64,000 nt of DNA from Haloactinopolyspora alba (GTDB taxonomy: Bacteria; Actinomycetota; Actinomycetes; Jiangellales; Jiangellaceae): positions 62,001 through 126,000 of the forward strand of contig NZ_PYGE01000007.1 in NCBI RefSeq assembly GCF_003014555.1, given 5' to 3'. Made by a program: the position numbers and the translations under genes. The number at the start of each line of letters is the position of its first letter. Positions within the stretch are counted from its first letter, which is position 1. This document shows positions 1-64,000 of this stretch, piece by piece. The notes beneath the pieces were generated by a model that had not been told where the DNA came from, did no database searches, and was given only the letters and a program-made list of their open reading frames with translations.

Positions 1-693
1 GCGCCGGCGCCGGCCGGGCGCCGTGCGTTGCCCGGGTGCCGCGCGTCCGCGATCCCGGTTCCACCGGACGACGCCCGCGGTGACCGCTGCCAGAACCGCC
101 GCGGCCACGACGGCGATGACGCCTTTCTGGAAGGTGCCGGAGTACTCCTCGACCCGGTGCCAGTTCTCGCCCAGCTGGTAACCGGCGAGGACGAAGACGG
201 CGTTCCAGATCAGGCTGCCCAGTGTGGTGAGCACCAGGAACGACGGCAGTGACATCCGGGAGACCCCGGCGGGCACGGAGATGAAACTCCGGAAGATCGG
301 GATCATCCGCCCGAAGAACACCGTTTTCGGGCCGTGCCGGTCGAACCATGCCTCGGTCCGGTCCACGTCCGTGATCTTGATCAACGGCAGCGCGGTCAGG
401 ATCGCCCGGGTGCGGTCGCGGCCGATGGCCGCACCCACGGCGTACCAGACGAGCGCGCCGACGACCGAACCCAGCGTCGTCCAGACGAGGGCAGCAGGCA
501 GGCTCATGCCGCCGTGGCTGGCAGTGAATCCGGCGACGGGCAGGATGATCTCGCTGGGCAGCGGCGGGAAGACGTTCTCGGCGGCGATGGCGAGCCCGGC
601 TCCGACGGCGCCCATCGACTCCATCAGGTCGACGGCCCAGCCGGCGAGCCCGGAGAGTTCGGCAGTGTCGGTCGTGGTCTGCGGGAGTGTCAT
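1..693 (-). CDS. DedA family membrane protein, C-terminus beyond the window edge
   Basis: Reading the minus strand from ATG at 693 gives 231 codons with no stop before the edge, so the gene is truncated only by the window. The protein opens MTLPQTTTDTAELSG, followed by a hydrophobic stretch with the DedA signature ENVFPPLPSEIILP (about residues 40-53). Further on is FFGRMIPIFRSFISVPAG (about 130-147), the conserved arginine-containing loop of DedA/VTT proteins, and then two more membrane spans. DedA proteins are inner-membrane proteins linked to lipid-carrier flipping and membrane homeostasis; the substrate here cannot be told. The gene diverges from the deacetylase at 926. The last visible residues are rich in Arg, Gly and Pro, as in a cytoplasmic tail. 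Confidence 0.9.
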   Translation of the reverse strand, partial: MTLPQTTTDTAELSGLAGWAVDLMESMGAVGAGLAIAAENVFPPLPSEIILPVAGFTASHGGMSLPAALVWTTLGSVVGALVWYAVGAAIGRDRTRAILTALPLIKITDVDRTEAWFDRHGPKTVFFGRMIPIFRSFISVPAGVSRMSLPSFLVLTTLGSLIWNAVFVLAGYQLGENWHRVEEYSGTFQKGVIAVVAAAVLAAVTAGVVRWNRDRGRAAPGQRTAPGRRRR

Positions 694-925
694 GATCGCG
701 ACGCTAGGGTTCGGGCGGGTGCCGTGCCGATGGTGCCGGCCACCGGGACGGTTGCGGTTTCCCGCAGCCGCGGGGTGCGGACCTCCGCAACGCCCGGGGA
801 CCTGGCGCACCCGACCGAAAATGTTGATCACTCCGGCGTGCCGGTCCGGGATGGCCGCGTGGAGCGAGTAGCGTCCTTTGTCCGTAACGAGGTGAATCTG
901 CCGAGACCGCCGAGGTGGTGAGTCC

Positions 926-1717
926 GTGTCACCCACCCAGCTGCGTTCGGCCGCCGCCGTGCTGGTTCTGGCCATCGCGGTCATCGCCGCAGCGGCGCAC
1001 CGGGGCCCGGTGGACAGCGCCGCCGCGGGCGCGGCTGGTGCGGGGCCGGCCAAGACCGTGGAGGTGCCCGGCCCGTTCGTGCCGGCCGACGCCGGACCGT
1101 CCATGCCCGAGGTGGACTCGCTGGGTACCCGGCATCTGACCGGCCGTGCCGGCAAGACCGTCGCGCTGACGTTCGACGACGGGCCGCACCCGGGCCAGAC
1201 GCCTCAGGTGCTGCGGATCCTGCGGGACTACGATGTCACGGCGACGTTCTGTGTCGTGGAACCGAACGTTCGGCGGCACCAGGACCTGGTCCGCGAGATC
1301 GTCGCCGACGGGCACACCCTGTGCAACCACACCGTCAGCCACGACTCCCGGCTTCCCGAACGTCCCGCCGGGCGCATCGACGACGAGATCGGCACCGTCG
1401 TGCGGGCGATCGACGACGTGGTGCCGGAGGCCGCCGTGCCGTTCTTCCGCGCACCCGGCGGGAACTTCGCGGCGAACGTGAACGCCGTCGCCGACGGTTA
1501 CGGCGAGCAGCCGCTCGGGTGGAGCATCGACCCCGAGGACTGGCGCGACCAGACGACACGGCGCATCCGCGACGAGGTCATCCAGCGGATGCATCCGGGT
1601 GCGGTGGTGCTGCTGCACGACGGCGGCGGCGACAGGTCCGCGACGATCGCGGCGCTGCCGCGCATCATCGAGACGGTGCGTGCCGCCGGTTACGAGTTCG
1701 TGGTGCCCAGGGCGTGA
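926..1717 (+). CDS. Polysaccharide deacetylase (NodB homology domain), secreted or membrane-anchored
   Basis: 263 aa from GTG at 926, with a purine-rich stretch (GAGGTGG) just upstream. An N-terminal hydrophobic segment (about residues 5-25) looks like a signal peptide or anchor, followed by a short Ala/Pro-rich linker. The NodB domain (about 75-255) has all five motifs: TFDDGPHP with the catalytic Asp pair, NHTVSHD as the metal-binding His motif, FRAPGGNF, WSIDPEDWRD and VVLLHDGG. Carbohydrate esterase family 4 enzymes remove acetyl groups from peptidoglycan, chitin or related N-acetylated sugars outside the membrane. The substrate is not predictable. It diverges from the DedA gene, and the HHH protein gene starts 46 bp downstream. 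Confidence 0.9.
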   Translation: MSPTQLRSAAAVLVLAIAVIAAAAHRGPVDSAAAGAAGAGPAKTVEVPGPFVPADAGPSMPEVDSLGTRHLTGRAGKTVALTFDDGPHPGQTPQVLRILRDYDVTATFCVVEPNVRRHQDLVREIVADGHTLCNHTVSHDSRLPERPAGRIDDEIGTVVRAIDDVVPEAAVPFFRAPGGNFAANVNAVADGYGEQPLGWSIDPEDWRDQTTRRIRDEVIQRMHPGAVVLLHDGGGDRSATIAALPRIIETVRAAGYEFVVPRA

Positions 1718-1763
1718 CCACGGCGCGGGCGGCGACCGGCACGGATGTGGCATCCTGAGTCCG

Positions 1764-2438
1764 GTGGGAGATCATCGGAGCTCGGCAGCAGGCAACTCGG
1801 TGGTTGCGGCGCTGCTACGCGCGCTCGGACAGGGTCTGTGGATGTTGCTGCCCGTCCTCAGTTTCACGATCCTCGCCTGGGTGCCGGCGGCGCAGGCCTG
1901 GTGGCGTGGGCGCAGCGCGGGCTGGCTGACGACCGCGGTCGGGCTGCTTCTCGCCTCCGTCGGCGTGCTGTACGGCATGGGCAGCGACCGCGACGGGGCC
2001 GGCTGGGGGCTGCTGCTTATCGGCAACGGGATCGGTGGGGTCGCCGCCGCCGTGATGGCGCGCCCGGTCGTGTTCAACAAGCGCGACGACACCGACCCGG
2101 CGATCAGGGGCGTGCTCCGCGACCGGGAACGGCGCACGCGTGCCCGTGAGATCGCCGAAAGCGATCCGTCGATGGCGCTGGAGCTGAACATCGGCCGCCC
2201 GGACGTGCCGGGCGCCTATGCCGATGGCGGCCTGATCGATCTCAACAACGCGAGCGCGGCGGGCATCGTGCGGGTGCTCGGCTGGACGACCACGACGGCC
2301 GAGCGGTTCGTCACCGAGCGGGACACCCGTCGCGGCTACGCGTCGCTGACCGAGATCGTCGCGTTGTCCGGGTTCGACCCCAGAACGTTCGACGGCCACG
2401 CCGACCGGATCGTGGTGCTGCCGTACCGGCCGCGGTGA
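1764..2438 (+). CDS. Membrane protein with C-terminal helix-hairpin-helix (ComEA-like) domain
   Basis: 224 aa from GTG at 1764; a second GTG at 1800 is also possible. Upstream in-frame codons overlap the deacetylase gene and look non-coding. Three hydrophobic segments lie near the N-terminus (for example LWMLLPVLSFTILAWVPAA and WLTTAVGLLLASVGVLYG). They are followed by a charged linker and a C-terminal domain starting LIDLNNASAAGIVRVLG and continuing through GYASLTEIVALSGFDP. LNNAS and the following hairpins match the HhH motif of ComEA-type DNA-binding proteins. Such domains bind DNA non-specifically, but this arrangement (membrane segments first, domain presumably cytoplasmic) differs from classical ComEA. 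Its function is unknown. It ends one base before the converging oxidoreductase gene. Confidence 0.7.
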   Translation: MGDHRSSAAGNSVVAALLRALGQGLWMLLPVLSFTILAWVPAAQAWWRGRSAGWLTTAVGLLLASVGVLYGMGSDRDGAGWGLLLIGNGIGGVAAAVMARPVVFNKRDDTDPAIRGVLRDRERRTRAREIAESDPSMALELNIGRPDVPGAYADGGLIDLNNASAAGIVRVLGWTTTTAERFVTERDTRRGYASLTEIVALSGFDPRTFDGHADRIVVLPYRPR

Positions 2439-2439
2439 G

Positions 2440-3795
2440 CTACGGCACGGGGGTGCCGAACACGGCGCCCGGGTCGTAGGCGGCCTTGACGGCGGCGAGG
2501 TGCTCGAGCACGTCCGGGGCGTACACCTCGGGCACGTGCGCGGCGGCGTCCGGTCCGGCCAGGAAGTTGGCGAACCGCCGTCCCGTCGACCAGGGCGCGA
2601 TCCGGCTCCACAACCCGTCCGGCGCGGGCTGTTCCGCGCTCGACACCGTCGCCACGCTGAACGCTGCGTCACGGTGCCCGATCGCGTCGGGAAAGTCGGG
2701 GCGCCGCGCCAGTGCCCCGCCGAGGTGACGCAGCTCCGTCATGATCGGCGCTCCCTGAGCCCCGGCGCCGGCCTCGGCGAGGACGGCGTCCGCCGCCGAT
2801 GCCGGCAGATCGCGTAGCATCAGGGAGTTCTCGCGGTAGGCCGACGGCTCGGTCGGATCGTCGTGCACGCGTGCGATCGCGCTGTAGGGCATCTCGTCGA
2901 CGGTGTCCGCGACGATGCCGCCGGCAGCGCGCAGCGGCGCTACGAGCCCGGCACCCGCCTCGGCCGTGCCGGTGTAGGCGATGCGGATGTGTACGACGTA
3001 TCGGCCGCGTAGGTGCGGAGGTATCGCCTCCACGTCCGGCAGGTGCATCAGGGCGAGCGACGAGTTCATGCTTTCGGGGACGGTTTCGGTCCACTGCCGC
3101 CACGTGTGCACCACCTCGGCGTCGGCGTCGCCGGTGAAGAACAGCCCACCGCCGTAAAGACGGCTGACCGGAACCAGCGCGATCTCCATCGAGGTCACCA
3201 GCCCGAAGCCGGCTTTTCCGCCGCCGCGCAGCGCCCGGAACAGGTCGGTCTCGGTGTCCGGCGACACGACGCGGGTCGCGCCGTCGGCCGTCACGAGCTC
3301 GAACCGGCGGGCATGGTCGGCGGCCCAGCCGTGGCTGCGGCCCAGGACCGGCAGGCCGCCGCCGAGGGTGTACGACACCGCGCCGACGAGCGGCGACGAG
3401 CCGTTCAGCGGCGCGAGCCCGTGCTCGGCGGCCCGGTCGATGACGTCCTGCCAGCGGACGCCGGCCTGCACCCGGGCGACGCGCCGACGCGGATCGACGG
3501 TGACGCGGTCCATCCGGCGGGTGGACACGAGCACGGCGCCGTCGGCCGCGACGGTCGCGCCGTGGCCGGCCGCCTGGACGGCGAGCGGGAGGCCGCGTGC
3601 GGCGGCGAACTCGACCGCGGCCACGGCGTCGGCCGTGCCGGTGGCGCCGACCACGACGGCGGGGTGGTGCCGGATCGACCGGTTGAAGCCGGCACGTTCG
3701 GTGTCGTAGCCCTTCTCGCCGGGGAGGTGGACGGGTCCGCGTACGCGCGCGGACAGCGGTGCGGTGTCGGCAGTGGACTGTGGGGTCGTCGTCAT
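2440..3795 (-). CDS. FAD-binding oxidoreductase, berberine-bridge/PCMH family
   Basis: 451 aa from ATG at 3795 (MTTTPQST); an upstream ATG at 3858 would add 21 residues that lie in the promoter region shared with the divergent LysR gene. The N-terminal half is a PCMH-type FAD domain: AVQAAGHGATVAADGAVLV contains the His that commonly links FAD, and LVGAVSYTLGGGLPVLGRS is the glycine-rich FAD loop. The position that is often a second flavin-linking Cys reads GSSP, so bicovalent attachment is unlikely. The C-terminus (YDPGAVFGTPVP) matches the berberine-bridge-enzyme tail. Members oxidise sugars, alcohols or secondary metabolites. The regulator at 3884 starts 88 bp away in the opposite direction and is the likely controller. 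Confidence 0.85.
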   Translation of the reverse strand: MTTTPQSTADTAPLSARVRGPVHLPGEKGYDTERAGFNRSIRHHPAVVVGATGTADAVAAVEFAAARGLPLAVQAAGHGATVAADGAVLVSTRRMDRVTVDPRRRVARVQAGVRWQDVIDRAAEHGLAPLNGSSPLVGAVSYTLGGGLPVLGRSHGWAADHARRFELVTADGATRVVSPDTETDLFRALRGGGKAGFGLVTSMEIALVPVSRLYGGGLFFTGDADAEVVHTWRQWTETVPESMNSSLALMHLPDVEAIPPHLRGRYVVHIRIAYTGTAEAGAGLVAPLRAAGGIVADTVDEMPYSAIARVHDDPTEPSAYRENSLMLRDLPASAADAVLAEAGAGAQGAPIMTELRHLGGALARRPDFPDAIGHRDAAFSVATVSSAEQPAPDGLWSRIAPWSTGRRFANFLAGPDAAAHVPEVYAPDVLEHLAAVKAAYDPGAVFGTPVP

Positions 3796-3883
3796 GGGTC
3801 CCAGTCCACCGGTGACCACGAGATCCAACCAGGGCCGATCTGTCCGTACAGTTATCACGAGGCGTGATGAACCGGGGTGGGCG

Positions 3884-4771
3884 ATGGAGTTACGGCAGCT
3901 GGTCTACTTCGTCGCGGTCGCCGACGAGGGCGGGTTCGCCCGTGCGGCGCAGCGGCTGCACATCGTCCAGCCCGCCGTGAGCCAGCAGGTCCGCCGGCTG
4001 GAGCGCGAGCTGAACGTGCAGCTGTTCGACCGGTCGACCAGGCACGTCCGGCTGACGGCAGCGGGCGAGCGGCTGTTGCCCGAAGCGCGCGAGATCGTCG
4101 CGGGTACCGAGCGCGTCCGCCGGTTGGCCGCCGAGATCGCCCACGAGCAGGAAAGCGTGCTCCGCCTCTCGGCCGGCCCTGCGCTCGGTGAGGCCGCGCT
4201 GGCGGTGCTGGACCGGCTCCGGACGTCGGAGCCTCCGGTCCGGGTGCGGATGAGCAAACTGGGACTGGCCGAGCGCCTCGACGCGGTGCGTGCCGGCACC
4301 GCGCACGCCGCGCTGGTGCGCATCCTGGCGGCGGCTCCCGGCCTCGAGATGGTGCCGCTGTGGACGGAACCGCTCTACGTCGCGCTGCCGGCCACGCACC
4401 CGCTGGCAGCGGCGCCGGAGGTCGGCCTCGAGGACCTGGCCGAGATGCCGGTACGGCTCGCGCCCCGGGAACGGAACCCGCCGTTCGTCGACCTGATGCG
4501 CCGTGCGTTCCGGTCGGCGGGTATATCACCGCCGATGGGGCCGGAGTTCACGAACCTGCACGACACGCTCACCGACCTCGCGGAGGCCGGACCGTCGTGG
4601 ACGGTCTTCTACCGCGTCGGCCAGCCGCCCGAGGTCACCGGCGTGGTGTATCGCGAGTTGGGCGAGCCGGCCGCGACGACGTACCTCGCCGTGCCGCCCG
4701 GCCCGCCCGCCGAGCCGGTGCGGCGGCTGCTCGACGCCGCGGCCTCGGCCGACCGGGCACAACGGCGATGA
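3884..4771 (+). CDS. LysR family transcriptional regulator
   Basis: 295 aa starting at ATG 3884 (MELRQLVYFVAVADEGG), the canonical LysR N-terminus. The winged helix-turn-helix (about residues 1-60) contains RAAQRLHIVQPAVSQQVRRL and LFDRSTRHVRLT. The rest is a LysR substrate-binding domain (about 90-290) that would sense a small co-inducer. It sits head to head with the FAD oxidoreductase at 2440-3795. LysR proteins commonly bind such divergent intergenic regions, repress themselves and activate the neighbour, so control of that enzyme is the natural inference. Confidence 0.9.
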   Translation: MELRQLVYFVAVADEGGFARAAQRLHIVQPAVSQQVRRLERELNVQLFDRSTRHVRLTAAGERLLPEAREIVAGTERVRRLAAEIAHEQESVLRLSAGPALGEAALAVLDRLRTSEPPVRVRMSKLGLAERLDAVRAGTAHAALVRILAAAPGLEMVPLWTEPLYVALPATHPLAAAPEVGLEDLAEMPVRLAPRERNPPFVDLMRRAFRSAGISPPMGPEFTNLHDTLTDLAEAGPSWTVFYRVGQPPEVTGVVYRELGEPAATTYLAVPPGPPAEPVRRLLDAAASADRAQRR

Positions 4772-4879
4772 CGACGCCGCCCGTGGTTGTGGCGATCCGC
4801 CGACGGTTCACCGCATCGTGAGCGTCGTCCGGTCCTCCACGGGCCGGGCGTCGTGACGAAAACGAAACCTCCCGCCCTC

Positions 4880-4917
4880 TTGACGGTTACCGGCCGGTGG
4901 TGGTTAAACGTATAACC
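4880..4917 (+). promoter_or_regulatory. Promoter and LacI-type operator of the lacI-sugar ABC-sulfatase operon
   Basis: TTGACG at 4880-4885 lies 18 bp before TTAAAC at 4904-4909, a plausible -35/-10 pair. The 16-bp near-palindrome GGTTAAACGTATAACC (4902-4917) covers the -10 box and ends on the base before the lacI ATG. It has the central CG typical of LacI-family operators, with one mismatched pair. There is no Shine-Dalgarno sequence, so the transcript may begin at or next to the ATG (leaderless). A repressor bound here would block the whole operon. Confidence 0.65.
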
Positions 4918-5943
4918 ATGACGCGCTCGAACCAATCGACGTCGCGGGACGTGGCGGCCCGTGCGGGCGTGTCGGTGGCGACCGTGTCGTACGTGATGAA
5001 CGGGCGCACCGACCGCCGCATCCCGGCCGAGACGCGCGAGCGCGTCCTCGAGGCGGCCGAAGAGCTGGCGTACGCGCCCAACCGGTCGGCGCGCAGCCTG
5101 CGGCGTCGCCGCACCGAGCAGGTCTGCCTCGTCGTGGGTTCGATCGGCGTCCCCGCGTACGACCAGCTGGCTCGTGACGTGCATCTGCGCGCCGACGAGG
5201 CCGGCTACGGCGTCATCACGCTCGTGGTCGACTCCGCGGCACGCGCGGAGAAGGCCGTCGCACTGTTGCACCAGCGCATCGCCGACGGCGCCGTCGTCGC
5301 ACCGAGCGTGCCGTATCTGTCGGAGGAGTCGCTGACCGGCATCGCGCGCAGCGGGCTGCCGCTGGTGGTGATGAGCAACACCGCGAAGCCGGACGGTTTC
5401 GACGTCGTACGAGCCCCGGAGGCAGCGGCCTGTACCCAGGCCCTCGATCATTTGTTCGGGAGCGGACGGCGGCGGATCGCCTTCATGGGCCACGAACACG
5501 AGCTCGACGACGATCCGCTGCCGTCCGAACGGTTGGACGCGTACCTGGACGCGCTCGACCGGCACGGCGCACCGCGGGACGGTTCGCTGATCGTCCGCGG
5601 CGCCAACGACCGGGTCGCGGCGTACCACGCCGCGACCGGCCTGCTCACCCGCGAAGACCGCCCGGACGCGATCTTCGCGGCGTCCGGGCGTGGTGCCGTC
5701 AGCGCCATCTGGGCGGCACGCGACGCGGACCTTTCCGTTCCCGACGACGTCGCGGTCCTGGGCTCCGGAAACCTGCCGGAGAGCCTGATCACGCGCCCCA
5801 CGCTCAGCACCGTCGGCCCGGCCGACGCGGATGACTTCACCGAGGTCGCCCGTCTGTTGTTCGACCGCATCTCCGCCGGCGTCCCCGCCGAGGGACGCGA
5901 GATCACCGACCCGTGGTCGTACAACCACCGCGGTTCGACCTGA
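4918..5943 (+). CDS. LacI family transcriptional repressor
   Basis: 341 aa from ATG at 4918 (MTRSNQSTSRDVAARAGVS); a GTG at 4897 would add seven residues but also lacks a ribosome-binding site. The N-terminal LacI helix-turn-helix (about residues 9-55) includes DVAARAGVSVATVSYVMNG and the hinge helix APNRSARSLR. The remainder is a periplasmic-binding-like sensor domain (about 65-335) that would bind a sugar. It is the first gene of an operon with a sugar-binding lipoprotein, two permeases and a sulfatase. It therefore probably represses that operon and itself through the palindrome touching its start codon, and is released by an imported or desulfated sugar. Confidence 0.93.
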   Translation: MTRSNQSTSRDVAARAGVSVATVSYVMNGRTDRRIPAETRERVLEAAEELAYAPNRSARSLRRRRTEQVCLVVGSIGVPAYDQLARDVHLRADEAGYGVITLVVDSAARAEKAVALLHQRIADGAVVAPSVPYLSEESLTGIARSGLPLVVMSNTAKPDGFDVVRAPEAAACTQALDHLFGSGRRRIAFMGHEHELDDDPLPSERLDAYLDALDRHGAPRDGSLIVRGANDRVAAYHAATGLLTREDRPDAIFAASGRGAVSAIWAARDADLSVPDDVAVLGSGNLPESLITRPTLSTVGPADADDFTEVARLLFDRISAGVPAEGREITDPWSYNHRGST

Positions 5944-5982
5944 CTCGCTTCCCGGCCTCGCCCTCCCGAAAGGAGAAAGACC

Positions 5983-7299
5983 GTGGCCATTCACACCCCC
6001 ACACGTCGTGACCTTCTGCGCTGGACCGGCGGTGGCGCACTCGCCGGGCTGGCGGCACCGCTGCTCGGTAGTTGCGCCGGTGCGCCGGAAGAGGACTCCG
6101 GGAGCACGTCCGGCGGCGACGACGGCGGCGGTTCCGGTGGCGACTTCACCGTCTACTGGAACGCCGGGCACGCCTACGCCGCGTACGACAAGGTGATCGC
6201 GGAGTTCGAGGAGGCGCACGGCGTCACCGTGAGCTTCCAGAAGTACCAATGGGACGACCTGCGCACCCGGCTGCTGTCCGACTTCGCCTCCGGAACCGTG
6301 CCCGACCTCGTCGAGGAGCCCGGCGGCTGGGTGCAGGAGTTCGCCATCTCCGGTGACGCGGTATCGCTGCAGCAGTACGTCGACAGCGACGGCGCCGAGA
6401 TGGGCTTCCCGGACGACTGGCAGCCCAGGACGATCTCGCGGAACTCCTACGAGGGCGAGGTCTACGGCATCCAGTTGCATCTGACCTGCATGATGCTGCT
6501 GTACAACCGCGGCATGTTCGACAGCGCCGGCGTGCAGCCGCCGACCGACTGGGGCAGCTTCCTCGACGTCGCCGAGAAGCTCACCGGCGACGGTGTCCAC
6601 GGCTTCGCGATGAACCAGGACGACGGCTACGGCTGGCCGTGGCTGCTGCAGAACGGCGTGCGCTACTACGACCCGGACACCAAGGGGCTGCTCGTGCCCC
6701 ACGACGCGGCGGCCGCCGCGCTGCAGTTCCAGGCCGACATGGCGCACAAACACGGAGTCTCGCCGGTCCCGACACCGGGCACCGACTACTCCGGGCCGCA
6801 GAAGCTGCTGTCGGCCGGGCGTGCGGCGATGATCATCACCGGGCCGTGGGACCTGCTGCCCATCGCCGAGACCAGCCCGGACCTCGATCTCGGCATCGCC
6901 CCGGCCCTGCACGAGGCGGAGCAGTCGACCGTGCAGGCGGGGACGAGCCTGTTCGTCCCGGCCAAGGCGAAGAGTCCCGACCTGGCCTGGGACTTCATCA
7001 AACGCATCACCGCGCTCGAGGTCGAGGTGGCCGCGACGAAGGAGGCCGGCATGCTCATGCCGCGGCTGTCCTGGGTCCAGGACCCCGTCGTCCAGGAGAA
7101 CGAGCGGTACGCCGCGTTCGCCGAGGGGTTCGCCTACGCCGTCGACACCAGTGAGAAGCTCCGGCTCACCGGCAAGAGCGGCGAGATCAACGAGCAGCTG
7201 TTCCAGACGCTGTACCAGGACGTCGTCATGAACAACACGCCGGCCACGGAGGCGCTCGACAGGTTCCTGGCCGCTGGCCAGAAGGTGCTGGCGAGCTGA
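5983..7299 (+). CDS. ABC transporter sugar-binding lipoprotein (family 1 solute-binding protein)
   Basis: 438 aa, GTG start with a good ribosome-binding site (AAAGGAGAAAG) upstream. The N-terminus has a twin-arginine motif (RRDLLRW, residues 8-14) and a lipobox LLGSC with Cys31, so it is probably exported folded by Tat and anchored as a lipoprotein. A Ser/Gly/Asp linker follows, then an extracellular solute-binding domain (WNAGHAYAAYDKVIAEFEEAHGV at its start, written here only as a landmark of about residues 50-70). It captures a sugar outside the cell and passes it to the permeases at 7305 and 8234. No ATPase gene is in the operon; such importers often share an MsiK-type ATPase encoded elsewhere. 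The sulfatase downstream suggests a sulfated or acidic saccharide. Confidence 0.93.
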   Translation: MAIHTPTRRDLLRWTGGGALAGLAAPLLGSCAGAPEEDSGSTSGGDDGGGSGGDFTVYWNAGHAYAAYDKVIAEFEEAHGVTVSFQKYQWDDLRTRLLSDFASGTVPDLVEEPGGWVQEFAISGDAVSLQQYVDSDGAEMGFPDDWQPRTISRNSYEGEVYGIQLHLTCMMLLYNRGMFDSAGVQPPTDWGSFLDVAEKLTGDGVHGFAMNQDDGYGWPWLLQNGVRYYDPDTKGLLVPHDAAAAALQFQADMAHKHGVSPVPTPGTDYSGPQKLLSAGRAAMIITGPWDLLPIAETSPDLDLGIAPALHEAEQSTVQAGTSLFVPAKAKSPDLAWDFIKRITALEVEVAATKEAGMLMPRLSWVQDPVVQENERYAAFAEGFAYAVDTSEKLRLTGKSGEINEQLFQTLYQDVVMNNTPATEALDRFLAAGQKVLAS

Positions 7300-7304
7300 G
7301 GCGG

Positions 7305-8234
7305 ATGAGACAGCTGACGACCGGACCGCCGCGCCGGCGTCGTCTGCGCGGACCGCTGGCGGTGTTCGCGCCGTCACTCAACCGGCGCTACGTGCTGACG
7401 GCCTACGCATTTCTCATACCGGCGTTCGCGTTCTTCGGGCTGATGTTCTATCTCCCCATCGCGAACATCATCACGAACTCGTTCAACACGGGCCCGCAGG
7501 CCAACCAGTTCGCCGGGCTCGAGAACTACACGCGGGCGTTCGAGGACGCGTCCGTGCAGAACTCGTTCACGGTCACGTTCATCTTCGGCGCCGCAACGAC
7601 GATCGGCGCGATCGTCATCGGGCTCGCGCTGGCCCTGCTGCTCAACCAGCCGCTGCGGGGCCGGGTGGTGTTCCGTGCCGCGTTGCTGGTGCCGTATCTC
7701 ACGTCCGTCGCGATCGTCGGGCTGCTGTGGCGCAACATCCTCGACCCGCAGCTGGGGATCCTGAACCGGCTGCTCATGGATCTGGGCCTGCCCACGCAGT
7801 CGTGGCTGAACACGCACCCGCTGGCGACGATCATCGCGGTCACGTTGTGGATGACGGTCGGCTACACGATGGTGCTGTTCCTGGCCGGGCTCCAGGGCAT
7901 CCCGGAGCAGTACCACGAGGCCGCCACCGTGGACGGGGCGAGTCCGTGGCAGCGGTTCTGGCGCATCACGTTGCCGCTGCTGGCGCCGACGACACTGTTC
8001 GTGTCGGTGATGGCGGTGATCAGCGGCCTGCAGGCCTTCGGACAGGCCTACATCATCACCGGTGGCGGGCCGGCGAACGCGACGGATCTGTACATCTTCC
8101 ACGTGTTCAACGTGGCGTTCACGTCCCGCGACTTCGGCTACGCGTCGGCGTTGTCGTTCCTGCTGTTCATCGTGATCGTGATCTTCACGGTGATCCAGCT
8201 GCGGGTCGGCCGGCGGAACGAGGTGCAGTACTGA
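7305..8234 (+). CDS. ABC sugar transporter permease (MalF/UgpA type)
   Basis: 309 aa, beginning 5 bp after the binding-protein gene. A basic N-terminal tail is followed by six predicted membrane spans. The EAA loop that docks with the ATPase is clear: EQYHEAATVDGASPWQRFW (about residues 205-223). It forms the transmembrane channel together with the permease at 8234, whose ATG overlaps this gene's stop (TGATG), so the two are translationally coupled. It belongs to the carbohydrate uptake transporter 1 family. The substrate is inferred only from context. Confidence 0.93.
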   Translation: MRQLTTGPPRRRRLRGPLAVFAPSLNRRYVLTAYAFLIPAFAFFGLMFYLPIANIITNSFNTGPQANQFAGLENYTRAFEDASVQNSFTVTFIFGAATTIGAIVIGLALALLLNQPLRGRVVFRAALLVPYLTSVAIVGLLWRNILDPQLGILNRLLMDLGLPTQSWLNTHPLATIIAVTLWMTVGYTMVLFLAGLQGIPEQYHEAATVDGASPWQRFWRITLPLLAPTTLFVSVMAVISGLQAFGQAYIITGGGPANATDLYIFHVFNVAFTSRDFGYASALSFLLFIVIVIFTVIQLRVGRRNEVQY

Positions 8235-9061
8235 TGCGGCGCGGACCCACCATGACCGCCCGGATCGGCAGCTACGGCGTGCTCGGGGTGGTGGGCGCCA
8301 TCACGGTGCTTCCCCTGTTGTACATGGGCGCGCTGTCGCTGCAGACCGAGGCGGAGACGCTGTCGGCGAACCCGGTGCTGTGGCCGGAGACCCCGCAGTT
8401 CGGCAACTACGCGGAGCTGTTCGAGCGCGCGCCGTTCGGTAACTTCATCATCAACAGCATCGTCGTCACCGGCGGCATCACCGTCGCCCACCTGGTCTTC
8501 GACCCGCTGGTGGGCTACGTGTTCGCGAAGTTCCGGTTCCCGCTGCGGAACACGCTGTTCATCGCGCTGCTGACAACGTTGATGATGCCACTGTTCGTGC
8601 GGATGATCCCGCTCTACGTGATGATGTCCAACCTGGGGTGGTTGAACAGCTATCAGGCGCTGATCGTGCCGTTCCTGATGGACGCGTTCGGCATCTTCCT
8701 GATGCGCCAGTTCATCCAGCCGATCCCGGACGACCTGATCCAGGCGGCACGGATCGACGGGGCCTCCGAGTTGCGGATCTACGCAAGGGTGATCCTGCCG
8801 CAGGTCAAGCCGGCTCTGGCGGTCCTGGGCCTGTTCACGTTCGTGTTCCAGTGGAACGAGTTCCTGTGGCCGCTCGTGGCGACCACGACCGAGGACATGC
8901 GAACGATTCCGGTCGGGCTGACGTTGTTCAACCAGGAATACTTCACCCTGTGGCACCTGACTGCGGCGGGTTCGGTGATCCTGTTCGTGCCGACGGTGTT
9001 GTTGTTCCTGTTCAGCCAGCGCTACTTCGTGCGTGGCATCACGTTGAGCGGGCTCAAGTGA
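8234..9061 (+). CDS. ABC sugar transporter permease (MalG/UgpE type)
   Basis: 275 aa from the ATG that overlaps the previous stop codon; ATG at 8252 is an alternative. Six membrane spans are predicted, and the EAA loop reads DDLIQAARIDGASELRIYA (about residues 163-181). The region NEFLWPL near the end of the fifth segment is typical of MalG-like permeases. It is the partner of the permease at 7305. The operon continues 28 bp later into the sulfatase, which ties transport to desulfation. Confidence 0.93.
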   Translation: MRRGPTMTARIGSYGVLGVVGAITVLPLLYMGALSLQTEAETLSANPVLWPETPQFGNYAELFERAPFGNFIINSIVVTGGITVAHLVFDPLVGYVFAKFRFPLRNTLFIALLTTLMMPLFVRMIPLYVMMSNLGWLNSYQALIVPFLMDAFGIFLMRQFIQPIPDDLIQAARIDGASELRIYARVILPQVKPALAVLGLFTFVFQWNEFLWPLVATTTEDMRTIPVGLTLFNQEYFTLWHLTAAGSVILFVPTVLLFLFSQRYFVRGITLSGLK

Positions 9062-9089
9062 CGAACTACTGCAAAAGGGGGAAACCCGT

Positions 9090-10535
9090 ATGGCTGCGGA
9101 GCCGGTTGACCATCCGAACGTGATCGTCGTGTTCACCGACCAGCAACGGTGGGACACGACCGGCGTCCACGGCAATCCGCTCGACCTGACACCGGAGTTC
9201 GACCGGCTCGCCCGGGCGGGCACCCATGCCGCGCAGGCGTTCACGCCGAACCCGGTGTGCGCGCCGGCCCGGGCCTCCATCCAGACCGGGCAGTACGGGA
9301 CGGCCAACGGCTGCCATCGCAACGCGCTGAAGCTGCCGGGCGAGGCGCGCACGCTGGCGCATCACTTCGGCGACGCCGGCTACAGCACCGGCTACATCGG
9401 CAAGTGGCATCTCGCCGACACCGAGCCGGTGCCGCCCGAGCAGCGGGGCGGCTACGACAGCTGGCTGGGCGCCAACGTGCTGGAGTTCACCTCGGACGCG
9501 TACAAGACCGTGGTGTTCGACGAGGACTCCACACCGGTCATGCTCCCCGGCTACCGCTCGGACGCGCTGTTCGACGCGGCCATCCGGTTCGTCGGCGACC
9601 ACTCCGGCGTCGGCGACGGCACGCGACGGCAGCCGTTCTACCTGTTCCTGTCGGTCATCGAGCCGCATCACCAGAACGAGATCGACGCGTACCCGGCGCC
9701 AGAGGGCTACGCCGAGCGATACGACGGCCGGTGGATGCCGCCCGACCTGGCCGCGCTGTCGGCCGAGGGCGGCACAGCCCACCAGCACATGGGCGGGTAC
9801 TGCGGGCAGGTGCGCCGGGTGGACGAGGGCCTCGGGCGTCTGCTCGACGCGCTGCGCAGCCTCGACCTGCTCGACGACACCATCGTGGCGGTGACCTCCG
9901 ACCACGGCTGCCACTTCAAGACCCGCAACAGCGAGTACAAGCGGTCCTGCCACGACGCGTCCATCCGGGTGCCGATGGCGCTGCGCGGGCCGGGGTTCGA
10001 ACACGGCCGGCGCATCGACCGGCCGGTCAGTACCATCGACCTGCCGCCGACGCTGCTGGATGCCGCGGGCCTGACGGTCCCGGACGAGATGCAGGGACGC
10101 TCGTTCCTGCCGCTGGTGCGCGATCCCGCCGCGGCCTGGCGGGACGAGGTGCTCGTACAGGTCAGCGAGTCCGAGGTCGGTCGGGCGTTGCGGACGCCAC
10201 GGTGGACGTACTACGTGGCCGCGCCGGAGGCGCATCCGTGGGACGACCCCGGTGCGGACCGCTACGTCGAGACCGCGTTGTACGACACGGTGAATGACCC
10301 GCACCAGCTGGTCAACCTGGCCGGACTGTCGTCGCATCGGCCGGTCGCCGACGAGCTGCGGGCGCGGCTGACGGCTCGCATGGTCGACGTGGGGGAGCGG
10401 GAGCCGGAGATCGAGCCGGCGGCGCCGGTCGCGACGTCGCCGCAGCGGCAGGTCGACCCGTACATCCACACCGCCGGCCTGAAACCGGAGCGGCTGGGAC
10501 ACCAGCCACCGCGCGGGCCCGCGGACGCCCGCTGA
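9090..10535 (+). CDS. Cysteine-type sulfatase, last gene of the sugar ABC operon
   Basis: 481 aa with no signal peptide, so probably cytoplasmic. The sulfatase signature is VCAPARASIQTG with Cys57 and Arg61; Cys57 should be converted to formylglycine by a maturase encoded elsewhere. FTDQQRWD (Asp17) supplies N-terminal metal ligands, GKWHL is the conserved Lys/His motif, and TSDHGCH holds later metal ligands. The family hydrolyses sulfate esters of sugars or aryl compounds. Its place behind a sugar importer suggests that sulfated saccharides are brought in and desulfated inside. The ribosome-binding site is AAAAGGGGGA. The stop codon lies within a hairpin shared with the converging fic gene. 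Confidence 0.9.
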   Translation: MAAEPVDHPNVIVVFTDQQRWDTTGVHGNPLDLTPEFDRLARAGTHAAQAFTPNPVCAPARASIQTGQYGTANGCHRNALKLPGEARTLAHHFGDAGYSTGYIGKWHLADTEPVPPEQRGGYDSWLGANVLEFTSDAYKTVVFDEDSTPVMLPGYRSDALFDAAIRFVGDHSGVGDGTRRQPFYLFLSVIEPHHQNEIDAYPAPEGYAERYDGRWMPPDLAALSAEGGTAHQHMGGYCGQVRRVDEGLGRLLDALRSLDLLDDTIVAVTSDHGCHFKTRNSEYKRSCHDASIRVPMALRGPGFEHGRRIDRPVSTIDLPPTLLDAAGLTVPDEMQGRSFLPLVRDPAAAWRDEVLVQVSESEVGRALRTPRWTYYVAAPEAHPWDDPGADRYVETALYDTVNDPHQLVNLAGLSSHRPVADELRARLTARMVDVGEREPEIEPAAPVATSPQRQVDPYIHTAGLKPERLGHQPPRGPADAR

Positions 10536-10555
10536 TCGCACCTGATCAGCGGGCG
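10526..10555. terminator. Bidirectional stem-loop terminator between the sulfatase and fic genes
   Basis: A 12-bp perfect stem, CGCCCGCTGATC / GATCAGCGGGCG, closes on a 6-nt loop. It contains the sulfatase stop (10533-10535) and the fic stop (10546-10548) of two genes converging 10 bp apart. There is no T-tract, as is usual in high-GC actinomycetes. Confidence 0.65.
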
Positions 10556-11745
10556 GGGGTGCGCCGGCCGGCGCGGGCGGCGAAGTCGTCGAGCGCCGCC
10601 AGGACGTCGCCGCACTGCCAGAGCCGGGTACGCCGCTTCCCGGTGAACTCGGTGATGACGCCGGCCTCGGCCAGCTGCCGGATGGCACGGTGCGCGTTGG
10701 CCGACGTGGCGCCCAGATCGTGGCGGACGATGGCGGCGTTGATCACCGGCTGGCGCAGCAACAGGTCGGCGAGGCGCCAGGCGACGGCGTCGCGGCGGGC
10801 GTCGACGAGCCCGTTCCACCGCTCCCGCGCCGCGGTGAGGTCACGGACGAGCTGCCGGCCGTTGGCGATGGCGGTGAACGCGGCCTCGGCCATGGACGTC
10901 ACGATCGGCGCGGGATCGCCGGCACGGTAGGCGGTGAGCGCGTCGAAGTATCCGTCGGTGTCGGTCAGCAGTCCGGCCGAGACCGGCACCGTCACATGGT
11001 CGGTCAGGTGCCGTGCACGCAGGATCGAGTGCACGAGCGCGCGGCCGGTGCGGCCGTTGCCGTCGGTGAACGGATGGATCGTCTCGAACTGCGCGTGCGC
11101 GACCGCGGCGTGCACGAGCACGGGGACGTCGTCACGCCGGACGAACTCGATCAGGTCGCCCATGGCCGCCGGCACGTGCCGGTGGTGCGGCGGGACGAAC
11201 ACCGCCTGATGAGGGCCGAAGTTGCTGCCGCCGATCCACACCTGCTGGCGGCGCCACCGGCCCGGCTCGTGATCGGGCTGGTGCTCCATGAGGGCGGCGT
11301 GCATGGCGAGCACCGCGTCGCCGTCCAGCCGGTCCGCGAGGTCGACAGCGGCACGCATCGCGTGCACGTTGGCGACGATCTGAGTGGCGTTCGAGCGTTC
11401 ACCCTCGCCGAGCTCGGCGAGCGCGATCGCCCGTGCTCCCGAGGTGAGGTTCTCGATCTGCGACGACGACGTGGACTCCGACCGCAGCAGCAGCGCGCTG
11501 AACGGCGCCACGTCGGTGCCGAGCTCCGCGTCGAGCCGGGCGATCTCGATGGACGCCTCGTCGGCCATGGCGAGCACGGACGACGGCAGCGACACGTCCA
11601 GCGCGGCGATACGCGGCGGCACAGCGGCCTCGTAGTCGCCGGTGTGGCGGTCGCGCACACGGCGTGGCACGAGCTCGTCCGGCACCGTAGGGTGCCAGTT
11701 CAGCTGTTCCCACGTGAGCGCGGGCCATACCGGATCGGATGCCAC
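10546..11745 (-). CDS. Fic family protein (AMP-transferase) with C-terminal winged helix
   Basis: 399 aa from GTG at 11745 (first residues ASDPVWPALTWEQ after Met). The Fic core motif HPFTDGNGRTGR has catalytic His224. Upstream lies the inhibitory motif SSQIEN (Ser94-Asn99), matching the [S/T]xxxE[G/N] pattern, so the enzyme carries its own N-terminal inhibition helix (class II). The N-terminal Fic_N-like region spans about residues 1-100 and the Fic domain about 120-260. The C-terminus (about 325-390, LGATSANAHRAIRQLAEAG) looks like a winged helix. Fic proteins AMPylate protein hydroxyls; the target is unknown. An 11-bp inverted repeat lies just upstream and may be its own operator. Confidence 0.9.
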   Translation of the reverse strand: MASDPVWPALTWEQLNWHPTVPDELVPRRVRDRHTGDYEAAVPPRIAALDVSLPSSVLAMADEASIEIARLDAELGTDVAPFSALLLRSESTSSSQIENLTSGARAIALAELGEGERSNATQIVANVHAMRAAVDLADRLDGDAVLAMHAALMEHQPDHEPGRWRRQQVWIGGSNFGPHQAVFVPPHHRHVPAAMGDLIEFVRRDDVPVLVHAAVAHAQFETIHPFTDGNGRTGRALVHSILRARHLTDHVTVPVSAGLLTDTDGYFDALTAYRAGDPAPIVTSMAEAAFTAIANGRQLVRDLTAARERWNGLVDARRDAVAWRLADLLLRQPVINAAIVRHDLGATSANAHRAIRQLAEAGVITEFTGKRRTRLWQCGDVLAALDDFAARAGRRTPAR

Positions 11746-11754
11746 GCCCCGACC

Positions 11755-11786
11755 ATAGCATCCGAAAACCCCCGATCGAATGCTAT
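11755..11786 (-). promoter_or_regulatory. Inverted repeat upstream of fic, candidate operator
   Basis: ATAGCATCCGA (11755-11765) faces TCGAATGCTAT (11776-11786) across 10 bp; the arms match at 10 of 11 positions. It begins 10 bp before the fic GTG (minus strand) and lies after the end of the TldE gene. The arms are AT-richer than the surroundings and there is no T-run, which favours a protein-binding site over a terminator. The winged helix of Fic itself is a natural candidate binder. Confidence 0.5.
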
Positions 11787-11807
11787 TCACGGAGCCGGGG
11801 TGGGAGG

Positions 11808-13208
11808 TCAGGAGGCCTGCGACACCGACGACATGTTGAAATCGGGGACCCGCAGCGCCGGCATGGCCGTACGCGGGAAGTAGTCGCCCCACTCCCGGCT
11901 GAACGCGGGCACCGTCGCGCCGGCCCGCGAGAACCGGTCCAGCACCGCTATCGGGCTCTCGTTGAACCGGAAGTTGTTCACCGCGCCGACGACCTCACCG
12001 CCCTCGACGAGGTACACCCCGTCCCTGGTCAGCCCGGTCAGCAGCAGAGTCTGCGGGTCGACCGGGCGGATGTACCACAGGCACGTCAGCAGCAGTCCGC
12101 GGTCCATGCCGGCCGCCAGGTCCTCGACCCCGCCACCTGCCCCGCTGACCGTCAGCCCGAGGTTGTCCACGGGCGGCGTCGTCGCGAGCCCGGTGAGCCC
12201 GGCCGAGTGCCGGGTCTGCAGCAACGCCGACAGTTCGCCGTCGTCGATCCACTCGGTGGGCCGGACGGGCAGCCCGTTGTCGAACACGCTGGTCTCCGAC
12301 GACGAGGCGTGGGCCAGTACGACAGGGGAGCACTCCATGCCGGGCGCCGACGGATCCGACCACAGCGACACCGGCCGCGACGAGATCTGCTCGCCCACCC
12401 GGGTCCCTTGGCCGGGCCGGGCGTAGACCGAGCGGCCCTCGTGTGCGTCGCGTGCGCCCATCATCCAGTACGCGAAGATCATCAGATCGGCGACGGCGGT
12501 GGGCGGCAGCACGGTGTCGTAGCGCCCGGCCGGAAGCTCGATCTGCCGCTCGGCCCAGCCGAGCCGACGCGTCAGTTCGGCGTCCAGTGCCGTGACGTCG
12601 ATGTCGGACATGTCCCGCGAGGCCTGGCCGACCCATGCCGACCGCGTCCGGTCGCCGGACTTCCCGGTGATGCCGATGTGGCCTTCGGGCTGCTCGTGCC
12701 GCAGCCGCAACCCGGTGGACGAGCCCAGGTACGTGGTGCGCACGCCGTGTTCGACGTAGCCGTAGAGCAGCCGCCGTCCGTCGTCGGCGCGGCCGAACGC
12801 CTCGCCGAGCGCCGGAGCGATGTCACCGAAGACGCCGGGCGTGGTGCCGGCCGGCTCGTCCGCCCAGTCGGCCGCGGCGTCGCCGGTGACCAGCGGCTGC
12901 GCGTCGTCGGCCGGTCCGTTGTCGCGCGCGGCCTGCTCGGCGGCGCGGACCAGCGGTTCGAGGGCCTCGCTGGTCACCGCACTTCGCGCGACGACGCCGG
13001 AGGCGGTTCCGGTGCCGCCGCTGAGCGTCGCGATGACGGTGACGTCGCGGGCACGGGTGACACCGTTCGTGGTCAGGGCGTTGTTCGCCCAGCGCAGGTT
13101 GGCCGTGGACGTGTCGTCGACGAGCACCACCATGCCGTCGGCCTTGGACAGCTCGAGGCAGCGTTCGACGATCTCCTGCGGTGTCAGTGCGGTGCTCGTC
13201 ATGGTCAC
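11808..13208 (-). CDS. pmbA: TldE/PmbA family metalloprotease-like protein
   Basis: 466 aa from GTG at 13208, which overlaps the tldD stop by 4 bp (GTGA); ATG at 13202 is equally possible and has AGGTGG nine bases upstream. The protein shows the TldE/PmbA layout: N-terminal domain with RWANNALTTNGVTRARDV, a central region, and a C-terminal metalloprotease-like fold including GGVEDLAAGMDRGLLLTCLW. The HExxxH motif is absent, as expected for the TldE half. TldD and TldE form a heterodimer that degrades unfolded peptides and matures some microcins and RiPPs. No RiPP precursor is visible nearby, so a housekeeping role is more likely. Confidence 0.9.
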   Translation of the reverse strand: MTMTSTALTPQEIVERCLELSKADGMVVLVDDTSTANLRWANNALTTNGVTRARDVTVIATLSGGTGTASGVVARSAVTSEALEPLVRAAEQAARDNGPADDAQPLVTGDAAADWADEPAGTTPGVFGDIAPALGEAFGRADDGRRLLYGYVEHGVRTTYLGSSTGLRLRHEQPEGHIGITGKSGDRTRSAWVGQASRDMSDIDVTALDAELTRRLGWAERQIELPAGRYDTVLPPTAVADLMIFAYWMMGARDAHEGRSVYARPGQGTRVGEQISSRPVSLWSDPSAPGMECSPVVLAHASSSETSVFDNGLPVRPTEWIDDGELSALLQTRHSAGLTGLATTPPVDNLGLTVSGAGGGVEDLAAGMDRGLLLTCLWYIRPVDPQTLLLTGLTRDGVYLVEGGEVVGAVNNFRFNESPIAVLDRFSRAGATVPAFSREWGDYFPRTAMPALRVPDFNMSSVSQAS

Positions 13209-14731
13209 TGACCACCTTCCGCAGCGGTGTTGAGGACGCGGATGTCACGGAACAGCGCCGACGGGCAACCGTGCGAGACCGGTGCGATCTGTCCCGGCTG
13301 CGCCTTGCCGCAGTTGAACGCCCCACCGAGACGGTAGGTCTGCGGGCCTCCGACGGCGGCCATGGACCCCCAGAAGTCGGTGGTCGTGGCCTGGTAGGCG
13401 ACGTCGCGGACCTGTCCGTCGATCTCGCCGCCGCGGATGCGGTAGAAGCGCTGGCCGGTGAACTGGAAGTTGTACCGCTGCATGTCGATGGACCACGACT
13501 TGTCGCCGACGACGTAGATGCCGTCCTCGACCTGCGAGATCAGCTCGTCGGTGGACGGACCGCCGTCGGTGGGCTGCAGCGACACGTTGGCCATCCGCTG
13601 CACCGGAACGTGGCCGGGTGAGTCGGCGAAGGCGCAGCCGTTGGAACGGGTGGTGCCGAGCGCGCTGGCGTTGGCCGCGGCCATCGCGCGGTCCAGCTGG
13701 TAGCCGACGAGAGTGCCACCGCTGATGATGTCCCAGCTCTGTGTCTGCACACCTTCGTCGTCGTAGCCGATCGTGGACAGCCCGTGCGGCGTGGTGCGGT
13801 CGCCGGTGACGTGCATGATCGGCGAGCCGTAACGCAGCGTCCACAGCTGGTCCAGGGTGGCGAAGGAGGTGCCGGCGTAGTTGGCCTCGTAACCGAGGGC
13901 GCGGTCGAGCTCGGTGGCGTGCCCGACGGACTCGTGGATGGTCAGCCACAGGTTCGTCGGATCGATCACCAGGTCGTAGCTGTCCGGGTGGATGCTCGGC
14001 GCGGCGAACTTCTCCGCCAACAGCGGGCCGAGCTCGTCCAGCGCTGCGCCCCAGTCGACGACGCCGTCGGCACCGGTCGCGTACTCCCAGCCGCGGCCGG
14101 CGGGCGCGGCGAGGGTGCGCATGGTCTCGAACCGGCCGCTGTCGGCGTCGACCTTCAGCGCTTCGAACTCCGGGTGGATGCGCACTCGCTGCTGTGTGGT
14201 GACGGTGCCGTGGTTGTCGGCGTAGAAGGTGTTCTCCTGCACCTGCTGCAGCGTGGCGGTGACGTGGTCGACGGACGCCTGGGCGAGCACCCGCATCGAC
14301 TGGCCGACCATCCGGTCGATCTTCTCGGAGTCGGGGACGGCGAACGGGTCGATGTCGTAGGCCGACACCCAGGTGACGTCCGGGTGGACCGGCTCCGCGG
14401 CCAGCTCCACGCGCGACGGGCTGAGCTCCCGTGACACCTTCGCGAGGTCGACGGCCTGCTCTGCGGTGCGGACCGCCACGTCCGGCGTCAGGTCGACCGC
14501 GGCAGCGAAGCCCCACGTGCCCTGGTGCAGGACACGGACGGCGAAGCCGACGTCCTCGCCGTCGCGGCTGCCCTCGAGCCTGCCGTCGCGGAAGCTCAGG
14601 TCCTGCGAGCGGATGCGCTCGAAGCGGAAGTCCGCGTGCTCGGCTCCCAGTTCGGTGGCGCGTTGCAGGGCGGCGTCGGCCAGCGATCGCATCGGCAGGG
14701 CCATGAATGCGGGATCGATCTCGTGCGGCAC
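13205..14731 (-). CDS. tldD: TldD family zinc metalloprotease
   Basis: 508 aa from ATG at 14731 (MPHEIDPAFMALP). The zinc motif is HESVGHATELD (HExxxH), about residues 270-280. The rest follows the family: N-terminal QDLSFRDGRLEGSRDGEDVGFAVRV and C-terminal FNCGKAQPGQ. TldD is the catalytic partner of TldE, encoded immediately downstream with overlapping stop and start codons, so the two are made together at a fixed ratio. The complex is cytoplasmic. The gene lies 32 bp downstream of the toxin gene at 14764 on the same strand. Confidence 0.93.
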   Translation of the reverse strand: MPHEIDPAFMALPMRSLADAALQRATELGAEHADFRFERIRSQDLSFRDGRLEGSRDGEDVGFAVRVLHQGTWGFAAAVDLTPDVAVRTAEQAVDLAKVSRELSPSRVELAAEPVHPDVTWVSAYDIDPFAVPDSEKIDRMVGQSMRVLAQASVDHVTATLQQVQENTFYADNHGTVTTQQRVRIHPEFEALKVDADSGRFETMRTLAAPAGRGWEYATGADGVVDWGAALDELGPLLAEKFAAPSIHPDSYDLVIDPTNLWLTIHESVGHATELDRALGYEANYAGTSFATLDQLWTLRYGSPIMHVTGDRTTPHGLSTIGYDDEGVQTQSWDIISGGTLVGYQLDRAMAAANASALGTTRSNGCAFADSPGHVPVQRMANVSLQPTDGGPSTDELISQVEDGIYVVGDKSWSIDMQRYNFQFTGQRFYRIRGGEIDGQVRDVAYQATTTDFWGSMAAVGGPQTYRLGGAFNCGKAQPGQIAPVSHGCPSALFRDIRVLNTAAEGGQ

Positions 14732-14763
14732 GGGGCGAGCCTAGACCAGCCGCCGACGCCACG

Positions 14764-15186
14764 TCATCGGGATGCCATCGAGAACGGGTCGAGCACACGT
14801 ACCCCGGTGCGTTCGACGTCGCGGGTGTTGCGTGTGACCAGCGTGAGTCCGTGGCGCTCCGCGGTCGCGGCGATGAGCCCGTCGACGGTGGGGACAGGTT
14901 GTCCGGGGGACATCCGGCCCCACACCTCGGCGACAGCAGCATCGACAGCAAGCACACGGTCGGCGAAGTGTGACGTGATGTGCGCGAGCCACGTCGAGAG
15001 GCTCTCGGCCTGGCTGTGGTGGCCCCGCGCTCGGACCCGATCGACGCCGCGGTGCAACTCACCGACGGTCAGCGCGCTGATGAACAGGGCGGTGGCGGGG
15101 GCCCGCTGCCACCACTGCGCCAACCCCGGGTCGGGTCGGCGTTTGCGCACCTCGGAGGCGACGTTGGTGTCGAGGAGGAACGTCAC
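14764..15186 (-). CDS. PIN-domain toxin (VapC/FitB type)
   Basis: 140 aa from ATG at 15186, overlapping the antitoxin stop by 4 bp. The PIN active-site acids are visible: Asp6 in FLLDTNVAS, Glu in VGELHRG, Asp in VDGLIAATA and Asp in TRNTRDVE. VapC-type toxins are Mg-dependent RNases that usually cut tRNA or rRNA. The order antitoxin then toxin, with coupling, is standard for type II modules. RPDPGLAQWW resembles the FitB/VapC subgroup. The pair lies directly upstream of tldD-tldE on the same strand and diverges from aroC. Confidence 0.88.
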   Translation of the reverse strand: MTFLLDTNVASEVRKRRPDPGLAQWWQRAPATALFISALTVGELHRGVDRVRARGHHSQAESLSTWLAHITSHFADRVLAVDAAVAEVWGRMSPGQPVPTVDGLIAATAERHGLTLVTRNTRDVERTGVRVLDPFSMASR

Positions 15187-15473
15187 GTCGTCCCCGTCAG
15201 GCCGACGTCTCTCGGCAGGTCCGCCGGACGTTCGGCGACGACGTCGTCGAAGACGGTGGAGGCATCGTCGTCCAGTGGCGCCGCCCCGGTCAGGGCAGCT
15301 TTGAAGTCGACCTCGACGTCCAGGCCGGTGAGCTCGCGGAAGTATGCGACGTCGACCACGACGGCCACCTCCTCTCCGTGACGGGTCACGAACTGTGGTC
15401 CTTCGTCTGTGGCTTGACGCAACAGTTCACTGAACCGCTGCTTGGCGTCCTGAACCGGCCACTGCATGTCCAT
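15183..15473 (-). CDS. Phd/YefM family antitoxin
   Basis: 96 aa ([19 protein letters not shown]...). The N-terminal segment [36 protein letters not shown]-like pattern is the Phd/YefM DNA-binding fold (about residues 4-55), with the typical VTRHGE strand. The acidic C-terminus ([12 protein letters not shown]) should wrap and neutralise the PIN toxin encoded next. Such antitoxins bind their own promoter, here in the short divergent gap to aroC (15474-15553). Start at ATG 15473; ATG 15467 is also in frame. Confidence 0.87.
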
Positions 15474-15553
15474 CTAGACAGAATTCGCCGGTCCGCAACG
15501 GCAGTCCAGGGCGGACCTCTGCCGTCGATGACGAGCGTGGGATGATGCCGGAC

Positions 15554-16749
15554 ATGCTCAGATGGCTGACAGCGGGGGAGTCGCACGGCCCGGCGCTGGT
15601 CGCGATCCTCGAAGGTCTTCCGGCGGACGTCCAGGTCACGACGGCGGATCTCGCGGCGGCGCTGGCGCGGCGCCGGCTCGGGTACGGCCGTGGCGCGCGG
15701 ATGAAGTTCGAGGCCGACGACGTCACGTTCGTCGGCGGGGTTCGGCACGGCGTGACCATGGGCGGCCCGGTCGCCGTGCAGGTGGGCAACACCGAGTGGC
15801 CGAAGTGGCAGCAGGTGATGTCCGCCGACCCCGTCGACCCCGAGGCGGTCGAGGGCATGGCCCGCAACGCGCCGTTGACGCGTCCCCGCCCGGGCCACGC
15901 GGACCTGGCGGGCATGCAGAAGTACGGCTTCGACGAGTCGCGCCCGGTGCTCGAGCGTGCGAGCGCACGAGAGACGGCGGCCCGGGTCGCGCTCGGCGCG
16001 GTGGCCGCGGCCTTCCTCCGGCAGGCGTACGACGTGCGGCTGGTGAGCCACACCGTCGAACTCGGGACGGTGGCCGTTCCCGCCGGTGCCCCGGTGCCCG
16101 CGCCCGACGACGTCGAGCGCCTCGACGCGGATCCGTTGCGCTGCATCGACGCGGAGACCAGCCAGGCCATGGTGGACGAGGTCGACACCGCGCGCCGCGA
16201 AGGCGACACGCTCGGTGGCGTCGTCGAGGTCGTCGTGCACGGCCTGCCGCCGGGCGTGGGCAGCTACGTCCACGGCGACCGCAAGCTGGACGCCCGGCTG
16301 GCCGGTGCGCTCATGGGCATCCAGGCCATCAAGGGCGTCGAGGTCGGCGACGGGTTCGGACTCGCCCGCACCCGCGGCTCCGCGGCGCAGGACGAGATCG
16401 AGCCGGCCGACGGCGGCGGCGTACGGCGCACGTCGGGTCGTTCCGGCGGCATCGAGGGCGGCATGTCCACCGGCGGGACGCTGCGCGTGCGGGCGGCGAT
16501 GAAACCCATCTCGACGGTCCCGCGCTCGTTGCGGACCATCGACACCGCCACCGGCGAGGAGGCGCGGGCGCACCACCAGCGCTCCGACGTCTGCGCGGTG
16601 CCCGCGGCCGGCGTCGTGGCCGAGGCGATGACCGCGCTGGTCGTCGCACAACTGGCGCTGGAGAAGTTCGGCGGCGACTCCGTCACCGAGACCGCCCGCA
16701 ACCTGCGCGCGTACGTCGAGTCGATCCCGCGGACGCTGGCGGTGCACCC

Positions 16750-16753
<4 letters not shown>
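15554..16753 (+). CDS. aroC: Chorismate synthase
   Basis: 399 aa from ATG at 15554, giving the canonical start [16 protein letters not shown]; ATGs at 15542 and 15545 would add three or four residues. It converts 5-enolpyruvylshikimate-3-phosphate to chorismate with reduced FMN, the last step of the shikimate pathway. Signatures: GESHG near the N-terminus, [16 protein letters not shown], and the C-terminal block [15 protein letters not shown]. The length fits the family. It is the first gene of a tight run with aroK (4-bp overlap) and aroB, so the pathway genes are co-expressed. Confidence 0.97.
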
Positions 16754-18337
<1,584 letters not shown>

Positions 18338-18405
18338 ACGCGCGGTTCGGCGGCCGGCCGGGCTGAAGGCCGCCCGGTTCGGCCGCGGCGTAGAGTCGTG
18401 CACCG

Positions 18406-18840
18406 ATGAGGCAGGTACTGGTGCTCAACGGTCCGAATCTCGGCCGGCTCGGTTCGCGCGAACCCGACGTCTACGGCGACACCACGCATGCCGGGCTCGC
18501 CGAGCGGTGCCGCCGACTCGGCGCGGAGCTGGGCCTGGACGTCGAGGTGCGCCAGACCGACGACGAGGCAGAGCTGGTGGGCTGGCTGCACGAGGCCGCC
18601 GACGATGCCACGCCGGTGGTTCTGAACCCGGCGGCGTTCACGCACTACTCGTATGCGCTGCGGGACGCGTGTGCGCAACTGCGCGCGCCGCTGGTCGAGG
18701 TGCACATCTCGAACCCGGCGGCTCGTGAGGTGTTCCGGCACACCAGCGTCGTCGCGGGGGTCGCGACCGGGACGGTCGCCGGGTTCGGGCCGGCGTCGTA
18801 CGACCTCGCCCTGCGTGCGGTGGCGGACACGCCGAGCTGA
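18406..18840 (+). CDS. aroQ: Type II 3-dehydroquinate dehydratase
   Basis: 144 aa, [20 protein letters not shown], the type II signature with the catalytic loop (REPDVYG, Tyr about residue 24). [15 protein letters not shown] and [17 protein letters not shown] supply the conserved Asn, His and Arg of the active site. It dehydrates 3-dehydroquinate to 3-dehydroshikimate. The enzyme is usually a dodecamer. It completes the four-gene shikimate cluster; aroE, aroA and aroG are not in this window. Confidence 0.96.
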
Positions 18841-18874
18841 CCGGCGGGTCGGTGTCGCGGACGGCAGATGCGTG

Positions 18875-19384
18875 TCAGAGGGCGTCGAGGAAGCGCCGCG
18901 CCTCCTTCGTGTTCATGCCGGTCCGCTCCTTGAGCAGCCGGATGGCGGCGGTTCGGCGCAGCCGGTCCTGCACGACGAGCCGCCGCAGCGTGGCGAGCAG
19001 CTCGGCGTCGACGGGCGCGCGGTTGGCCTGCGCGGATTCGGGTTCGGGGGTGGCGGCCGGAGGCTCGGGTTCAGCGAACACCTGCCCGGCCTGGAGCGCG
19101 TAGACGACGGCGGTAGCCTGCGACATGGGCAGGCTCGCCTGCTTGTGCAGGTTCTTGGCGGCCTGTTCCGGGTTGCCGCGGGAAGCGACGTCGCGTGTCT
19201 CCTCCTGGAGTTCGCGGGTGAGACGGACGCCGGGAGGGGGAGTAGGCGGGGATGAGAACGTGGGTGCGTGTCGGGCGGTCGAGCTTCTCCGAGCGATCGC
19301 AAAGCTCATGACGAGGGCCAGGATGACAACGATGATCAGGCCGTAGCTGAGCATGATCAACATGCTAATCGAACGATGATCCAT
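18875..19384 (-). CDS. Membrane-anchored protein with ribosomal L7/L12 C-terminal-like repeats
   Basis: 169 aa from ATG at 19384; ATGs at 19363 and 19354 are equally possible. One membrane helix (about residues 10-31) is followed by a Pro-rich linker and a cytoplasmic part. The C-terminal AIRLLKERTGMNTKEARRF resembles the L7/L12 C-terminal helix pair (AIKLLREHTGLGLKEAK type). A weaker copy, AAKNLHKQASLPMSQATAV, lies about 60 residues earlier. Proteins with such domains are often annotated as L7/L12-like in actinomycetes and their function is unknown. The gene faces aroQ and diverges from the M24 peptidase gene. Confidence 0.6.
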   Translation of the reverse strand: MDHRSISMLIMLSYGLIIVVILALVMSFAIARRSSTARHAPTFSSPPTPPPGVRLTRELQEETRDVASRGNPEQAAKNLHKQASLPMSQATAVVYALQAGQVFAEPEPPAATPEPESAQANRAPVDAELLATLRRLVVQDRLRRTAAIRLLKERTGMNTKEARRFLDAL

Positions 19385-19458
19385 TGCGAAGCAGCAGTCT
19401 CATTTTTCGAAATAGTGATACTGTTACCGCAGGTCACAGCGGTGAAAGGATGGTACCC

Positions 19459-20574
19459 GTGCCGGAGATCCAGCAACAGCGCCGTCATGAACTCGTCGAG
19501 CAACTGCATCATGACAACATCGACACTATTCTAGTCACAAACCTGTTCAACATCCATTACCTGACGGGTTTGGCGAGTAGCAACGCGGCGCTGTTGGTGC
19601 GGTCGGACGGCGCGGCGGTGCTGGCGACGGACGGACGGTACGCGACCGCCGCGAGCGGGGCGGCGCCGGAGCTCGAGCTGATCGTCGAGCGGCAGGTCGC
19701 GCCGGTGCTGGCCGCACGGGCCGCCCGTGACGGGGCCGCGCGGCTCGGCGTCGAGGCACACGACGTCACGCTGGAGCGCGCCGAGTCGATCCGCGCGTCG
19801 CTGGCGGAGTCCGGCGCGTCGGGGGAGCCGCCCGAGCTGGTGCACTTCGGCCGTGGCGTCGAGCGGCTGCGGGCGGTCAAGGACGAGTCCGAGATCGCCG
19901 CGCTGAGGCAGGCGTGTGCCATCTCGTGCCGGGCGCTCGAGGACCTCTACGCCGCCGGCGGGTTCACCGGCCGCACGGAACGCGAGATCGCGCGCGATCT
20001 CGAATGGCGGATGTACGCGCACGGCGCGGACGGGGTGGCGTTCGAGACGATCGTCGCCGCGGGCCCGAACAGCGCCGTCCCGCACCACCGTCCGTCCGAC
20101 CGGCCGGTGCAGCGCGGCGACCTGCTCAAGATCGACTTCGGTGCGGCGTACGGTGGCTACAACGCCGACTGCACCCGCACCTCGATGGTCGGCGCCGAGC
20201 CCGCGGACTGGCAACGCGAGATCTACGACATCGTCGCCAGTGCGCAGCGAGCCGGGCGTGCCGCGTTGACGGTGGGGGACGAATGCATCGGCGTGGACAA
20301 CGCCAGCCGGGAGGTCATCGAGGCCGCGGGCTACGGCGAGCAGTTCGGTCACGGCACCGGCCACGGTGTAGGCTTGGAGGTGCACGAAGCGCCCACGCTG
20401 GGGTATTCGGCGACCGGTACACTGGCCGACCGCATGGCGGTGACCGTCGAGCCAGGGATCTACCTTCCGGGGCGTGGCGGTGTCCGCATCGAGGACACGT
20501 TGGTGGTTCGGGCCGCCGGCGGTCCCGACCTGCTCACAGAGACGACCAAGGACCTGCTCGTCCTCGACGTGTGA
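19459..20574 (+). CDS. M24 family metallopeptidase (Xaa-Pro aminopeptidase-like)
   Basis: 371 aa from GTG at 19459. An in-frame ATG at 19450 sits directly against GAAAGG, too close for a ribosome-binding site, whereas the GTG is nine bases from it; GTG is therefore preferred. The N-terminal creatinase-like domain (about residues 1-130) contains LFNIHYLTGLASSNAALLV. The C-terminal pita-bread domain has the dinuclear metal ligands: KIDFGA, YNADCTRT, HGTGHGVGLEVHE and TVEPGIYLPG. It removes N-terminal residues ahead of proline. Its position just upstream of efp is common in bacteria, where it is often called pepQ. Confidence 0.9.
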   Translation: MPEIQQQRRHELVEQLHHDNIDTILVTNLFNIHYLTGLASSNAALLVRSDGAAVLATDGRYATAASGAAPELELIVERQVAPVLAARAARDGAARLGVEAHDVTLERAESIRASLAESGASGEPPELVHFGRGVERLRAVKDESEIAALRQACAISCRALEDLYAAGGFTGRTEREIARDLEWRMYAHGADGVAFETIVAAGPNSAVPHHRPSDRPVQRGDLLKIDFGAAYGGYNADCTRTSMVGAEPADWQREIYDIVASAQRAGRAALTVGDECIGVDNASREVIEAAGYGEQFGHGTGHGVGLEVHEAPTLGYSATGTLADRMAVTVEPGIYLPGRGGVRIEDTLVVRAAGGPDLLTETTKDLLVLDV

Positions 20575-20657
20575 ACGGTGCGTAGCCGGGCCGACGGCCC
20601 GGCCGGCCGAACGACGTCGTCCGGACGGCATCGACGACGAGAAGGCAACGTGGCGAC

Positions 20658-21218
20658 GTGGCGACGACGAACGATCTGAAGAACGGCATCGTGCTCAACC
20701 TCGACGGCCAGCTGTGGAGCGTCGTGGAGTTCCAGCATGTCAAGCCGGGCAAGGGCGGCGCATTCGTGCGCACCAAGCTGAAGAACGTGCTCTCCGGCAA
20801 GGTGGTCGACAAGACCTTCAACGCCGGCGTCAAGGTCGACACCGCGAACGTCGACCGGCGGGAGATGACCTACCTCTACCGCGACGGCGACGAGTTCGTC
20901 TTCATGGACACCGACACCTACGACCAGATCCACGTGCCGGTCGAGACCGTCGGCGACGCGCAGAACTACCTGCTCGAGAACCGGAACGCGGTCGTGGGCC
21001 TGCACGACGGCGTCCCGCTGTTCGTGGAGCTGCCCGCGTCGGTCGTGCTGACCATCGACTACACCGAGCCCGGCGTGCAGGGCGACCGGTCCAGCGGCGG
21101 CAGCAAGCCGGCGACGCTGGAGACCGGCTACGAAGTCCAGGTGCCGCTGTTCATCACCACCGGCGAGAAGGTCAAGGTCGACACGCGCGACGGGTCGTAC
21201 CTCGGCCGAGCCGGCTGA
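20658..21218 (+). CDS. efp: Elongation factor P
   Basis: 186 aa from GTG at 20658. It binds ribosomes stalled on polyproline stretches and promotes peptide bond formation. The N-terminal KOW-like domain carries the tip loop KPGKGGAF with its conserved Lys. Domains II and III follow, ending with the signature [25 protein letters not shown] region (about residues 158-183). The length is typical. It is followed 13 bp later by nusB, the usual actinomycete arrangement. Confidence 0.97.
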
Positions 21219-21231
21219 CGGGCCGGCGTCG

Positions 21232-21642
21232 ATGCCAGCGAGGAGCCGCGCGCGAAAGCGTGCGCTCGACATCCTGTACGAGTCCGACGTCCGCGGCCTG
21301 GGGCTGGGAGCGACGCTGGCGCATCGGATGGCGACGTCGGAACCGCCGCTGAACGAGTACACGGTCGCCCTGGTCGAGGGCGTCATCGCGCACCGGCAGC
21401 GCATCGACGAGCTGATCTCGACCTACTCCGAGAGCTGGACACTCGAGCGGATGCCGGCCATCGACCGCAACATCATCCGGGCCGGCATCTACGAGGTGCT
21501 CTATCGTGACGACATCCCCGACCCGGTGGCGCTCGACGAGGCAGCGTCACTGGCGGGGGAGCTGTCGACCGACGAGTCCCCGACGTTCGTCAACGGGCTG
21601 CTGAGCCGGATCGTGTCGCTCAAGCCCAGCCTCAGCGGATAG
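21232..21642 (+). CDS. nusB: Transcription antitermination factor NusB
   Basis: 136 aa, ATG at 21232 (MPARSRARKRALDILYESD). NusB binds boxA RNA together with S10 and helps antitermination of rRNA operons. The all-helical signature RSRARKRALDILYE and the later ERMPAIDRNIIRAGIYEVLY and DEAASLAGELSTDESPTFVNG are all present. In Streptomyces, from memory, nusB is followed by bldD and pyrR; here it is followed by a long inverted repeat and 15 kb of unrelated genes. Confidence 0.96.
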   Translation: MPARSRARKRALDILYESDVRGLGLGATLAHRMATSEPPLNEYTVALVEGVIAHRQRIDELISTYSESWTLERMPAIDRNIIRAGIYEVLYRDDIPDPVALDEAASLAGELSTDESPTFVNGLLSRIVSLKPSLSG

Positions 21643-21663
21643 CCGCCGCGCCGTTCGTGCGGT

Positions 21664-21762
21664 GTGGGTGGTGGTGAGGTCTGCGCCCTCGCCCGCGGCT
21701 CGCTCGTTCCTCGCTCGCCGATGCCCGTCCGCACCATGGACGCAGACCTCACCACCACCCAC
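21664..21762. repeat. Perfect 22-bp inverted repeat with 55-bp loop after nusB
   Basis: GTGGGTGGTGGTGAGGTCT continuing to CG (21664-21685) is exactly complementary to 21741-21762. The 55-bp loop contains GCTCGCTCGTTCCTCGCTCG, which on the other strand resembles the GAGCGAGGGACGAGCG repeat at the end of pyrB. It lies in the convergent gap between nusB and the M48 gene, where a long stem could end both transcripts. It may also be a small mobile hairpin element. Confidence 0.8.
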
Positions 21763-21797
21763 GATCCGCGTTCGGCGTCACGGCCCGGCAGCTCACG

Positions 21798-22817
21798 TCA
21801 CTGGCGGCGGGCCCGGCCGGCGAGGTTGTCGAAGATCTTGCCGCCGGTGTCGGCGACCCCGTTGGCCACGTCGCGCAACGTCCCGATGAGCGGGTCGGCG
21901 GTGCGGCTCCAGGCCTCCTGGTAGGACTTCGCGGCGTTGCGGACCTCGTCGCTGATGGACGCGTCGCGGTCGTCCGAGCGGCGCGGGTAGTCGCCGGCGA
22001 GGATCCGGCCGTACTCGCCCGACGTGGCCCACCGGTCGAGCTCGGCGAGGCGCACCACCGCGTGCGGGTGCGACCGGCCCAGCAGGCTGAGCAGCTTGAT
22101 CAGCCCGTCGCGTGCGTCCTCGGCGGCGTCGTACTCGCGGGCCTGCTGCAGGAACGCGTCGACGCTCATGTTGCCGAGCCGCGAGCCGCCGGCCATCTTC
22201 ATCAGCGAGCGCTTGGCCGCGTCGGGATCCTGCGCCGTCAGCAGGCCGGCGCGGTCGGAGGACAGTTCGGACTTGCGGTGCCACTCCTCGAGCGCGACGA
22301 CGATGGCACGCAGCCCGACGTAGCCGAGCGGGATCCACGCGACACGCAGCGCGAGGTTCGTCAGCGCCAGCAGCAGCGTCCGGTAGACGGCGTGCCCGGA
22401 AAGGATGTGCCCGACCTCGTGCCCGATGGTGAACCGGCGTTCCTCGGCGTCGAGCAGGTCGAACATGCCGGTGCTGATGACGATGAACGGGTGGTCCGCC
22501 CCGATGGCCATCGCTCGCGGGTACGGATCGGAGACGACGTAGAGCTCCGGCGTCTCCGGCAGGTCGAGGATGTGCACGGCGTCGACGAGGTCCTGGTGCA
22601 CGTCGCGGAACTGCTGCTCGCCGACGCGGACCGTGCCTGCGAGGAAGTGCAGGCGCAGGCTGCGTTCGGTGAACAGGCCGGACATCTTCTTGAGGACGGT
22701 GTCGAACCCGCGCAGCGACCGCAGTGCGACGAGGGCGCCGCGGTCGGCGGGGTGTTCGTAGGCGCGGGCGCTGATGTCGGGGAAGCGGATGCGGCTTCGG
22801 TCGGGCTCGGTCGTCAT
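21798..22817 (-). CDS. M48 family zinc metalloprotease
   Basis: 339 aa from ATG at 22817 (MTTEPDRSRIRFPD). The zinc motif HEVGH (residues 133-137) lies in FTIGHEVGHILSGHAVY, and the third ligand is probably Glu184 in RKSELSSDRAG. Unlike HtpX there is no pair of N-terminal membrane helices; hydrophobic segments around residues 145-177 follow the active site and could contact the membrane. Upstream is an LYVVSDPYPRAMAIGADHPFIVISTG region typical of M48 domains. The family removes damaged membrane proteins or has quality-control roles. The gene converges on nusB. Confidence 0.88.
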   Translation of the reverse strand: MTTEPDRSRIRFPDISARAYEHPADRGALVALRSLRGFDTVLKKMSGLFTERSLRLHFLAGTVRVGEQQFRDVHQDLVDAVHILDLPETPELYVVSDPYPRAMAIGADHPFIVISTGMFDLLDAEERRFTIGHEVGHILSGHAVYRTLLLALTNLALRVAWIPLGYVGLRAIVVALEEWHRKSELSSDRAGLLTAQDPDAAKRSLMKMAGGSRLGNMSVDAFLQQAREYDAAEDARDGLIKLLSLLGRSHPHAVVRLAELDRWATSGEYGRILAGDYPRRSDDRDASISDEVRNAAKSYQEAWSRTADPLIGTLRDVANGVADTGGKIFDNLAGRARRQ

Positions 22818-22952
22818 GCGGTCATCGTAGGCACGTCGCCGGGTTGGTGTCCCTGGCCGGAGCGGGGTGAATTCGGCCGGACCACGTGCACGCGCCGCCG
22901 GCAGGGATAGCCTGCGGTGTCCGATCAGCACATGGATGGAGTAGTGAACCGC

Positions 22953-23438
22953 ATGACCGCGCGCGACGAGCCCGGACGGGTCTTCGACGGCTACGCCCGC
23001 CTCTACGGTCCGATTGCCGTGGCGGCGCTGGGCCTGGTGTTCATGCCGATCTTCGACGACCAGCGGGTCGACCTGGCGGACGGCACGATAGACCGGAGCT
23101 TCGGCACGCTCTGGGAGACCGCGGCGAGAGTCAACGGCGGCCCTGCCGTGCTGGGCATCGTACTGGCCCTGGTCCTGATGACGCTGTGCCTGGTCGCGAC
23201 GTTCCGGCCGCGGTCGGCCGGGACACCGGCAGGCATCGCCGTCGTGTGCGTCCCGGTGATCGTCATGCTGATCACCAAGCCCAGAGCCGGTGACCCGGCT
23301 CCGGATCTCAGCGCCGCGGGCAGCGCCGCGCTGGCCGTCGTCGTGTTCACCGCCGTGCTGGCGACGACGCACGCGGCACACTACGCACGCTGGAGCCGCA
23401 CGCAGGCACCGTCGGCCGTGGCGTCGTCGCCCGCCTGA
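22953..23438 (+). CDS. Hypothetical four-helix membrane protein
   Basis: 161 aa from ATG at 22953; GTG 22944, ATG 22932 and GTG 22917 are in-frame alternatives. Four hydrophobic stretches are visible, for example GPIAVAALGLVFMPIF, VLGIVLALVLMTLCLVAT, GIAVVCVPVIVMLIT and ALAVVVFTAVLATTHAAHY, separated by short charged loops. No family motif was recognised. It stands alone, divergent from the M48 protease and convergent with the subtilisin gene, and is followed by the 77-bp repeat element at 23461. Confidence 0.65.
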   Translation: MTARDEPGRVFDGYARLYGPIAVAALGLVFMPIFDDQRVDLADGTIDRSFGTLWETAARVNGGPAVLGIVLALVLMTLCLVATFRPRSAGTPAGIAVVCVPVIVMLITKPRAGDPAPDLSAAGSAALAVVVFTAVLATTHAAHYARWSRTQAPSAVASSPA

Positions 23439-23460
23439 GGTGTCGAGTTCACTCCGGCCA

Positions 23461-23537
23461 TCACGAGGCTTCTGTACGCGTCACCAGGCTTGCAAGGGTG
23501 GTGACGCATGGAATTCCATGCGGGACGTGATCATTCG
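23461..23537 (-). repeat. 77-bp 3'-end element, copy A
   Basis: Copy A of an element also found at 54246-54322; 64 of 77 positions match by hand count, and the central 25 bp (23496-23520) are identical. It contains an 8-bp stem GCGTCACC / GGTGACGC around an inner palindrome CTTGCAAG, then the 16-bp palindrome GCATGGAATTCCATGC, then TGATCA. Read on the minus strand it starts four bases after the subtilisin stop codon. Probable role: terminator or 3' RNA structure. Confidence 0.8.
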
Positions 23538-23540
23538 TGC

Positions 23541-26500
23541 TCAGTTGATCATGATGGTGGTGAGGGTGGCGGTGCCTTCGTAGCCGATCGTGGCGAGGTA
23601 CGGGGTGCCGTCCCGCAGGCCGTCGTACTGGACGGTCACCGTGGACGGCTCACCTCGCCGGCCGGGGATCGGATCGGGCGTGACGGACATGGCGCCGCTG
23701 TGTCCGGACTCCGAGCCGACGGAGAACGTGCGCAGATCGAACTCGGCGGCGGACCCGTCCGCGCTTGAGAACATGTGCACCAGCACGCGGTACGTCCCGG
23801 GGCGCGGGGCGGTGAGGTCGACCCGTTCGCTGGTGGAGCCGGTCGCGCCCTCGACCGGCAGTTCCTTGCCGCCGGGACCGTAGAGGTACATGTCGTAGTC
23901 GGCGTGGGCGGCGCCGGAGACCAGGTCGAACCGGGCCGTCGTCGTGCCTTCGGGAACCTCGAACGTGACCACCTGCGACGAGGAGTTGCCCTCGGTGTCC
24001 GCCGGCTCGCCCGGTGTGAGCGAGCCCTCGGTGACCTCGCCCGGCGCGAGCCCGTGCGTGGTCAGGTCCACGTCGCCGTCGGAGCCGGGCACGACCTCGT
24101 AGCGGATCTCGCCGCTCGTGCCCGTTCCGGTGACCTCGGGTGGCGCGGCGACCGCGACCGGCCTGGCGACCACCGGGCTGCGGACGGTCGTGCCGCCGCC
24201 GCTCCAGGTCAGCTCCCCTTGGGCGTACGTGCCCAGCGGCGCCGTCTCGCGGTCGAGGACGATCTCGAACCGCTTCGTCTGGCCGGGTCTCGCGAAGTGG
24301 AGCACCGACGGGCGGACCCGGGCGTCGAAGCCGGGCACGTCGATCTCGGCGCGGTACAGCCCGGGTGTCACCGCGGTCACCTCGCGGGTGATCACCTGAC
24401 GCCCGGCGAGCGCGCCCACCGCGACCGACGGCTGGTTCAGGTTCGACGGGTCGATCGGCTCGACGCCGTCGACACCGAGGTTCTCGCCGGTTCCTTCGAG
24501 GAACGACAGCCAGTCGTCCGGCCCGGCCTCGTAGACCAGCCCGGGGTCGAGGAACCGAGTGGGGTCGACGTTGCCGGCGCCGCGGCCGAACCGGTCCGCG
24601 TCGTTCTCGCCCTCCGTGGTCTTCACCTCGGAGGCGGTGGTCATGAGCGCGGACTTGACGGCCATCGCGGACCACTCGGGCCGCTCGGCACGCATCACGG
24701 CGGCGAGCCCGGCGACGTGCGGCGCGGCCATGGACGTGCCGGACAGGAAGTCGAAGTCGTTGCCGTTGTGCGGACCCGGAGCGACCGCGGCGAGCACGTC
24801 GACCCCCGGCGCGGCGACGTCCGGCTTGAGCACGTCACCGCCGTTCGCCTCCGCCGGGCCGCGGGAGGAGAACCCGGCGACGACGGGCAACGGCGTCGGC
24901 GGCAGGTCGGTCCGGTCACCAGGCAGCAGTGCGGCGGTCGCGTCCGGCCGCGACGTCGCGTAGGAGCGGATCGCGTCCGCGTCGCCCGCCGGCACGTGCG
25001 TCGTCGGGATGGTGTGCAGGTCGGCGTTGAGGCTGTCGGCCGGGTCCGTGTTGCCGAGCACCGTGCCCACTCCGCCGGCCCGCGCGACCTCGGCGGACTT
25101 GTCCACCCGGGGGTACTCGCCCCGGTCGCACAGCACCACGGCGGGCGCGGCCTCGGCGACCGCGGTCGCGTCCAGGGAATCGGGGGCGCACAGTGCGGCG
25201 TCGGCGGCGTCGACGCCCTGGGCGGGGATGTCGCCGGCGTAGAGCAGCCGCGAGCGTTCCGGCACCCCGGTGTCGTCGATCATGGCACCGCGGAAGCGCC
25301 GACCGTCGCCGAGTTCGACGGTGCCTTCGTAGCGCACGTGGGTGCTGGCGGCGACCGAGGTCAGCCACGGGCTGTTGTGCGCGACGGTGGACGGCTCCGG
25401 CCCACTGTTGCCCGCCGAGGCGGCCACGAAGACGTTCGCCGACGCCGCGGACAGGAACGCCAGCTCGACCGGGTCCATCACGGTGTCGGTCGCACCGGAG
25501 ATCGAGTAGTTGATGACGTCGACGCCGTCCAGCACCGCCTGTTCGATCGCCGCGACCGAGTCCGAAGGGTAGCAGCCGCCGGTGGCCGCGTCGTCGTCCT
25601 GCCAGCAGACCTTGTAGGCGGCGATCTTCGCGCCCGGAGCCATGCCGGACCCGGAGCCGAACGAGCGGCCGTCGACACTCATCTCGACGTGGTGGTTGCC
25701 GGCGGCCGTCGCGGCGGTGTGGGTGCCGTGCCCGTCGCCGTCGCGGGCCGAGATCTGCTCGTGCTCACCGCGGTGCTCGGGGGCGACGTTAGTGACGAAG
25801 CCGTCCTCGAAGTAGCGCGCGGAGATCAGCTTGTCGTTGCACAGATCGGGGGTCCAGCCCTCGCCGGGCCGGCACGCGCCGGTGAACGTGTCGCCGTCCG
25901 CCTTGAGCATCGCCGTGCCGGTCTCGGACGTCCGGTACGGGCGGCCGACCTCACCGGTGCTGCCGTCGGGCAGCTCGTCGCCGGCGAACGACGGGTTCTC
26001 CGGCCAGATCCCGGTGTCGATGACACCGACGACGGTCCCGTGCCCGGCCCGGTCGCTGCCGCCGACGGACTCCCACAGGCCGTCGTCGCCGGTGAGTCCG
26101 AGGAACTCCGGCGAGTGCACGGTGTCGACCTTCCGCGGGACGTCCGCGACGACGGCGCGCACGCCGGGGGAGGCGCGCAACGTGCGGACCTGTTCGGCGC
26201 TGAGCCTGGCGGAGAAACCGTTGAGGGCGACGGTGTAGCGGTGCACCGGGCGGACCCCGACGTCGCGGGCGAGCGTGAGCTGACGGTCGCGCAGGTGTGC
26301 GCGGTAGTCGCGCACGGCCGCGGAGCTCGGGCGCAGCCGCTCACCCGCGGCGGGCGCGGTGCGGGCGAGCCCGGACACGCCGCCGCGGTAGCTCGCCGCG
26401 GGCTGCCCCTCGAGGACGACGATGTAGCCGCCCGCGTCGGCCCGCTGCCCATCGATCGGCTGCGCGTCGATCGGGTGCGCGTCGATCGGGTGCGCGTCGA

Positions 26501-26636
26501 TCGGGCCGGACGGCGCCTTCGGGGCCGTGGGCACCGCGAACGCGACACCTCCCGCCGTCGCCGCCGCGAGAGATGCGGCGGCCGCTGCCGAGAGCAGCCT
26601 GGCGCGGCCACGACGCGGGGTGCTGACCATCGTCAC
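23541..26636 (-). CDS. Secreted subtilisin-like serine protease (S8) with I9, PA, Fn3-like and PPC domains
   Basis: 1031 aa from GTG at 26636, seven bases after AGAGGA; ATG at 26630 is the alternative. Domains in order: signal peptide (about 1-36), a PIDAH/PIDAQ repeat spacer (45-63), I9 propeptide inhibitor (70-172), then the S8 domain with Asp207 (VIDTGIWP), His303 (GHGTH) and Ser635 (GTSMAAPH). A PA insert lies between (about 450-570). After the catalytic domain come a fibronectin-like Fn3_6 region (SVAVGALAGRQVITREV) and a PPC-like beta domain (YDMYLYGPGGKE). It should be an extracellular protease that matures by cutting off its propeptide. The architecture resembles large actinomycete and plant subtilases. 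Confidence 0.93.
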   Translation of the reverse strand: MTMVSTPRRGRARLLSAAAAASLAAATAGGVAFAVPTAPKAPSGPIDAHPIDAHPIDAQPIDGQRADAGGYIVVLEGQPAASYRGGVSGLARTAPAAGERLRPSSAAVRDYRAHLRDRQLTLARDVGVRPVHRYTVALNGFSARLSAEQVRTLRASPGVRAVVADVPRKVDTVHSPEFLGLTGDDGLWESVGGSDRAGHGTVVGVIDTGIWPENPSFAGDELPDGSTGEVGRPYRTSETGTAMLKADGDTFTGACRPGEGWTPDLCNDKLISARYFEDGFVTNVAPEHRGEHEQISARDGDGHGTHTAATAAGNHHVEMSVDGRSFGSGSGMAPGAKIAAYKVCWQDDDAATGGCYPSDSVAAIEQAVLDGVDVINYSISGATDTVMDPVELAFLSAASANVFVAASAGNSGPEPSTVAHNSPWLTSVAASTHVRYEGTVELGDGRRFRGAMIDDTGVPERSRLLYAGDIPAQGVDAADAALCAPDSLDATAVAEAAPAVVLCDRGEYPRVDKSAEVARAGGVGTVLGNTDPADSLNADLHTIPTTHVPAGDADAIRSYATSRPDATAALLPGDRTDLPPTPLPVVAGFSSRGPAEANGGDVLKPDVAAPGVDVLAAVAPGPHNGNDFDFLSGTSMAAPHVAGLAAVMRAERPEWSAMAVKSALMTTASEVKTTEGENDADRFGRGAGNVDPTRFLDPGLVYEAGPDDWLSFLEGTGENLGVDGVEPIDPSNLNQPSVAVGALAGRQVITREVTAVTPGLYRAEIDVPGFDARVRPSVLHFARPGQTKRFEIVLDRETAPLGTYAQGELTWSGGGTTVRSPVVARPVAVAAPPEVTGTGTSGEIRYEVVPGSDGDVDLTTHGLAPGEVTEGSLTPGEPADTEGNSSSQVVTFEVPEGTTTARFDLVSGAAHADYDMYLYGPGGKELPVEGATGSTSERVDLTAPRPGTYRVLVHMFSSADGSAAEFDLRTFSVGSESGHSGAMSVTPDPIPGRRGEPSTVTVQYDGLRDGTPYLATIGYEGTATLTTIMIN
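26448..26504 (-). repeat. 15-bp in-frame tandem repeat in the subtilisin pro-region
   Basis: Four consecutive units encode PIDAH, PIDAH, PIDAQ and PIDG (residues 45-63). The DNA unit is about GTGCGCGTCGATCGG. Because the unit is 15 bp, slippage would change length without breaking the frame. It lies between the signal peptide and the I9 propeptide. Confidence 0.8.
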
Positions 26637-26800
26637 GTGCTCGTCCTCTCGCAGGTGGTCGTACGGTGGACCCCACGACGTGACCGGATCCATGGGAAAT
26701 CGTGGGCGGATGCCGACCAAGATCCTGTTCTGTGGCGAACCGGCCGGTCAAGCGTCTTGATCGGTTTTGGGTCGTTCGGCCGAGGCGTCCGAAACAGGGG

Positions 26801-26848
26801 TGACATCTGTCATGACGCCGGGACTCGCCGGTCATCGGAACCGATGAC
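26801..26848 (+). promoter_or_regulatory. Two palindromic operators upstream of the ABC exporter/two-component operon
   Basis: TGACATCTGTCA (26801-26812, 5-bp arms around TC) and GTCATCGGAACCGATGAC (26831-26848, perfect 8-bp arms around AA) lie 111 and 75 bp before the ATPase start, in the divergent gap with the subtilisin gene. NarL/LuxR-type response regulators, like the one encoded at 29948, bind such dyads, so autoregulation of this operon is likely. Confidence 0.55.
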
Positions 26849-26922
26849 GTGATCCACGGGTCGTGGTCTCCGGTGGCGCTCACCATGGACACGACGGCAG
26901 AAGACGAGAAGGGGGGACCCGG

Positions 26923-27852
26923 ATGGACGACGTCATCGAGGTGTCCGAACTACGGCGCAGCTACGGCGGCGAGTTCGACGCGGTCCGCGGCGTGACGTTC
27001 TCGGTACGGCGCGGCGAGCTGTTCGCGCTGCTGGGTACGAACGGCGCGGGCAAGACGTCCACGCTCGAGGTGATCGAAGGGCTCGCGCCGCCGAGTGGTG
27101 GCGGGGCCCGGGTGCTGGGGCACGACCCGTACCGCGAACGGGCGAGCGTGCGCCCGCGCATCGGGGTCATGCTGCAGCAGGGCGGATTCCCGGGCGACCT
27201 GACGGTCCGGGAGACTGCGGCGATGTGGGCGGGCACGCTGTCGGCGCCACGCCCGGTTGCCGACGCGCTCGAGATGGTGGTGCTGGACGCGCGCGCGGAC
27301 GTGGCGGTCAAGCAGCTCTCCGGCGGGGAACGGCGCCGCCTCGACCTGGCGATGGCGCTGCTCGGCCGCCCGGAGGTGCTCTTCCTGGACGAGCCGACCA
27401 CCGGCCTGGACCCGGAGAGCCGCCGCAACACCTGGACGCTGGTCAGGCGGCTGCTGGACGACGGCACCACGGTGCTGCTGACCACGCACTACCTGGACGA
27501 GGCGGAGGAACTCGCCGACCGGCTGGCCATCATGCACCACGGCCGGATCGTGCGCACCGGGACGGTCGCCGAGGTCGTCGCGGCACAGCCGTCGACCATC
27601 ACGTTCGAGCGCGACGCCCCCGGCGCTCCGCCGCTGCCGGAGCTGCCCGGCGCGCTGGTCGTCGACGACGGGCGGGCGGTGACCGTGCACACCGACACGC
27701 TGCAGGAGACGCTGACCGACGTGATGCTGTGGGCGCGTCACCACGAAGTCGTACTGGATCAGCTCTCGGCACGCACGGCGTCGCTCGAGCAGGCGTTCCT
27801 GGCGGTCGCCAGTGAGAACACGTCCGAGCTGGCAGAGGAGGCTGCGGCATGA
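26923..27852 (+). CDS. ABC transporter ATP-binding protein (drug/antibiotic export type)
   Basis: 309 aa from ATG at 26923, preceded by AAGGGGGG. The nucleotide-binding domain (about 1-220) has Walker A GTNGAGKTS, signature LSGGERRRLDLAMAL, Walker B VLFLDEPTTGLD and the H-loop TTHYLDEAE. The tail (about 220-305) is the DUF4162-like extension common in DrrA-type ATPases. It powers the permease encoded next, with which it overlaps by 4 bp (ATGA). The following histidine kinase and response regulator suggest an antibiotic- or envelope-stress-responsive exporter. Confidence 0.92.
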   Translation: MDDVIEVSELRRSYGGEFDAVRGVTFSVRRGELFALLGTNGAGKTSTLEVIEGLAPPSGGGARVLGHDPYRERASVRPRIGVMLQQGGFPGDLTVRETAAMWAGTLSAPRPVADALEMVVLDARADVAVKQLSGGERRRLDLAMALLGRPEVLFLDEPTTGLDPESRRNTWTLVRRLLDDGTTVLLTTHYLDEAEELADRLAIMHHGRIVRTGTVAEVVAAQPSTITFERDAPGAPPLPELPGALVVDDGRAVTVHTDTLQETLTDVMLWARHHEVVLDQLSARTASLEQAFLAVASENTSELAEEAAA

Positions 27853-28685
27853 GCGAGCTCACCACGACCGCGGCGCCGCCGGCCGGCGGCCCCGCCGCAT
27901 GGATGGCGTCGGCGCGACGTGCGCGGGCGCTCGCGGGAGCGGAGCTGCGGCTGCTGTGGCGCAACCGCACCGCGATGTTCACCGCGCTCGCGCTGCCGAT
28001 CGCGATGGTCGCACTGCTCGGCAACATCGGCGTCGACCAGTACACCGGCATGGGCGTGGGCACTGTGCTGGTCACCATCATGATCGGCTTCGTGCTGCTG
28101 TTCGTCGTCTACTACAACCTCGTCACCGCCTACGTGGCGCGGCGCGAGGAGCTCGTGCTCAAGCGGTTGCGGGTCGGTGAGGCGACGGACGCCGAGATCC
28201 TGGCGGGAACCGCCCTGCCGTCCCTTGCGGTCGCATTCGCCCAGATCGTGCTGGTCACGGCCGGTGTGGCGATCGTGGTGGGCATCGAGGCCCCGGTGAA
28301 CGTGCTGCTCGCGCTTCTGGGGTTCGTGCTCGGTGTGGTCGTGTTCGTCCTGCTCGCGGGCGCGTCGACGGCGTTCACCCGCAACGTCGAGATGGCCCAG
28401 GTCAGCACCCTGCCGGTGCTCATGGTCTGCATGGTCCTCTCCGGGATGCTCACGCCGGTGCACGAGCTGCCGGACTGGCTCGCCGACGTCGCGCGGTTCC
28501 TGCCGATGACGCCGGTGATCGATCTCACGAACCTCGGCCTCGCGGGTCTCGCCCCGGACGGAACGTCGGTGGACTTCGCGGAGAGTTTCGGCGCGGCGGC
28601 GCTGCCGACGGCCGTCGCGATCGGCTGGATCGTGGTCGGCGCCTGGGCGTTGCGGCGCTGGTTCCGCTGGGAGCCGCGCGGGTGA
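27849..28685 (+). CDS. ABC-2 type transporter permease
   Basis: 278 aa with six predicted membrane helices, starting at the ATG overlapping the ATPase stop. The first part GAELRLLWRNRTAMFTALALPIA-like segment (about residues 28-50) and the later VLSGMLTPVHELPDWL and LPMTPVIDLTNLG are typical of ABC-2 (DrrB-like) export permeases. It pairs with the ATPase at 26923. The substrate is unknown; drug or lipid export is usual for the family. Confidence 0.9.
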   Translation: MSELTTTAAPPAGGPAAWMASARRARALAGAELRLLWRNRTAMFTALALPIAMVALLGNIGVDQYTGMGVGTVLVTIMIGFVLLFVVYYNLVTAYVARREELVLKRLRVGEATDAEILAGTALPSLAVAFAQIVLVTAGVAIVVGIEAPVNVLLALLGFVLGVVVFVLLAGASTAFTRNVEMAQVSTLPVLMVCMVLSGMLTPVHELPDWLADVARFLPMTPVIDLTNLGLAGLAPDGTSVDFAESFGAAALPTAVAIGWIVVGAWALRRWFRWEPRG

Positions 28686-28709
28686 GGGCTCCATGAGAGG
28701 CTGCTGCCC

Positions 28710-29951
28710 GTGTCGGCGCTGAGCGGGTGGTGGGTCGAGCGCAGCGATCCGCAGCGGTTCGACCTCTACACCCGCGGCACGCTCTACGCCTTGACCGCGT
28801 TCGAGGTGTTGCTGGCCGCGCTCGTCTACGCGCAGTCCCTCCAGGTCCGGACACCTGGCCTCGTGGCCTTCCTCGGTCTGGCGGCGGTGCACGCCGCAGT
28901 GGGGATCCGCGTTCTGCACGGGGGGATGGACTGGTATCTCGGTCGACGATCGTGGCCGCGGTCCGCGGCGGTCGTCCTCGGCCTGGTCACCGTCCTGGGC
29001 TGGGCGTCGTCGGTCTGGGCGTTCGGCCCGATCGACGACGACCAGCCGCCGGACGGCTCCGGTTCGGCCGGGCTCGGGCTCATGCTGTTCACTTGCTACG
29101 CCGTGGTGGCGTTCACGCCACGGCTGCGCACTTCGGTATTGATGCCGATCTTCGCCGGGGCGGTGGTGTGGGTCGCGGCGGCGTCGGTCGCGCTCGGCTA
29201 TCCGGGCGGGCCGGCCTTCGCACTTGGCTTCTCGACTGCGCTGGCGCTGGTGAGCGGAGGTTCGGCTTATCGGGGTTCGGTCTGGATGCTGGGTGTCGTG
29301 TGGGAGCTGGACCGCTCCCGGCAGACCCAGGCGCAGCTGGCCGTCGCGGAGGAACGGCTGCGCTTCGCCCGGGACCTGCACGACGTCCTCGGCCGCAACC
29401 TGTCCGTCATCGCGCTGAAGAGTGAGCTCGCTGCCCAGTTGACGCGGCGCGGCCGCGACGAGGCCGAAGCCGAGATGCTCGAGGTCCGCGACGTCGCCCA
29501 GGAGTCGCTGCGGGAGGTCCGCGAGGTCGTACGCGGATACCGGTCCGCGGACCTGGCCACCGAGCTGGCCGGCGCCCGGTCGGTGCTGCGCTCGGCGGGG
29601 GTCGACACCCGCGTCGTGGGCGACGCCGCCGCGCTGGCGCCCGGCGTGCAGCCCGTTCTCGGCTGGGTGACCCGTGAGGGGACCACGAACGTGCTCCGGC
29701 ACAGCGACGCGAGCAGCTGCGTGATCACGGTCACCGAGGACGCCGGTACCGCGACGTTGGTCATGGAGAACGACGGGGTGTCGGCCGCAGGCGGCGGCCG
29801 GGACGGGTCCGGGCTGTCCGGGCTGGAGGAGCGGCTGCAGCACATGGGCGGCGGGCTGGAAACCACGCGCCCGGACGGCGGCCGGTTCCGGCTGGCCGCG
29901 TGGGTGCCGGGTCATGCCGGGCATGCCGACGACGAGGAGGAACCGTCGTGA
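28710..29951 (+). CDS. Sensor histidine kinase (HisKA_3/NarX-DesK type)
   Basis: 413 aa from GTG at 28710. Several N-terminal membrane helices (about residues 25-200) form the sensor, with almost no extracellular domain. The dimerisation/phospho-acceptor box is RFARDLHDVLGRNLSVIALK, with the His at about residue 226. The ATPase part has GWVTREGTTNVLRHSDAS (N box) and GSGLSGLEERL (G box). This intramembrane-sensing layout is common where a kinase watches an ABC exporter or the membrane itself. Its stop overlaps the response regulator start (GTGA). Confidence 0.92.
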   Translation: MSALSGWWVERSDPQRFDLYTRGTLYALTAFEVLLAALVYAQSLQVRTPGLVAFLGLAAVHAAVGIRVLHGGMDWYLGRRSWPRSAAVVLGLVTVLGWASSVWAFGPIDDDQPPDGSGSAGLGLMLFTCYAVVAFTPRLRTSVLMPIFAGAVVWVAAASVALGYPGGPAFALGFSTALALVSGGSAYRGSVWMLGVVWELDRSRQTQAQLAVAEERLRFARDLHDVLGRNLSVIALKSELAAQLTRRGRDEAEAEMLEVRDVAQESLREVREVVRGYRSADLATELAGARSVLRSAGVDTRVVGDAAALAPGVQPVLGWVTREGTTNVLRHSDASSCVITVTEDAGTATLVMENDGVSAAGGGRDGSGLSGLEERLQHMGGGLETTRPDGGRFRLAAWVPGHAGHADDEEEPS

Positions 29952-30562
29952 CCGAGCCGATCACGGTGCTGCTGGCCGAGGACGAACACCTGATCCGCTC
30001 GGCGCTGCGTGCCCTGTTGTCCCTCGAGGACGGCGTCGACGTCGTCGCCGAGGCGGCGACCGGTGACGAGGCGCTGGCCATGGCGCGGGCGCACAGCCCG
30101 GACGTCGCCGTCCTCGACCTGCAGCTTCCCGACCTCGACGGCATCGCCGTCGCGGAGGCGATCCGGGACGCCCTGCCCGGATGCCGCACCATGATCGTCA
30201 CCAGCCACGGCCGGCCGGGCTACCTCAAGCGGGCGCTGGCGAGCGGGGTCGGCGGGTTCCTGCCGAAGACGGTCTCGGCCCAGGTGCTCGCCGACGCCGT
30301 CCGGACGGTGCACGGCGGCGGGCGCTACGTCGACCCGGAGCTCGCCGCGGAGGCGATCGGCGCGGGTGACAGCCCGTTGACCGCGCGCGAGTCCGACGTC
30401 CTCGAGTTGGCCGCCGAGGGCGCGCCGGTGGACGAGATCGCGGCGCGGGCCGCCCTGACACCGGGAACGGTGCGCAACTACCTGTCGTCGGCCGCCTCCA
30501 AGCTCAGCGCCGCCAACCGGCACGAAGCCGTCCACATCGCGCGCAAGCACGGCTGGATCTGA
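29948..30562 (+). CDS. Response regulator, NarL/FixJ (LuxR-HTH) family
   Basis: 204 aa from GTG at 29948, overlapping the kinase stop. The receiver domain (about 1-120) has the acidic pair AEDEH and the phospho-acceptor Asp in AVLDLQLPDLDG, with Thr and Lys further on (TSHG, LPKTV). The C-terminal LuxR HTH (about 140-200) contains LTARESDVLELAAEGAPVDEIA. It is the output of the kinase at 28710 and probably controls the ABC exporter operon through the dyads at 26801-26848. Confidence 0.93.
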   Translation: MTEPITVLLAEDEHLIRSALRALLSLEDGVDVVAEAATGDEALAMARAHSPDVAVLDLQLPDLDGIAVAEAIRDALPGCRTMIVTSHGRPGYLKRALASGVGGFLPKTVSAQVLADAVRTVHGGGRYVDPELAAEAIGAGDSPLTARESDVLELAAEGAPVDEIAARAALTPGTVRNYLSSAASKLSAANRHEAVHIARKHGWI

Positions 30563-30647
30563 CCTCGCCCGCCGCGGCAGCGATTCCTTTCGCCGCGTGC
30601 GCGAGTCGATACTCGTACCAGGCGTGCGTAGTGGCGGAGGTACATCC

Positions 30648-31661
30648 ATGACCGTGGGGGACGACGAGTTCCGGACCGCGACGGACGGGTTCCGGCGGGA
30701 GCTGCTGGCGTACTGCTACCGCGTCCTCGGATCGGTGCATGACGCGGAGGACACCGTGCAGGAGGTGTACCTGCGGGCGTGGCGTTCGTACGACGGGTTC
30801 GAGGGCCGGTCGTCAGTGCGGGTCTGGCTGTATCGGATCGCGACCAACGCGTGCCTGACGGCGCTGTCGCGGCGCGAGCGACGCCCGCTGCCGTCCGGGC
30901 TGGGCGCACCGGGACACGTCTCCGACGTCCCGGCCACGCTGGACGGAACGGACCTGTCGTGGCTGGAGCCGTTCCCGGACGCACTGCTGGGCGGCGTGGC
31001 CGCCACCGACGGTGACCCGGCGGCCGTCGTCGCGACCCGCGACAGCGTGCGGCTGGCGCTGGTGGCCGCGTTGCAGCAGCTGCCCGCCCGGCAGCGGGTG
31101 GTGCTGATTCTTCGTGACGTCCTGGCGTGGAGCGCACCCGAGGTCGCGGGGTTCCTGGGCACCACGACGGCGGCGGTCAAGAGCGCGCTGCAACGCGCCC
31201 GCGCCCAGCTCGACGTGGCCGCCCCGCGTGCGGACGACGTGGTCGAACCGGCCGAGACCGAGACGCGCGTGCTGTTGGACCGGTACATGACGGCGTTCCA
31301 CAGCGCCGACATCGACGGGCTGATGCGGCTGCTGCGCGACGACGTCGAGATCGAGATGCCGCCGTTGCGCGCCTGGCTGAGCGGCCGGGACTCCGCGGCC
31401 GAGTTCTTCGGCACGCGGGTGTTCGACGGGGCCGGCCGGTACCTGATGGTGCCGACGCGGGCCAACGGCACGGTCGCGGCGGCGGCCTACGGCGTCGACG
31501 GCGACGGCATCGCCCACGCGCACGGCATCCACGTGCTGACGGCGCGAGCCGCAGGGATCGCCCGGATCACCGCGTTCCTCGATCCCGGCCTGTTCGAGGT
31601 GTTCGGTCTTCCCGTGACCGCCGCCACCGATTCCATCCGGCCGTCCGGCGGGTCTGCATGA
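30648..31661 (+). CDS. ECF RNA polymerase sigma factor with SnoaL-like C-terminal domain (SigG/SigX5 type)
   Basis: 337 aa from ATG at 30648, with GGCGGAGG upstream. Region 2 includes FRRELLAYCYRVLGSVHDAEDTVQEVY and WLYRIATNACLTAL; RRPLPSGLGAP is a hallmark of the SigG-like group. Region 4 (LPARQRVVLILRDVLAWSAPEVA) is followed by an NTF2/SnoaL-like domain (about 205-325). Such sigma factors usually lack a classical anti-sigma factor and are thought to be tuned by their own C-terminal domain; none is encoded next to it. The MFS pump follows 34 bp later and may be co-transcribed. Confidence 0.92.
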   Translation: MTVGDDEFRTATDGFRRELLAYCYRVLGSVHDAEDTVQEVYLRAWRSYDGFEGRSSVRVWLYRIATNACLTALSRRERRPLPSGLGAPGHVSDVPATLDGTDLSWLEPFPDALLGGVAATDGDPAAVVATRDSVRLALVAALQQLPARQRVVLILRDVLAWSAPEVAGFLGTTTAAVKSALQRARAQLDVAAPRADDVVEPAETETRVLLDRYMTAFHSADIDGLMRLLRDDVEIEMPPLRAWLSGRDSAAEFFGTRVFDGAGRYLMVPTRANGTVAAAAYGVDGDGIAHAHGIHVLTARAAGIARITAFLDPGLFEVFGLPVTAATDSIRPSGGSA

Positions 31662-31695
31662 GTGTCATCGACACGCAGACCGATCGGAGCGACTC

Positions 31696-33138
31696 GTGCG
31701 GATCGACAACGGAGGAATCAGGACACCCCCACGGCGGACGTGGACACTGCTGTTGGCGTCCCTGGGCGCGTTCCTGGCCTCGCTGGACGTGGTGGTCGTC
31801 GCCACCGCGCTGCCGGTGCTCCGCGCCGACCTCGGCGCGGACCTCGCCGACCTGGAATGGACACTCAACGCGTACAACCTCGCCTTCGCCTGCCTGATCC
31901 TGACCGGAGCCGCGTTGGGCGACCGGTTCGGCCGCCGGCGGACGTACGTGACCGGCGTGGGCGTGTTCGTGGCCGCGTCGGGCGCCGCCGCGTTGTCGTC
32001 GTCGGCCGGCGAGCTCATTGCCGCCCGGGTGTTCCAGGGCGCCGGCGCCGCGCTCGTGCTGCCGTTGACGCTGACGTTGATCAGCGACATCTTCCCGGCG
32101 GCGAAACGGGCGGCGGCGATCGGGATCTGGGGCGGCGTGAGCGGGCTGGGCGTCGCGATCGGCCCGGTGCTCGGCGGCGCCATCACCGAGGGCATCTCGT
32201 GGCAGTGGATCTTCTGGATCAACGTCCCCGTCGGTGTCGTCGTCATGGTGTTGTCGGCCGCGTTGCTGCGTGAGAGTCACGGCCCGCGCCCGCAGCTGGA
32301 CATCCGCGGGATGTTGTCGGCCGCGTCCGGGCTGTTCCTGCTGACCTGGGCGGCAGTGCGCGCGCCGGAGATCGGCTGGGGCAGCGCCGAGGTGGTGACG
32401 GCGCTGGTCGCCGGCTCCGTCGTCATGGTCGGGTTCGTCCAGTGGGAGCAGCGGGCGACGTTCCCGATGCTGCCGCTGGGGTACCTGCGGCGCCGGGGAT
32501 TCGCCGGCGGCAACGGCGTGATCTTCTTCCAGTTCCTGTCGCTCGTCGGGGCGCTGTTCATGATCGCCCAGCTGTTCCAGACCGGGCTGGGGTACTCGCC
32601 GTTGGACGCAGGGCTGCGGATCCTGGTCTGGACGGCGATGCCGATGGTCGGTGCGCCGATCGCCGGGCTGTTGTCCGGGCGGTTCGGCACCCGCCCGCTG
32701 ATGCTCCTCGGCCTGGTGCTGCAGTCCGCCGGGCTGGCGTGGGTGGCGCTGGTCGCCGAGGTCGGCATGGGTTATCCGACGCTGGTGCCGCCGCTCGTGG
32801 TGGCCGGCGTCGGCATCTCGATGATCTTCGGGACGTCCGCGACGACAGCGGTGGCGGCGGTCCCGCTGGAGGACTCCGGCGTCGCGGCCGGCACCAACAG
32901 TGCCCTGCGCGAGGTGGGGGCCGTGTTCGGTGTCGCGATCGTCGGTGCGGTGTTCGCCGCGAACGGCAGCTACGCGTCGGCGTCGTCGTTCCTGGACGGG
33001 TTCGTGCCGGCCGTGTGGACCGCGGCCGGGCTCGCGGCCCTGGGCATCGTGGTGGCGTTCGTCGTGCCCGGCCGGTCCGTGGACGCCGCCGAGGCGGCAG
33101 CGGCCCCCGGCGACGACGCCGTCGGCGCCAGGGTCTGA
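31696..33138 (+). CDS. MFS drug efflux transporter (DHA2, EmrB/QacA type)
   Basis: 480 aa from GTG at 31696. About 14 hydrophobic segments suggest the DHA2 subfamily. Motif A is GDRFGRRRTY (about residues 74-83) after LDVVVVATALPVL; motif C-like GLGVAIGPVLGGAI lies in the fifth helix. It should use the proton gradient to export hydrophobic drugs or metabolites. It follows the ECF sigma gene by 34 bp on the same strand. The substrate is unknown. Confidence 0.92.
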   Translation: MRIDNGGIRTPPRRTWTLLLASLGAFLASLDVVVVATALPVLRADLGADLADLEWTLNAYNLAFACLILTGAALGDRFGRRRTYVTGVGVFVAASGAAALSSSAGELIAARVFQGAGAALVLPLTLTLISDIFPAAKRAAAIGIWGGVSGLGVAIGPVLGGAITEGISWQWIFWINVPVGVVVMVLSAALLRESHGPRPQLDIRGMLSAASGLFLLTWAAVRAPEIGWGSAEVVTALVAGSVVMVGFVQWEQRATFPMLPLGYLRRRGFAGGNGVIFFQFLSLVGALFMIAQLFQTGLGYSPLDAGLRILVWTAMPMVGAPIAGLLSGRFGTRPLMLLGLVLQSAGLAWVALVAEVGMGYPTLVPPLVVAGVGISMIFGTSATTAVAAVPLEDSGVAAGTNSALREVGAVFGVAIVGAVFAANGSYASASSFLDGFVPAVWTAAGLAALGIVVAFVVPGRSVDAAEAAAAPGDDAVGARV

Positions 33139-33181
33139 GCCGGGTCGTGGTCGGGAATCCGCATATAGAACCGCGGGAGCA

Positions 33182-33210
33182 TTGACATCTTCCATGATTA
33201 AAAGTACAAA
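33182..33210 (+). promoter_or_regulatory. Promoter of the sulfatase pair
   Basis: TTGACA (33182-33187), 17 bp, then TACAAA (33205-33210), in a stretch of unusually low GC (about 33180-33250) within the 248-bp gap after the MFS gene. A 7-bp inverted repeat CGCGATC / GATCGCG at 33269-33294 (12-bp spacer) lies downstream and could be an operator. The sulfatase start is at 33387. Confidence 0.55.
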
Positions 33211-33386
33211 CTATGTAAGTTGGTGGCGAAAGTGCGAAAGATAATGTGTTTTCGGGCATGACGTCACTCGCGATCGGATGGTCGGTTGATCGCGCGAAGC
33301 CGTCCTGACAGAACCAACGGGCAGTGCCGCCGCGCGGCTCGACGCGCTGCGGCCGCGTCCGCTCACATCGAGTCGAGGGGTAGACG

Positions 33387-34622
33387 ATGGTTCGTCAGCG
33401 ACCACCCAACATCGTGCTGGCCGTTGTCGACGATCTGGGAATCGGTGATCTCGGAACGTACGGTGGAGAGCTCATCCGTACCCGGACCGTCGACCGCCTC
33501 GCACGCACCGGAGTGACCTGCTCGGCGATGTACGCCGCCGCGGCGACGGACACGCCTTCCCGGGCGGGCATCGTCACCGGCAGATTCGGTGCGCGGTTCG
33601 GGCTTCCCGCGTCCCTGCGGCCCGGCGCGACTGCCGGTCTGCCCACCGGCGTGCCCACCGTCGCCTCCGGCCTGCAGGCCGCCGGATACGCGACAGGGCT
33701 GTTCGGGCAGTGGCGACTGGGGTCCGGTCGGGGTCAGCACCCGCTGGACATGGGATTCGATCGCTTCGCCGGAACGCTGTACGGCAGTGACGTCTCGCCG
33801 CTGGGCTGGTACGAGGACCGCGCCGAGGTCGAGGCCGGCATCGACATCGGGTCGACGACCCGTCGGATCACCTCTTCGGCGCAGGACTTCCTGCACGGTC
33901 TCGGTTCCCGCCGACAGCGTGAGAATCCGTTCCTCATGGTGTTGTCGTATCTCGTCCCGCATGCGCCTTTCCGGGTGGATCCGGAGTACGCGAGGTCGTC
34001 GCGCGCGGGCTCGTACGGTGATGTCGTCGAAGCGGTCGATGATCAGCTCGGTGAGCTGCTTCGTGAGATCCGCCGCCGGCAAGGCCGCCGCGAAGACACG
34101 CTGGTCATCTTCACCAGCGACAACGGTCCGCGGTACGAGGGCAGCAACCACGGCCTTCGGGGCCGCAAGCCGGAGGTGATGGACGGCGCCATGCTCGTGC
34201 CGTTCGTCGCGGCCTGGCTCCGAGGCGGACGTGGCAGGACCGACGGCACGCCCCGGTCGCTGCTCGATCTCGCGCCGACGTTGTGGAGTGTCGCCGGCGC
34301 GACTCCGCCGGGGGACGTCGACGGCGCGGACATGTCCGCGTTGTTCGACGGGGGTACACCTGCACGGGGGCCGGTGTACCTGTACTACAACGAGTGGCTG
34401 AACGCCGTGCGCAGTGAACGTTGGAAACTGCACGTCGCGTACGGCAACGACGCACGCGCCTACATGCCGGCGTTGTACGACGTGGCGCGCGATCCTCGTG
34501 AGTCGGTCAACATCGCCGAACTGTTTCCCGACGTCGTCGCCGACCTCACGACGCAGCTCGAAGAGACGCGAGCGGACGTGACCGCCGGTGTGACGTCAGG
34601 AGCCGCTGGAGGAACGACATGA
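33387..34622 (+). CDS. Sulfatase-fold protein with catalytic residues replaced (probable pseudo-sulfatase)
   Basis: 411 aa, ATG at 33387, no signal peptide. The fold is clearly a sulfatase: NIVLAVVDDLGIGDLGTYGG at the start (Asp15, Asp16), PHAPF (His192), TSDNGPRYEG (Asp245, Asn246) and a C-terminal LYDVARDPRESVNIAE. The active site is altered, however. The formylglycine position of the CxPxR motif is Asp55 (TDTPSRAG), and the conserved GKWHLG is GQWRLG (Gln108, Arg110). Formylglycine cannot form from Asp, so classical sulfatase activity is not expected. Its stop overlaps the start of an intact sulfatase by 4 bp, suggesting a regulatory or structural partner, or another hydrolase activity. 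Confidence 0.88.
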   Translation: MVRQRPPNIVLAVVDDLGIGDLGTYGGELIRTRTVDRLARTGVTCSAMYAAAATDTPSRAGIVTGRFGARFGLPASLRPGATAGLPTGVPTVASGLQAAGYATGLFGQWRLGSGRGQHPLDMGFDRFAGTLYGSDVSPLGWYEDRAEVEAGIDIGSTTRRITSSAQDFLHGLGSRRQRENPFLMVLSYLVPHAPFRVDPEYARSSRAGSYGDVVEAVDDQLGELLREIRRRQGRREDTLVIFTSDNGPRYEGSNHGLRGRKPEVMDGAMLVPFVAAWLRGGRGRTDGTPRSLLDLAPTLWSVAGATPPGDVDGADMSALFDGGTPARGPVYLYYNEWLNAVRSERWKLHVAYGNDARAYMPALYDVARDPRESVNIAELFPDVVADLTTQLEETRADVTAGVTSGAAGGTT

Positions 34623-36031
34623 CAACGCATGATGTCGACCGACGGACCGTCCTCAAAGGCGCCGGTGTCGCCGGCGCCGCCACGGTAGCCGGTGGCGTGT
34701 TCGGCGGGTCCGGCTCCGCGCTCGCTCAGTCAGGGGGCGCAGAGGGGCAGCTGCCCGCGAGCAAGCCGAACTTCGTGTTCATCATGACTGACGACCAGGG
34801 GTACGGCGACCTCAGCAGCTACGGCGCGACCTTGACGCGCACCCCGAACATCGACGGCATCGCCCGGCGCGGGATCGCGTTCCGCGAGCACTATGCCGGC
34901 AGCCCCGTGTGCACACCGTCCCGAGCCGCGCTGCTCACCGGCGCGTGGGCGCCCCGTGTCGACATGCCGAACGTCGTTGGGCCGGGGAGCAGTGAAGGTA
35001 TCTCCGAACAGGAGACACTGCTGCCCGAGTACCTGAAACAGGCCGGTTACGCGACGGCGTTGTTCGGCAAGTGGCATCTGGGTGACCAGCCACGGCACCA
35101 CCCCATGGAGCACGGCTTCGACCGCTGGTACGGCATTCCCTATTCGAACGACTACCCGACGATTCCGGTGTACGACGACCACGAGGTGGTGACCGAGATC
35201 GTCTATCCCGGGGCGCTCACGCCCGACCCGGGGCCCGGCGACGACCAGGACTGGCTCACGACGGCTCTGTTCGAGAAGGCTTTCGAGTGGATCGACGACC
35301 ACGCCGACGAGCCGTTCTTCTGCTACATCCCCACCTCCCAGCCGCATGAGCCGCTCGCGTCGGAATACGACGAAAGCCCCGGCGGCCCACACGGCAGCTC
35401 CATCGAGGAGATCGACCAGTTCGTCGGCCGGCTCCTGGAGCAGCTCGACGAGCTCGGCATCCGACACAATACCTGTATCGTCCTGACCAGCGACAACGGA
35501 CCATGGTGGGTGGGTGACACGGGTGGCATGTACGGTCGCAAGAGCGAGACTTACGAAGGCGGCATCAAGGTGCCCTTCGTGATGGAGTGGCCTGCGATGA
35601 TGCGCCGGTCCGGCGTCGACTACGAGCGGCCGACGTGTCACATCGACATCCTGCCGACTTTCTGCGCTGCTGTCGGCGTGCCTCTCGATCCGGACAGGGT
35701 CATCGACGGGCAGAACATTCTCCCCGCGATTCGGACGGGCAGACCCATGGAACACGTCGACATCGCCTACTACCGGGGAAACACGTTGAACGCGATCCGC
35801 CACGGCGACTGGAAGTTGCACGTGCGCCGTGAGAGCAACCTGGGCCGGTTCACCGGTCGGCTGGACTGGGACGCGACCGAGGAGATGCCCCAACTGTTCG
35901 ACCTGAGCCGCGATCCCGGGGAGCACTACGACCTGTCCGATCACTACCCCGAACTGACCGCGCGGCTGCAGACGAGGCTCTCGGACTTCGACGCGAGCCT
36001 GAAGGCGGATCACGCCGCCCATTACGGCTAG
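34619..36031 (+). CDS. Exported cysteine-type sulfatase (Tat signal)
   Basis: 470 aa from ATG at 34619, translationally coupled to the preceding pseudo-sulfatase. The N-terminus DRRTVLKGAGVAGAATVAGG is a twin-arginine signal with probable cleavage after ALAQ (about residue 37). The active site is intact: TDDQGYGDLSSYG, CTPSRAALLTG with Cys98 and Arg102, GKWHLG, TSDNGP and GGMYGRKSETYEGG. Cys98 should be oxidised to formylglycine in the cytoplasm before export, which fits use of the Tat route. It would cut sulfate esters outside the cell. A perfect 36-bp palindrome ends the operon. Confidence 0.92.
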   Translation: MTTHDVDRRTVLKGAGVAGAATVAGGVFGGSGSALAQSGGAEGQLPASKPNFVFIMTDDQGYGDLSSYGATLTRTPNIDGIARRGIAFREHYAGSPVCTPSRAALLTGAWAPRVDMPNVVGPGSSEGISEQETLLPEYLKQAGYATALFGKWHLGDQPRHHPMEHGFDRWYGIPYSNDYPTIPVYDDHEVVTEIVYPGALTPDPGPGDDQDWLTTALFEKAFEWIDDHADEPFFCYIPTSQPHEPLASEYDESPGGPHGSSIEEIDQFVGRLLEQLDELGIRHNTCIVLTSDNGPWWVGDTGGMYGRKSETYEGGIKVPFVMEWPAMMRRSGVDYERPTCHIDILPTFCAAVGVPLDPDRVIDGQNILPAIRTGRPMEHVDIAYYRGNTLNAIRHGDWKLHVRRESNLGRFTGRLDWDATEEMPQLFDLSRDPGEHYDLSDHYPELTARLQTRLSDFDASLKADHAAHYG

Positions 36032-36045
36032 TACCGCGCTGAACC

Positions 36046-36081
36046 GATCTCCACCGCTGGAGGCCTCCAGCGGTGGAGATC
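36046..36081 (+). terminator. Perfect 36-bp palindrome, terminator of the sulfatase operon
   Basis: GATCTCCACCGCTGGAGG is followed directly by its exact reverse complement. As RNA it would form a 16-bp stem with a GGCC tetraloop, starting 15 bases after the sulfatase stop and followed by a short T-containing stretch (ATTTGA). Its strength and position fit a terminator. Confidence 0.75.
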
Positions 36082-36155
36082 ATTTGACCCGACGGGCCAT
36101 GCCGCCATGTCCTCGCGTCGACAATCAAGTGGCAAAGCGTCGTTGTCGGAAAGGG

Positions 36156-36186
36156 GACATGAGGGGCAACAGTTGCCACTCATGTC
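36156..36186. repeat. 31-bp near-perfect palindrome
   Basis: GACATGAGGGGCAAC, one A, then GTTGCCACTCATGTC; 14 of 15 pairs match. It has no T-tract and no adjacent gene end. It may be a binding site, a recombination site or a relic of a mobile element. Confidence 0.7.
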
Positions 36187-36357
36187 ATCCTTTCGAACAC
36201 AAGGACAGCACGTCCGACTCGGCCGGGAACCGGCGACGACAGGCGACCGTCAGACGTCGCGGTGCCACCGCGATGCCGTGCCCGGCCGGATACGACCGGA
36301 AGATCACGATCTACAGCTGGAGTAAAGCGTGCTACGATTGCTACGGAGGTGGTGGTC

Positions 36358-36609
36358 GTGACGCGGACCATTCCGCATCGTGAACTGCGGAACAACAGCA
36401 GTGCGGTCCTTCGGGACGTCCAGGCCGGTGAGAGCATCGAGATCAGCAATCACGGCGAGGTCGTCGCCGTGCTCGTGCCCCCCGAGCGCCGATCGCGATC
36501 ACTACCATTCCGAGAGGCGAGGGTTACGGGCGGCTTCAGCGAGTTGCCCCGGGTGCGTCGAGAGAGCTCTGTCCAGGAAGCACTCGACGATCTCCGGGGG
36601 GATCGTTGA
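36358..36609 (+). CDS. Phd/YefM family antitoxin
   Basis: 83 aa from GTG at 36358, eight bases after GGAGG; longer in-frame readings upstream run through non-coding sequence. The N-terminus TRTIPHRELRNNSSAVLRDVQAGESIEISNHGEVVAVL-like pattern is the Phd/YefM fold (about residues 2-42), with the characteristic (H)REL(R)NN.S start. The C-terminus is the flexible toxin-neutralising part. Direct repeats TGCTACG just upstream may be its operator. The stop overlaps the toxin start (TTGA). Confidence 0.88.
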   Translation: MTRTIPHRELRNNSSAVLRDVQAGESIEISNHGEVVAVLVPPERRSRSLPFREARVTGGFSELPRVRRESSVQEALDDLRGDR

Positions 36610-37025
36610 CGGTCTACGTCGAGACATCGGCGGCCGCCAAGCTCCTCGTCGATGAGCAGGAGTCCTCCGCGCTCGCCGCGTTCCTCGACGGACTCGGACC
36701 GAACGACGCGCTGGTGTCGAGCGTGCTGCTGGAGACCGAACTGCGGCGTCTCGCTGTCCGGGAGAACCTGAGCCAGGCGCATGTCACGGATCTGCTCGAT
36801 CGGTTCGATCTTTACGACATGGACCGCGCCGTGTTCGTGGAAGCGGGGCTGCTGTCCGGCGCACATCTGCGCAGTCTGGATGCGCTGCACATCGCCGTGG
36901 CGGTGCGCGTCGAGGCCGCGGTGATGGTCGCCTATGACGTTCGGCAGACGGAGGCGGCGCGTGCCGCCGGGCTGCGTGTGATCGGGCCGACAGCCGCCGC
37001 GCCGGAATCCACGTCGCCACGCTGA
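36606..37025 (+). CDS. PIN-domain toxin (VapC type)
   Basis: 139 aa from TTG at 36606, overlapping the antitoxin stop. Active-site acids: Glu6 in VYVETSAAAKLL (more often Asp in the family), Glu in LLETELRRL, Asp in LDALHIAVA and Asp in VAYDVRQTEAA. The acid replacement at the first position is conservative, so metal binding could persist. It should be an RNase neutralised by the antitoxin at 36358. This is the second such module in the window; its toxin is not closely similar to the one at 14764. Confidence 0.87.
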   Translation: MTVYVETSAAAKLLVDEQESSALAAFLDGLGPNDALVSSVLLETELRRLAVRENLSQAHVTDLLDRFDLYDMDRAVFVEAGLLSGAHLRSLDALHIAVAVRVEAAVMVAYDVRQTEAARAAGLRVIGPTAAAPESTSPR

Positions 37026-37044
37026 TAGGCTCGGCCTCGACCGA

Positions 37045-37075
37045 CGTCCTTTAAGTCCCGTCCGGTGAGGCGGGG
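37045..37075 (+). promoter_or_regulatory. PyrR-binding RNA site in the pyr operon leader
   Basis: The leader has a stem CCCG / CGGG (37057-37060, 37071-37074) closing the loop TCCGGTGAGG. The core TCCGGTGAGGC resembles the PyrR-binding consensus of Bacillus (TCCAGAGAGGC, from memory) at 9 of 11 bases. It lies 20 bp before the pyrR ATG and next to GGGGAAGGGGG, the only ribosome-binding site, so bound PyrR would block translation, as proposed for mycobacteria. A -10-like TAGGCT is at 37026. Confidence 0.7.
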
Positions 37076-37093
37076 AAGGGGGTCCAACGAGTC

Positions 37094-37672
37094 ATGTCTC
37101 GTGACCTGAGCAGTCCGCGGGAGGTGCTCGACGGCGACGACGTCGCCCGGGCGCTGACCCGCATGGCCCACGAGGTCGTGGAGCGCAACAAGGGCGCATC
37201 CGACCTCGTCGTTCTCGGCATCCCCAAACGCGGCGTCCCGCTGGCGCGGCGGCTGGCCGAGCGCATCACCGCCGTCGAGGGCGTCGAGGTGCCCGTCGGC
37301 GCCATCGACCCGACTATGTACCGCGACGACCTGCGGCTGCGCCCAGCGCGGGCGCTCGAGCCGACGGACATCCCGGCCGGTGGCGTGGACGACAAGACGG
37401 TGGTCCTCGTCGACGACGTGCTGTTCTCCGGGCGCACCATCCGCGCGGCGCTCACCGCGCTCGACGACATCGGCCGCCCGCGCACGGTGCGCCTGGTGGT
37501 CCTGGTCGACCGGGGGCACCGGCAGCTGCCGATCCGCGCCGACCACGTCGGCAAGAACATCCCCACGGCGATGCACGAGACCGTGCGGGTACTGCTGTCC
37601 GACATCGACGGGCAGGACGCGGTGCTGCTCGGCAGCACCGGCGCCGAGACCGAAGCGGAGGCCGCGCCGTGA
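37094..37672 (+). CDS. pyrR: Bifunctional pyr operon regulator / uracil phosphoribosyltransferase
   Basis: 192 aa from ATG at 37094. PyrR binds pyr leader RNA when UMP is plentiful and has weak uracil phosphoribosyltransferase activity. The PRPP motif is [18 protein letters not shown] (about residues 101-118); earlier [19 protein letters not shown] is typical. RNA-binding basic residues are spread over one face in the family. It heads the pyrimidine operon, has a probable target in its own leader, and is coupled to pyrB by GTGA. Confidence 0.96.
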
Positions 37673-38721
37673 TCCGTCACCTGCTTTCCACCGCCGACCT
37701 GTCCCGCGACGACGCGACGCTCGTGCTCGACACCGCGGAAGAGATGGCCGGGCTGACCGAGGGCCGGTCGGTGAAGAAGCTGCCCGCGCTGCGCGGACGT
37801 ACGGTCGTCAACCTGTTCTTCGAGGACTCCACCCGCACCCGCACCTCGTTCGAGCTGGCCGCGAAACGGCTGTCCGCCGACGTGGTGAACTTCTCCGCGA
37901 AGGGCTCGAGCCTGTCGAAGGGCGAGAGTCTCAAGGACACCGCGCTGACACTCGAGGCCATGGGCGCCGACGGGGTCGTCGTCCGGCACTCGGCCAGCGG
38001 CGCGCCGTACCGGCTGGCGACGTCCGGGTGGATCAACGCGAACGTGCTCAACGCCGGAGACGGCACGCACGAGCATCCCACTCAGGCGCTGCTGGACGCG
38101 TTCACGCTGCGCCGCCACCTCGGTGAGCTGGCCGGGCGGCACGTGGTGATCGTCGGCGACGTGCTGCACGGGCGGGTGGCGCGCAGCAACGTCCTGCTGC
38201 TGGCGACCCTCGGCGCGCGGGTCACGCTGGTCGCGCCGCCGACGCTGCTGCCGATGGGGGTCGAGCAGTGGCCGTGCACGGTGTCGTACGATCTCGACGC
38301 GGTGCTGCCGGACGCCGACGCGGTCATGATGCTTCGGGTGCAGCGCGAGCGGATGCACGACGCCTACTTCCCGTCGGCACGCGAGTACAGCCGCCGCTAC
38401 GGGCTGGACGCGCGCCGTTTCGCCCGGCTGGCCGACGACGCCGTCGTGCTGCATCCGGGCCCGATGAACCGTGGCATGGAGATCACCGCCGACGTCGCCG
38501 ACAGCGACCGCTCGGTCATCGTCGAGCAGGTGACCAACGGGGTGTACGTGCGGATGGCGGTGCTGTACCTGATGCTGGCCGGAGCGGCGAACGACGGAGC
38601 GAGGGACGAGCGTAGGAGCGAGCGCGACGAGGTAGGTGGAGCGGCGAACGACGGAGCGAGGGACGAGCGTAGGAGCGAGCGCGACCAGGCAGATCCAAGT
38701 GCGCAGGAGGAAACCACATGA
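37669..38721 (+). CDS. pyrB: Aspartate carbamoyltransferase catalytic subunit with a repeat-derived tail
   Basis: 350 aa from GTG at 37669. It condenses carbamoyl phosphate with aspartate. The carbamoyl-phosphate site is [19 protein letters not shown] (about residues 46-64); [10 protein letters not shown] and the C-terminal [11 protein letters not shown] are also present. The normal enzyme ends near [12 protein letters not shown]. Here about 45 extra hydrophilic residues follow, made of two copies of [16 protein letters not shown]. They derive from a 48-bp DNA repeat rather than from the family. No regulatory pyrI subunit gene is present, as usual in actinomycetes. It overlaps pyrC by 4 bp. 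Confidence 0.95.
38581..38685 (+). repeat. Two 48-bp direct repeats (57-bp period) at the end of pyrB
   Basis: Copies at 38581-38628 and 38638-38685 appear identical, starting GGAGCGGCGAACGACGGAGC and ending GCGAGCGCGAC. They encode the extra tail of PyrB. The internal GAGCGAGGGACGAGCG also resembles, inverted, part of the loop at 21686-21740. It looks like a dispersed actinomycete repeat that entered the 3' end of the gene in frame and then duplicated. Confidence 0.85.
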
Positions 38722-40037
38722 GCGCCGAACCGATCCTGATCACCGGCGCGCGTGTGCTGGACGGCGAGCCGGCCGACCTGCTGCTGCGTGACGGGCGCAT
38801 CGCCGCGGTCGGCGCGGGCCTCGACGCGGCGGACGCGCGCGTCGTCGACGGCACCGGGCTGGTCGCGCTGCCGGGACTGGTGGATCTGCACACGCACCTG
38901 CGTGAGCCCGGACGCGAGGACGCCGAGACCGTTGAGACTGGCACGCTCGCGGCCGCGCGCGGCGGGTTCACCGCGGTGCACGCGATGGCGAACACCGACC
39001 CGGTGGCCGACACCGCCGGCGTGGTCGAGCAGGTGTGGCGGCTGGGGCGCGAGTCCGGGCACGCGGACGTGCGCCCGGTCGGCGCGGTGACGGTCGGGCT
39101 CGGCGGTGAGCAGCTGGCCGAGCTCGGCGCGATGGCCGATTCGGCCGCGGGTGTGCGTGTGTTCTCCGACGACGGCGTGTGCGTGTCCGACGCGATGCTG
39201 ATGCGGCGCGCGCTCGAGTACGTGAAGGCTTTCGACGGCGTCGTCGCCCAGCATGCACAGGAGCCGCGGCTGACCGAGGGCGCGCAGATGAACGAGGGCG
39301 AGCTGTCCGGGCGGCTGGGACTGCGCGGCTGGCCGCGGGTCGCCGAGGAGGCCATCGTCGCCCGGGACGTGCTGCTGGCCGCGCATGTCGGCTCGCGGGT
39401 GCACATCTGCCATCTGTCCACCCGCGGGTCGGTGGAGATCGTCCGACTGGCGAAGGAACGCGGCATGCCGGTCACCGCGGAGGTGACGCCGCACCACCTG
39501 TTGCTCACCGACGAGCTCGCCACGACGTACGACCCGCTGTACAAGGTCAACCCGCCGTTGCGTACCGCGGACGACGTCGCCGCGGTACGTGAGGCGCTCG
39601 CCGACGGCACCATCGACGTCGTCGCGACCGATCACGCGCCGCACCCGGTCGAGGACAAGGACTGCGAGTGGGACGTCGCCGCGTTCGGCATGCTCGGGCT
39701 CGAGACGGCGCTCGCGGTGGTGCAGCACACGATGGTCGACACCGGCCTGCTCGACTGGGCGGGCGTCGCCGAGCGGATGTCGTACGCGCCGGCGCGGATC
39801 GGGCGCTGCGACACCGGTGACGGCGGCGCCCACGGCCGTCCGCTGGCGGAGGGCGAACCGGCGAACGTCGTCCTGGTCGACCCGTCGGCGTCCGGGACGG
39901 TCGACCCGCGCGCGTCGTCGTCGTTGTCACGGAACACGCCGTACGCGGGCATGAAGCTTCCCGGAGCCGTCGTGGCGACGTTCCTGCGCGGACGGGCGAC
40001 GTTCGGCGGCGACGCCGCGGCCGGAGGAGTGTCGTGA
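38718..40037 (+). CDS. pyrC: Dihydroorotase
   Basis: 439 aa from ATG at 38718, overlapping the pyrB stop. It cyclises carbamoyl aspartate to dihydroorotate. The amidohydrolase metal site is [10 protein letters not shown] (about residues 56-65); the later TDHAPHP holds the catalytic Asp, and [17 protein letters not shown] and [10 protein letters not shown] hold further ligands. The length fits class I dihydroorotases. Its ribosome-binding site, GAGGAAA, lies within the repeat-derived end of pyrB. Confidence 0.96.
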
Positions 40038-40522
40038 ACACCGCTACCGCCGTCGCGGTCCTGCTGGTGGTGCTGCTGGGCGGCTACGGGCTGATGTGGC
40101 GCGGCTGGCGGCGCCGGGCGGGCCGGCACGGTGACCTGCCGCCGCTGCCGGAGGCGTGGCCGGTGGCCGACGACGGCGTCGAGGCCGCGTACCTGGGCAC
40201 CACGGTCTCGGGCACCTGGCTGGACCGGGTCGGTGCGTTCGGGCTGGGCGTCCGTGGCGCGGCGACCGTCCACGTCGGCGGCGACGGCGTGCTGCTCGCA
40301 CGGCGCGACGACGCGCCCGTGCCGATCCCGGCCACCGCGCTGCGTGGCGTGCGTGCCGACCGGGCCGGCGGCGGCCGCGCTGTACGGCGGAACGAATACC
40401 TGATCATCACGTGGGAGCACGGCGGGCTGTTGCTGGACACCGCCGTGCGCCCACGCCACCGCGATGACATGCGGCGGCTCCTGCACACCGTGGAGCCCGT
40501 CGCCGAAGGGGGAACCGGATGA
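40034..40522 (+). CDS. Conserved membrane protein of the actinomycete pyrimidine operon
   Basis: 162 aa, starting at the GTG overlapping the pyrC stop. One N-terminal membrane helix (about residues 5-22) is followed by a basic stretch [11 protein letters not shown] and a soluble domain with several beta strands ([39 protein letters not shown] region). Position and shape match the uncharacterised membrane protein encoded between pyrC and carA in other actinomycetes (Rv1382 in M. tuberculosis, from memory). Its conserved place suggests a link with pyrimidine metabolism, but no function is known. It overlaps carA by 4 bp. Confidence 0.75.
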
Positions 40523-41674
40523 CCACGCGCACCCCGGCGCTGCTCGTGCTCGAGGACGGGCGCACGTTCCGAGGCGAGTCCTACGGCGCTCGCGGCGAGA
40601 CGTTCGGAGAGGCGGTCTTCGCCACGGGCATGACCGGTTACCAGGAGACGTTGACCGACCCGTCGTACCACCGTCAGGTGGTGGTGCAGACGGCGCCGCA
40701 CATCGGCAACACCGGTGTCAACGACGAGGACCCGGAGTCCGGGCGGATCTGGGTCGCCGGCTACGTCGTCCGCGAACCCGCGCGACGGCCGTCGTCCTGG
40801 CGATCGCGCCGCTCGCTGGCCGAGGAGCTCAGCGCCCAGGACGTCGTCGGCATCAGCGGCGTGGACACCCGCGCGCTCACCCGGCACCTGCGTGAGCGCG
40901 GCGCGATGCGCGTCGGCGTGTCCAGCGTCGAGACCGATCCGGAGGCGCTGCGCGAGCGGGTGCTCGCCAGCCCGCCGATGGTCGGCGCCGACCTGGCCGC
41001 CGAGGTCAGCACGGCCGAGCCGTACGTGGTGCCGGCCGAGGGCGAGCGGCGGTTCACCGTCGTGGCCCTGGACCTCGGCATCAAGACGATGACGCCGCGG
41101 CGGATGGCCGAGCGGGGTATGGAAGTACACGTGGTGCGCGCCGACACACCGCTGGACGACGTCCTCGCGCTGAATCCCGACGGGCTGTTCATGTCGAACG
41201 GCCCGGGTGACCCGGCCACCACCGACGGGCCGGTCGAGGTGCTGCGCGGCGCGCTGGAGCGCCGGCTGCCGTTCTTCGGCATCTGCTTCGGCAACCAGGT
41301 CTTCGGCCGGGCGCTGGGCTTCGGGACGTACAAGCTGGGCTACGGGCACCGCGGCATCAACCAGCCGGTCCAGGACCGCGGCACCGGCAAGGTCGAAGTG
41401 ACGGCGCACAATCATGGTTTCGCCGTCGATGCGCCGCTGGATCGCCCTGCTGACACGGCGTTCGGCCGGGCCGAGGTCAGCCACGTGTGCCTCAACGACG
41501 ACGTCGTCGAAGGACTGGCGCTGCACGATGCCGGCGGTCGGCTGAGCGCCTTCTCGGTGCAGTACCACCCGGAGGCCGCGGCCGGGCCGCACGACGCGGC
41601 ATACCTGTTCGACCGGTTCGCCGACGTGATGTCGGCATCGGAGGGGACGTCGAAGGGGAACGGAGTGCGGGCAC

Positions 41675-41682
<8 letters not shown>
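40519..41682 (+). CDS. carA: Carbamoyl-phosphate synthase small (glutaminase) subunit
   Basis: 387 aa from ATG at 40519. It hydrolyses glutamine and passes ammonia to CarB. The N-terminal domain (about 1-150) begins [16 protein letters not shown] and has [22 protein letters not shown]. The class I glutaminase domain has the nucleophile Cys in FGICFGNQ and the His/Glu pair in QYHPEA. An Asn replaces the usual His in GICxGHQ; from memory this variant is normal in actinomycete CarA. Overlaps carB by 8 bp. Confidence 0.96.
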
Positions 41683-44979
<3,297 letters not shown>

Positions 44980-44983
<4 letters not shown>

Positions 44984-46029
44984 GCGCCTACCAGCGGCTG
45001 TTCGACCGGGCGCTGTCCCGCGTCGACGCCGAGACGGCGCACCGGGTGGGCTTCGGTGGTATGCGAGCGGCGGCGCGGGTGCCGGGGCTGGCGCGGCGCG
45101 GGCACCGCCGGCTCGCCCCGGGCGGTGCCGGCGGTGTCGAGGCCCTCGGCCTGCACGTCCCGGGCCCGCTGGGCGTCGCGGCCGGTTTCGACAAGAACGC
45201 GACGGGCATCGACGCGCTCGGCGCTCTCGGCTTCGCGTTCGTCGAGGTGGGCACGGTCACCGCCCAGCCGCAGCCGGGCAACCCGCGGCCACGGCTGCAC
45301 CGGCTGGTCGCCGACCGCGCCGTCGTCAACCGGATGGGGTTCAACAACGACGGCGCCGCCGCGGTCGCGGCACGGCTGGCCCGGCGCCGTCGTCGCCGGC
45401 ACGCCCTGCCGGTGGTGGTCGGGGTGAACATCGGCAAGTCGAAGGCGGTGCCCGAGCAGCGCGCCTTCGCCGACTACGAGGCCAGCACCCGGCTGCTGGC
45501 GCCGTACGCCGACTACCTGGTCGTGAACGTGAGCTCGCCGAACACGCCGGGCCTGCGCGACCTGCAGGCGGTCGAACGCCTTGGCCCGCTGCTGCGTGCC
45601 GTGCGCCGTCAGGCCGACGAGGTCACCACCCGCCGGGTGCCGCTGCTGGTGAAGATCGCCCCCGACCTGGATGACGACGACGTTGTCGCGGTCGCCGGGC
45701 TGGCGGTCGAGCTGGGCCTGGACGGGATCATCGCGACCAACACGACCGTGCGCCGCGACGGGCTGCGCTCGGATGCCTCCGCGGTCGCGGCCGCCGGCGC
45801 CGGCGGGCTGTCCGGCGCGCCGCTGCGTGAACGGTCGCTGCAGGTCCTGCGGCTGCTGCACGACGCGGCGGGCGAGCGGCTGACCCTGATCTCGGCCGGA
45901 GGCGTTTGGACGGCCGATGACGTCGACGAGCGGCTTCGGGCCGGGGCGAGCCTGGTCCAGGCCTACACGGCGTTCGTGTACGAGGGCCCGTCCTGGCCGT
46001 CGCGGGTGCAGCGGGAACGCGCACATTGA
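44980..46029 (+). CDS. pyrD: Dihydroorotate dehydrogenase (quinone), class 2
   Basis: 349 aa from GTG at 44980, overlapping the carB stop. It oxidises dihydroorotate to orotate with FMN and passes electrons to membrane quinone. Class 2 features: an N-terminal helical extension ([19 protein letters not shown]) for membrane contact, then [21 protein letters not shown], the catalytic Ser in [15 protein letters not shown], and [12 protein letters not shown] near the end. The length fits PyrD2. Confidence 0.96.
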
Positions 46030-46049
46030 CCGGAGACGGGGGAGTGCCG

Positions 46050-46901
46050 ATGACGTTCGGAGAGCGGCTGTGGGCGGCCATGGACCGCCGCGGGGCGCTG
46101 TGCGTGGGGATCGACCCGCACCCGTCGCTGCTGCACGACTGGGGTCTGGACGACGACGTGGCGGGCCTGGACCGGTTCGCGATGTCGGTGGTCGATGCGC
46201 TGGCGGGTGAGGTCGCCGTCCTGAAGCCGCAGTCGGCGTTCTTCGAACGGCACGGCTCGCGCGGAGTCGCCGTGCTCGAGCGGACGGTCGCCGCCGCGCG
46301 TGCGGCCGGGGCGCTGGTGCTCATGGACGCCAAGCGCGGCGACATCGGCTCGACCGTGCAGGCCTACGCGGACGCCTACCTCGACCCGGCGTCGCCGTTG
46401 TGCGCGGACGCCGTCACGGCCGCGCCGTACCTCGGTTTCGGGTCGCTGAGCCCGCTGGTCGACACCGCCCTGGCGCACGGCAACGGCGTGTTCGTGCTGG
46501 CCCTGACCTCGAACCCGGAGGGTGGCGAGGTCCAGCGGGCCGTGGGCGCCGACGGCCGCACGGTCGCCGGCACGGTCCTGGACCACGTCCGTGCGGTCAA
46601 TGCGCGGACCCCCGGGTGGGGCAGCGTCGGCTGCGTCGTCGGAGCGACCATCGATCCGGTGGACGAGGACCTCGACGTCGGCGGGCCGCTGCTCGCGCCG
46701 GGTCTCGGCGCTCAGGGTGCCGACCCGGCCGATCTCCGGCGGCTGTTCGGCAATGCTCTGACCTCGGTACTTCCCGCCGTTTCGCGGTCCGTCCTGGCCG
46801 CGGGACCGGATCCGGCGGCGCTCCGGCGCGCGGCCGAATCCACGCTCGACGCGGCAGTTCGAGGGGCGGGCGAGGGCCCGTCCGGCCGTGATCAGGGCTA
46901 A
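46050..46901 (+). CDS. pyrF: Orotidine-5'-phosphate decarboxylase (type 2)
   Basis: 283 aa from ATG at 46050, five bases after GGGGGAG; a TTG at 46026 overlapping pyrD would add eight residues but has no such site. It decarboxylates OMP to UMP, the last step of the pathway. The catalytic motif is LMDAKRGDIGST (about residues 93-104); VGIDPHPSLL is near the N-terminus. The length and motif are those of the actinobacterial/myxobacterial type 2 family. It closes the pyr operon. Confidence 0.95.
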   Translation: MTFGERLWAAMDRRGALCVGIDPHPSLLHDWGLDDDVAGLDRFAMSVVDALAGEVAVLKPQSAFFERHGSRGVAVLERTVAAARAAGALVLMDAKRGDIGSTVQAYADAYLDPASPLCADAVTAAPYLGFGSLSPLVDTALAHGNGVFVLALTSNPEGGEVQRAVGADGRTVAGTVLDHVRAVNARTPGWGSVGCVVGATIDPVDEDLDVGGPLLAPGLGAQGADPADLRRLFGNALTSVLPAVSRSVLAAGPDPAALRRAAESTLDAAVRGAGEGPSGRDQG

Positions 46902-46974
46902 TCTGACGACATGCGACACGACACGCGGGACTCCTTGCGCCGGGCGCCGTTCCGGACAGGTACCGTGGTTTGCG

Positions 46975-47004
46975 TTGCTGACCTGGCGGTTCAGTCGCTA
47001 GGTT
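46975..47004 (+). promoter_or_regulatory. Promoter of the mihF-gmk-rpoZ-coaBC operon
   Basis: TTGCTG (46975-46980), 18 bp, TAGGTT (46999-47004). A hairpin-capable sequence, CCTCCGCG / CGCGGGAGG, lies downstream in the leader at about 47015-47033. The 175-bp gap to mihF has no gene. Confidence 0.5.
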
Positions 47005-47076
47005 CCTAGATGGTCCTCCGCGAACGCGGGAGGCCATGTCCGACATCCCTACAGACACAACAGAGGTGACCCGCTC

Positions 47077-47391
47077 GTGGCGCTCCCCAATTTGACTCCC
47101 GAACAGCGCGCGGCTGCGCTCGAGAAGGCCGCTGAGGCTCGCCGGGAGCGTGCGGAGGTCAAGAACCGCCTGAAGAACGCCGGCGCACGGCTCGGCGATG
47201 TGCTCAAAGAAGGCGAGACCAATGAGGTCATCGGCAAGATGAAGGTCTCTGCCCTGCTCGAGTCGATGCCCGGCGTCGGCAAGGTCCGGGCGAAGCAGAT
47301 CATGGAAGAGATCGGCATCGCCGAGACACGCCGCGTGCGTGGTCTGGGGGCAAACCAGGCTGCCGCGCTGGTCGAGCGTTTCGGCGGTTGA
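47077..47391 (+). CDS. mihF: Integration host factor, actinobacterial type (mIHF/sIHF)
   Basis: 104 aa from GTG at 47077 ([25 protein letters not shown]). A long N-terminal helix is followed by a helix-two-turn-helix DNA-binding region, [20 protein letters not shown], and the C-terminal [20 protein letters not shown]. Despite the name it is unrelated to proteobacterial IHF. It binds DNA with little specificity and shapes the nucleoid. The order mihF-gmk-rpoZ is the standard actinomycete one, and its stop overlaps the gmk start. Confidence 0.96.
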
Positions 47392-48014
47392 GCCTGCACA
47401 CGTCGAATCCGCGGTCGGCCCCCAGGGTCGTCGTCCTGTCGGGGCCGACCGCGGTCGGAAAGACGACCGTCGTCAAGAGGCTGCGCGCGGCGCACCCGGA
47501 GTTGTGGATCTCGGTGTCGACCACCACACGGCCCGCGCGGCCACGTGAGGTCGACGGGCAGCACTACCACTTCGTCGACGACGCCACGTTCGACCGCATG
47601 GTCGAGCAGGACGCGTTCCTCGAATGGGCGGTCGTACACCGCGAGGCTCGGTACGGCACCCCGCGAGCACCGGTCGAGGCCGCACTGGCCGAGGGCCGCT
47701 CGGTCCTGCTCGAGATCGACCTCCAGGGCGCCCGGCAGGTCCGCGAGACCGTCCCGGACGCGCTGTACGTCTTCCTGGCACCGCCGAGCTGGGAAGAGAT
47801 GGTCCGGCGGCTGGTCGGGCGGGGCACCGAGTCCGAGGCGGAGCGGGAACGGCGGCTCGCGACCGCCCGCGAGGAACTCGCCGCCGAGTCCGAGTTCGAC
47901 GTGACACTGGTGAATACCGAGGTCGAAGAGGTCTGCCGGAAGTTGGTAGACTTGATGAGTTCACCGCATCTCACTCATACGAGTGGCTCCCCATCAACCC
48001 GCCCGGAGGCATGA
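47388..48014 (+). CDS. gmk: Guanylate kinase
   Basis: 208 aa from TTG at 47388, which overlaps the mihF stop (TTGA); no better in-frame start precedes the P-loop. It phosphorylates GMP to GDP. The P-loop is [13 protein letters not shown], then the GMP-binding [21 protein letters not shown] and [25 protein letters not shown] is the lid. It overlaps rpoZ by 4 bp. Confidence 0.96.
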
Positions 48015-48382
48015 GCGTGTCCGGAACCCAAGGCGTTGCCGAGGGCATCACACACCCACCCATCGACGACCTGCTCGCGAAGACCGACTCGAAGTACAGC
48101 CTGGTCATCTACGCCGCCAAGCGTGCGCGACAGATCAACGCCTACTACTCGCAGCTCGGCGAGGGCCTGCTCGAGTACGTCGGCCCGCTGGTCGAGACGC
48201 ACGTGCAGGAGAAGCCGCTTTCCATCGCCATGCGCGAGATCGAGGCCGGGCTGCTGACCGCCGAGCAGGTCGACCCGTCCGAGCTCACCCCGGCCGACGT
48301 GCGTCCCGGTACGCCGGCCACCTCGGTGGCCGTCGAGGCCATCGAAGACACGGACCTCGACGCCGACACCGAGCAGGAGTGA
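48011..48382 (+). CDS. rpoZ: RNA polymerase omega subunit
   Basis: 123 aa from ATG at 48011; GTG at 48017 is possible. The omega core is [30 protein letters not shown] (about residues 14-43), where the KRARQIN helix contacts the beta-prime subunit. The length is somewhat beyond the E. coli protein because of an acidic C-terminal tail ([14 protein letters not shown]), usual in actinomycetes. Its stop overlaps the coaBC start (GTGA). Confidence 0.96.
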
Positions 48383-49602
48383 GCACACCGTCTGAGATCG
48401 TCCTCGGCGTCGGCGGCGGCATCGCCGCGTACAAGGTCGCCGAGGTCCTCAGGCGCCTCACCGAAGGGGGCCACGGCGTCACCGTCGTGCCCACCTCCGC
48501 GGCGCTGCGGTTCGTCGCAGCGCCGACGTGGGAGGCCCTGTCCGGGCGCCGTGTCTCCGCCGACGTCTTCGACGACGTGCACGACGTCCCGCACGTGCGT
48601 ATCGGCCGCCAGGCCGACCTCGTGCTGGTGGCGCCGGCGACCGCGGACCTGCTGGCCCGCGCCGCCGCCGGCCGCGCGGACGACCTGTTGACATCCGCTC
48701 TGCTCACCGCACGTGGGCCGGTGGTGTTCGTGCCGGCCATGCACACCGAGATGTGGGAGCACCCCGCCACCGTCGCCAACGTCGAGACGCTGCGAGCGCG
48801 CGGCGCGGTCGTCGTCGAGCCGGCCGTGGGCCGGTTGACCGGCGTCGACTCCGGCAAGGGGCGGCTGCCCGAACCGGACGAGATCGCCGGGCTCGCCGAG
48901 GACGTGCTCACCCACGGCGGTGAGCCCGACCTGGCGGGACGGCACGTCGTCGTGTCCGCCGGCGGTACCCGTGAGCACCTCGACCCGGTCCGGTTCCTCG
49001 GCAACCGCTCGTCCGGGCGGCAGGGCTACGCCCTCGCCCGCGCGGCCGCCGCCCGCGGCGCACGGGTGACGCTGGTGGCCGCGAACGTGACACTGGACGA
49101 TCCCGCCGGCGTGGACGTCGTCCGGGTGACCTCCGCGGCAGAGCTCGGTGAGGCCATGGTGGCGGCGGCTGGTGCGGCCGACGCCGTCGTGATGGCCGCC
49201 GCGGTCGCGGACTTCCGGCCCGCGGCGTACGCGGACCAGAAGATCAAGAAGAGCGCGGACGACGCCGAAGCACCGGTCGTGCGGCTCGAACGTACGGGTG
49301 ACGTGCTCGCTCACCTGGCTGCGCACCGCCCGCACGGCGGGCAGGTCGTCGTCGGATTCGCCGCCGAGACCGGCGACGACAGCGGCGACGTGCTGGAGCA
49401 CGGCCGGGCGAAACTGGCGGCCAAGGGCTGCGACCTGCTGGTGGTGAACGAGGTCGGTGCCGACCGCGGGTTCGAGTCCGCGCAGAACGAGGCTGTGATC
49501 CTGGCCACCGACGGCACCGCTGTCCCGGTGCCGCACGGGCCGAAGTCGGCTCTGGCGCATGTGGTGTGGGACCTGGTCGGCGCCCGGCTGCCGAGCCCGT
49601 AG
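48379..49602 (+). CDS. coaBC: Bifunctional phosphopantothenoylcysteine decarboxylase / phosphopantothenate-cysteine ligase
   Basis: 407 aa from GTG at 48379. The N-terminal CoaC flavoprotein domain (about 1-180) starts [16 protein letters not shown] and has the decarboxylase [12 protein letters not shown] motif. The CoaB ligase domain (about 190-405) begins [25 protein letters not shown] and contains [10 protein letters not shown] and KIKKS. Together they add cysteine to phosphopantothenate and decarboxylate it for CoA synthesis. It ends the mihF operon. Confidence 0.96.
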
Positions 49603-49607
49603 TTCAC

Positions 49608-49652
49608 AGCCGGCCGGAAGGCCACCCGCGCGTGGCGGCGGGTCGACCGGCT
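49608..49652. terminator. Nested hairpin between converging coaBC and the oxidoreductase gene
   Basis: AGCCGG (49608) pairs with CCGGCT (49647), and inside it ACCCGC (49624) pairs with GCGGGT (49638). It spans the whole gap and touches the stop of the minus-strand gene, so it could end both transcripts. Confidence 0.5.
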
Positions 49653-50553
49653 ACGTCCCCGCCAGCATCTTGACGACCGGCGCCATCGCGCGCATCGACG
49701 GCTCCAGCACGGTGACGTAGGAGAAGCCGAAGCGTTCCCTTGCCGCGCGCACCTGACCGGCGATCTCCTCCACCGTCCCCACCAGCAACGTCGGAAGCTC
49801 CAGCAGTTGGTCGGTGTCCAGATAGTCGAGGCCGAAGTCGCGGCGCGCGGCGTCCATGACGGCCCGCCGGTCGTCGGTGACGATCACCTGCTGGACGAGG
49901 ATGTTCGCCTCGACGTCCGCGGCGCGTGCTCCCGCGGCCGCCCGGAAGTGCGCCACGCGATCGTCCAGCGTCTCGGCGCTGACCAGACGTAACGTGCCCG
50001 ACGGCGCGTCGTCGGCGAGCGTGGCCCCGGTGAAGGCCACGACGTCGGCGTGCTCGGCGGCGAGGCGGAGCATGCGGTCGCCGTGCCCGCCCAGCAGCAG
50101 TGGCGGGCGCGGATCCTGCGCGGGGCGCGGCTGGTGCTCCGGATCGCGCAGCCGGGTGTCGACGTCACGGACCGCGGCGGCCAGCCGGTCGACCCTCGCC
50201 CCCGGCGACTCCCACGGCAGCCCGGCCGTCTCGAACTCGTCGCGCACGTAACCCGTGCCGAGACCGAGCTCGAAGCGTCCTCCGCTGATCTGGTCGAGCG
50301 TGGCGACCTCGCGGGCGAGCAGCGCCGGGTTCCAGAACGCGGCGTTCAGCACGAACGTGCCCAGTCGTGCCCGCGTCGTGGCGCCGGCGGCAGCGGCCAG
50401 AGCCGGGAACGGCGCCGGCCCGCCGAGATGGTCGGGCACCAGGACGACGTCGTAGCCGAGCTGCTCCGCTTCGCGGCACGTGGCCGCCCATGCCTGGCCG
50501 GAGTGCACGGACCTGAGGTTGACACCGAACCGGAACGGCTTCTCGGGCAGCAT
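49651..50553 (-). CDS. F420-type LLM (luciferase-like) oxidoreductase
   Basis: 300 aa from ATG at 50553. A bacterial luciferase-like TIM barrel: FGVNLRSVHSGQAWAATCREAEQLGYD at the start (residues 8-34 as a landmark), VPDHLGG, then RLGTFVLNAAFWNPALLAREVATLDQISGGRFELGLG-type core and GYVRDEFETAGLP. Actinomycete members of this subgroup use coenzyme F420 rather than FMN, which is inferred here. The substrate is unknown. It is opposed to coaBC and metK and interrupts an otherwise co-linear core. Confidence 0.87.
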   Translation of the reverse strand: MLPEKPFRFGVNLRSVHSGQAWAATCREAEQLGYDVVLVPDHLGGPAPFPALAAAAGATTRARLGTFVLNAAFWNPALLAREVATLDQISGGRFELGLGTGYVRDEFETAGLPWESPGARVDRLAAAVRDVDTRLRDPEHQPRPAQDPRPPLLLGGHGDRMLRLAAEHADVVAFTGATLADDAPSGTLRLVSAETLDDRVAHFRAAAGARAADVEANILVQQVIVTDDRRAVMDAARRDFGLDYLDTDQLLELPTLLVGTVEEIAGQVRAARERFGFSYVTVLEPSMRAMAPVVKMLAGT

Positions 50554-50739
50554 GACGGCACCGTCTCCACTCCTGGGCTGACGACGGAAACGATCTCAAC
50601 CTAACCGACGCCGGCGCTGGACCGGAATACTCGCGCCGTCCGATCTCGTGCGGGCCGGGCCATCGCCTACAGTGTCTGTTCAGTCCATATCTCAGTCTCG
50701 TCCAGTTCCGTCATCGAGTGCGGCGCAAGGGAGCTCACC

Positions 50740-51930
50740 GTGTCTCGTCGTCTGTTCACCTCGGAGTCCGTCACCGAGGGCCACCCCGACAAGATCTGCG
50801 ACCAGATCAGCGACGCCGTGCTGGACGCGCTGCTCAAGGACGACCCGGCGAGTCGGGTGGCCGTCGAGACGTTGGTCACCACCGGGCAGGTGCACGTGGC
50901 CGGCGAGGTGACCACCGCGACCTACGCGGACATCCCCGAGATCGTGCGCGATGCGATCCTGGGCATCGGCTACGATTCGTCCACGAAGGGCTTCGACGGT
51001 CAGTCCTGCGGCGTGTCGGTGTCCATCGGCGCGCAGTCGCGCGACATCGCCCAGGGCGTCGAGACGGCCTACGAGCACCGCGTCGAGGGCGTCGAGGACC
51101 CGCTGGACCTGCAGGGGGCCGGCGATCAGGGGCTGATGTTCGGCTACGCCTGCGATGACACGCCCGAACTGATGCCGTTGCCGATCATCGTCGCGCATCG
51201 GCTGTCCGAGCGGCTGGCACAGGTGCGCAAGACCGGCACCGTCCCGTATCTGCGTCCCGACGGCAAGACCCAGGTGACCATCGAGTACGACGGCGATCAG
51301 CCGGTGCGGCTGGACACGGTCGTCGTCTCCACCCAGCACGCGGGCGACGTCGACCTCGACCAGCTGCTGACACCGGACGTGCGCGCGCACGTGGTCGAGC
51401 CGGTGCTGCAGAACTTCGAGCTCGATCACCACGACTACCGGCTGCTGGTCAACCCGACCGGGCGGTTCGAGATCGGCGGCCCGATGGGCGACGCCGGGCT
51501 GACCGGGCGCAAGATCATCATCGACACGTACGGCGGCATGGCCCGCCACGGCGGCGGCGCCTTCAGCGGCAAGGACCCGTCGAAGGTCGACCGGTCCGCG
51601 GCGTACGCGATGCGCTGGGTCGCGAAGAACGTCGTGGCCGCCGGCCTGGCGCGCCGCTGCGAGGTGCAGGTCGCCTACGTCATCGGCAAGGCCGAACCGG
51701 TCGGGCTGTTCCTCGAGTGCTTCGGAACCGAGCGGGTCCCGGTGCAGACCATCGAGCGGGCGGTGGACGCGGTGTTCGACCTGCGTCCCGCGGCGATCAT
51801 CGCCGACCTCGACCTGCTGCGCCCGATCTACGCGCAGACCGCGGCGTACGGGCACTTCGGCCGCGAGCTGCCGGACTTCACGTGGGAACGCACGGACCGC
51901 ATCGAGGCACTGCAGTCCGCCGCCGGCTGA
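50740..51930 (+). CDS. metK: S-adenosylmethionine synthetase
   Basis: 396 aa from GTG at 50740 with AAGGGAG upstream. It makes SAM from methionine and ATP. Signatures: [20 protein letters not shown] near the N-terminus, [12 protein letters not shown] (about residues 126-137), [19 protein letters not shown] (about 268-286) and [11 protein letters not shown] near the end. No SAM riboswitch was recognised in the 186 bp upstream. A cluster of CACCTGATC repeats follows the stop. Confidence 0.97.
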
Positions 51931-51940
51931 CGCGGTCTCG

Positions 51941-52104
51941 TCACCTGATCGTCGTTTGGTCACCTGATCTTCCCGGAAGTCGCGATCAGGTGACCCGGAA
52001 GCGGTCCGGCAGCGGTCAACTGGCACCTGATCATGTCCGCAATGTGGACTGCGAACGATCAGGTGCCAGAGCAGCGTTCAGGCGGCGAGATCTGTCACCT
52101 GATC
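51941..52104. repeat. Cluster of six CACCTGATC repeats in both orientations between metK and priA
   Basis: CACCTGATC appears at 51942, 51961, 52024 and 52096, and its reverse complement GATCAGGTG at 51984 and 52057. Two pairs form 12-bp-arm hairpins: GGTCACCTGATC 51958-51969 with 51984-51995, and TGGCACCTGATC 52021-52032 with 52057-52068. It fills the 233-bp gap. It may be a terminator array, a regulatory site or a dispersed repeat. Confidence 0.8.
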
Positions 52105-52163
52105 CACAACGGCAAGGCCCGCCAGGCGGACGGGCAGTCGCAGCCGTGCGGTAGAAACGCCCT

Positions 52164-54176
52164 GTGAGCGGAGCGGAGCCCGAACAGCCGGCACTGATGG
52201 CGGCGCCCGGACGCCGGCGTACCCGTTCCCGCACCCCTGAACCACTGGCCGACGAGCTGCCGGTCGCACGGGTGCTGGTGGACGTCCCGCTGCCGCACCT
52301 GGACCGGCCGTTCGACTACGTCGTGCCGAGTTCGATGGCCGACGACGCCGTGCCCGGCGCCCGCGTGGCCGTACGGTTCGCCGGCGCCGACCACAACGGA
52401 TTCGTGCTGGAACGCGTCGCGGAAAGCGAGCACGAGGGAAGCCTCGCCCGACTGCGCCGGGTCGTGTCGAGCGAGCCGGTTCTGACCCCGGAGGTGGCCC
52501 GGCTGGCACGGACGGTCGCCGACCGCTACGCGGGGACCGTGGCCGACGTCCTGCGCCTCGCGGTGCCGCCACGGCACGCCACCACCGAGCGTCGCCCGTC
52601 GCCCGCCCGCCCCGCCCCGCCCGAAGCGCCGCAGGCGGGCGGATGGAGCGGTCATGCCGGCGGGCAGGCGATGCTGGACGCGCTCGCCGCCGGGAAGGCG
52701 CCCCGGGCCGTCTGGAACCCGCCGCCGGGCGGCGACTGGCCGGATCTGACCGCGCGTGCCGTGGCGGCCACGCTCGCGGGCGGCCGCGGCGCGCTGGTCG
52801 TCGTTCCGGACGGACGTGACGCGGCGCGCGTGTCCGCTGCGCTGACCGCGCTGATCGGCGATGGCCACCACGTCGTGCTCGAGGCTGACGCCGGCCCGGC
52901 GAAGCGCTACCGCCGGTGGCTGGCGGCACTGCGAGGGTCGGCCGGCGCGGTCGTGGGGACGCGGTCGGCGGCGTTCGCGCCGGTGCGCGACCTCGGCCTG
53001 GTGTGCGTGTGGGACGACGGCGACGACCTGCACGCCGAGCCACGCGCGCCGTACCCGCACACCCGTGAGGTGCTGTTGCTGCGCGCCCACGACACCGGCG
53101 CCGCGGCACTGGTCGGCGGGTTCGCTCGCACGGCCGAGGCCGAGCTGCTGCTCACCACCGGTTGGGCACGCCCGCTCACTGCCGACCGCGCCGGCGTCCG
53201 CCGGTCGTCGCCGGTCGTGCGTACGGTGGGCGACGACTACGAACAGGCCCGCGACGAGGCCGCGCGCAGCGCCCGGCTGCCGTCCATGGCATGGCGCACC
53301 GTGCGCGACGGGCTGGCCAACGGCCCGGTGCTGGTCCAGGTGCCGCGGTCGGGATATCTGCCCGGCGTGGCCTGCGGCCGGTGCCGGGCGGCGGCGCGGT
53401 GCACCGCCTGCGCCGGTCCGCTGCGGCTCGGCCGCGCCGACGAGCCACCTCGTTGCGGGTGGTGCGCCACCGCGTACCCGTCGTGGCGCTGCCCGGAGTG
53501 CGGGCACACGACGCTGCGCGCCACGTCGGTGGGCGTCGGGCGCACGGCCGAGGAGCTGGGCCGCGTGTTCACCGGCACGCCGGTCGTGGTGTCGCGGGGT
53601 GACGGTGTGCGTGACGAGGTCGCGGCCGAGCCGGCGCTGGTGGTGGCGACACCTGGGGCGGAACCGCTCGCCGAGGGTGGTTACGCCGCGGCATTGCTTC
53701 TGGACGGGACGTCGATGCTGACCCGCCCGAGCCTGCGGGCGGCCGAGGAGGCGCTGCGGCGCTGGATGGGGGCGGTGGTGCTGGTGCGACCGGGACCGGA
53801 CGGCGGCAACGTCGTCGTCGTGACCGATCCGTCGGCGCCGGCGGTCCAGGCGCTGGTGCGGTGGGACCCGGCCGGCTTCGCGGGGCGCGAGCTGGCCGAG
53901 CGGGCGGAGTTGCACCTGCCGCCGGCCGCGCGGGTGGCCGAGCTCACCGGAGCGGACGCGGACGTCACGGACCTGCTGGACCAGGTCGAGGTGCCCGAGG
54001 CCGCCGAGACGCTGGGGCCGGCGCCGACCGACGACGGCGTGCGCGTCGTCATCCGGGTGCCGCGCGGCTCGGGGACGGCGTTGGCGGCGGCACTGCGCGC
54101 GGCGGCCGGGGTGCGTTCGGCACGGCGGTCCGGCGGTCCGGTGCGGGTCCGGATCGACCCCGTCGACCTCGGCTGA
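52164..54176 (+). CDS. priA: Probable primosomal protein N' (PriA-like), helicase motifs missing
   Basis: 670 aa from GTG at 52164. The N-terminal DNA-binding domain has VARVLVDVPLPHLDRPFDYVVPS (about 34-56). The zinc-binding region has eight cysteines (CGRCRAAARCTAC ... CGWC ... CPECG, about residues 410-455). The expected Walker A (GxTGSGKT) is absent, the Walker B box is CVWDDGDD instead of a DEEH type, and the protein is shorter than E. coli PriA. This loss of ATPase motifs is known for actinobacterial PriA-like proteins, so it probably binds forks without unwinding them. fmt, the usual next gene, is missing here. Confidence 0.9.
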   Translation: MSGAEPEQPALMAAPGRRRTRSRTPEPLADELPVARVLVDVPLPHLDRPFDYVVPSSMADDAVPGARVAVRFAGADHNGFVLERVAESEHEGSLARLRRVVSSEPVLTPEVARLARTVADRYAGTVADVLRLAVPPRHATTERRPSPARPAPPEAPQAGGWSGHAGGQAMLDALAAGKAPRAVWNPPPGGDWPDLTARAVAATLAGGRGALVVVPDGRDAARVSAALTALIGDGHHVVLEADAGPAKRYRRWLAALRGSAGAVVGTRSAAFAPVRDLGLVCVWDDGDDLHAEPRAPYPHTREVLLLRAHDTGAAALVGGFARTAEAELLLTTGWARPLTADRAGVRRSSPVVRTVGDDYEQARDEAARSARLPSMAWRTVRDGLANGPVLVQVPRSGYLPGVACGRCRAAARCTACAGPLRLGRADEPPRCGWCATAYPSWRCPECGHTTLRATSVGVGRTAEELGRVFTGTPVVVSRGDGVRDEVAAEPALVVATPGAEPLAEGGYAAALLLDGTSMLTRPSLRAAEEALRRWMGAVVLVRPGPDGGNVVVVTDPSAPAVQALVRWDPAGFAGRELAERAELHLPPAARVAELTGADADVTDLLDQVEVPEAAETLGPAPTDDGVRVVIRVPRGSGTALAAALRAAAGVRSARRSGGPVRVRIDPVDLG

Positions 54177-54245
54177 CGGCGTCGCGGCTGCCGCGCGCAG
54201 TGCCGGGGGCGTGCCGGGGCGCGGCGGGGCGCGGGGCGTGAGCCG

Positions 54246-54322
54246 TCACCAGGATCGTGCAGGCATCACCAGGCCTGCAGGGGTGGTGACGCATGGAATT
54301 CCATGGTGAACGTGATCATTCC
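54246..54322 (-). repeat. 77-bp 3'-end element, copy B
   Basis: Second copy of the element at 23461-23537, same orientation relative to its minus-strand neighbour. The stop codon of the ATPase gene (54316-54318) lies inside its TGATCA. The inner palindrome here is CCTGCAGG instead of CTTGCAAG, a paired change, and the outer stem has one substitution that stays a G-U pair only in the minus-strand transcript. Confidence 0.8.
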
Positions 54323-54993
54323 ACCAGGGAGCGGTAGTGGGCGACGGCGTCGGGCGGGGGACCGTCGTGGGCGATGCGTCCCTGGTCGAACACCAGCACC
54401 CGGTCCATGCGCTGGACTGCCTCGAGGTCGTGTGTGACGAGGATCACCCGCTGCGAGATGCGGGACAGCAGGTCGAGGACCCGGCGCGTGTTGCGCAGGT
54501 CCAGCAGGGTGGTGGGCTCGTCGCACACCAGGACCTTCGGCTCGGTGACCAGCACCGAACACAGCGCCAGCAGCTGCTTCTGGCCCCCGGACAGCAGATG
54601 CGCCGGGTGGTCGCGGTGCGAGGACAGGCCGAAGTCGGACAGCGCTTCGTCCACGACTTGCCGCGTGTCCGGCTTGCTCAGCCGCTGCGGGCGTAACCCG
54701 AACGCGACGTCCTCGGCCACGGTGGGCATGACGATCTGCGCATCCGGGTCGGTGAAGACGAATCCGACCCGTCGGCGGACTTCCGCGCCGTCGGAACGCG
54801 TGTCGAGCCCGTCGACCCGGACCGAGCCGTGCTGTGGCACGACGAGGCCGTTGAGCAGGCGTGCGAACGTCGACTTGCCGGAGCCGTTGGCGCCGATGAC
54901 GCCGACGCGGTGTTCGGTGAGGGTGACGTCGACGTCGCGCAGGACCGTCCGGGACTCGAAGCTGTGCCGGACACCGCACACCTCGATCGTCAT
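54316..54993 (-). CDS. Energy-coupling factor type ABC ATPase (BioM/CbiO-like), orphan
   Basis: 225 aa from ATG at 54993 (MTIEVCGVRHSFESRTVL). Walker A GANGSGKSTFARLLNG, Q-loop FTDPDAQIVMPTVAEDVAFG, signature LSGGQKQLLALCSVL, Walker B VLVCDEPTTLLD and H-loop VTHDLEAV. The Q-loop region and the short length mark ATPases of ECF importers for biotin, cobalt or other vitamins. In related genomes it is accompanied by EcfT (BioN) and BioY; none is encoded here, so partners must be elsewhere or lost. The gene ends inside the 77-bp repeat element. Confidence 0.85.
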   Translation of the reverse strand: MTIEVCGVRHSFESRTVLRDVDVTLTEHRVGVIGANGSGKSTFARLLNGLVVPQHGSVRVDGLDTRSDGAEVRRRVGFVFTDPDAQIVMPTVAEDVAFGLRPQRLSKPDTRQVVDEALSDFGLSSHRDHPAHLLSGGQKQLLALCSVLVTEPKVLVCDEPTTLLDLRNTRRVLDLLSRISQRVILVTHDLEAVQRMDRVLVFDQGRIAHDGPPPDAVAHYRSLVE

Positions 54994-55050
54994 GCGCCCG
55001 AGCCTACGGTGACCGCGGCGTCGGCCGGTATCCGGCTTGACGGCGCCACG

Positions 55051-55140
55051 TAGACTGGGCACATGAACTCCGTGGCCGATTAAACACGCGCGTCGTGTCC
55101 GAAGCAGTACGACCGCACACCTTCAGACGACGCCACGGAG
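55051..55140 (+). promoter_or_regulatory. ABC-F leader: promoter box, leader peptide and Shine-Dalgarno-masking inverted repeat
   Basis: A -10-like TAGACT (55051-55056) ends seven bases before the ATG of a six-codon reading frame. CTCCGTGGC (55068-55076), inside that frame, is the exact reverse complement of GCCACGGAG (55132-55140), which includes GGAG, the only ribosome-binding site of the ABC-F gene. A small hairpin ACACG / CGTGT (55084-55098) lies between. A ribosome on the leader peptide would open the long pairing. Confidence 0.5.
55063..55083 (+). CDS. Candidate leader peptide (MNSVAD) of the ABC-F gene, possibly leaderless
   Basis: ATG at 55063, six sense codons (Met-Asn-Ser-Val-Ala-Asp) and TAA. 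There is no Shine-Dalgarno site, but a -10-like box places transcription start at or near the ATG, so translation from a leaderless mRNA is possible. Codons 2-5 overlap the left arm of the repeat that would mask the ABC-F ribosome-binding site. ABC-F resistance genes are often controlled by such short upstream frames; coding here is inferred only from this layout. Confidence 0.4.
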   Translation: MNSVAD

Positions 55141-55152
55141 AATCCTCACCAC

Positions 55153-56751
55153 ATGATCACCGCAACTCAGGTCGAGCTGCGCGCGGGCGCGCGCATCCTG
55201 CTCGACGACGCGAGCTTTCGCATCAACCCCGGCGACAAGGTCGGGCTCGTCGGGCGCAACGGCGCCGGCAAGACGACGCTGACCCGCGTGCTGTCCGGCG
55301 AGGCGCAACCGGCCGACGGCAGCGTGTCGCGCACCGGCGACGTCGGCTACCTGCCCCAGGACCCGCGTACCGACGACCCCGAGGTCATCGCGCGTGACCG
55401 GATCCTGTCCGCGCGCGGGCTGGACCAGGTGGTGGCCGGGCTGCGCCGCGCCGAGAAGCAGATGGCCTCCAGCGACGCGGACGAGCACGAGAAGGGCATG
55501 CGCCGCTACGAGAAGCTCGAGGCGCAGTTCCTCGCGCTCGGCGGCTACGCGGTCGAGAGCGAGGCCGCGACCATCGGCGCCAGCCTGGGCCTCGACGACC
55601 GGGTGCTCGGCCAGCCGCTGCGCACGCTCTCGGGTGGCCAGCGCCGCCGCGTCGAGCTGGCGCGCATCCTGTTCTCCGACGCCGAGACTCTGCTGCTGGA
55701 CGAGCCGACCAACCACCTGGACGCCGACTCGGTGCTGTGGCTGCGCGACTTCCTGCGCTCCTACCGGGGCGGCCTGGTCGTCATCAGCCACGATGTGGCG
55801 CTGCTCGACCACACCGTCAACCGGATCTTCCACCTGGACGCGAACCGGACCGCGCTCGACGTCTACAACGTCGGCTGGCAGGCCTACCTCGAGCAGCGCG
55901 AGACCGACGAGCGTCGGCGTCACCGCGAGCGCGCCAACGCCGAGAAGAAGGCCACGGCGCTCAAGGCGCAGGCCGACAAGATGCGCTACAAGGCCACCAA
56001 GGCCACGGCCGCACAGAACATGATCAAGCGCGCCGACCGGCTGCTGTCCGGGCTCGAGGAGCAGCGGCGCTCGGACAAGGTCGCCAAGTTGCGCTTCCCG
56101 GACCCGGCGCCGTGCGGCAAGACGCCGCTCACCGCTACCGGGCTGTCCAAGTCCTACGGCTCGCTCGAGGTATTCACCGACGTCGACCTCGCGATCGACC
56201 GGGGGAGCCGGGTCGTCGTGCTGGGCCTCAACGGCGCGGGAAAGACGACCCTGCTGCGGTTGCTGGCCGGCGTCGAGACGGCCGACACGGGCGTTGTGGA
56301 GCCCGGACACGGCCTTCGCCTGGGTTACTACGCCCAGGAGCACGAAACGCTCGACACGGCGCGCACAGTCTTCGAGAACATGCGCTCCGCGGCGCCGGAC
56401 CTGCCGGCGCTGGAGGCGCGGCGCGTGCTCGGCTCGTTCCTGTTCTCCGGCGACGACGTCGACAAGCCGGCCTCGGTGTTGTCCGGTGGTGAGAAGACTC
56501 GCCTCGCGCTGGCGTCCCTGGTGGTCTCCAGCGCCAACGTCCTGCTGCTGGACGAGCCGACGAACAACCTCGACCCGGCCTCGCGCGAGGAGGTCCTGGG
56601 GGCGCTGCGGTCGTTCTCGGGCGCGATCGTGCTGGTCACACATGACGAAGGCGCCGTAGAGGCGCTCGGTCCCGAGCGCGTCGTCCTGTTGCCGGACGGG
56701 GCCGAGGATCTGTGGAACCCTGACTATGCCGAGCTCGTCTCACTGGCATAG
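55153..56751 (+). CDS. ABC-F family ATPase (ribosome-associated, Rv1473-like)
   Basis: 532 aa from ATG at 55153 (MITATQVELRAGARILLDD). Two ATPase domains without membrane segments: Walker A GRNGAGKTT and GLNGAGKTT, signatures LSGGQRRRVELARIL and LSGGEKTRLALASL, Walker B LLLDEPTNHLD and LLLDEPTNNLD. The linker between them (about residues 245-305) is highly charged (HRERANAEKKATALKAQADK), as in ABC-F proteins that reach into the ribosomal E and P sites. It resembles M. tuberculosis Rv1473, annotated as macrolide resistance and, from memory, part of the WhiB7 response. The leader suggests translation-dependent control. Confidence 0.92.
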   Translation: MITATQVELRAGARILLDDASFRINPGDKVGLVGRNGAGKTTLTRVLSGEAQPADGSVSRTGDVGYLPQDPRTDDPEVIARDRILSARGLDQVVAGLRRAEKQMASSDADEHEKGMRRYEKLEAQFLALGGYAVESEAATIGASLGLDDRVLGQPLRTLSGGQRRRVELARILFSDAETLLLDEPTNHLDADSVLWLRDFLRSYRGGLVVISHDVALLDHTVNRIFHLDANRTALDVYNVGWQAYLEQRETDERRRHRERANAEKKATALKAQADKMRYKATKATAAQNMIKRADRLLSGLEEQRRSDKVAKLRFPDPAPCGKTPLTATGLSKSYGSLEVFTDVDLAIDRGSRVVVLGLNGAGKTTLLRLLAGVETADTGVVEPGHGLRLGYYAQEHETLDTARTVFENMRSAAPDLPALEARRVLGSFLFSGDDVDKPASVLSGGEKTRLALASLVVSSANVLLLDEPTNNLDPASREEVLGALRSFSGAIVLVTHDEGAVEALGPERVVLLPDGAEDLWNPDYAELVSLA

Positions 56752-56875
56752 AGGAGTCCGCCCGATCTGCTTTTTTGGGCGCCATCCGGACGTGATCTTG
56801 TCTTCGAGTGGCGAAAAACGGTAATGGGGCGGATCATTGTCCTCTGTCATGCAGGACAACGAAACGGGAGGACGC

Positions 56876-57097
56876 GTGGCCGAGAAGTTGGCAAAGGGCG
56901 CGCGGATCAGCGGGGGGCAGCGTGACAAGCTCGCCTCTGACCTGAAGAAGAAGTACGAAAGCGGTCGGAGTATCCGCGAGCTCGCGACCGAGACCGGGCG
57001 CTCGTATGGGTTCGTGCACCGGGTTCTATCGGAATCCGGGGCCAATCTCCGTGGCCGAGGAGGAGCCACACGAGGCAAGGCGAAGAAGAAGTCCTGA
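56876..57097 (+). CDS. Small helix-turn-helix protein (Rv1473A-like)
   Basis: 73 aa from GTG at 56876, just after GGGAGGA; earlier in-frame starts (ATG 56849, TTG 56837) lack such a site. The core DKLASDLKKKYESGRSIRELATETGRSYGFVHRVLSESG is a helix-turn-helix (landmark residues about 16-54), followed by a basic tail RGRGGATRGKAKKKS. It follows the ABC-F gene by 124 bp, as Rv1473A follows Rv1473, and may regulate it or act on the ribosome or DNA. The function is not established. Confidence 0.82.
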   Translation: MAEKLAKGARISGGQRDKLASDLKKKYESGRSIRELATETGRSYGFVHRVLSESGANLRGRGGATRGKAKKKS

Positions 57098-57451
57098 CTC
57101 CAGCCCCCGCTGGTCGAGATGCCGGAGGAAGGGTGGCCTCCAGTACTCTCGCCTCGCTCCACCAACGCGAACCACACCTGTGTGCGTGGCCCCGGACGCG
57201 CACCACCGACCGGCACGGCCGGTGCGGTGGGTGCTCGCCGTCAACGGCGGGCTAGTCGTTGTCGGAGGGAGAATCGGGTACCGTCCCGATCCTCCGGGGC
57301 CGTCATTCTTCGCATGAAGTTGATCATCGACCAACGTAGTGCCCCGGCATTTCCGGCAAATCGCCGGTGTTGTCGGCGCTGTGGTGGCAGATCTCCGTTC
57401 ATGTATTGCCGAGTTCCCGTGTGTCTTCACAACGGACACGGCGGGCAGCGT

Positions 57452-57489
57452 CTGTGGCGTTCGCGGCCGTAACGGCGTGAACGCCACAG
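57452..57489. repeat. Nested 38-bp stem-loop
   Basis: Outer arms CTGTGGCGTTC (57452-57462) and GAACGCCACAG (57479-57489) are exact complements. Inner arms GCCGT and ACGGC surround one A. There is no gene end within 350 bp and no T-tract. Confidence 0.7.
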
Positions 57490-57527
57490 CGCCGCTGCTC
57501 CGAGCCGGGAAATGATCAACGCTCACG

Positions 57528-57559
57528 CCGGCTATTCGCCGGGCTCACCCGGCTATTCG
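57528..57559 (+). repeat. Short direct repeat CCGGCTATTCG, 21 bp apart
   Basis: Copies at 57528-57538 and 57549-57559, each preceded by GCTCAC with one base of length difference. It could be a tandem duplication or a pair of protein-binding sites upstream of the exporter gene. Confidence 0.55.
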
Positions 57560-57626
57560 TCGGTGTGTGACCGGCGGTTCCGGGCACGTGCGGTCCGCAC
57601 GCGGGCCGTCGTGGGCCGTGAGCGAA

Positions 57627-57656
57627 CATGATCATGGAATTCCCCATTGCGGGAAG
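57627..57656 (+). repeat. Fragment resembling the 77-bp 3'-end element
   Basis: It contains ATGATCATGGAATTCC, joining two blocks that are separated in copies A and B and in the opposite orientation to them. It may be a decayed or internally deleted copy; short length makes this uncertain. Confidence 0.35.
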
Positions 57657-57719
57657 AAAGCTGCGCCCGCGCGTGTTGTCGGCCCTCGAAGTCGCCGGAG
57701 ACGAGGAGGTCGACCACCG

Positions 57720-59618
57720 GTGTCGATGGGGCCGATGGGCGGTGCGTGGGTGGCGTCACGGTCGTTCCAGCGCGACCGTGACGTGACCGATCAACGGCTG
57801 TCGCGCGGCACGACCAAGCGCGTGATCAGCTACGCGCGGCCGTACCGATGGCAGCTGGCGATCTTCCTCGCGACCACCGTGCTGTCGGCCGCATCCGCGG
57901 CGGCGGTGCCGCTGCTGCTCAAGGTCGTCATCGACGACGGCGTGACCCAGGGCGCGCGCGGCGTCGTCGTGTGGGGAGCCTCCGCGGTGGCCGCCCTCGC
58001 AGTGCTGGACGCCGGCCTGGGGCTGATCAGCCGGTGGATGTCGGCACGGGTCGGCGAGGGGCTCATCTACGACCTGCGCCGGCAGGTGTTCGACCACGTC
58101 CAGCGGCAGCCGATCGCGTTCTTCACCCGCACCCAGACCGGATCACTGGTGTCCCGGCTGAATAGCGACGTGGTGGGCGCTCAGCAAGCATTCACCGGCA
58201 CGCTGTCGCAGGTCGTCAGCAACGCCGTCACACTCGTTCTCGCGCTCGGCGCGATGATCGTGCTGTCGTGGCAGATCACCCTCGTGGTGCTGGTGCTGGT
58301 TCCGCTGTTCCTGCTGCCCGCGCGCATCATCGGCCGCAAGCTGGCCGACATCACGCGCCAGTCGATGCAGCTCAACGCGGAGATGAGCCAGACGATGACC
58401 GAGCGTTTCAACGTCTCGGGGGCGCTGCTGGTGAAGATCTTCGGCCGGTACCGCACCGAGAACGAGGAGTTCTCCGAATCCGCGCGCCGGGTGCGCGACA
58501 TCGGCGTGGTCCAGGCGTTGTACGCGCGGTACTTCTTCCTGGGCCTGACCTTCCTGGCGTCGCTGGCCACCGCCGTGGTGTACGGCGTCGGCGGCTGGAT
58601 GGCCGTCGACGGCACGCTGCAGGTCGGCACGCTGGTCGCGCTGGCCGCTCTGCTCACGCGGCTGTACGGGCCGCTGACGGCGCTGTCCAACGTCCAGGTC
58701 GATGTCATGACGGCGCTGGTCAGCTTCGAGCGGGTGTTCGAGGTCCTGGACCTGAAGCCGATGGTGCGCGACGAGCCCGGGGCGAGGCCGATGCCGCGGA
58801 CGTCCGAGCAGCTGTCCGTCGAGTTCGACGACGTCGAGTTCAGCTATCCCACCAACGACGACGTGTCGCTGGCGTCGCTGGAGTCGATCGCGCGTCCCGC
58901 GGCCACCGAGCCCGAGCGGGTGCTGCGCGGGGTCTCGTTCCGCGTCGACCCGGGCCGGATGGTGGCGCTGGTCGGTGCCTCGGGCGCCGGCAAGTCGACC
59001 ATCACGCACCTGGTGTCGCGGCTGTACGACCCGACGTCGGGCACCGTCCGCATCGGCGAGACGGACCTGCGGCAGGTGACACTGGAGTCGTTGCACGACG
59101 CGGTCGGCGTCGTGACCCAGGACGCACACATGTTCCACGACACCATCCGGACCAATCTGCGCTACGCCAGCCCCGAGGCCACCGACGAACAGCTGCGCTC
59201 GGCACTGGAGTCGGCACAGATCGGGCGGCTGGTCGAGTCGCTGCCGGACGGGCTCGACACGATCGTGGGCGACCGCGGCTACCGGCTGTCCGGTGGCGAG
59301 AAACAGCGACTGGCCATCGCCAGGCTGCTGCTCAAGGCACCCCAGGTGGTGGTGCTCGACGAGGCGACCGCGCACCTGGACTCCGAGTCCGAGGTCGCGG
59401 TCCAGAAGGCGCTGCGCACAGCGCTGCGCGGACGGACGTCTCTGGTCATCGCGCACCGGTTGTCGACGATCCGCGACGCCGACACCATCCTCGTCGTCGA
59501 CCACGGCCGGATCGTCGAACGGGGTACCCACGACGAACTGCTCGCCGCGGGGGGCCACTACGCTGAGCTGTACACCACCCAGTTCGCCGGTCAGCACGAC
59601 CGGGTCGTGGTGGACTGA
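57720..59618 (+). CDS. ABC exporter, fused membrane and ATPase domains
   Basis: 632 aa from GTG at 57720 with GAGGAGG ten bases upstream; ATG at 57726 is also possible. The type I exporter membrane domain (about 30-330) has six helices and the coupling segment FFTRTQTGSLVSRLNSDV. The ATPase domain (about 360-625) has Walker A GASGAGKSTITHLV, signature LSGGEKQRLAIARLL, Walker B VVVLDEATAHLDSE and H-loop IAHRLSTI. It would act as a homodimer, or with a partner not present here, exporting drugs, lipids or peptides. It is not contiguous with another half-transporter. Confidence 0.92.
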   Translation: MSMGPMGGAWVASRSFQRDRDVTDQRLSRGTTKRVISYARPYRWQLAIFLATTVLSAASAAAVPLLLKVVIDDGVTQGARGVVVWGASAVAALAVLDAGLGLISRWMSARVGEGLIYDLRRQVFDHVQRQPIAFFTRTQTGSLVSRLNSDVVGAQQAFTGTLSQVVSNAVTLVLALGAMIVLSWQITLVVLVLVPLFLLPARIIGRKLADITRQSMQLNAEMSQTMTERFNVSGALLVKIFGRYRTENEEFSESARRVRDIGVVQALYARYFFLGLTFLASLATAVVYGVGGWMAVDGTLQVGTLVALAALLTRLYGPLTALSNVQVDVMTALVSFERVFEVLDLKPMVRDEPGARPMPRTSEQLSVEFDDVEFSYPTNDDVSLASLESIARPAATEPERVLRGVSFRVDPGRMVALVGASGAGKSTITHLVSRLYDPTSGTVRIGETDLRQVTLESLHDAVGVVTQDAHMFHDTIRTNLRYASPEATDEQLRSALESAQIGRLVESLPDGLDTIVGDRGYRLSGGEKQRLAIARLLLKAPQVVVLDEATAHLDSESEVAVQKALRTALRGRTSLVIAHRLSTIRDADTILVVDHGRIVERGTHDELLAAGGHYAELYTTQFAGQHDRVVVD

Positions 59619-59691
59619 GAGCGGGCGGCCGCGGTCGTCGACGGCGGCCCCGCGGGCGTGTCGACGGGTCTTCGAGAGGAGCGGCGAGCGG

Positions 59692-60669
59692 ATGCGAGCG
59701 GTACGAGCGATGCGGGCGGGCGGGCCAGAGGTGCTCGAGGTCGCCGAACTGGACCAGCCGTCTCCCGGACCGGGCGACGTGCTCGTCGAGGTCGCCGCGG
59801 CAGGCGTGAACTTCATCGACACGTACCGGCGCTCGGGCGTGTACCCGATGTCCTACCCGCACACCGTGGGCACCGAGGGTGCGGGCGTCGTCACCCGGGT
59901 CGGTGCGGACGTGACGGGCGTCGGCGTCGGAGACCGGGTGGCCTGGGCGAGCGCGGAGGGCAGCTACGCGGAGTACCAGGTGGTGCCGGCGGCCCAGGTG
60001 GTCCCGGTGCCGGACGAGCTCGACCTCAGCACCGCCGCTGCCGCACTTCTGCAGGGCATCACCGCCCACTTCCTGGTGAACTCGACGTACCGGGTGGGCG
60101 CGGACGACGACGTGCTGGTACACGCCGCCGCCGGCGGGGTCGGGCTGCTGGTCGTCCAGCTGGCGCACGCGCGCGGCGCCACCGTGATCGGCACCGTGTC
60201 CACCGCGGACAAGGAACGCCGTGCACGCGCGGCCGGTGCCGATCACGTGATCCGCTACACCGAGGTGGACGACGTCGCGGGCGAGGTCCGGGCGCTCACC
60301 GCGGGCCGGGGCGTGACGGTCGCCTACGACGGTGTCGGGCGCGACACCTTCGACGCCTCGCTGGCCGCCCTGCGCCGCCGCGGCATGCTCGTGCTGTTCG
60401 GCGGCTCCAGCGGGCAGGTGCAGCCGCTGGACCCGCAGCGCCTCAACCGCGGTGGATCGTTGTATCTCACCCGCCCGACCATCGGCGACTACATGGCCGA
60501 CCGCGACGAGCTGCTGCACCGCGCGGGCGAGGTGTTCGGCGCGCTGATCGACGGCCGGTTGACGGTCACCGTGGCCGGTCACTTCACGTTCGAGAAGGCG
60601 GCCGACGCGCACAGCGCGCTCGAGGGCAGACACACGAGCGGCAAGCTCGTCATGGTGCCACAGGGATGA
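59692..60669 (+). CDS. Zinc-independent quinone oxidoreductase (medium-chain reductase family)
   Basis: 325 aa from ATG at 59692 (MRAVRAMRAGGPEVLEVAE). The GroES-like N-terminal part includes VAAAGVNFIDTYRRSGVYP, typical of NADPH:quinone reductases (QorA). The Rossmann part has VHAAAGGVGLLVVQLAHARGA. The zinc-binding cysteines of alcohol dehydrogenases are absent. It probably reduces quinones or enones with NADPH. The stop overlaps the start of a LysR gene, suggesting co-expression. Confidence 0.9.
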   Translation: MRAVRAMRAGGPEVLEVAELDQPSPGPGDVLVEVAAAGVNFIDTYRRSGVYPMSYPHTVGTEGAGVVTRVGADVTGVGVGDRVAWASAEGSYAEYQVVPAAQVVPVPDELDLSTAAAALLQGITAHFLVNSTYRVGADDDVLVHAAAGGVGLLVVQLAHARGATVIGTVSTADKERRARAAGADHVIRYTEVDDVAGEVRALTAGRGVTVAYDGVGRDTFDASLAALRRRGMLVLFGGSSGQVQPLDPQRLNRGGSLYLTRPTIGDYMADRDELLHRAGEVFGALIDGRLTVTVAGHFTFEKAADAHSALEGRHTSGKLVMVPQG

Positions 60670-61646
60670 ACACAGGCCCGAGCGCCGACGGCTACCGGCT
60701 CGAGTGGCTGACGAGCTTCCTGGCCGTGGTCGACCACGGCGGGTTCGCCGCGGCGGCCGAGCACACGTTCCGGTCCCAGCCGCGGGTCAGCACGCATGTC
60801 GCGGATCTGGAGCGGCGGCTCGGCGCCGTGCTGTTCGACCGTCGCGAGCGCCCGGTGCGGCTGACCGAGGCGGGGGTGGCGTTCCTGGCGCACGCCCGCG
60901 CGATCCAGCGTGAGCTGGAGGCGGGCGTGTCGGCGGTGCAGTCGGTCCTGGGGCTGCTGCGCGGACACGTACGGGTGGCCTGTTTCCCCAGCGCCGCGGC
61001 CGCGATGATGCCCAGGGCGATCATCGAGTTCGAACGGCTGCACGCGAACATCACCGTGTCCCTGGTCGAGGGCGACACGCTGAACATCGGCGAGGCCCTC
61101 TACGCCGGCGAGGCGGAGCTCGCCCTGCGGCCGGTGAACCCGCCGGCACGCGAGCACTCCCTCGAGTGGCACGTCCTGTGGGAGGAGCCGCTGGTGGCGG
61201 TGGTGGCCCGGGACGACGAACTGGCGACGGCCGAGCGGTTGACGTTGTTCGAGCTGAGCCGCCGCCCGCTGATCACCATCGGAAGCGGCCAGGAACATCA
61301 GGAGCACGCGTTCGAGGTGCACACGGCGCTCGCCGATGCGGGGCTGTCGCCGCGGATCCCGGTCCAGACCAACCAGCCGCAGACGCTCGTCGCGATGGCC
61401 CGCGCCGGACTGGGCGTCGGCATCACGAACCTGCTGGCGGCCTCGGTCTCCGACACCGAGGGCGTGGTGGTGGTGCCGCTGCGCGACGTCGTGCCGCACC
61501 GCGAGGTGGGTGTGTTCTGGGACACCAGCCGCCCGATGCAGCCCGCGACCCGCGCGTTCCTGGACCTGCTGTTGCAGATGCCGGTGCCCGAGCCGGTCGA
61601 GCTGTATCAGCGGCGCGAGCTCACCGGCCCCGGCTGCGGCCGCTGA
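60666..61646 (+). CDS. LysR family transcriptional regulator
   Basis: 326 aa from ATG at 60666, overlapping the quinone oxidoreductase stop. The winged HTH is YRLEWLTSFLAVVDHGGFAAAAEHTF ... (about residues 10-65), with VSTHVADLERRLGAVLFDRRERPVRLT. The effector domain spans about 95-310. LysR genes usually diverge from their targets; this one is downstream of qor and converges on the sugar kinase operon, either of which could be its target. Confidence 0.9.
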   Translation: MNTGPSADGYRLEWLTSFLAVVDHGGFAAAAEHTFRSQPRVSTHVADLERRLGAVLFDRRERPVRLTEAGVAFLAHARAIQRELEAGVSAVQSVLGLLRGHVRVACFPSAAAAMMPRAIIEFERLHANITVSLVEGDTLNIGEALYAGEAELALRPVNPPAREHSLEWHVLWEEPLVAVVARDDELATAERLTLFELSRRPLITIGSGQEHQEHAFEVHTALADAGLSPRIPVQTNQPQTLVAMARAGLGVGITNLLAASVSDTEGVVVVPLRDVVPHREVGVFWDTSRPMQPATRAFLDLLLQMPVPEPVELYQRRELTGPGCGR

Positions 61647-61695
61647 TCGTGTGCGCCCGCGGACCGGCTCATGGTCAGCCGGGCTGGTGGGCGGG

Positions 61696-62649
61696 TCAGG
61701 CGATGCTCAGCGACAGCTCGCCTGCCAGCCGGTCGGCCACCCGCCGCTGCGGTATCGAGTTCACCGCGCCCAGACCCTGCACCACGTGTGCGGCCGCGGC
61801 GGATCCGAGCAGCGCCGCCGCGGCGGGGGAGCGGCCCTCGACCGTGGCCACGGCGAACGCGGCGTTGAACGTGTCGCCGGCACCGGTCGGGTCCACGGCG
61901 CGCACGTCCAGGGCCGGCACCCGCGTGTAGTCGGCGGCCGAGGCGACCACGGCCCCGGCCGAGCCCATCTTGAGCACCGCGAGCGGGGCCCCCAGCTCCA
62001 GCAGTTCCATGGCGATGTCGTACGGGTCGTCACGTCCGGTGAGCAGTCTGCCCTCCTCGAGGTTGGGCATGACGACGTCACACATTGCCGCCGTGTAGCG
62101 GGTGACGGCCCGGGCCTCGTGCAGTGGCCACAGCTTCGGCCGGATGTTGGGGTCGTAGGTGACGATCGTGTCCGCGGCCCGGGCCCGCTCGACGGCCTGG
62201 AAGACGGCGTCGCACGCGGAGCGGCCGATGGCCTGGGTGATCCCGGTGACGTGGAGCAGCCGCGCCCGCTCGACCCACCCGTCGGGGATGTGCTCCGGGC
62301 ACAGCTGCGCGGCGGCGGAGCCGTCCCGCCGGTAGACGAACTCCGCGGCCGAGCCGTCCCGGACGATGAAGTACAGGCCGGTCGGGTGCTCCGGGTCGGT
62401 CGCCACCCGGGACGCGTCGACGCCCTCGTCGCGCCACAGGTCCAGCAGCATCCTGCCGAACCTGTCGTCGCCGACGCGGGTGAGGTACCCGGCGCGGCCG
62501 TCGAGACGCGCGGTGGCGATCGCGAAGTTCGAGCTGTCGCCACCGAACCCGATGCTGTACAGGGCTCCGGATCGCGGGCCTCCGACGGCCTCCGCATTGA
62601 ACTCGACGAGGGGCTCGCCGAAGGACACGATCTCTGCCACGGTCTCCAC
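61696..62649 (-). CDS. PfkB family carbohydrate kinase (2-keto-3-deoxygluconate kinase-like)
   Basis: 317 aa from ATG at 62649. The N-terminal PfkB signature is FGGDSSNFAIATARLDGRAGYLTRVGDDRFG (about residues 35-65, landmark only); the C-terminal signature DPTGAGDTFNAAFA holds the catalytic Asp. EYVYRRDGSAAAQL-type residues near the middle (AEFVYRRDGSAAAQ) and VTGITQAIG match KDG kinases. It would phosphorylate a sugar acid or ketose inside the cell. It is the last gene of the minus-strand operon that runs from the window edge. Confidence 0.85.
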   Translation of the reverse strand: METVAEIVSFGEPLVEFNAEAVGGPRSGALYSIGFGGDSSNFAIATARLDGRAGYLTRVGDDRFGRMLLDLWRDEGVDASRVATDPEHPTGLYFIVRDGSAAEFVYRRDGSAAAQLCPEHIPDGWVERARLLHVTGITQAIGRSACDAVFQAVERARAADTIVTYDPNIRPKLWPLHEARAVTRYTAAMCDVVMPNLEEGRLLTGRDDPYDIAMELLELGAPLAVLKMGSAGAVVASAADYTRVPALDVRAVDPTGAGDTFNAAFAVATVEGRSPAAAALLGSAAAAHVVQGLGAVNSIPQRRVADRLAGELSLSIA

Positions 62650-62683
62650 TCCTCCGTGCGTGGCCGGACGTCGGATGCGGACG

Positions 62684-63334
62684 TCAGATGCGGCCGTACC
62701 GCGCCATGCCCTCGGCCAGTGAACCGGTCTCGAGGATGAGCTTGGTCTGCTGGCGTTCCTTCTCCTCGATCTCCCGGGCGGTGGCGAGCGTCTCGTCGAC
62801 GTGGGCGGCGGGAACGGCGACGACGCCGTCGCTGTCGCCGACGATCAGGTCACCTGGGGTGATGCGCACCCCTCCGCAGGTCACGGGCACGTTCGACTCG
62901 ACCGTGCGGAACCTGCCGACGGTGGTGGCAGGGGTGGTGGAGCGGGCGAAGACGGTGAAGTCGAAGTCGCGGCCGATCTCCTCGACGTCCCGGACCCCGG
63001 CGTCGAGGACCGCCCCGGCGAGCTTGTTCGCCACCGCGCCGGCGGTCATGAGACCGCCCCAGACGGCGACCTCACTGGCTCCGTCGACGTCGATGACGAC
63101 CACCGAGCCGGGCACCGCGGCATCGATGAGATCGAGGGCGAGCGTCGGCGGCTCGGCCTGGTCGGTCGGCTCCTCGCGTACGGTGACGGCCGGCCCGACG
63201 ATCTTGTGGCCGACGCGCAGGCGGATCTGCGAGGACAGGAATCCCTGCACGCCGAGGGACTGCAGTGCGTCGCAGACCGACGCGGTGGTGACGGCGCGGT
63301 ACCCGTCGATGGTGTCCTGGCTGTACGTGGTCAT
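62684..63334 (-). CDS. RraA family protein (possible 4-hydroxy-2-oxoacid aldolase)
   Basis: 216 aa from ATG at 63334. The core motif WGGLMTAGAVANKLAGAVLDAGVRD carries the Arg and Asp that bind substrate and Mg in HMG/CHA-type aldolases of the RraA fold; it spans about residues 92-116. VGDSDGVVAVPAAH is the second signature. RraA of E. coli inhibits RNase E, but with a sugar-acid kinase and importer next door a catabolic aldolase or decarboxylase is more likely. It lies 15 bp after the small membrane protein gene and 34 bp before the kinase. Confidence 0.85.
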   Translation of the reverse strand: MTTYSQDTIDGYRAVTTASVCDALQSLGVQGFLSSQIRLRVGHKIVGPAVTVREEPTDQAEPPTLALDLIDAAVPGSVVVIDVDGASEVAVWGGLMTAGAVANKLAGAVLDAGVRDVEEIGRDFDFTVFARSTTPATTVGRFRTVESNVPVTCGGVRITPGDLIVGDSDGVVAVPAAHVDETLATAREIEEKERQQTKLILETGSLAEGMARYGRI

Positions 63335-63349
63335 ACTCGTGGTTCTCCT

Positions 63350-63706
63350 CTAGAGGTCGATGTCGAGTTCGGGCAGGTCGAGCGGGCCGAGGTGGTCGAC
63401 CCAGTAGATGCGGGCGATGGAGTCGACGTCGTCGGGCGCGACCTCGCGCAGTTCGACGGTGTTGTCCTCGACACCGGCCACACGCCCGAACTCCTGCAGT
63501 TCGAGCGTGTGGAAGCGTTCCGGCGGAAAGTCGAGGGTGACGGCGACGCTGACAGGGGCATCGGCTTCGGAGGCCTGCTCGATCTCGGGGTCGATCTTGC
63601 CGCCGGCGGCCAGCGTGAGGTAAAGCTGCCAGCCCAGCCAGGCGACGAGCAGGACGATGAGGGTCCGGCCGCCTGTGCTGCGGATCGCCTTGGCGAGCAG
63701 GGTCAC
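63350..63706 (-). CDS. Small single-span membrane protein in a NitT/TauT-type operon
   Basis: 118 aa from ATG at 63706, overlapping the ATPase stop by 4 bp. One membrane helix (about residues 14-34, TLIVLLVAWLGWQLYLTLA) precedes an extracytoplasmic acidic domain with strands VSVAVTLDFPPERFHTLEL and NTVELREVAPDD. The family was not recognised. Its size, anchor and coupling to the ATPase suggest a transporter accessory protein, not a classical permease, which would have five or six spans. Confidence 0.65.
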   Translation of the reverse strand: MTLLAKAIRSTGGRTLIVLLVAWLGWQLYLTLAAGGKIDPEIEQASEADAPVSVAVTLDFPPERFHTLELQEFGRVAGVEDNTVELREVAPDDVDSIARIYWVDHLGPLDLPELDIDL

Positions 63707-64000
63707 GGCGCCACCTCCGCGCCCTCGACGCCGAGCATGCCCATCAGCTCACGGCGGATGGACACGAAGTCCTCGTTCGTGTGCATGTCCGTCCAGGAGC
63801 GCGGCCGCTCGATCGGGATCCGGATGTCGGCCTGGACCTGGCTCGGACGGGTCGACAGCACGATGACGCGGTCGGACATGAACACGGCCTCGTCGACGTC
63901 GTGCGTGACGAACAGCACCGTCGTGCGGCGCAGGTCCCAGATCCGCAGCACCTCCTGCTGCAGGACCCGCCTGGTCTGCGCGTCGACACTGGCGAACGGC
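63703..64000 (-). CDS. ABC transporter ATP-binding protein, NitT/TauT (SsuB-like) type, N-terminus beyond the window
   Basis: The last 98 codons plus stop are visible, with no start before the edge. The readable part begins PFASVDAQTRRVLQQEVLRIW, just after the Walker B and D-loop region (usually EPFGALDAQTR), and continues with the H-loop VLFVTHDVDEAVFMSDRVIVLS. The tail RPRSWTDMHTNEDFVSIRRE is typical of nitrate/sulfonate/taurine ATPases. It energises import of a small acid or sulfonate. It is the upstream gene of the RraA/kinase operon. Confidence 0.9.
   Translation of the reverse strand, partial: PFASVDAQTRRVLQQEVLRIWDLRRTTVLFVTHDVDEAVFMSDRVIVLSTRPSQVQADIRIPIERPRSWTDMHTNEDFVSIRRELMGMLGVEGAEVAP

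Follow-up and report, generated by a model that had tools for sequence, protein, structure and literature searches.

The window, as we refer to the whole stretch of 64,000 nucleotides analysed here, contains two copies of a 77-bp sequence, each found at the end of a gene, and these raise the question of whether the sequence is a structured RNA that acts at mRNA ends or a mobile repeat that settles after genes. Both possibilities had been proposed in a first-pass annotation of the window. That annotation placed the copies, which we call A and B, at 23461-23537 and 54246-54322, and correctly described them as identical at 64 of 77 positions, including an uninterrupted run of 25 bases. When the whole window was compared, the runner-up 77-mer matched at 36 positions when read on the same strand and at 41 when read on the opposite one. 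The true bounds of the element are shifted by 2 bp from those coordinates (Table 1), and its sense reading, which is the minus strand in the window, starts with AATGA and finishes with GATG or GACG. A minus-strand gene lies directly upstream of each copy, as had been noted: copy A is 5 bp past the stop codon of a subtilase gene, and the TGA stop codon of an ABC transporter ATPase gene is inside copy B. Each copy is also flanked by convergent genes, a point absent from the annotation.

Along its sense strand, the element consists of AATGATCACGT..., hairpin 1, hairpin 2 (CACCA-N10-CCTSGTG) and a finishing CCTSGTGAYG motif. The terminus on the gene side, RRAATGAYCACGT, is conserved across genera, and position -1 is R in 46 of 47 copies. 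The CCTSGTGAYG motif occurs at sense positions 47 and 67, with the same degenerate positions in both occurrences, and its RTCAC core is found inverted at positions 4 and 31. In most copies of the window's own genome the terminus is present at one end only. Where it is present at both ends, the 77-bp unit becomes a symmetric form of 86-88 bp with terminal inverted repeats; this form is found in Phytoactinopolyspora alkaliphila, whose copies are near-perfect palindromes, and among some copies in a metagenome-assembled genome (MAG) and in J. asiatica. In the MAG Co-bin20 (locus L202, approximately 110-200), a symmetric 86-bp element is exactly central in a 24-bp inverted repeat, CGCTGACCCTGTCTCACCCTGCTG/CAGCAGGGTGAGACAGGGTCAGCG.

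Table 1. Coordinates of the element, its parts, its neighbours and other repeats (window coordinates unless a contig, C, of the own genome, G000, is given).
Feature	Coordinates	Strand	Remark
Copy A, 77-bp element	23459..23535	-	sense = minus strand, AATGA to GATG
Copy B, 77-bp element	54244..54320	-	sense = minus strand
Subtilase gene, 3' end toward copy A	23541..26534	-	Pfam: Peptidase_S8, I9, PA
ABC transporter ATPase gene, stop codon within copy B	54316..54993	-	Pfam scan
Convergent neighbour of copy A, 164 aa, without Pfam match	22944..23438	+	Pfam scan
Convergent neighbour of copy B, PriA-like (PriA_3primeBD)	52164..54176	+	Pfam scan
Conserved gene-side terminus RRAATGATCACGT, copy A	23525..23537	-	alignment across genera
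Conserved gene-side terminus, copy B	54310..54322	-	contains the ABC gene's stop codon, TGA at 54316-54318
Hairpin 1, copy A: CATGG-AATT-CCATG	23507..23520	-	in own and J. asiatica consensus, not in MAG
Hairpin 1, copy B	54292..54305	-	
Hairpin 2, copy A: CGTCACCA ... TGGTGACG (CACCA-N10-CCTSGTG)	23479..23506	-	exceeds all 500 within-genome shuffles; spacing rigid in all genera
Hairpin 2, copy B	54264..54291	-	
Far-end motif CCTSGTGAYG, copy A	23459..23468	-	the motif's second occurrence; spacing to the first, 20 bp
Far-end motif CCTSGTGAYG, copy B	54244..54253	-	
Second repeat family, window	51940-52105		
Second repeat family, G000	C1 58437-58557; C1 252132-252297; C2 27070-27236; C2 148013-148100; C2 160644-160798; C5 188665-188838; and others		
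Outward-facing pairs of the element, G000	C2:51284/52454; C2:344185/345075; C7:55841/56059; C7:211451/212376; C6:97758/98346		

A genome-wide search revealed that A and B are members of a large family. With up to three mismatches allowed, the 21-bp core had 161 matches in the own genome (a 5.54-Mb draft with approximately 70% G+C in the contigs read), compared to 0 for a reversed control, and the family comprises about 160 copies in this Jiangellaceae genome. Five contigs start approximately 100 bp before a copy (C10:92-145, C27:92-145, C19:99-116, C24:99-116 and C26:105-122), which places assembly breaks at the repeats and makes the copy count a lower bound. A broader pattern with rigid spacing, which counts each symmetric copy twice, had 115 matches in the own genome, 89 in its sole congener (G001), 212 in a complete Jiangella genome (G013), 282 in J. 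asiatica, 133 in G014 (P. alkaliphila, as judged by its sequences) and few in other species. By this pattern, matches per Jiangellaceae genome range from 0 to 282; 16 of the 22 genomes carry the element and six have none, and the pattern matched in 0 of 372 genomes of the class outside the family. The carriers are Jiangella species, P. alkaliphila and Jiangellaceae MAGs. A literature search on Jiangella repeats found nothing.

Other repeats were noticed along the way. A second composite palindromic family, built of GATCAGGTGAC...GTCACCTGATC units, occupies approximately 160-250 bp at each of about 15 places in 1.58 Mb, and copies of it are also present in G013. Separately, a stretch of approximately 960 bp without a called gene occurs at four places in the Jiangella genome G007 (L292 1214-2175, L293, L294 and L295; 88-94% identity) and contains many nested inverted repeats together with one copy of the 77-nt element.

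To describe placement we used 47 elements in 1.585 Mb of the own genome (29% of its 5.54 Mb), with genes predicted by a purpose-written codon-usage caller whose start positions are approximate. Neighbouring genes were named from a reading of their sequences, except for the four window genes scanned with Pfam, and loci in relatives were obtained through pattern searches. The conserved terminus points toward a gene's 3' end in 39 of the 47 elements, and in 37 it lies between -5 and +26 bp from the stop codon, compared to 6.6% expected for uniform intergenic placement (p ~5e-35). Random placement relative to gene ends, which the first-pass annotation had said would speak against its reading, is thus clearly excluded. 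The distance is exactly -5 in 13 of 47 cases, in which the TGA of AATGA is the gene's stop codon. Among the surveyed copies, no gene reads into the element in its other two frames, though these are open for approximately 17 to 25 codons. The far end exhibits no orientation preference (27 toward a 3' end, 20 toward a 5' end). Between tandem genes, the terminus is directed at the 3' end of the upstream gene in 17 cases versus 5 (p=0.017), and convergent gaps hold 22 of the 47 elements, although they make up 91 of the 649 gaps of at least 80 bp (14%, p=7e-8). The same docking with a -5 peak is observed in G013, where 11 of 12 termini are docked, in P. alkaliphila, where 17 of 18 element ends point toward gene 3' ends, and in MAG Co-bin20, and like placement recurs in other carriers; docking is looser in J. 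asiatica. Some copies within tandem pairs are a few bp before the next start, for example at dnaJ-like/rsmE-like genes.

Copies less than 1.3 kb apart always have their conserved ends outward, and five such pairs were seen versus approximately two expected (Table 1). Two of the outward-facing pairs have empty sites in G001, and adjacent copies are only weakly more alike (p=0.09). We considered that such pairs might carry composite cargo, and rejected this, as the pairs enclose ordinary genes (oxidoreductase, inositol-monophosphatase-like and rsmE-like).

Comparisons between genomes bear on how the copies arose. The identity of copies within a genome is 0.84 in the own genome and 0.76 to 0.95 in other genomes, compared to 0.61-0.70 between genomes. 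Three sites are filled in both the own genome and G001, and the copies at these orthologous sites are 0.65-0.73 identical, while the own copies there are 0.83 to 0.87 identical to their own paralogues. Sense position 8 is diagnostic, with C throughout the 41 own copies and T throughout the 6 surveyed in G001. Of 10 tested sites, about 7 are empty in G001, among them the site of copy B; G001 is a congener too diverged for base-exact insertion boundaries, and these empty sites are compatible with gain or loss. In G001 the ortholog of copy B's ABC gene lacks the element, and its reading frame extends roughly one codon further. Since paralogues are more alike than copies at orthologous sites, and sites are found empty, copies are gained, lost or overwritten within lineages, which is how a proliferating, REP/MITE-like repeat behaves. 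The sites filled in both genomes may be old and homogenised, or may have been hit twice.

The annotation's case for an RNA fared less well. For the sense strand of copy A, the predicted fold is a three-way junction (-27.4 kcal/mol, z -3.4), with a comparably good fold on the opposite strand, and copy B has its better fold on the opposite strand; Rfam covariance models, applied at their gathering scores, matched nothing in the window. The sequence differences between A and B had been listed correctly, and the change of CTTGCAAG to CCTGCAGG had been taken as compensatory. However, the pair concerned, sense 40-45, is unpaired in 17 of 41 own copies (GG 12, TG 12, CG 10, CA 4, TA 2, CC 1), as shuffling predicts: 24 copies are paired versus 26.4 expected (p=0.99). 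The claim fails: covariation is beyond the reach of a two-copy comparison, and the wider family lacks it for these pairs. It had further been argued that an outer-stem difference, at pair 30-55, keeps a G-U pair only on the transcribed strand. This difference is part of the C/T alternation in the CCTSGTGAYG motif; at the far-end motif the same alternation gives A-C mismatches in the same strand, and we found no consistent G-U bias favouring the transcribed strand. Covariation is thus absent for the pairs that the annotation had named, but hairpin 2 as a whole does covary, with pairing beyond 500 within-genome shuffles, a test in which the kinship of copies remains. Neither hairpin 1 nor the closing stem nor the inner loop pairs more than the shuffles do. 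There is support, then, for a conserved inverted repeat, and not for selection on the transcribed RNA strand in particular. Likewise, the proposed terminator or mRNA-stability role is not borne out: an intrinsic terminator is a G+C-rich hairpin followed by a U-tract, and the U-tract is absent at both window loci. A terminator role without a U-tract is possible, and the copies between tandem genes argue against strong termination.

The REP-like repeat that the annotation offered as its other proposal is supported by the inverted repeats, the fixed polarity and the REP-like behaviour of the family, and the closest known kind is the REP element, which likewise sits tight against the 3' ends of genes and provides stop codons. 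According to Di Nocera and colleagues (PMC3733652), GTAG and CGTC REPs between convergent genes mostly lie at distances below 20 bp from a gene's 3' end, GTAG termini often provide the stop codon TAG, and CGTC REPs, which occur mainly in alpha-Proteobacteria, have stems of 8-9 bp, loops of 4-5 nt and a CCA tail, with no dedicated transposase known; a text search of this survey found no mention of Actinobacteria. Like GTAG REPs and REPINs with their RAYT (TnpA-REP), the element is palindromic, extragenic and high in copy number, is located mainly in convergent or unidirectional gaps, no more than about 20 bp from the 3' end of a gene, and has a terminus that may serve as the stop codon. Unlike them, it has a consensus (AATGAYCACGTTCANCA...) without a GTAG foot, measures 77-88 bp with two hairpins rather than 20-40 bp, and provides TGA rather than TAG. 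Furthermore, the Y1 (RAYT) transposase, PF01797, was matched at E<=1 in 0 of 22 Jiangellaceae genomes, with the positive control matched in 10 of 14. With CGTC REPs the element has in common its 3'-end placement and that a dedicated transposase is not known, but its terminus and compound structure are different, and it lacks the CGTC combination of stem, loop and CCA tail. Given this REP-like placement and the differences from both classes, we conclude that the element works like a REP, outside both classes. MITEs are similar in being short and non-coding, in their lineage-specific bursts, and in the terminal inverted repeats of the symmetric form. On the other hand, the terminus is confined to one end in most own copies, and neither a clear target-site duplication, with only diverged empty sites to compare, nor, in the readable part of each genome, a parent IS was found.

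These observations together suggest that the element is probably a non-autonomous REP/MITE-like mobile repeat of Jiangellaceae. Its copies would have spread through a transposition-like machinery acting in trans. They may survive, or be directed, at sites where the reading frame stays intact, because the terminus brings a TGA and the remainder would be a tolerated 3' UTR hairpin; effects on mRNA 3' ends (stabilisation, weak termination, or a block to convergent read-through) would be secondary. DNA bearing a transposase and bounded by the terminus, as an autonomous parent would be, was absent from the readable part of each genome, and a search for Y2 (IS91-type) transposases had no match, but its positive control also matched nowhere. 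The flanks exhibit no clear target-site duplication, with the nearest empty sites being those of the diverged congener only. We also rejected insertion into the loops of pre-existing terminator hairpins, since flank complementarity is not above that of shuffles, with the exception of a borderline MAG set that is largely driven by one locus. A more specific version, in which an actinobacterial repeat is sent to stop codons in fixed orientation by non-RAYT machinery, with its terminus as the stop codon and gene ends rewritten in concert in each species, appears rather doubtful as a whole.

The tight docking could reflect selection for function instead of insertion preference. The element might be a genome-wide 3'-end signal, perhaps one that began as a mobile element, which acts as a bidirectional terminator or stabilises mRNA ends, is kept by selection and co-evolves with a binding protein. 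The tight polarity toward stop codons in several genera, the near-perfect palindromes of P. alkaliphila with their ends toward gene 3' ends, the covariation of hairpin 2 within genomes, the genome-diagnostic bases such as sense position 8, and the three sites common to the own genome and G001 would all fit such a signal. We nonetheless consider it unlikely, as the U-tract is absent, no consistent G-U bias marks the transcribed strand, and six family genomes have no copies; moreover, a strong terminator just before the next start in the dnaJ-like/rsmE-like tandem pairs would silence the next gene.

The absence from six genomes similarly weakens the idea that a protein organising the nucleoid or chromosome binds the element as double-stranded DNA, with promoter avoidance accounting for the position at gene ends. 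The motif, which reads CRTCACSAGG on the other strand and is repeated 20 bp apart in direct and inverted arrangement, is what a binding site might look like. Promoter avoidance, however, gives no reason to expect the polarity, a distance of at most 26 bp from the stop codon, or the 13 cases in which the element provides the stop codon in frame, and we regard this explanation as quite improbable. The AATGA start, which overlaps a stop and a start codon, could also suggest a short coupled ORF, as most copies keep open a frame of 17 codons (MITF...W*), whose length is maintained by the rigid spacing of the element. TAG variants, however, close it, and no more than roughly one copy in three overlaps a stop. 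By codon position, variation peaks at position 2 in each of the three genomes tested and is smallest at position 3 in two, unlike in coding sequence. This variability ruled out the ORF, which we hold to be scarcely credible.

REP repeats are well described in Proteobacteria. The Jiangellaceae family, which we thus read as probably mobile, offers a clean REP-like case without RAYT, including a complete genome with approximately 200 matches (G013), a pair of congeners that differ in which sites are filled, and copy-free species. With it, one can test directly whether insertion machinery delivers such repeats to gene ends or selection retains them, and which activity mobilises REP-like DNA in genomes that lack a Y1 transposase.

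Follow-up and report, generated by a model that had tools for sequence, protein, structure and literature searches.

A conserved Asp-type sulfatase homologue encoded ahead of a Tat-signal sulfatase in Haloactinopolyspora alba: a candidate non-catalytic subunit

The analysed stretch of Haloactinopolyspora alba DNA, 64,000 nucleotides long and referred to here as the window, contains two overlapping sulfatase-type genes, the first of which encodes Asp in place of the residue that becomes formylglycine. Sulfatases are treated as self-contained enzymes with a maturase as their only special need. To our knowledge, only Cys or Ser can be converted to formylglycine, so the Asp-type protein cannot be an ordinary sulfatase. 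Based on sequence comparison of the four known pairs, the 411-aa protein may best be described as a conserved non-sulfatase of the sulfatase fold, which would serve its neighbour, the sulfatase of the following gene, as a paralogous subunit without catalytic activity (probability of about 0.4). The features of the locus are listed in Table 1.

Table 1. Sulfatase pair and flanking elements, in window coordinates
Feature	Position	Strand	Remarks and basis
Asp-type sulfatase homologue, 411 aa	33387..34622	+	without signal peptide; Asp55; Q108-x-R110; metal ligands intact
Asp55 codon GAC, in DTPSR, Cys/Ser-to-formylglycine column	33549..33551	+	sequence, alignment
GQWRLG codons G107-G112; Gln108 and Arg110 replace Lys and His	33705..33722	+	sequence, alignment
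Partner, Tat-signal sulfatase, 470 aa, complete active site (CTPSR, GKWHLG)	34619..36031	+	Pfam, alignment
ATGA stop/start overlap, 4 nt	34619..34622	+	sequence; same overlap in 3/4 pairs
Perfect 16-bp hairpin directly 3' of the pair, weak T run behind	36046..36081	+	folding; absent from consensus scan calls
A+T-richer gap 5' of the pair, room for its own promoter	33139..33386	.	composition

The first-pass annotation had placed Asp55 in the formylglycine column of the upstream protein, read GQWRLG at the GKWHLG site, and noted the preserved fold motifs and metal-site Asp residues; all of these could be seen in the sequence and alignment. Asp55 lies within AAATDTPSRAG, Gln108 and Arg110 lie within FGQWRLG, and D15, D16, R59, H192, D245, N246, and K261 were all present. 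The protein matched the Pfam Sulfatase family (PF00884) at 1e-44 and steryl-sulfatase at an E value of 1e-46, with the sulfatase core beginning at residue 7. The best PDB matches of its structure model were arylsulfatase A (Foldseek E 1e-25) and S1_19, the model itself being built from 6 sequences with a pLDDT of 66 and thus too weak for pocket geometry. An in-frame TAG is located one codon 5' of the ACG-ATG start of the ORF, which excludes an upstream start with a signal peptide and rules out misannotation of the start.

Comparison with the formylglycine sulfatases (SulfAtlas S1, PF00884; arylsulfatase A and the S1_19 carrageenan sulfatases) revealed that the Asp-type protein shares the fold, the four metal ligands, the Arg of C-x-P-x-R, and the sulfate-site Lys261. 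It differs in having Asp for Cys/Ser and Gln-x-Arg for Lys-x-His, and both PROSITE-type signatures fail. Among 4058 aligned SulfAtlas sequences, the nucleophile is Cys in 78.9% and Ser in 21.1%, with nothing else listed, and the usual replacements of the Lys are Asp or Arg.

A scan of 84,980 species genomes yielded one close relative of the Asp-type protein, in Actinopolymorpha alba, and whole-genome searches added two more, one from the family of H. alba (G015) and one from a different, small order (G082). The four bacteria that carry the Asp-type gene represent three or more families, and the pairwise identity of the four proteins is 53–59%. The conservation of Asp and Gln/Arg among homologues, proposed earlier as a check, was confirmed in all four: Asp occupies the nucleophile position of C/S-x-P-x-R, and Gln and Arg occupy the Lys and His positions of G-K-x-H. 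The metal ligands D, D, D, N (D15, D16, D245, and N246) were invariant, as were R59 and K261, while H192 was replaced by Ala in G082 and kept in the others. Sequencing error or chance as the source of Asp55 was ruled out, since identical Asp, Gln, and Arg substitutions recur in three further, independent genomes with proteins of this level of identity.

Close relatives with Cys at position 55, which had been named as the outcome that would count against the proposal, were looked for and not found, since all homologues at 53–59% identity have Asp and Cys appears only at 41–44%, in the nearest Cys-type relatives, in which GKWHLG is intact. Genome searches of the order, class, and phylum samples gave no Cys intermediate above 44% identity; no further Asp-type copy was found in 395 genomes of the class, 393 of the order of A. 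alba, and 360 of the phylum (samples partly overlap). All other compared sulfatases whose sequence spans the site (about 44, not counting the partners) have Cys; in a few of them, the Lys is replaced by Gln, Met, or Val, with Cys and His retained.

In the Asp-type genes, third codon positions were less alike than first and second positions, a pattern indicating that the protein is under purifying selection, and the Asp-type proteins have diverged no faster than their partners (53–59% vs 51–63% identity). The stem of the Asp clade was long (0.74) with ordinary tips, which indicates one burst of change and constraint afterwards. It is very improbable that the gene is a decaying, functionless duplicate of its neighbour. 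Such a duplicate would suit the absence of the pair from 20 of the 22 genomes of the order and the p-AU of 0.33 for the Asp-type protein and partner as a single old clade; however, the frame is open, identical substitutions recur in four genomes at 53–59% identity, no Cys intermediate above 44% turned up in the genomes searched, and conserved orthologues together with the selection pattern contradict decay. Absence from related genomes had been put forward as a sign of decay. The absence was borne out, with the pair present in 2/22 genomes, but the decay was not, as far-off copies keep every signature; the distribution therefore reflects patchiness and transfer.

Nine of the ten active-site positions were invariant in the four Asp-type proteins compared to 150 of 411 positions overall (p = 7e-4, against random positions of the same protein, active sites being conserved in any sulfatase). 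At the sequence level, this shows that the pocket is still under constraint and is not a proof of catalysis. The pocket, consisting of the metal site, Asp55, Gln108, Arg110, and Lys261, probably binds an anionic group and does not hydrolyze a sulfate ester by the usual route; the invariant Asp, Gln, and Arg and the loss of H192 in one member argue against ordinary sulfatase catalysis. It could be supposed, though this is rather unlikely, that the protein is a living enzyme of rebuilt chemistry, with the metal site, Asp55, Gln108, and Arg110 acting on another ester or glycan bond, either in the cytosol or after export, in one pathway with the exported sulfatase. The invariant pocket, the three substitutions that set the Asp clade apart from the Cys relatives and are shared by all its members, the long stem followed by normal rates, and the location of two of the four loci among carbohydrate genes would all fit such an enzyme, and chemistry has changed many times in the alkaline phosphatase superfamily. 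However, we know of no Asp nucleophile in that superfamily, and the residue lost in G082, His192, is the usual proton donor. The SulfAtlas nucleophile, being only Cys or Ser, also stands against this enzyme.

All four Asp-type proteins are without a signal peptide. As the nearest Cys relatives also have none, the missing signal may be inherited and says little on export. Furthermore, the x-P-x-R of the maturase recognition motif was intact in all four. A cytosolic sensor or decoy, which binds a sulfated product or, via D-x-P-x-R, the formylglycine-generating enzyme, and controls how the partner is matured or expressed without entering a stable exported complex with it, would agree with the kept motif, the missing signal peptide, the first place of the gene in the unit, and the retention of K261 and the metal ligands. 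This explanation is considered improbable, because Pro and Arg also have a structural role in the sulfatase site and can be retained for that reason without any maturase, the more than 20 other sulfatases of the H. alba genome would be affected by a maturase decoy as well, and the protein is without a regulator domain.

The partner was described earlier as an intact, Tat-type sulfatase that starts within the upstream stop codon, and this description was upheld by GSPVCTPSRAA (VCTPSR), FGKWHLG, a Pfam Sulfatase match at 1e-56, a TAT signal match with an E value of 4e-5, and the ATGA overlap. Whether the Asp-type gene always precedes a Tat sulfatase could be answered positively for the known cases, as the gene that follows it encodes a Cys sulfatase with an RR-type N-terminus typical of Tat in 4/4 genomes. 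The 4-nt ATGA overlap occurs in three of the four pairs, and the A. alba genes are 15–27 nt apart. The TAT_signal matches of the other three partners were weak (0.005–0.04, below the curated cut-off) with the RR motif present, and none was seen in the Asp-type proteins. An independent search using the partner revealed close orthologues (E ≤ 1e-110) in exactly the same 3 of 395 actinobacterial genomes as the Asp-type protein. The earlier suggestion of a pseudo-enzyme serving its partner stands in part: the protein is a conserved sulfatase homologue that lacks the formylglycine residue and has a functional tie to the partner, while it may act as a scaffold, a regulator, or a remodelled enzyme and may stay in the cell or leave it with the partner.

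The pair in the window lies between an MFS transporter and a toxin-antitoxin pair. A Phd/YefM antitoxin and PIN toxin are encoded at 36,262–37,025, directly 3' of the sulfatase pair and before pyrR-pyrB-pyrC, and may mark an insertion hot spot. The upstream gap gave no sigma-70-like match when scanned for a promoter. Region 36,032–36,100, which includes the hairpin, had a folding energy of −37.7 kcal/mol (z −6.0); the hairpin is either a terminator or a repeat element and possibly marks the end of the transcription unit. The PADLOC analysis of the pair gave no match, so no defence system is indicated. The H. alba genome contains more than 20 sulfatases on many contigs, including one more in the window at 9090–10,535.

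At the A. alba locus, the pair is preceded by a solute-binding protein and another sulfatase, with a GH76 gene nearby. At the G015 locus, it is preceded by two more sulfatases, a xylose-isomerase-like protein, a GSDH-PKD-CBM6 protein, and a ROK regulator, and at the G082 locus by a metallophosphoesterase with a FIMAH domain. Two of the four loci are thus situated among carbohydrate genes (SBP_bac_5 and GH76; ROK, CBM6, and more sulfatases), pointing to the use of a sulfated glycan. A FIMAH domain is also inserted within the G082 partner sulfatase (L046, 6928–8601, minus strand), and the neighbouring metallophosphoesterase ends in the same domain type.

Phylogenetic analysis placed the Asp-type proteins in one clade (100/100) and the partners in another (100/99), with identical branching order. 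The H. alba copy was placed next to that of G082 rather than that of G015, a member of the same family as H. alba; the species grouping was rejected by the partner tree (p-AU 0.004), and the Asp-type protein gave a suggestive p-AU of 0.08. The GC3 values of the window pair were 0.80 and 0.86 vs 0.918 (sd 0.021) for the other window genes. The congruent gene trees, the disagreement of the partner tree with the species grouping, and the low GC3 suggest that the two genes travel between genomes together, as a small unit. An origin from a phage or plasmid was not supported, as no close relatives were present in viral contigs, phages, or plasmids, in which the best matches were ordinary sulfatases of about 39% identity or less. 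Recent tandem duplication was rejected as well, since the best tree puts the Asp-type protein and its partner on separate branches, although a topology joining the two in one old clade was compatible with the data (p-AU 0.33).

The constant company of the partner suggests that the "dead" protein is kept for a purpose, and a subunit synthesized next to its partner would be consistent with the strict linkage and the overlap of the reading frames. The two chains would be produced side by side and would associate within the cytoplasm, the compartment in which the partner also acquires its formylglycine. The dead subunit could then stabilize or tune the live sulfatase, and it may be exported as a hitchhiker of the Tat-tagged partner. 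Tat transports folded complexes, and only the partner has a Tat signal, so export of this kind is possible. However, linkage and coupling would also suit two enzymes of one pathway, and nine invariant active-site positions out of ten are more than a pure scaffold needs.

Known systems resemble the proposed subunit in part. Prozymes are dead paralogues that activate a live enzyme, as in trypanosomatid AdoMetDC and deoxyhypusine synthase (PMC5201418, PMC3663545). The likeness is a catalytically dead paralogue retained with one live enzyme, linked in 4/4 genomes here, with inactivity read from residues. The fold and organisms differ, the sulfatase genes overlap, and activation and a complex, which are shown in prozymes, are presumed for the sulfatase pair. 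Tat hitchhiking, in which an untagged subunit is exported with a Tat-tagged partner, has been described for hydrogenases and formate dehydrogenases (PMC10924467). The sulfatase pair likewise encodes a signal-less subunit beside a Tat-tagged one; the known cases, however, contain redox cofactors and do not consist of two sulfatase paralogues, and in the pair the signal-less chain may be exported with its partner. Among sulfatase-fold proteins that have been discussed as non-catalytic, YejM/PbgA/LapC comes closest, and its architecture and partner are different. Its sulfatase-like domain was reported to be without the typical catalytic residues and to have a regulatory role (PMC7018646), while others reported a Mg phosphatase (PMC7576196). 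It is membrane-anchored by 5 TM helices, with Thr at the nucleophile site and no live sulfatase partner, unlike the Asp-type protein, in which the core from residue 7 leaves no N-terminal TM domain and the nucleophile site holds Asp55.

A literature search for inactive or pseudo-sulfatases and for a live/dead sulfatase pair found no prokaryotic case, preprints and most subscription journals lying outside its range. We know of no live/dead paralogue pair in the sulfatase family. A bolder version, which must be regarded as doubtful, is a two-gene mobile unit in which the Asp/Gln/Arg pseudo-sulfatase would be an obligate subunit, assembled during translation and Tat-exported on the live sulfatase, as the first heteromeric live/dead sulfatase; alternatively, Asp55 at the kept metal site would form a formylglycine-free catalytic centre. 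A conserved live/dead pair would mean that one lineage or more depends on a second sulfatase chain without catalytic function, or that it catalyses without formylglycine. In both cases, the annotation of both genes as "sulfatase" is wrong for the first gene. The small size of the pair makes it accessible to tests in a laboratory host.

Another tandem of two sulfatases, both signal-less and of the Cys type, was observed in family relatives (loci L031, L034, L037, L038, L041, L059, L060, and L061). In one of its members, HWHD replaces the DD metal motif and GQQHES replaces GKWHLG with the Cys kept, and in L031 the frames of the tandem overlap.
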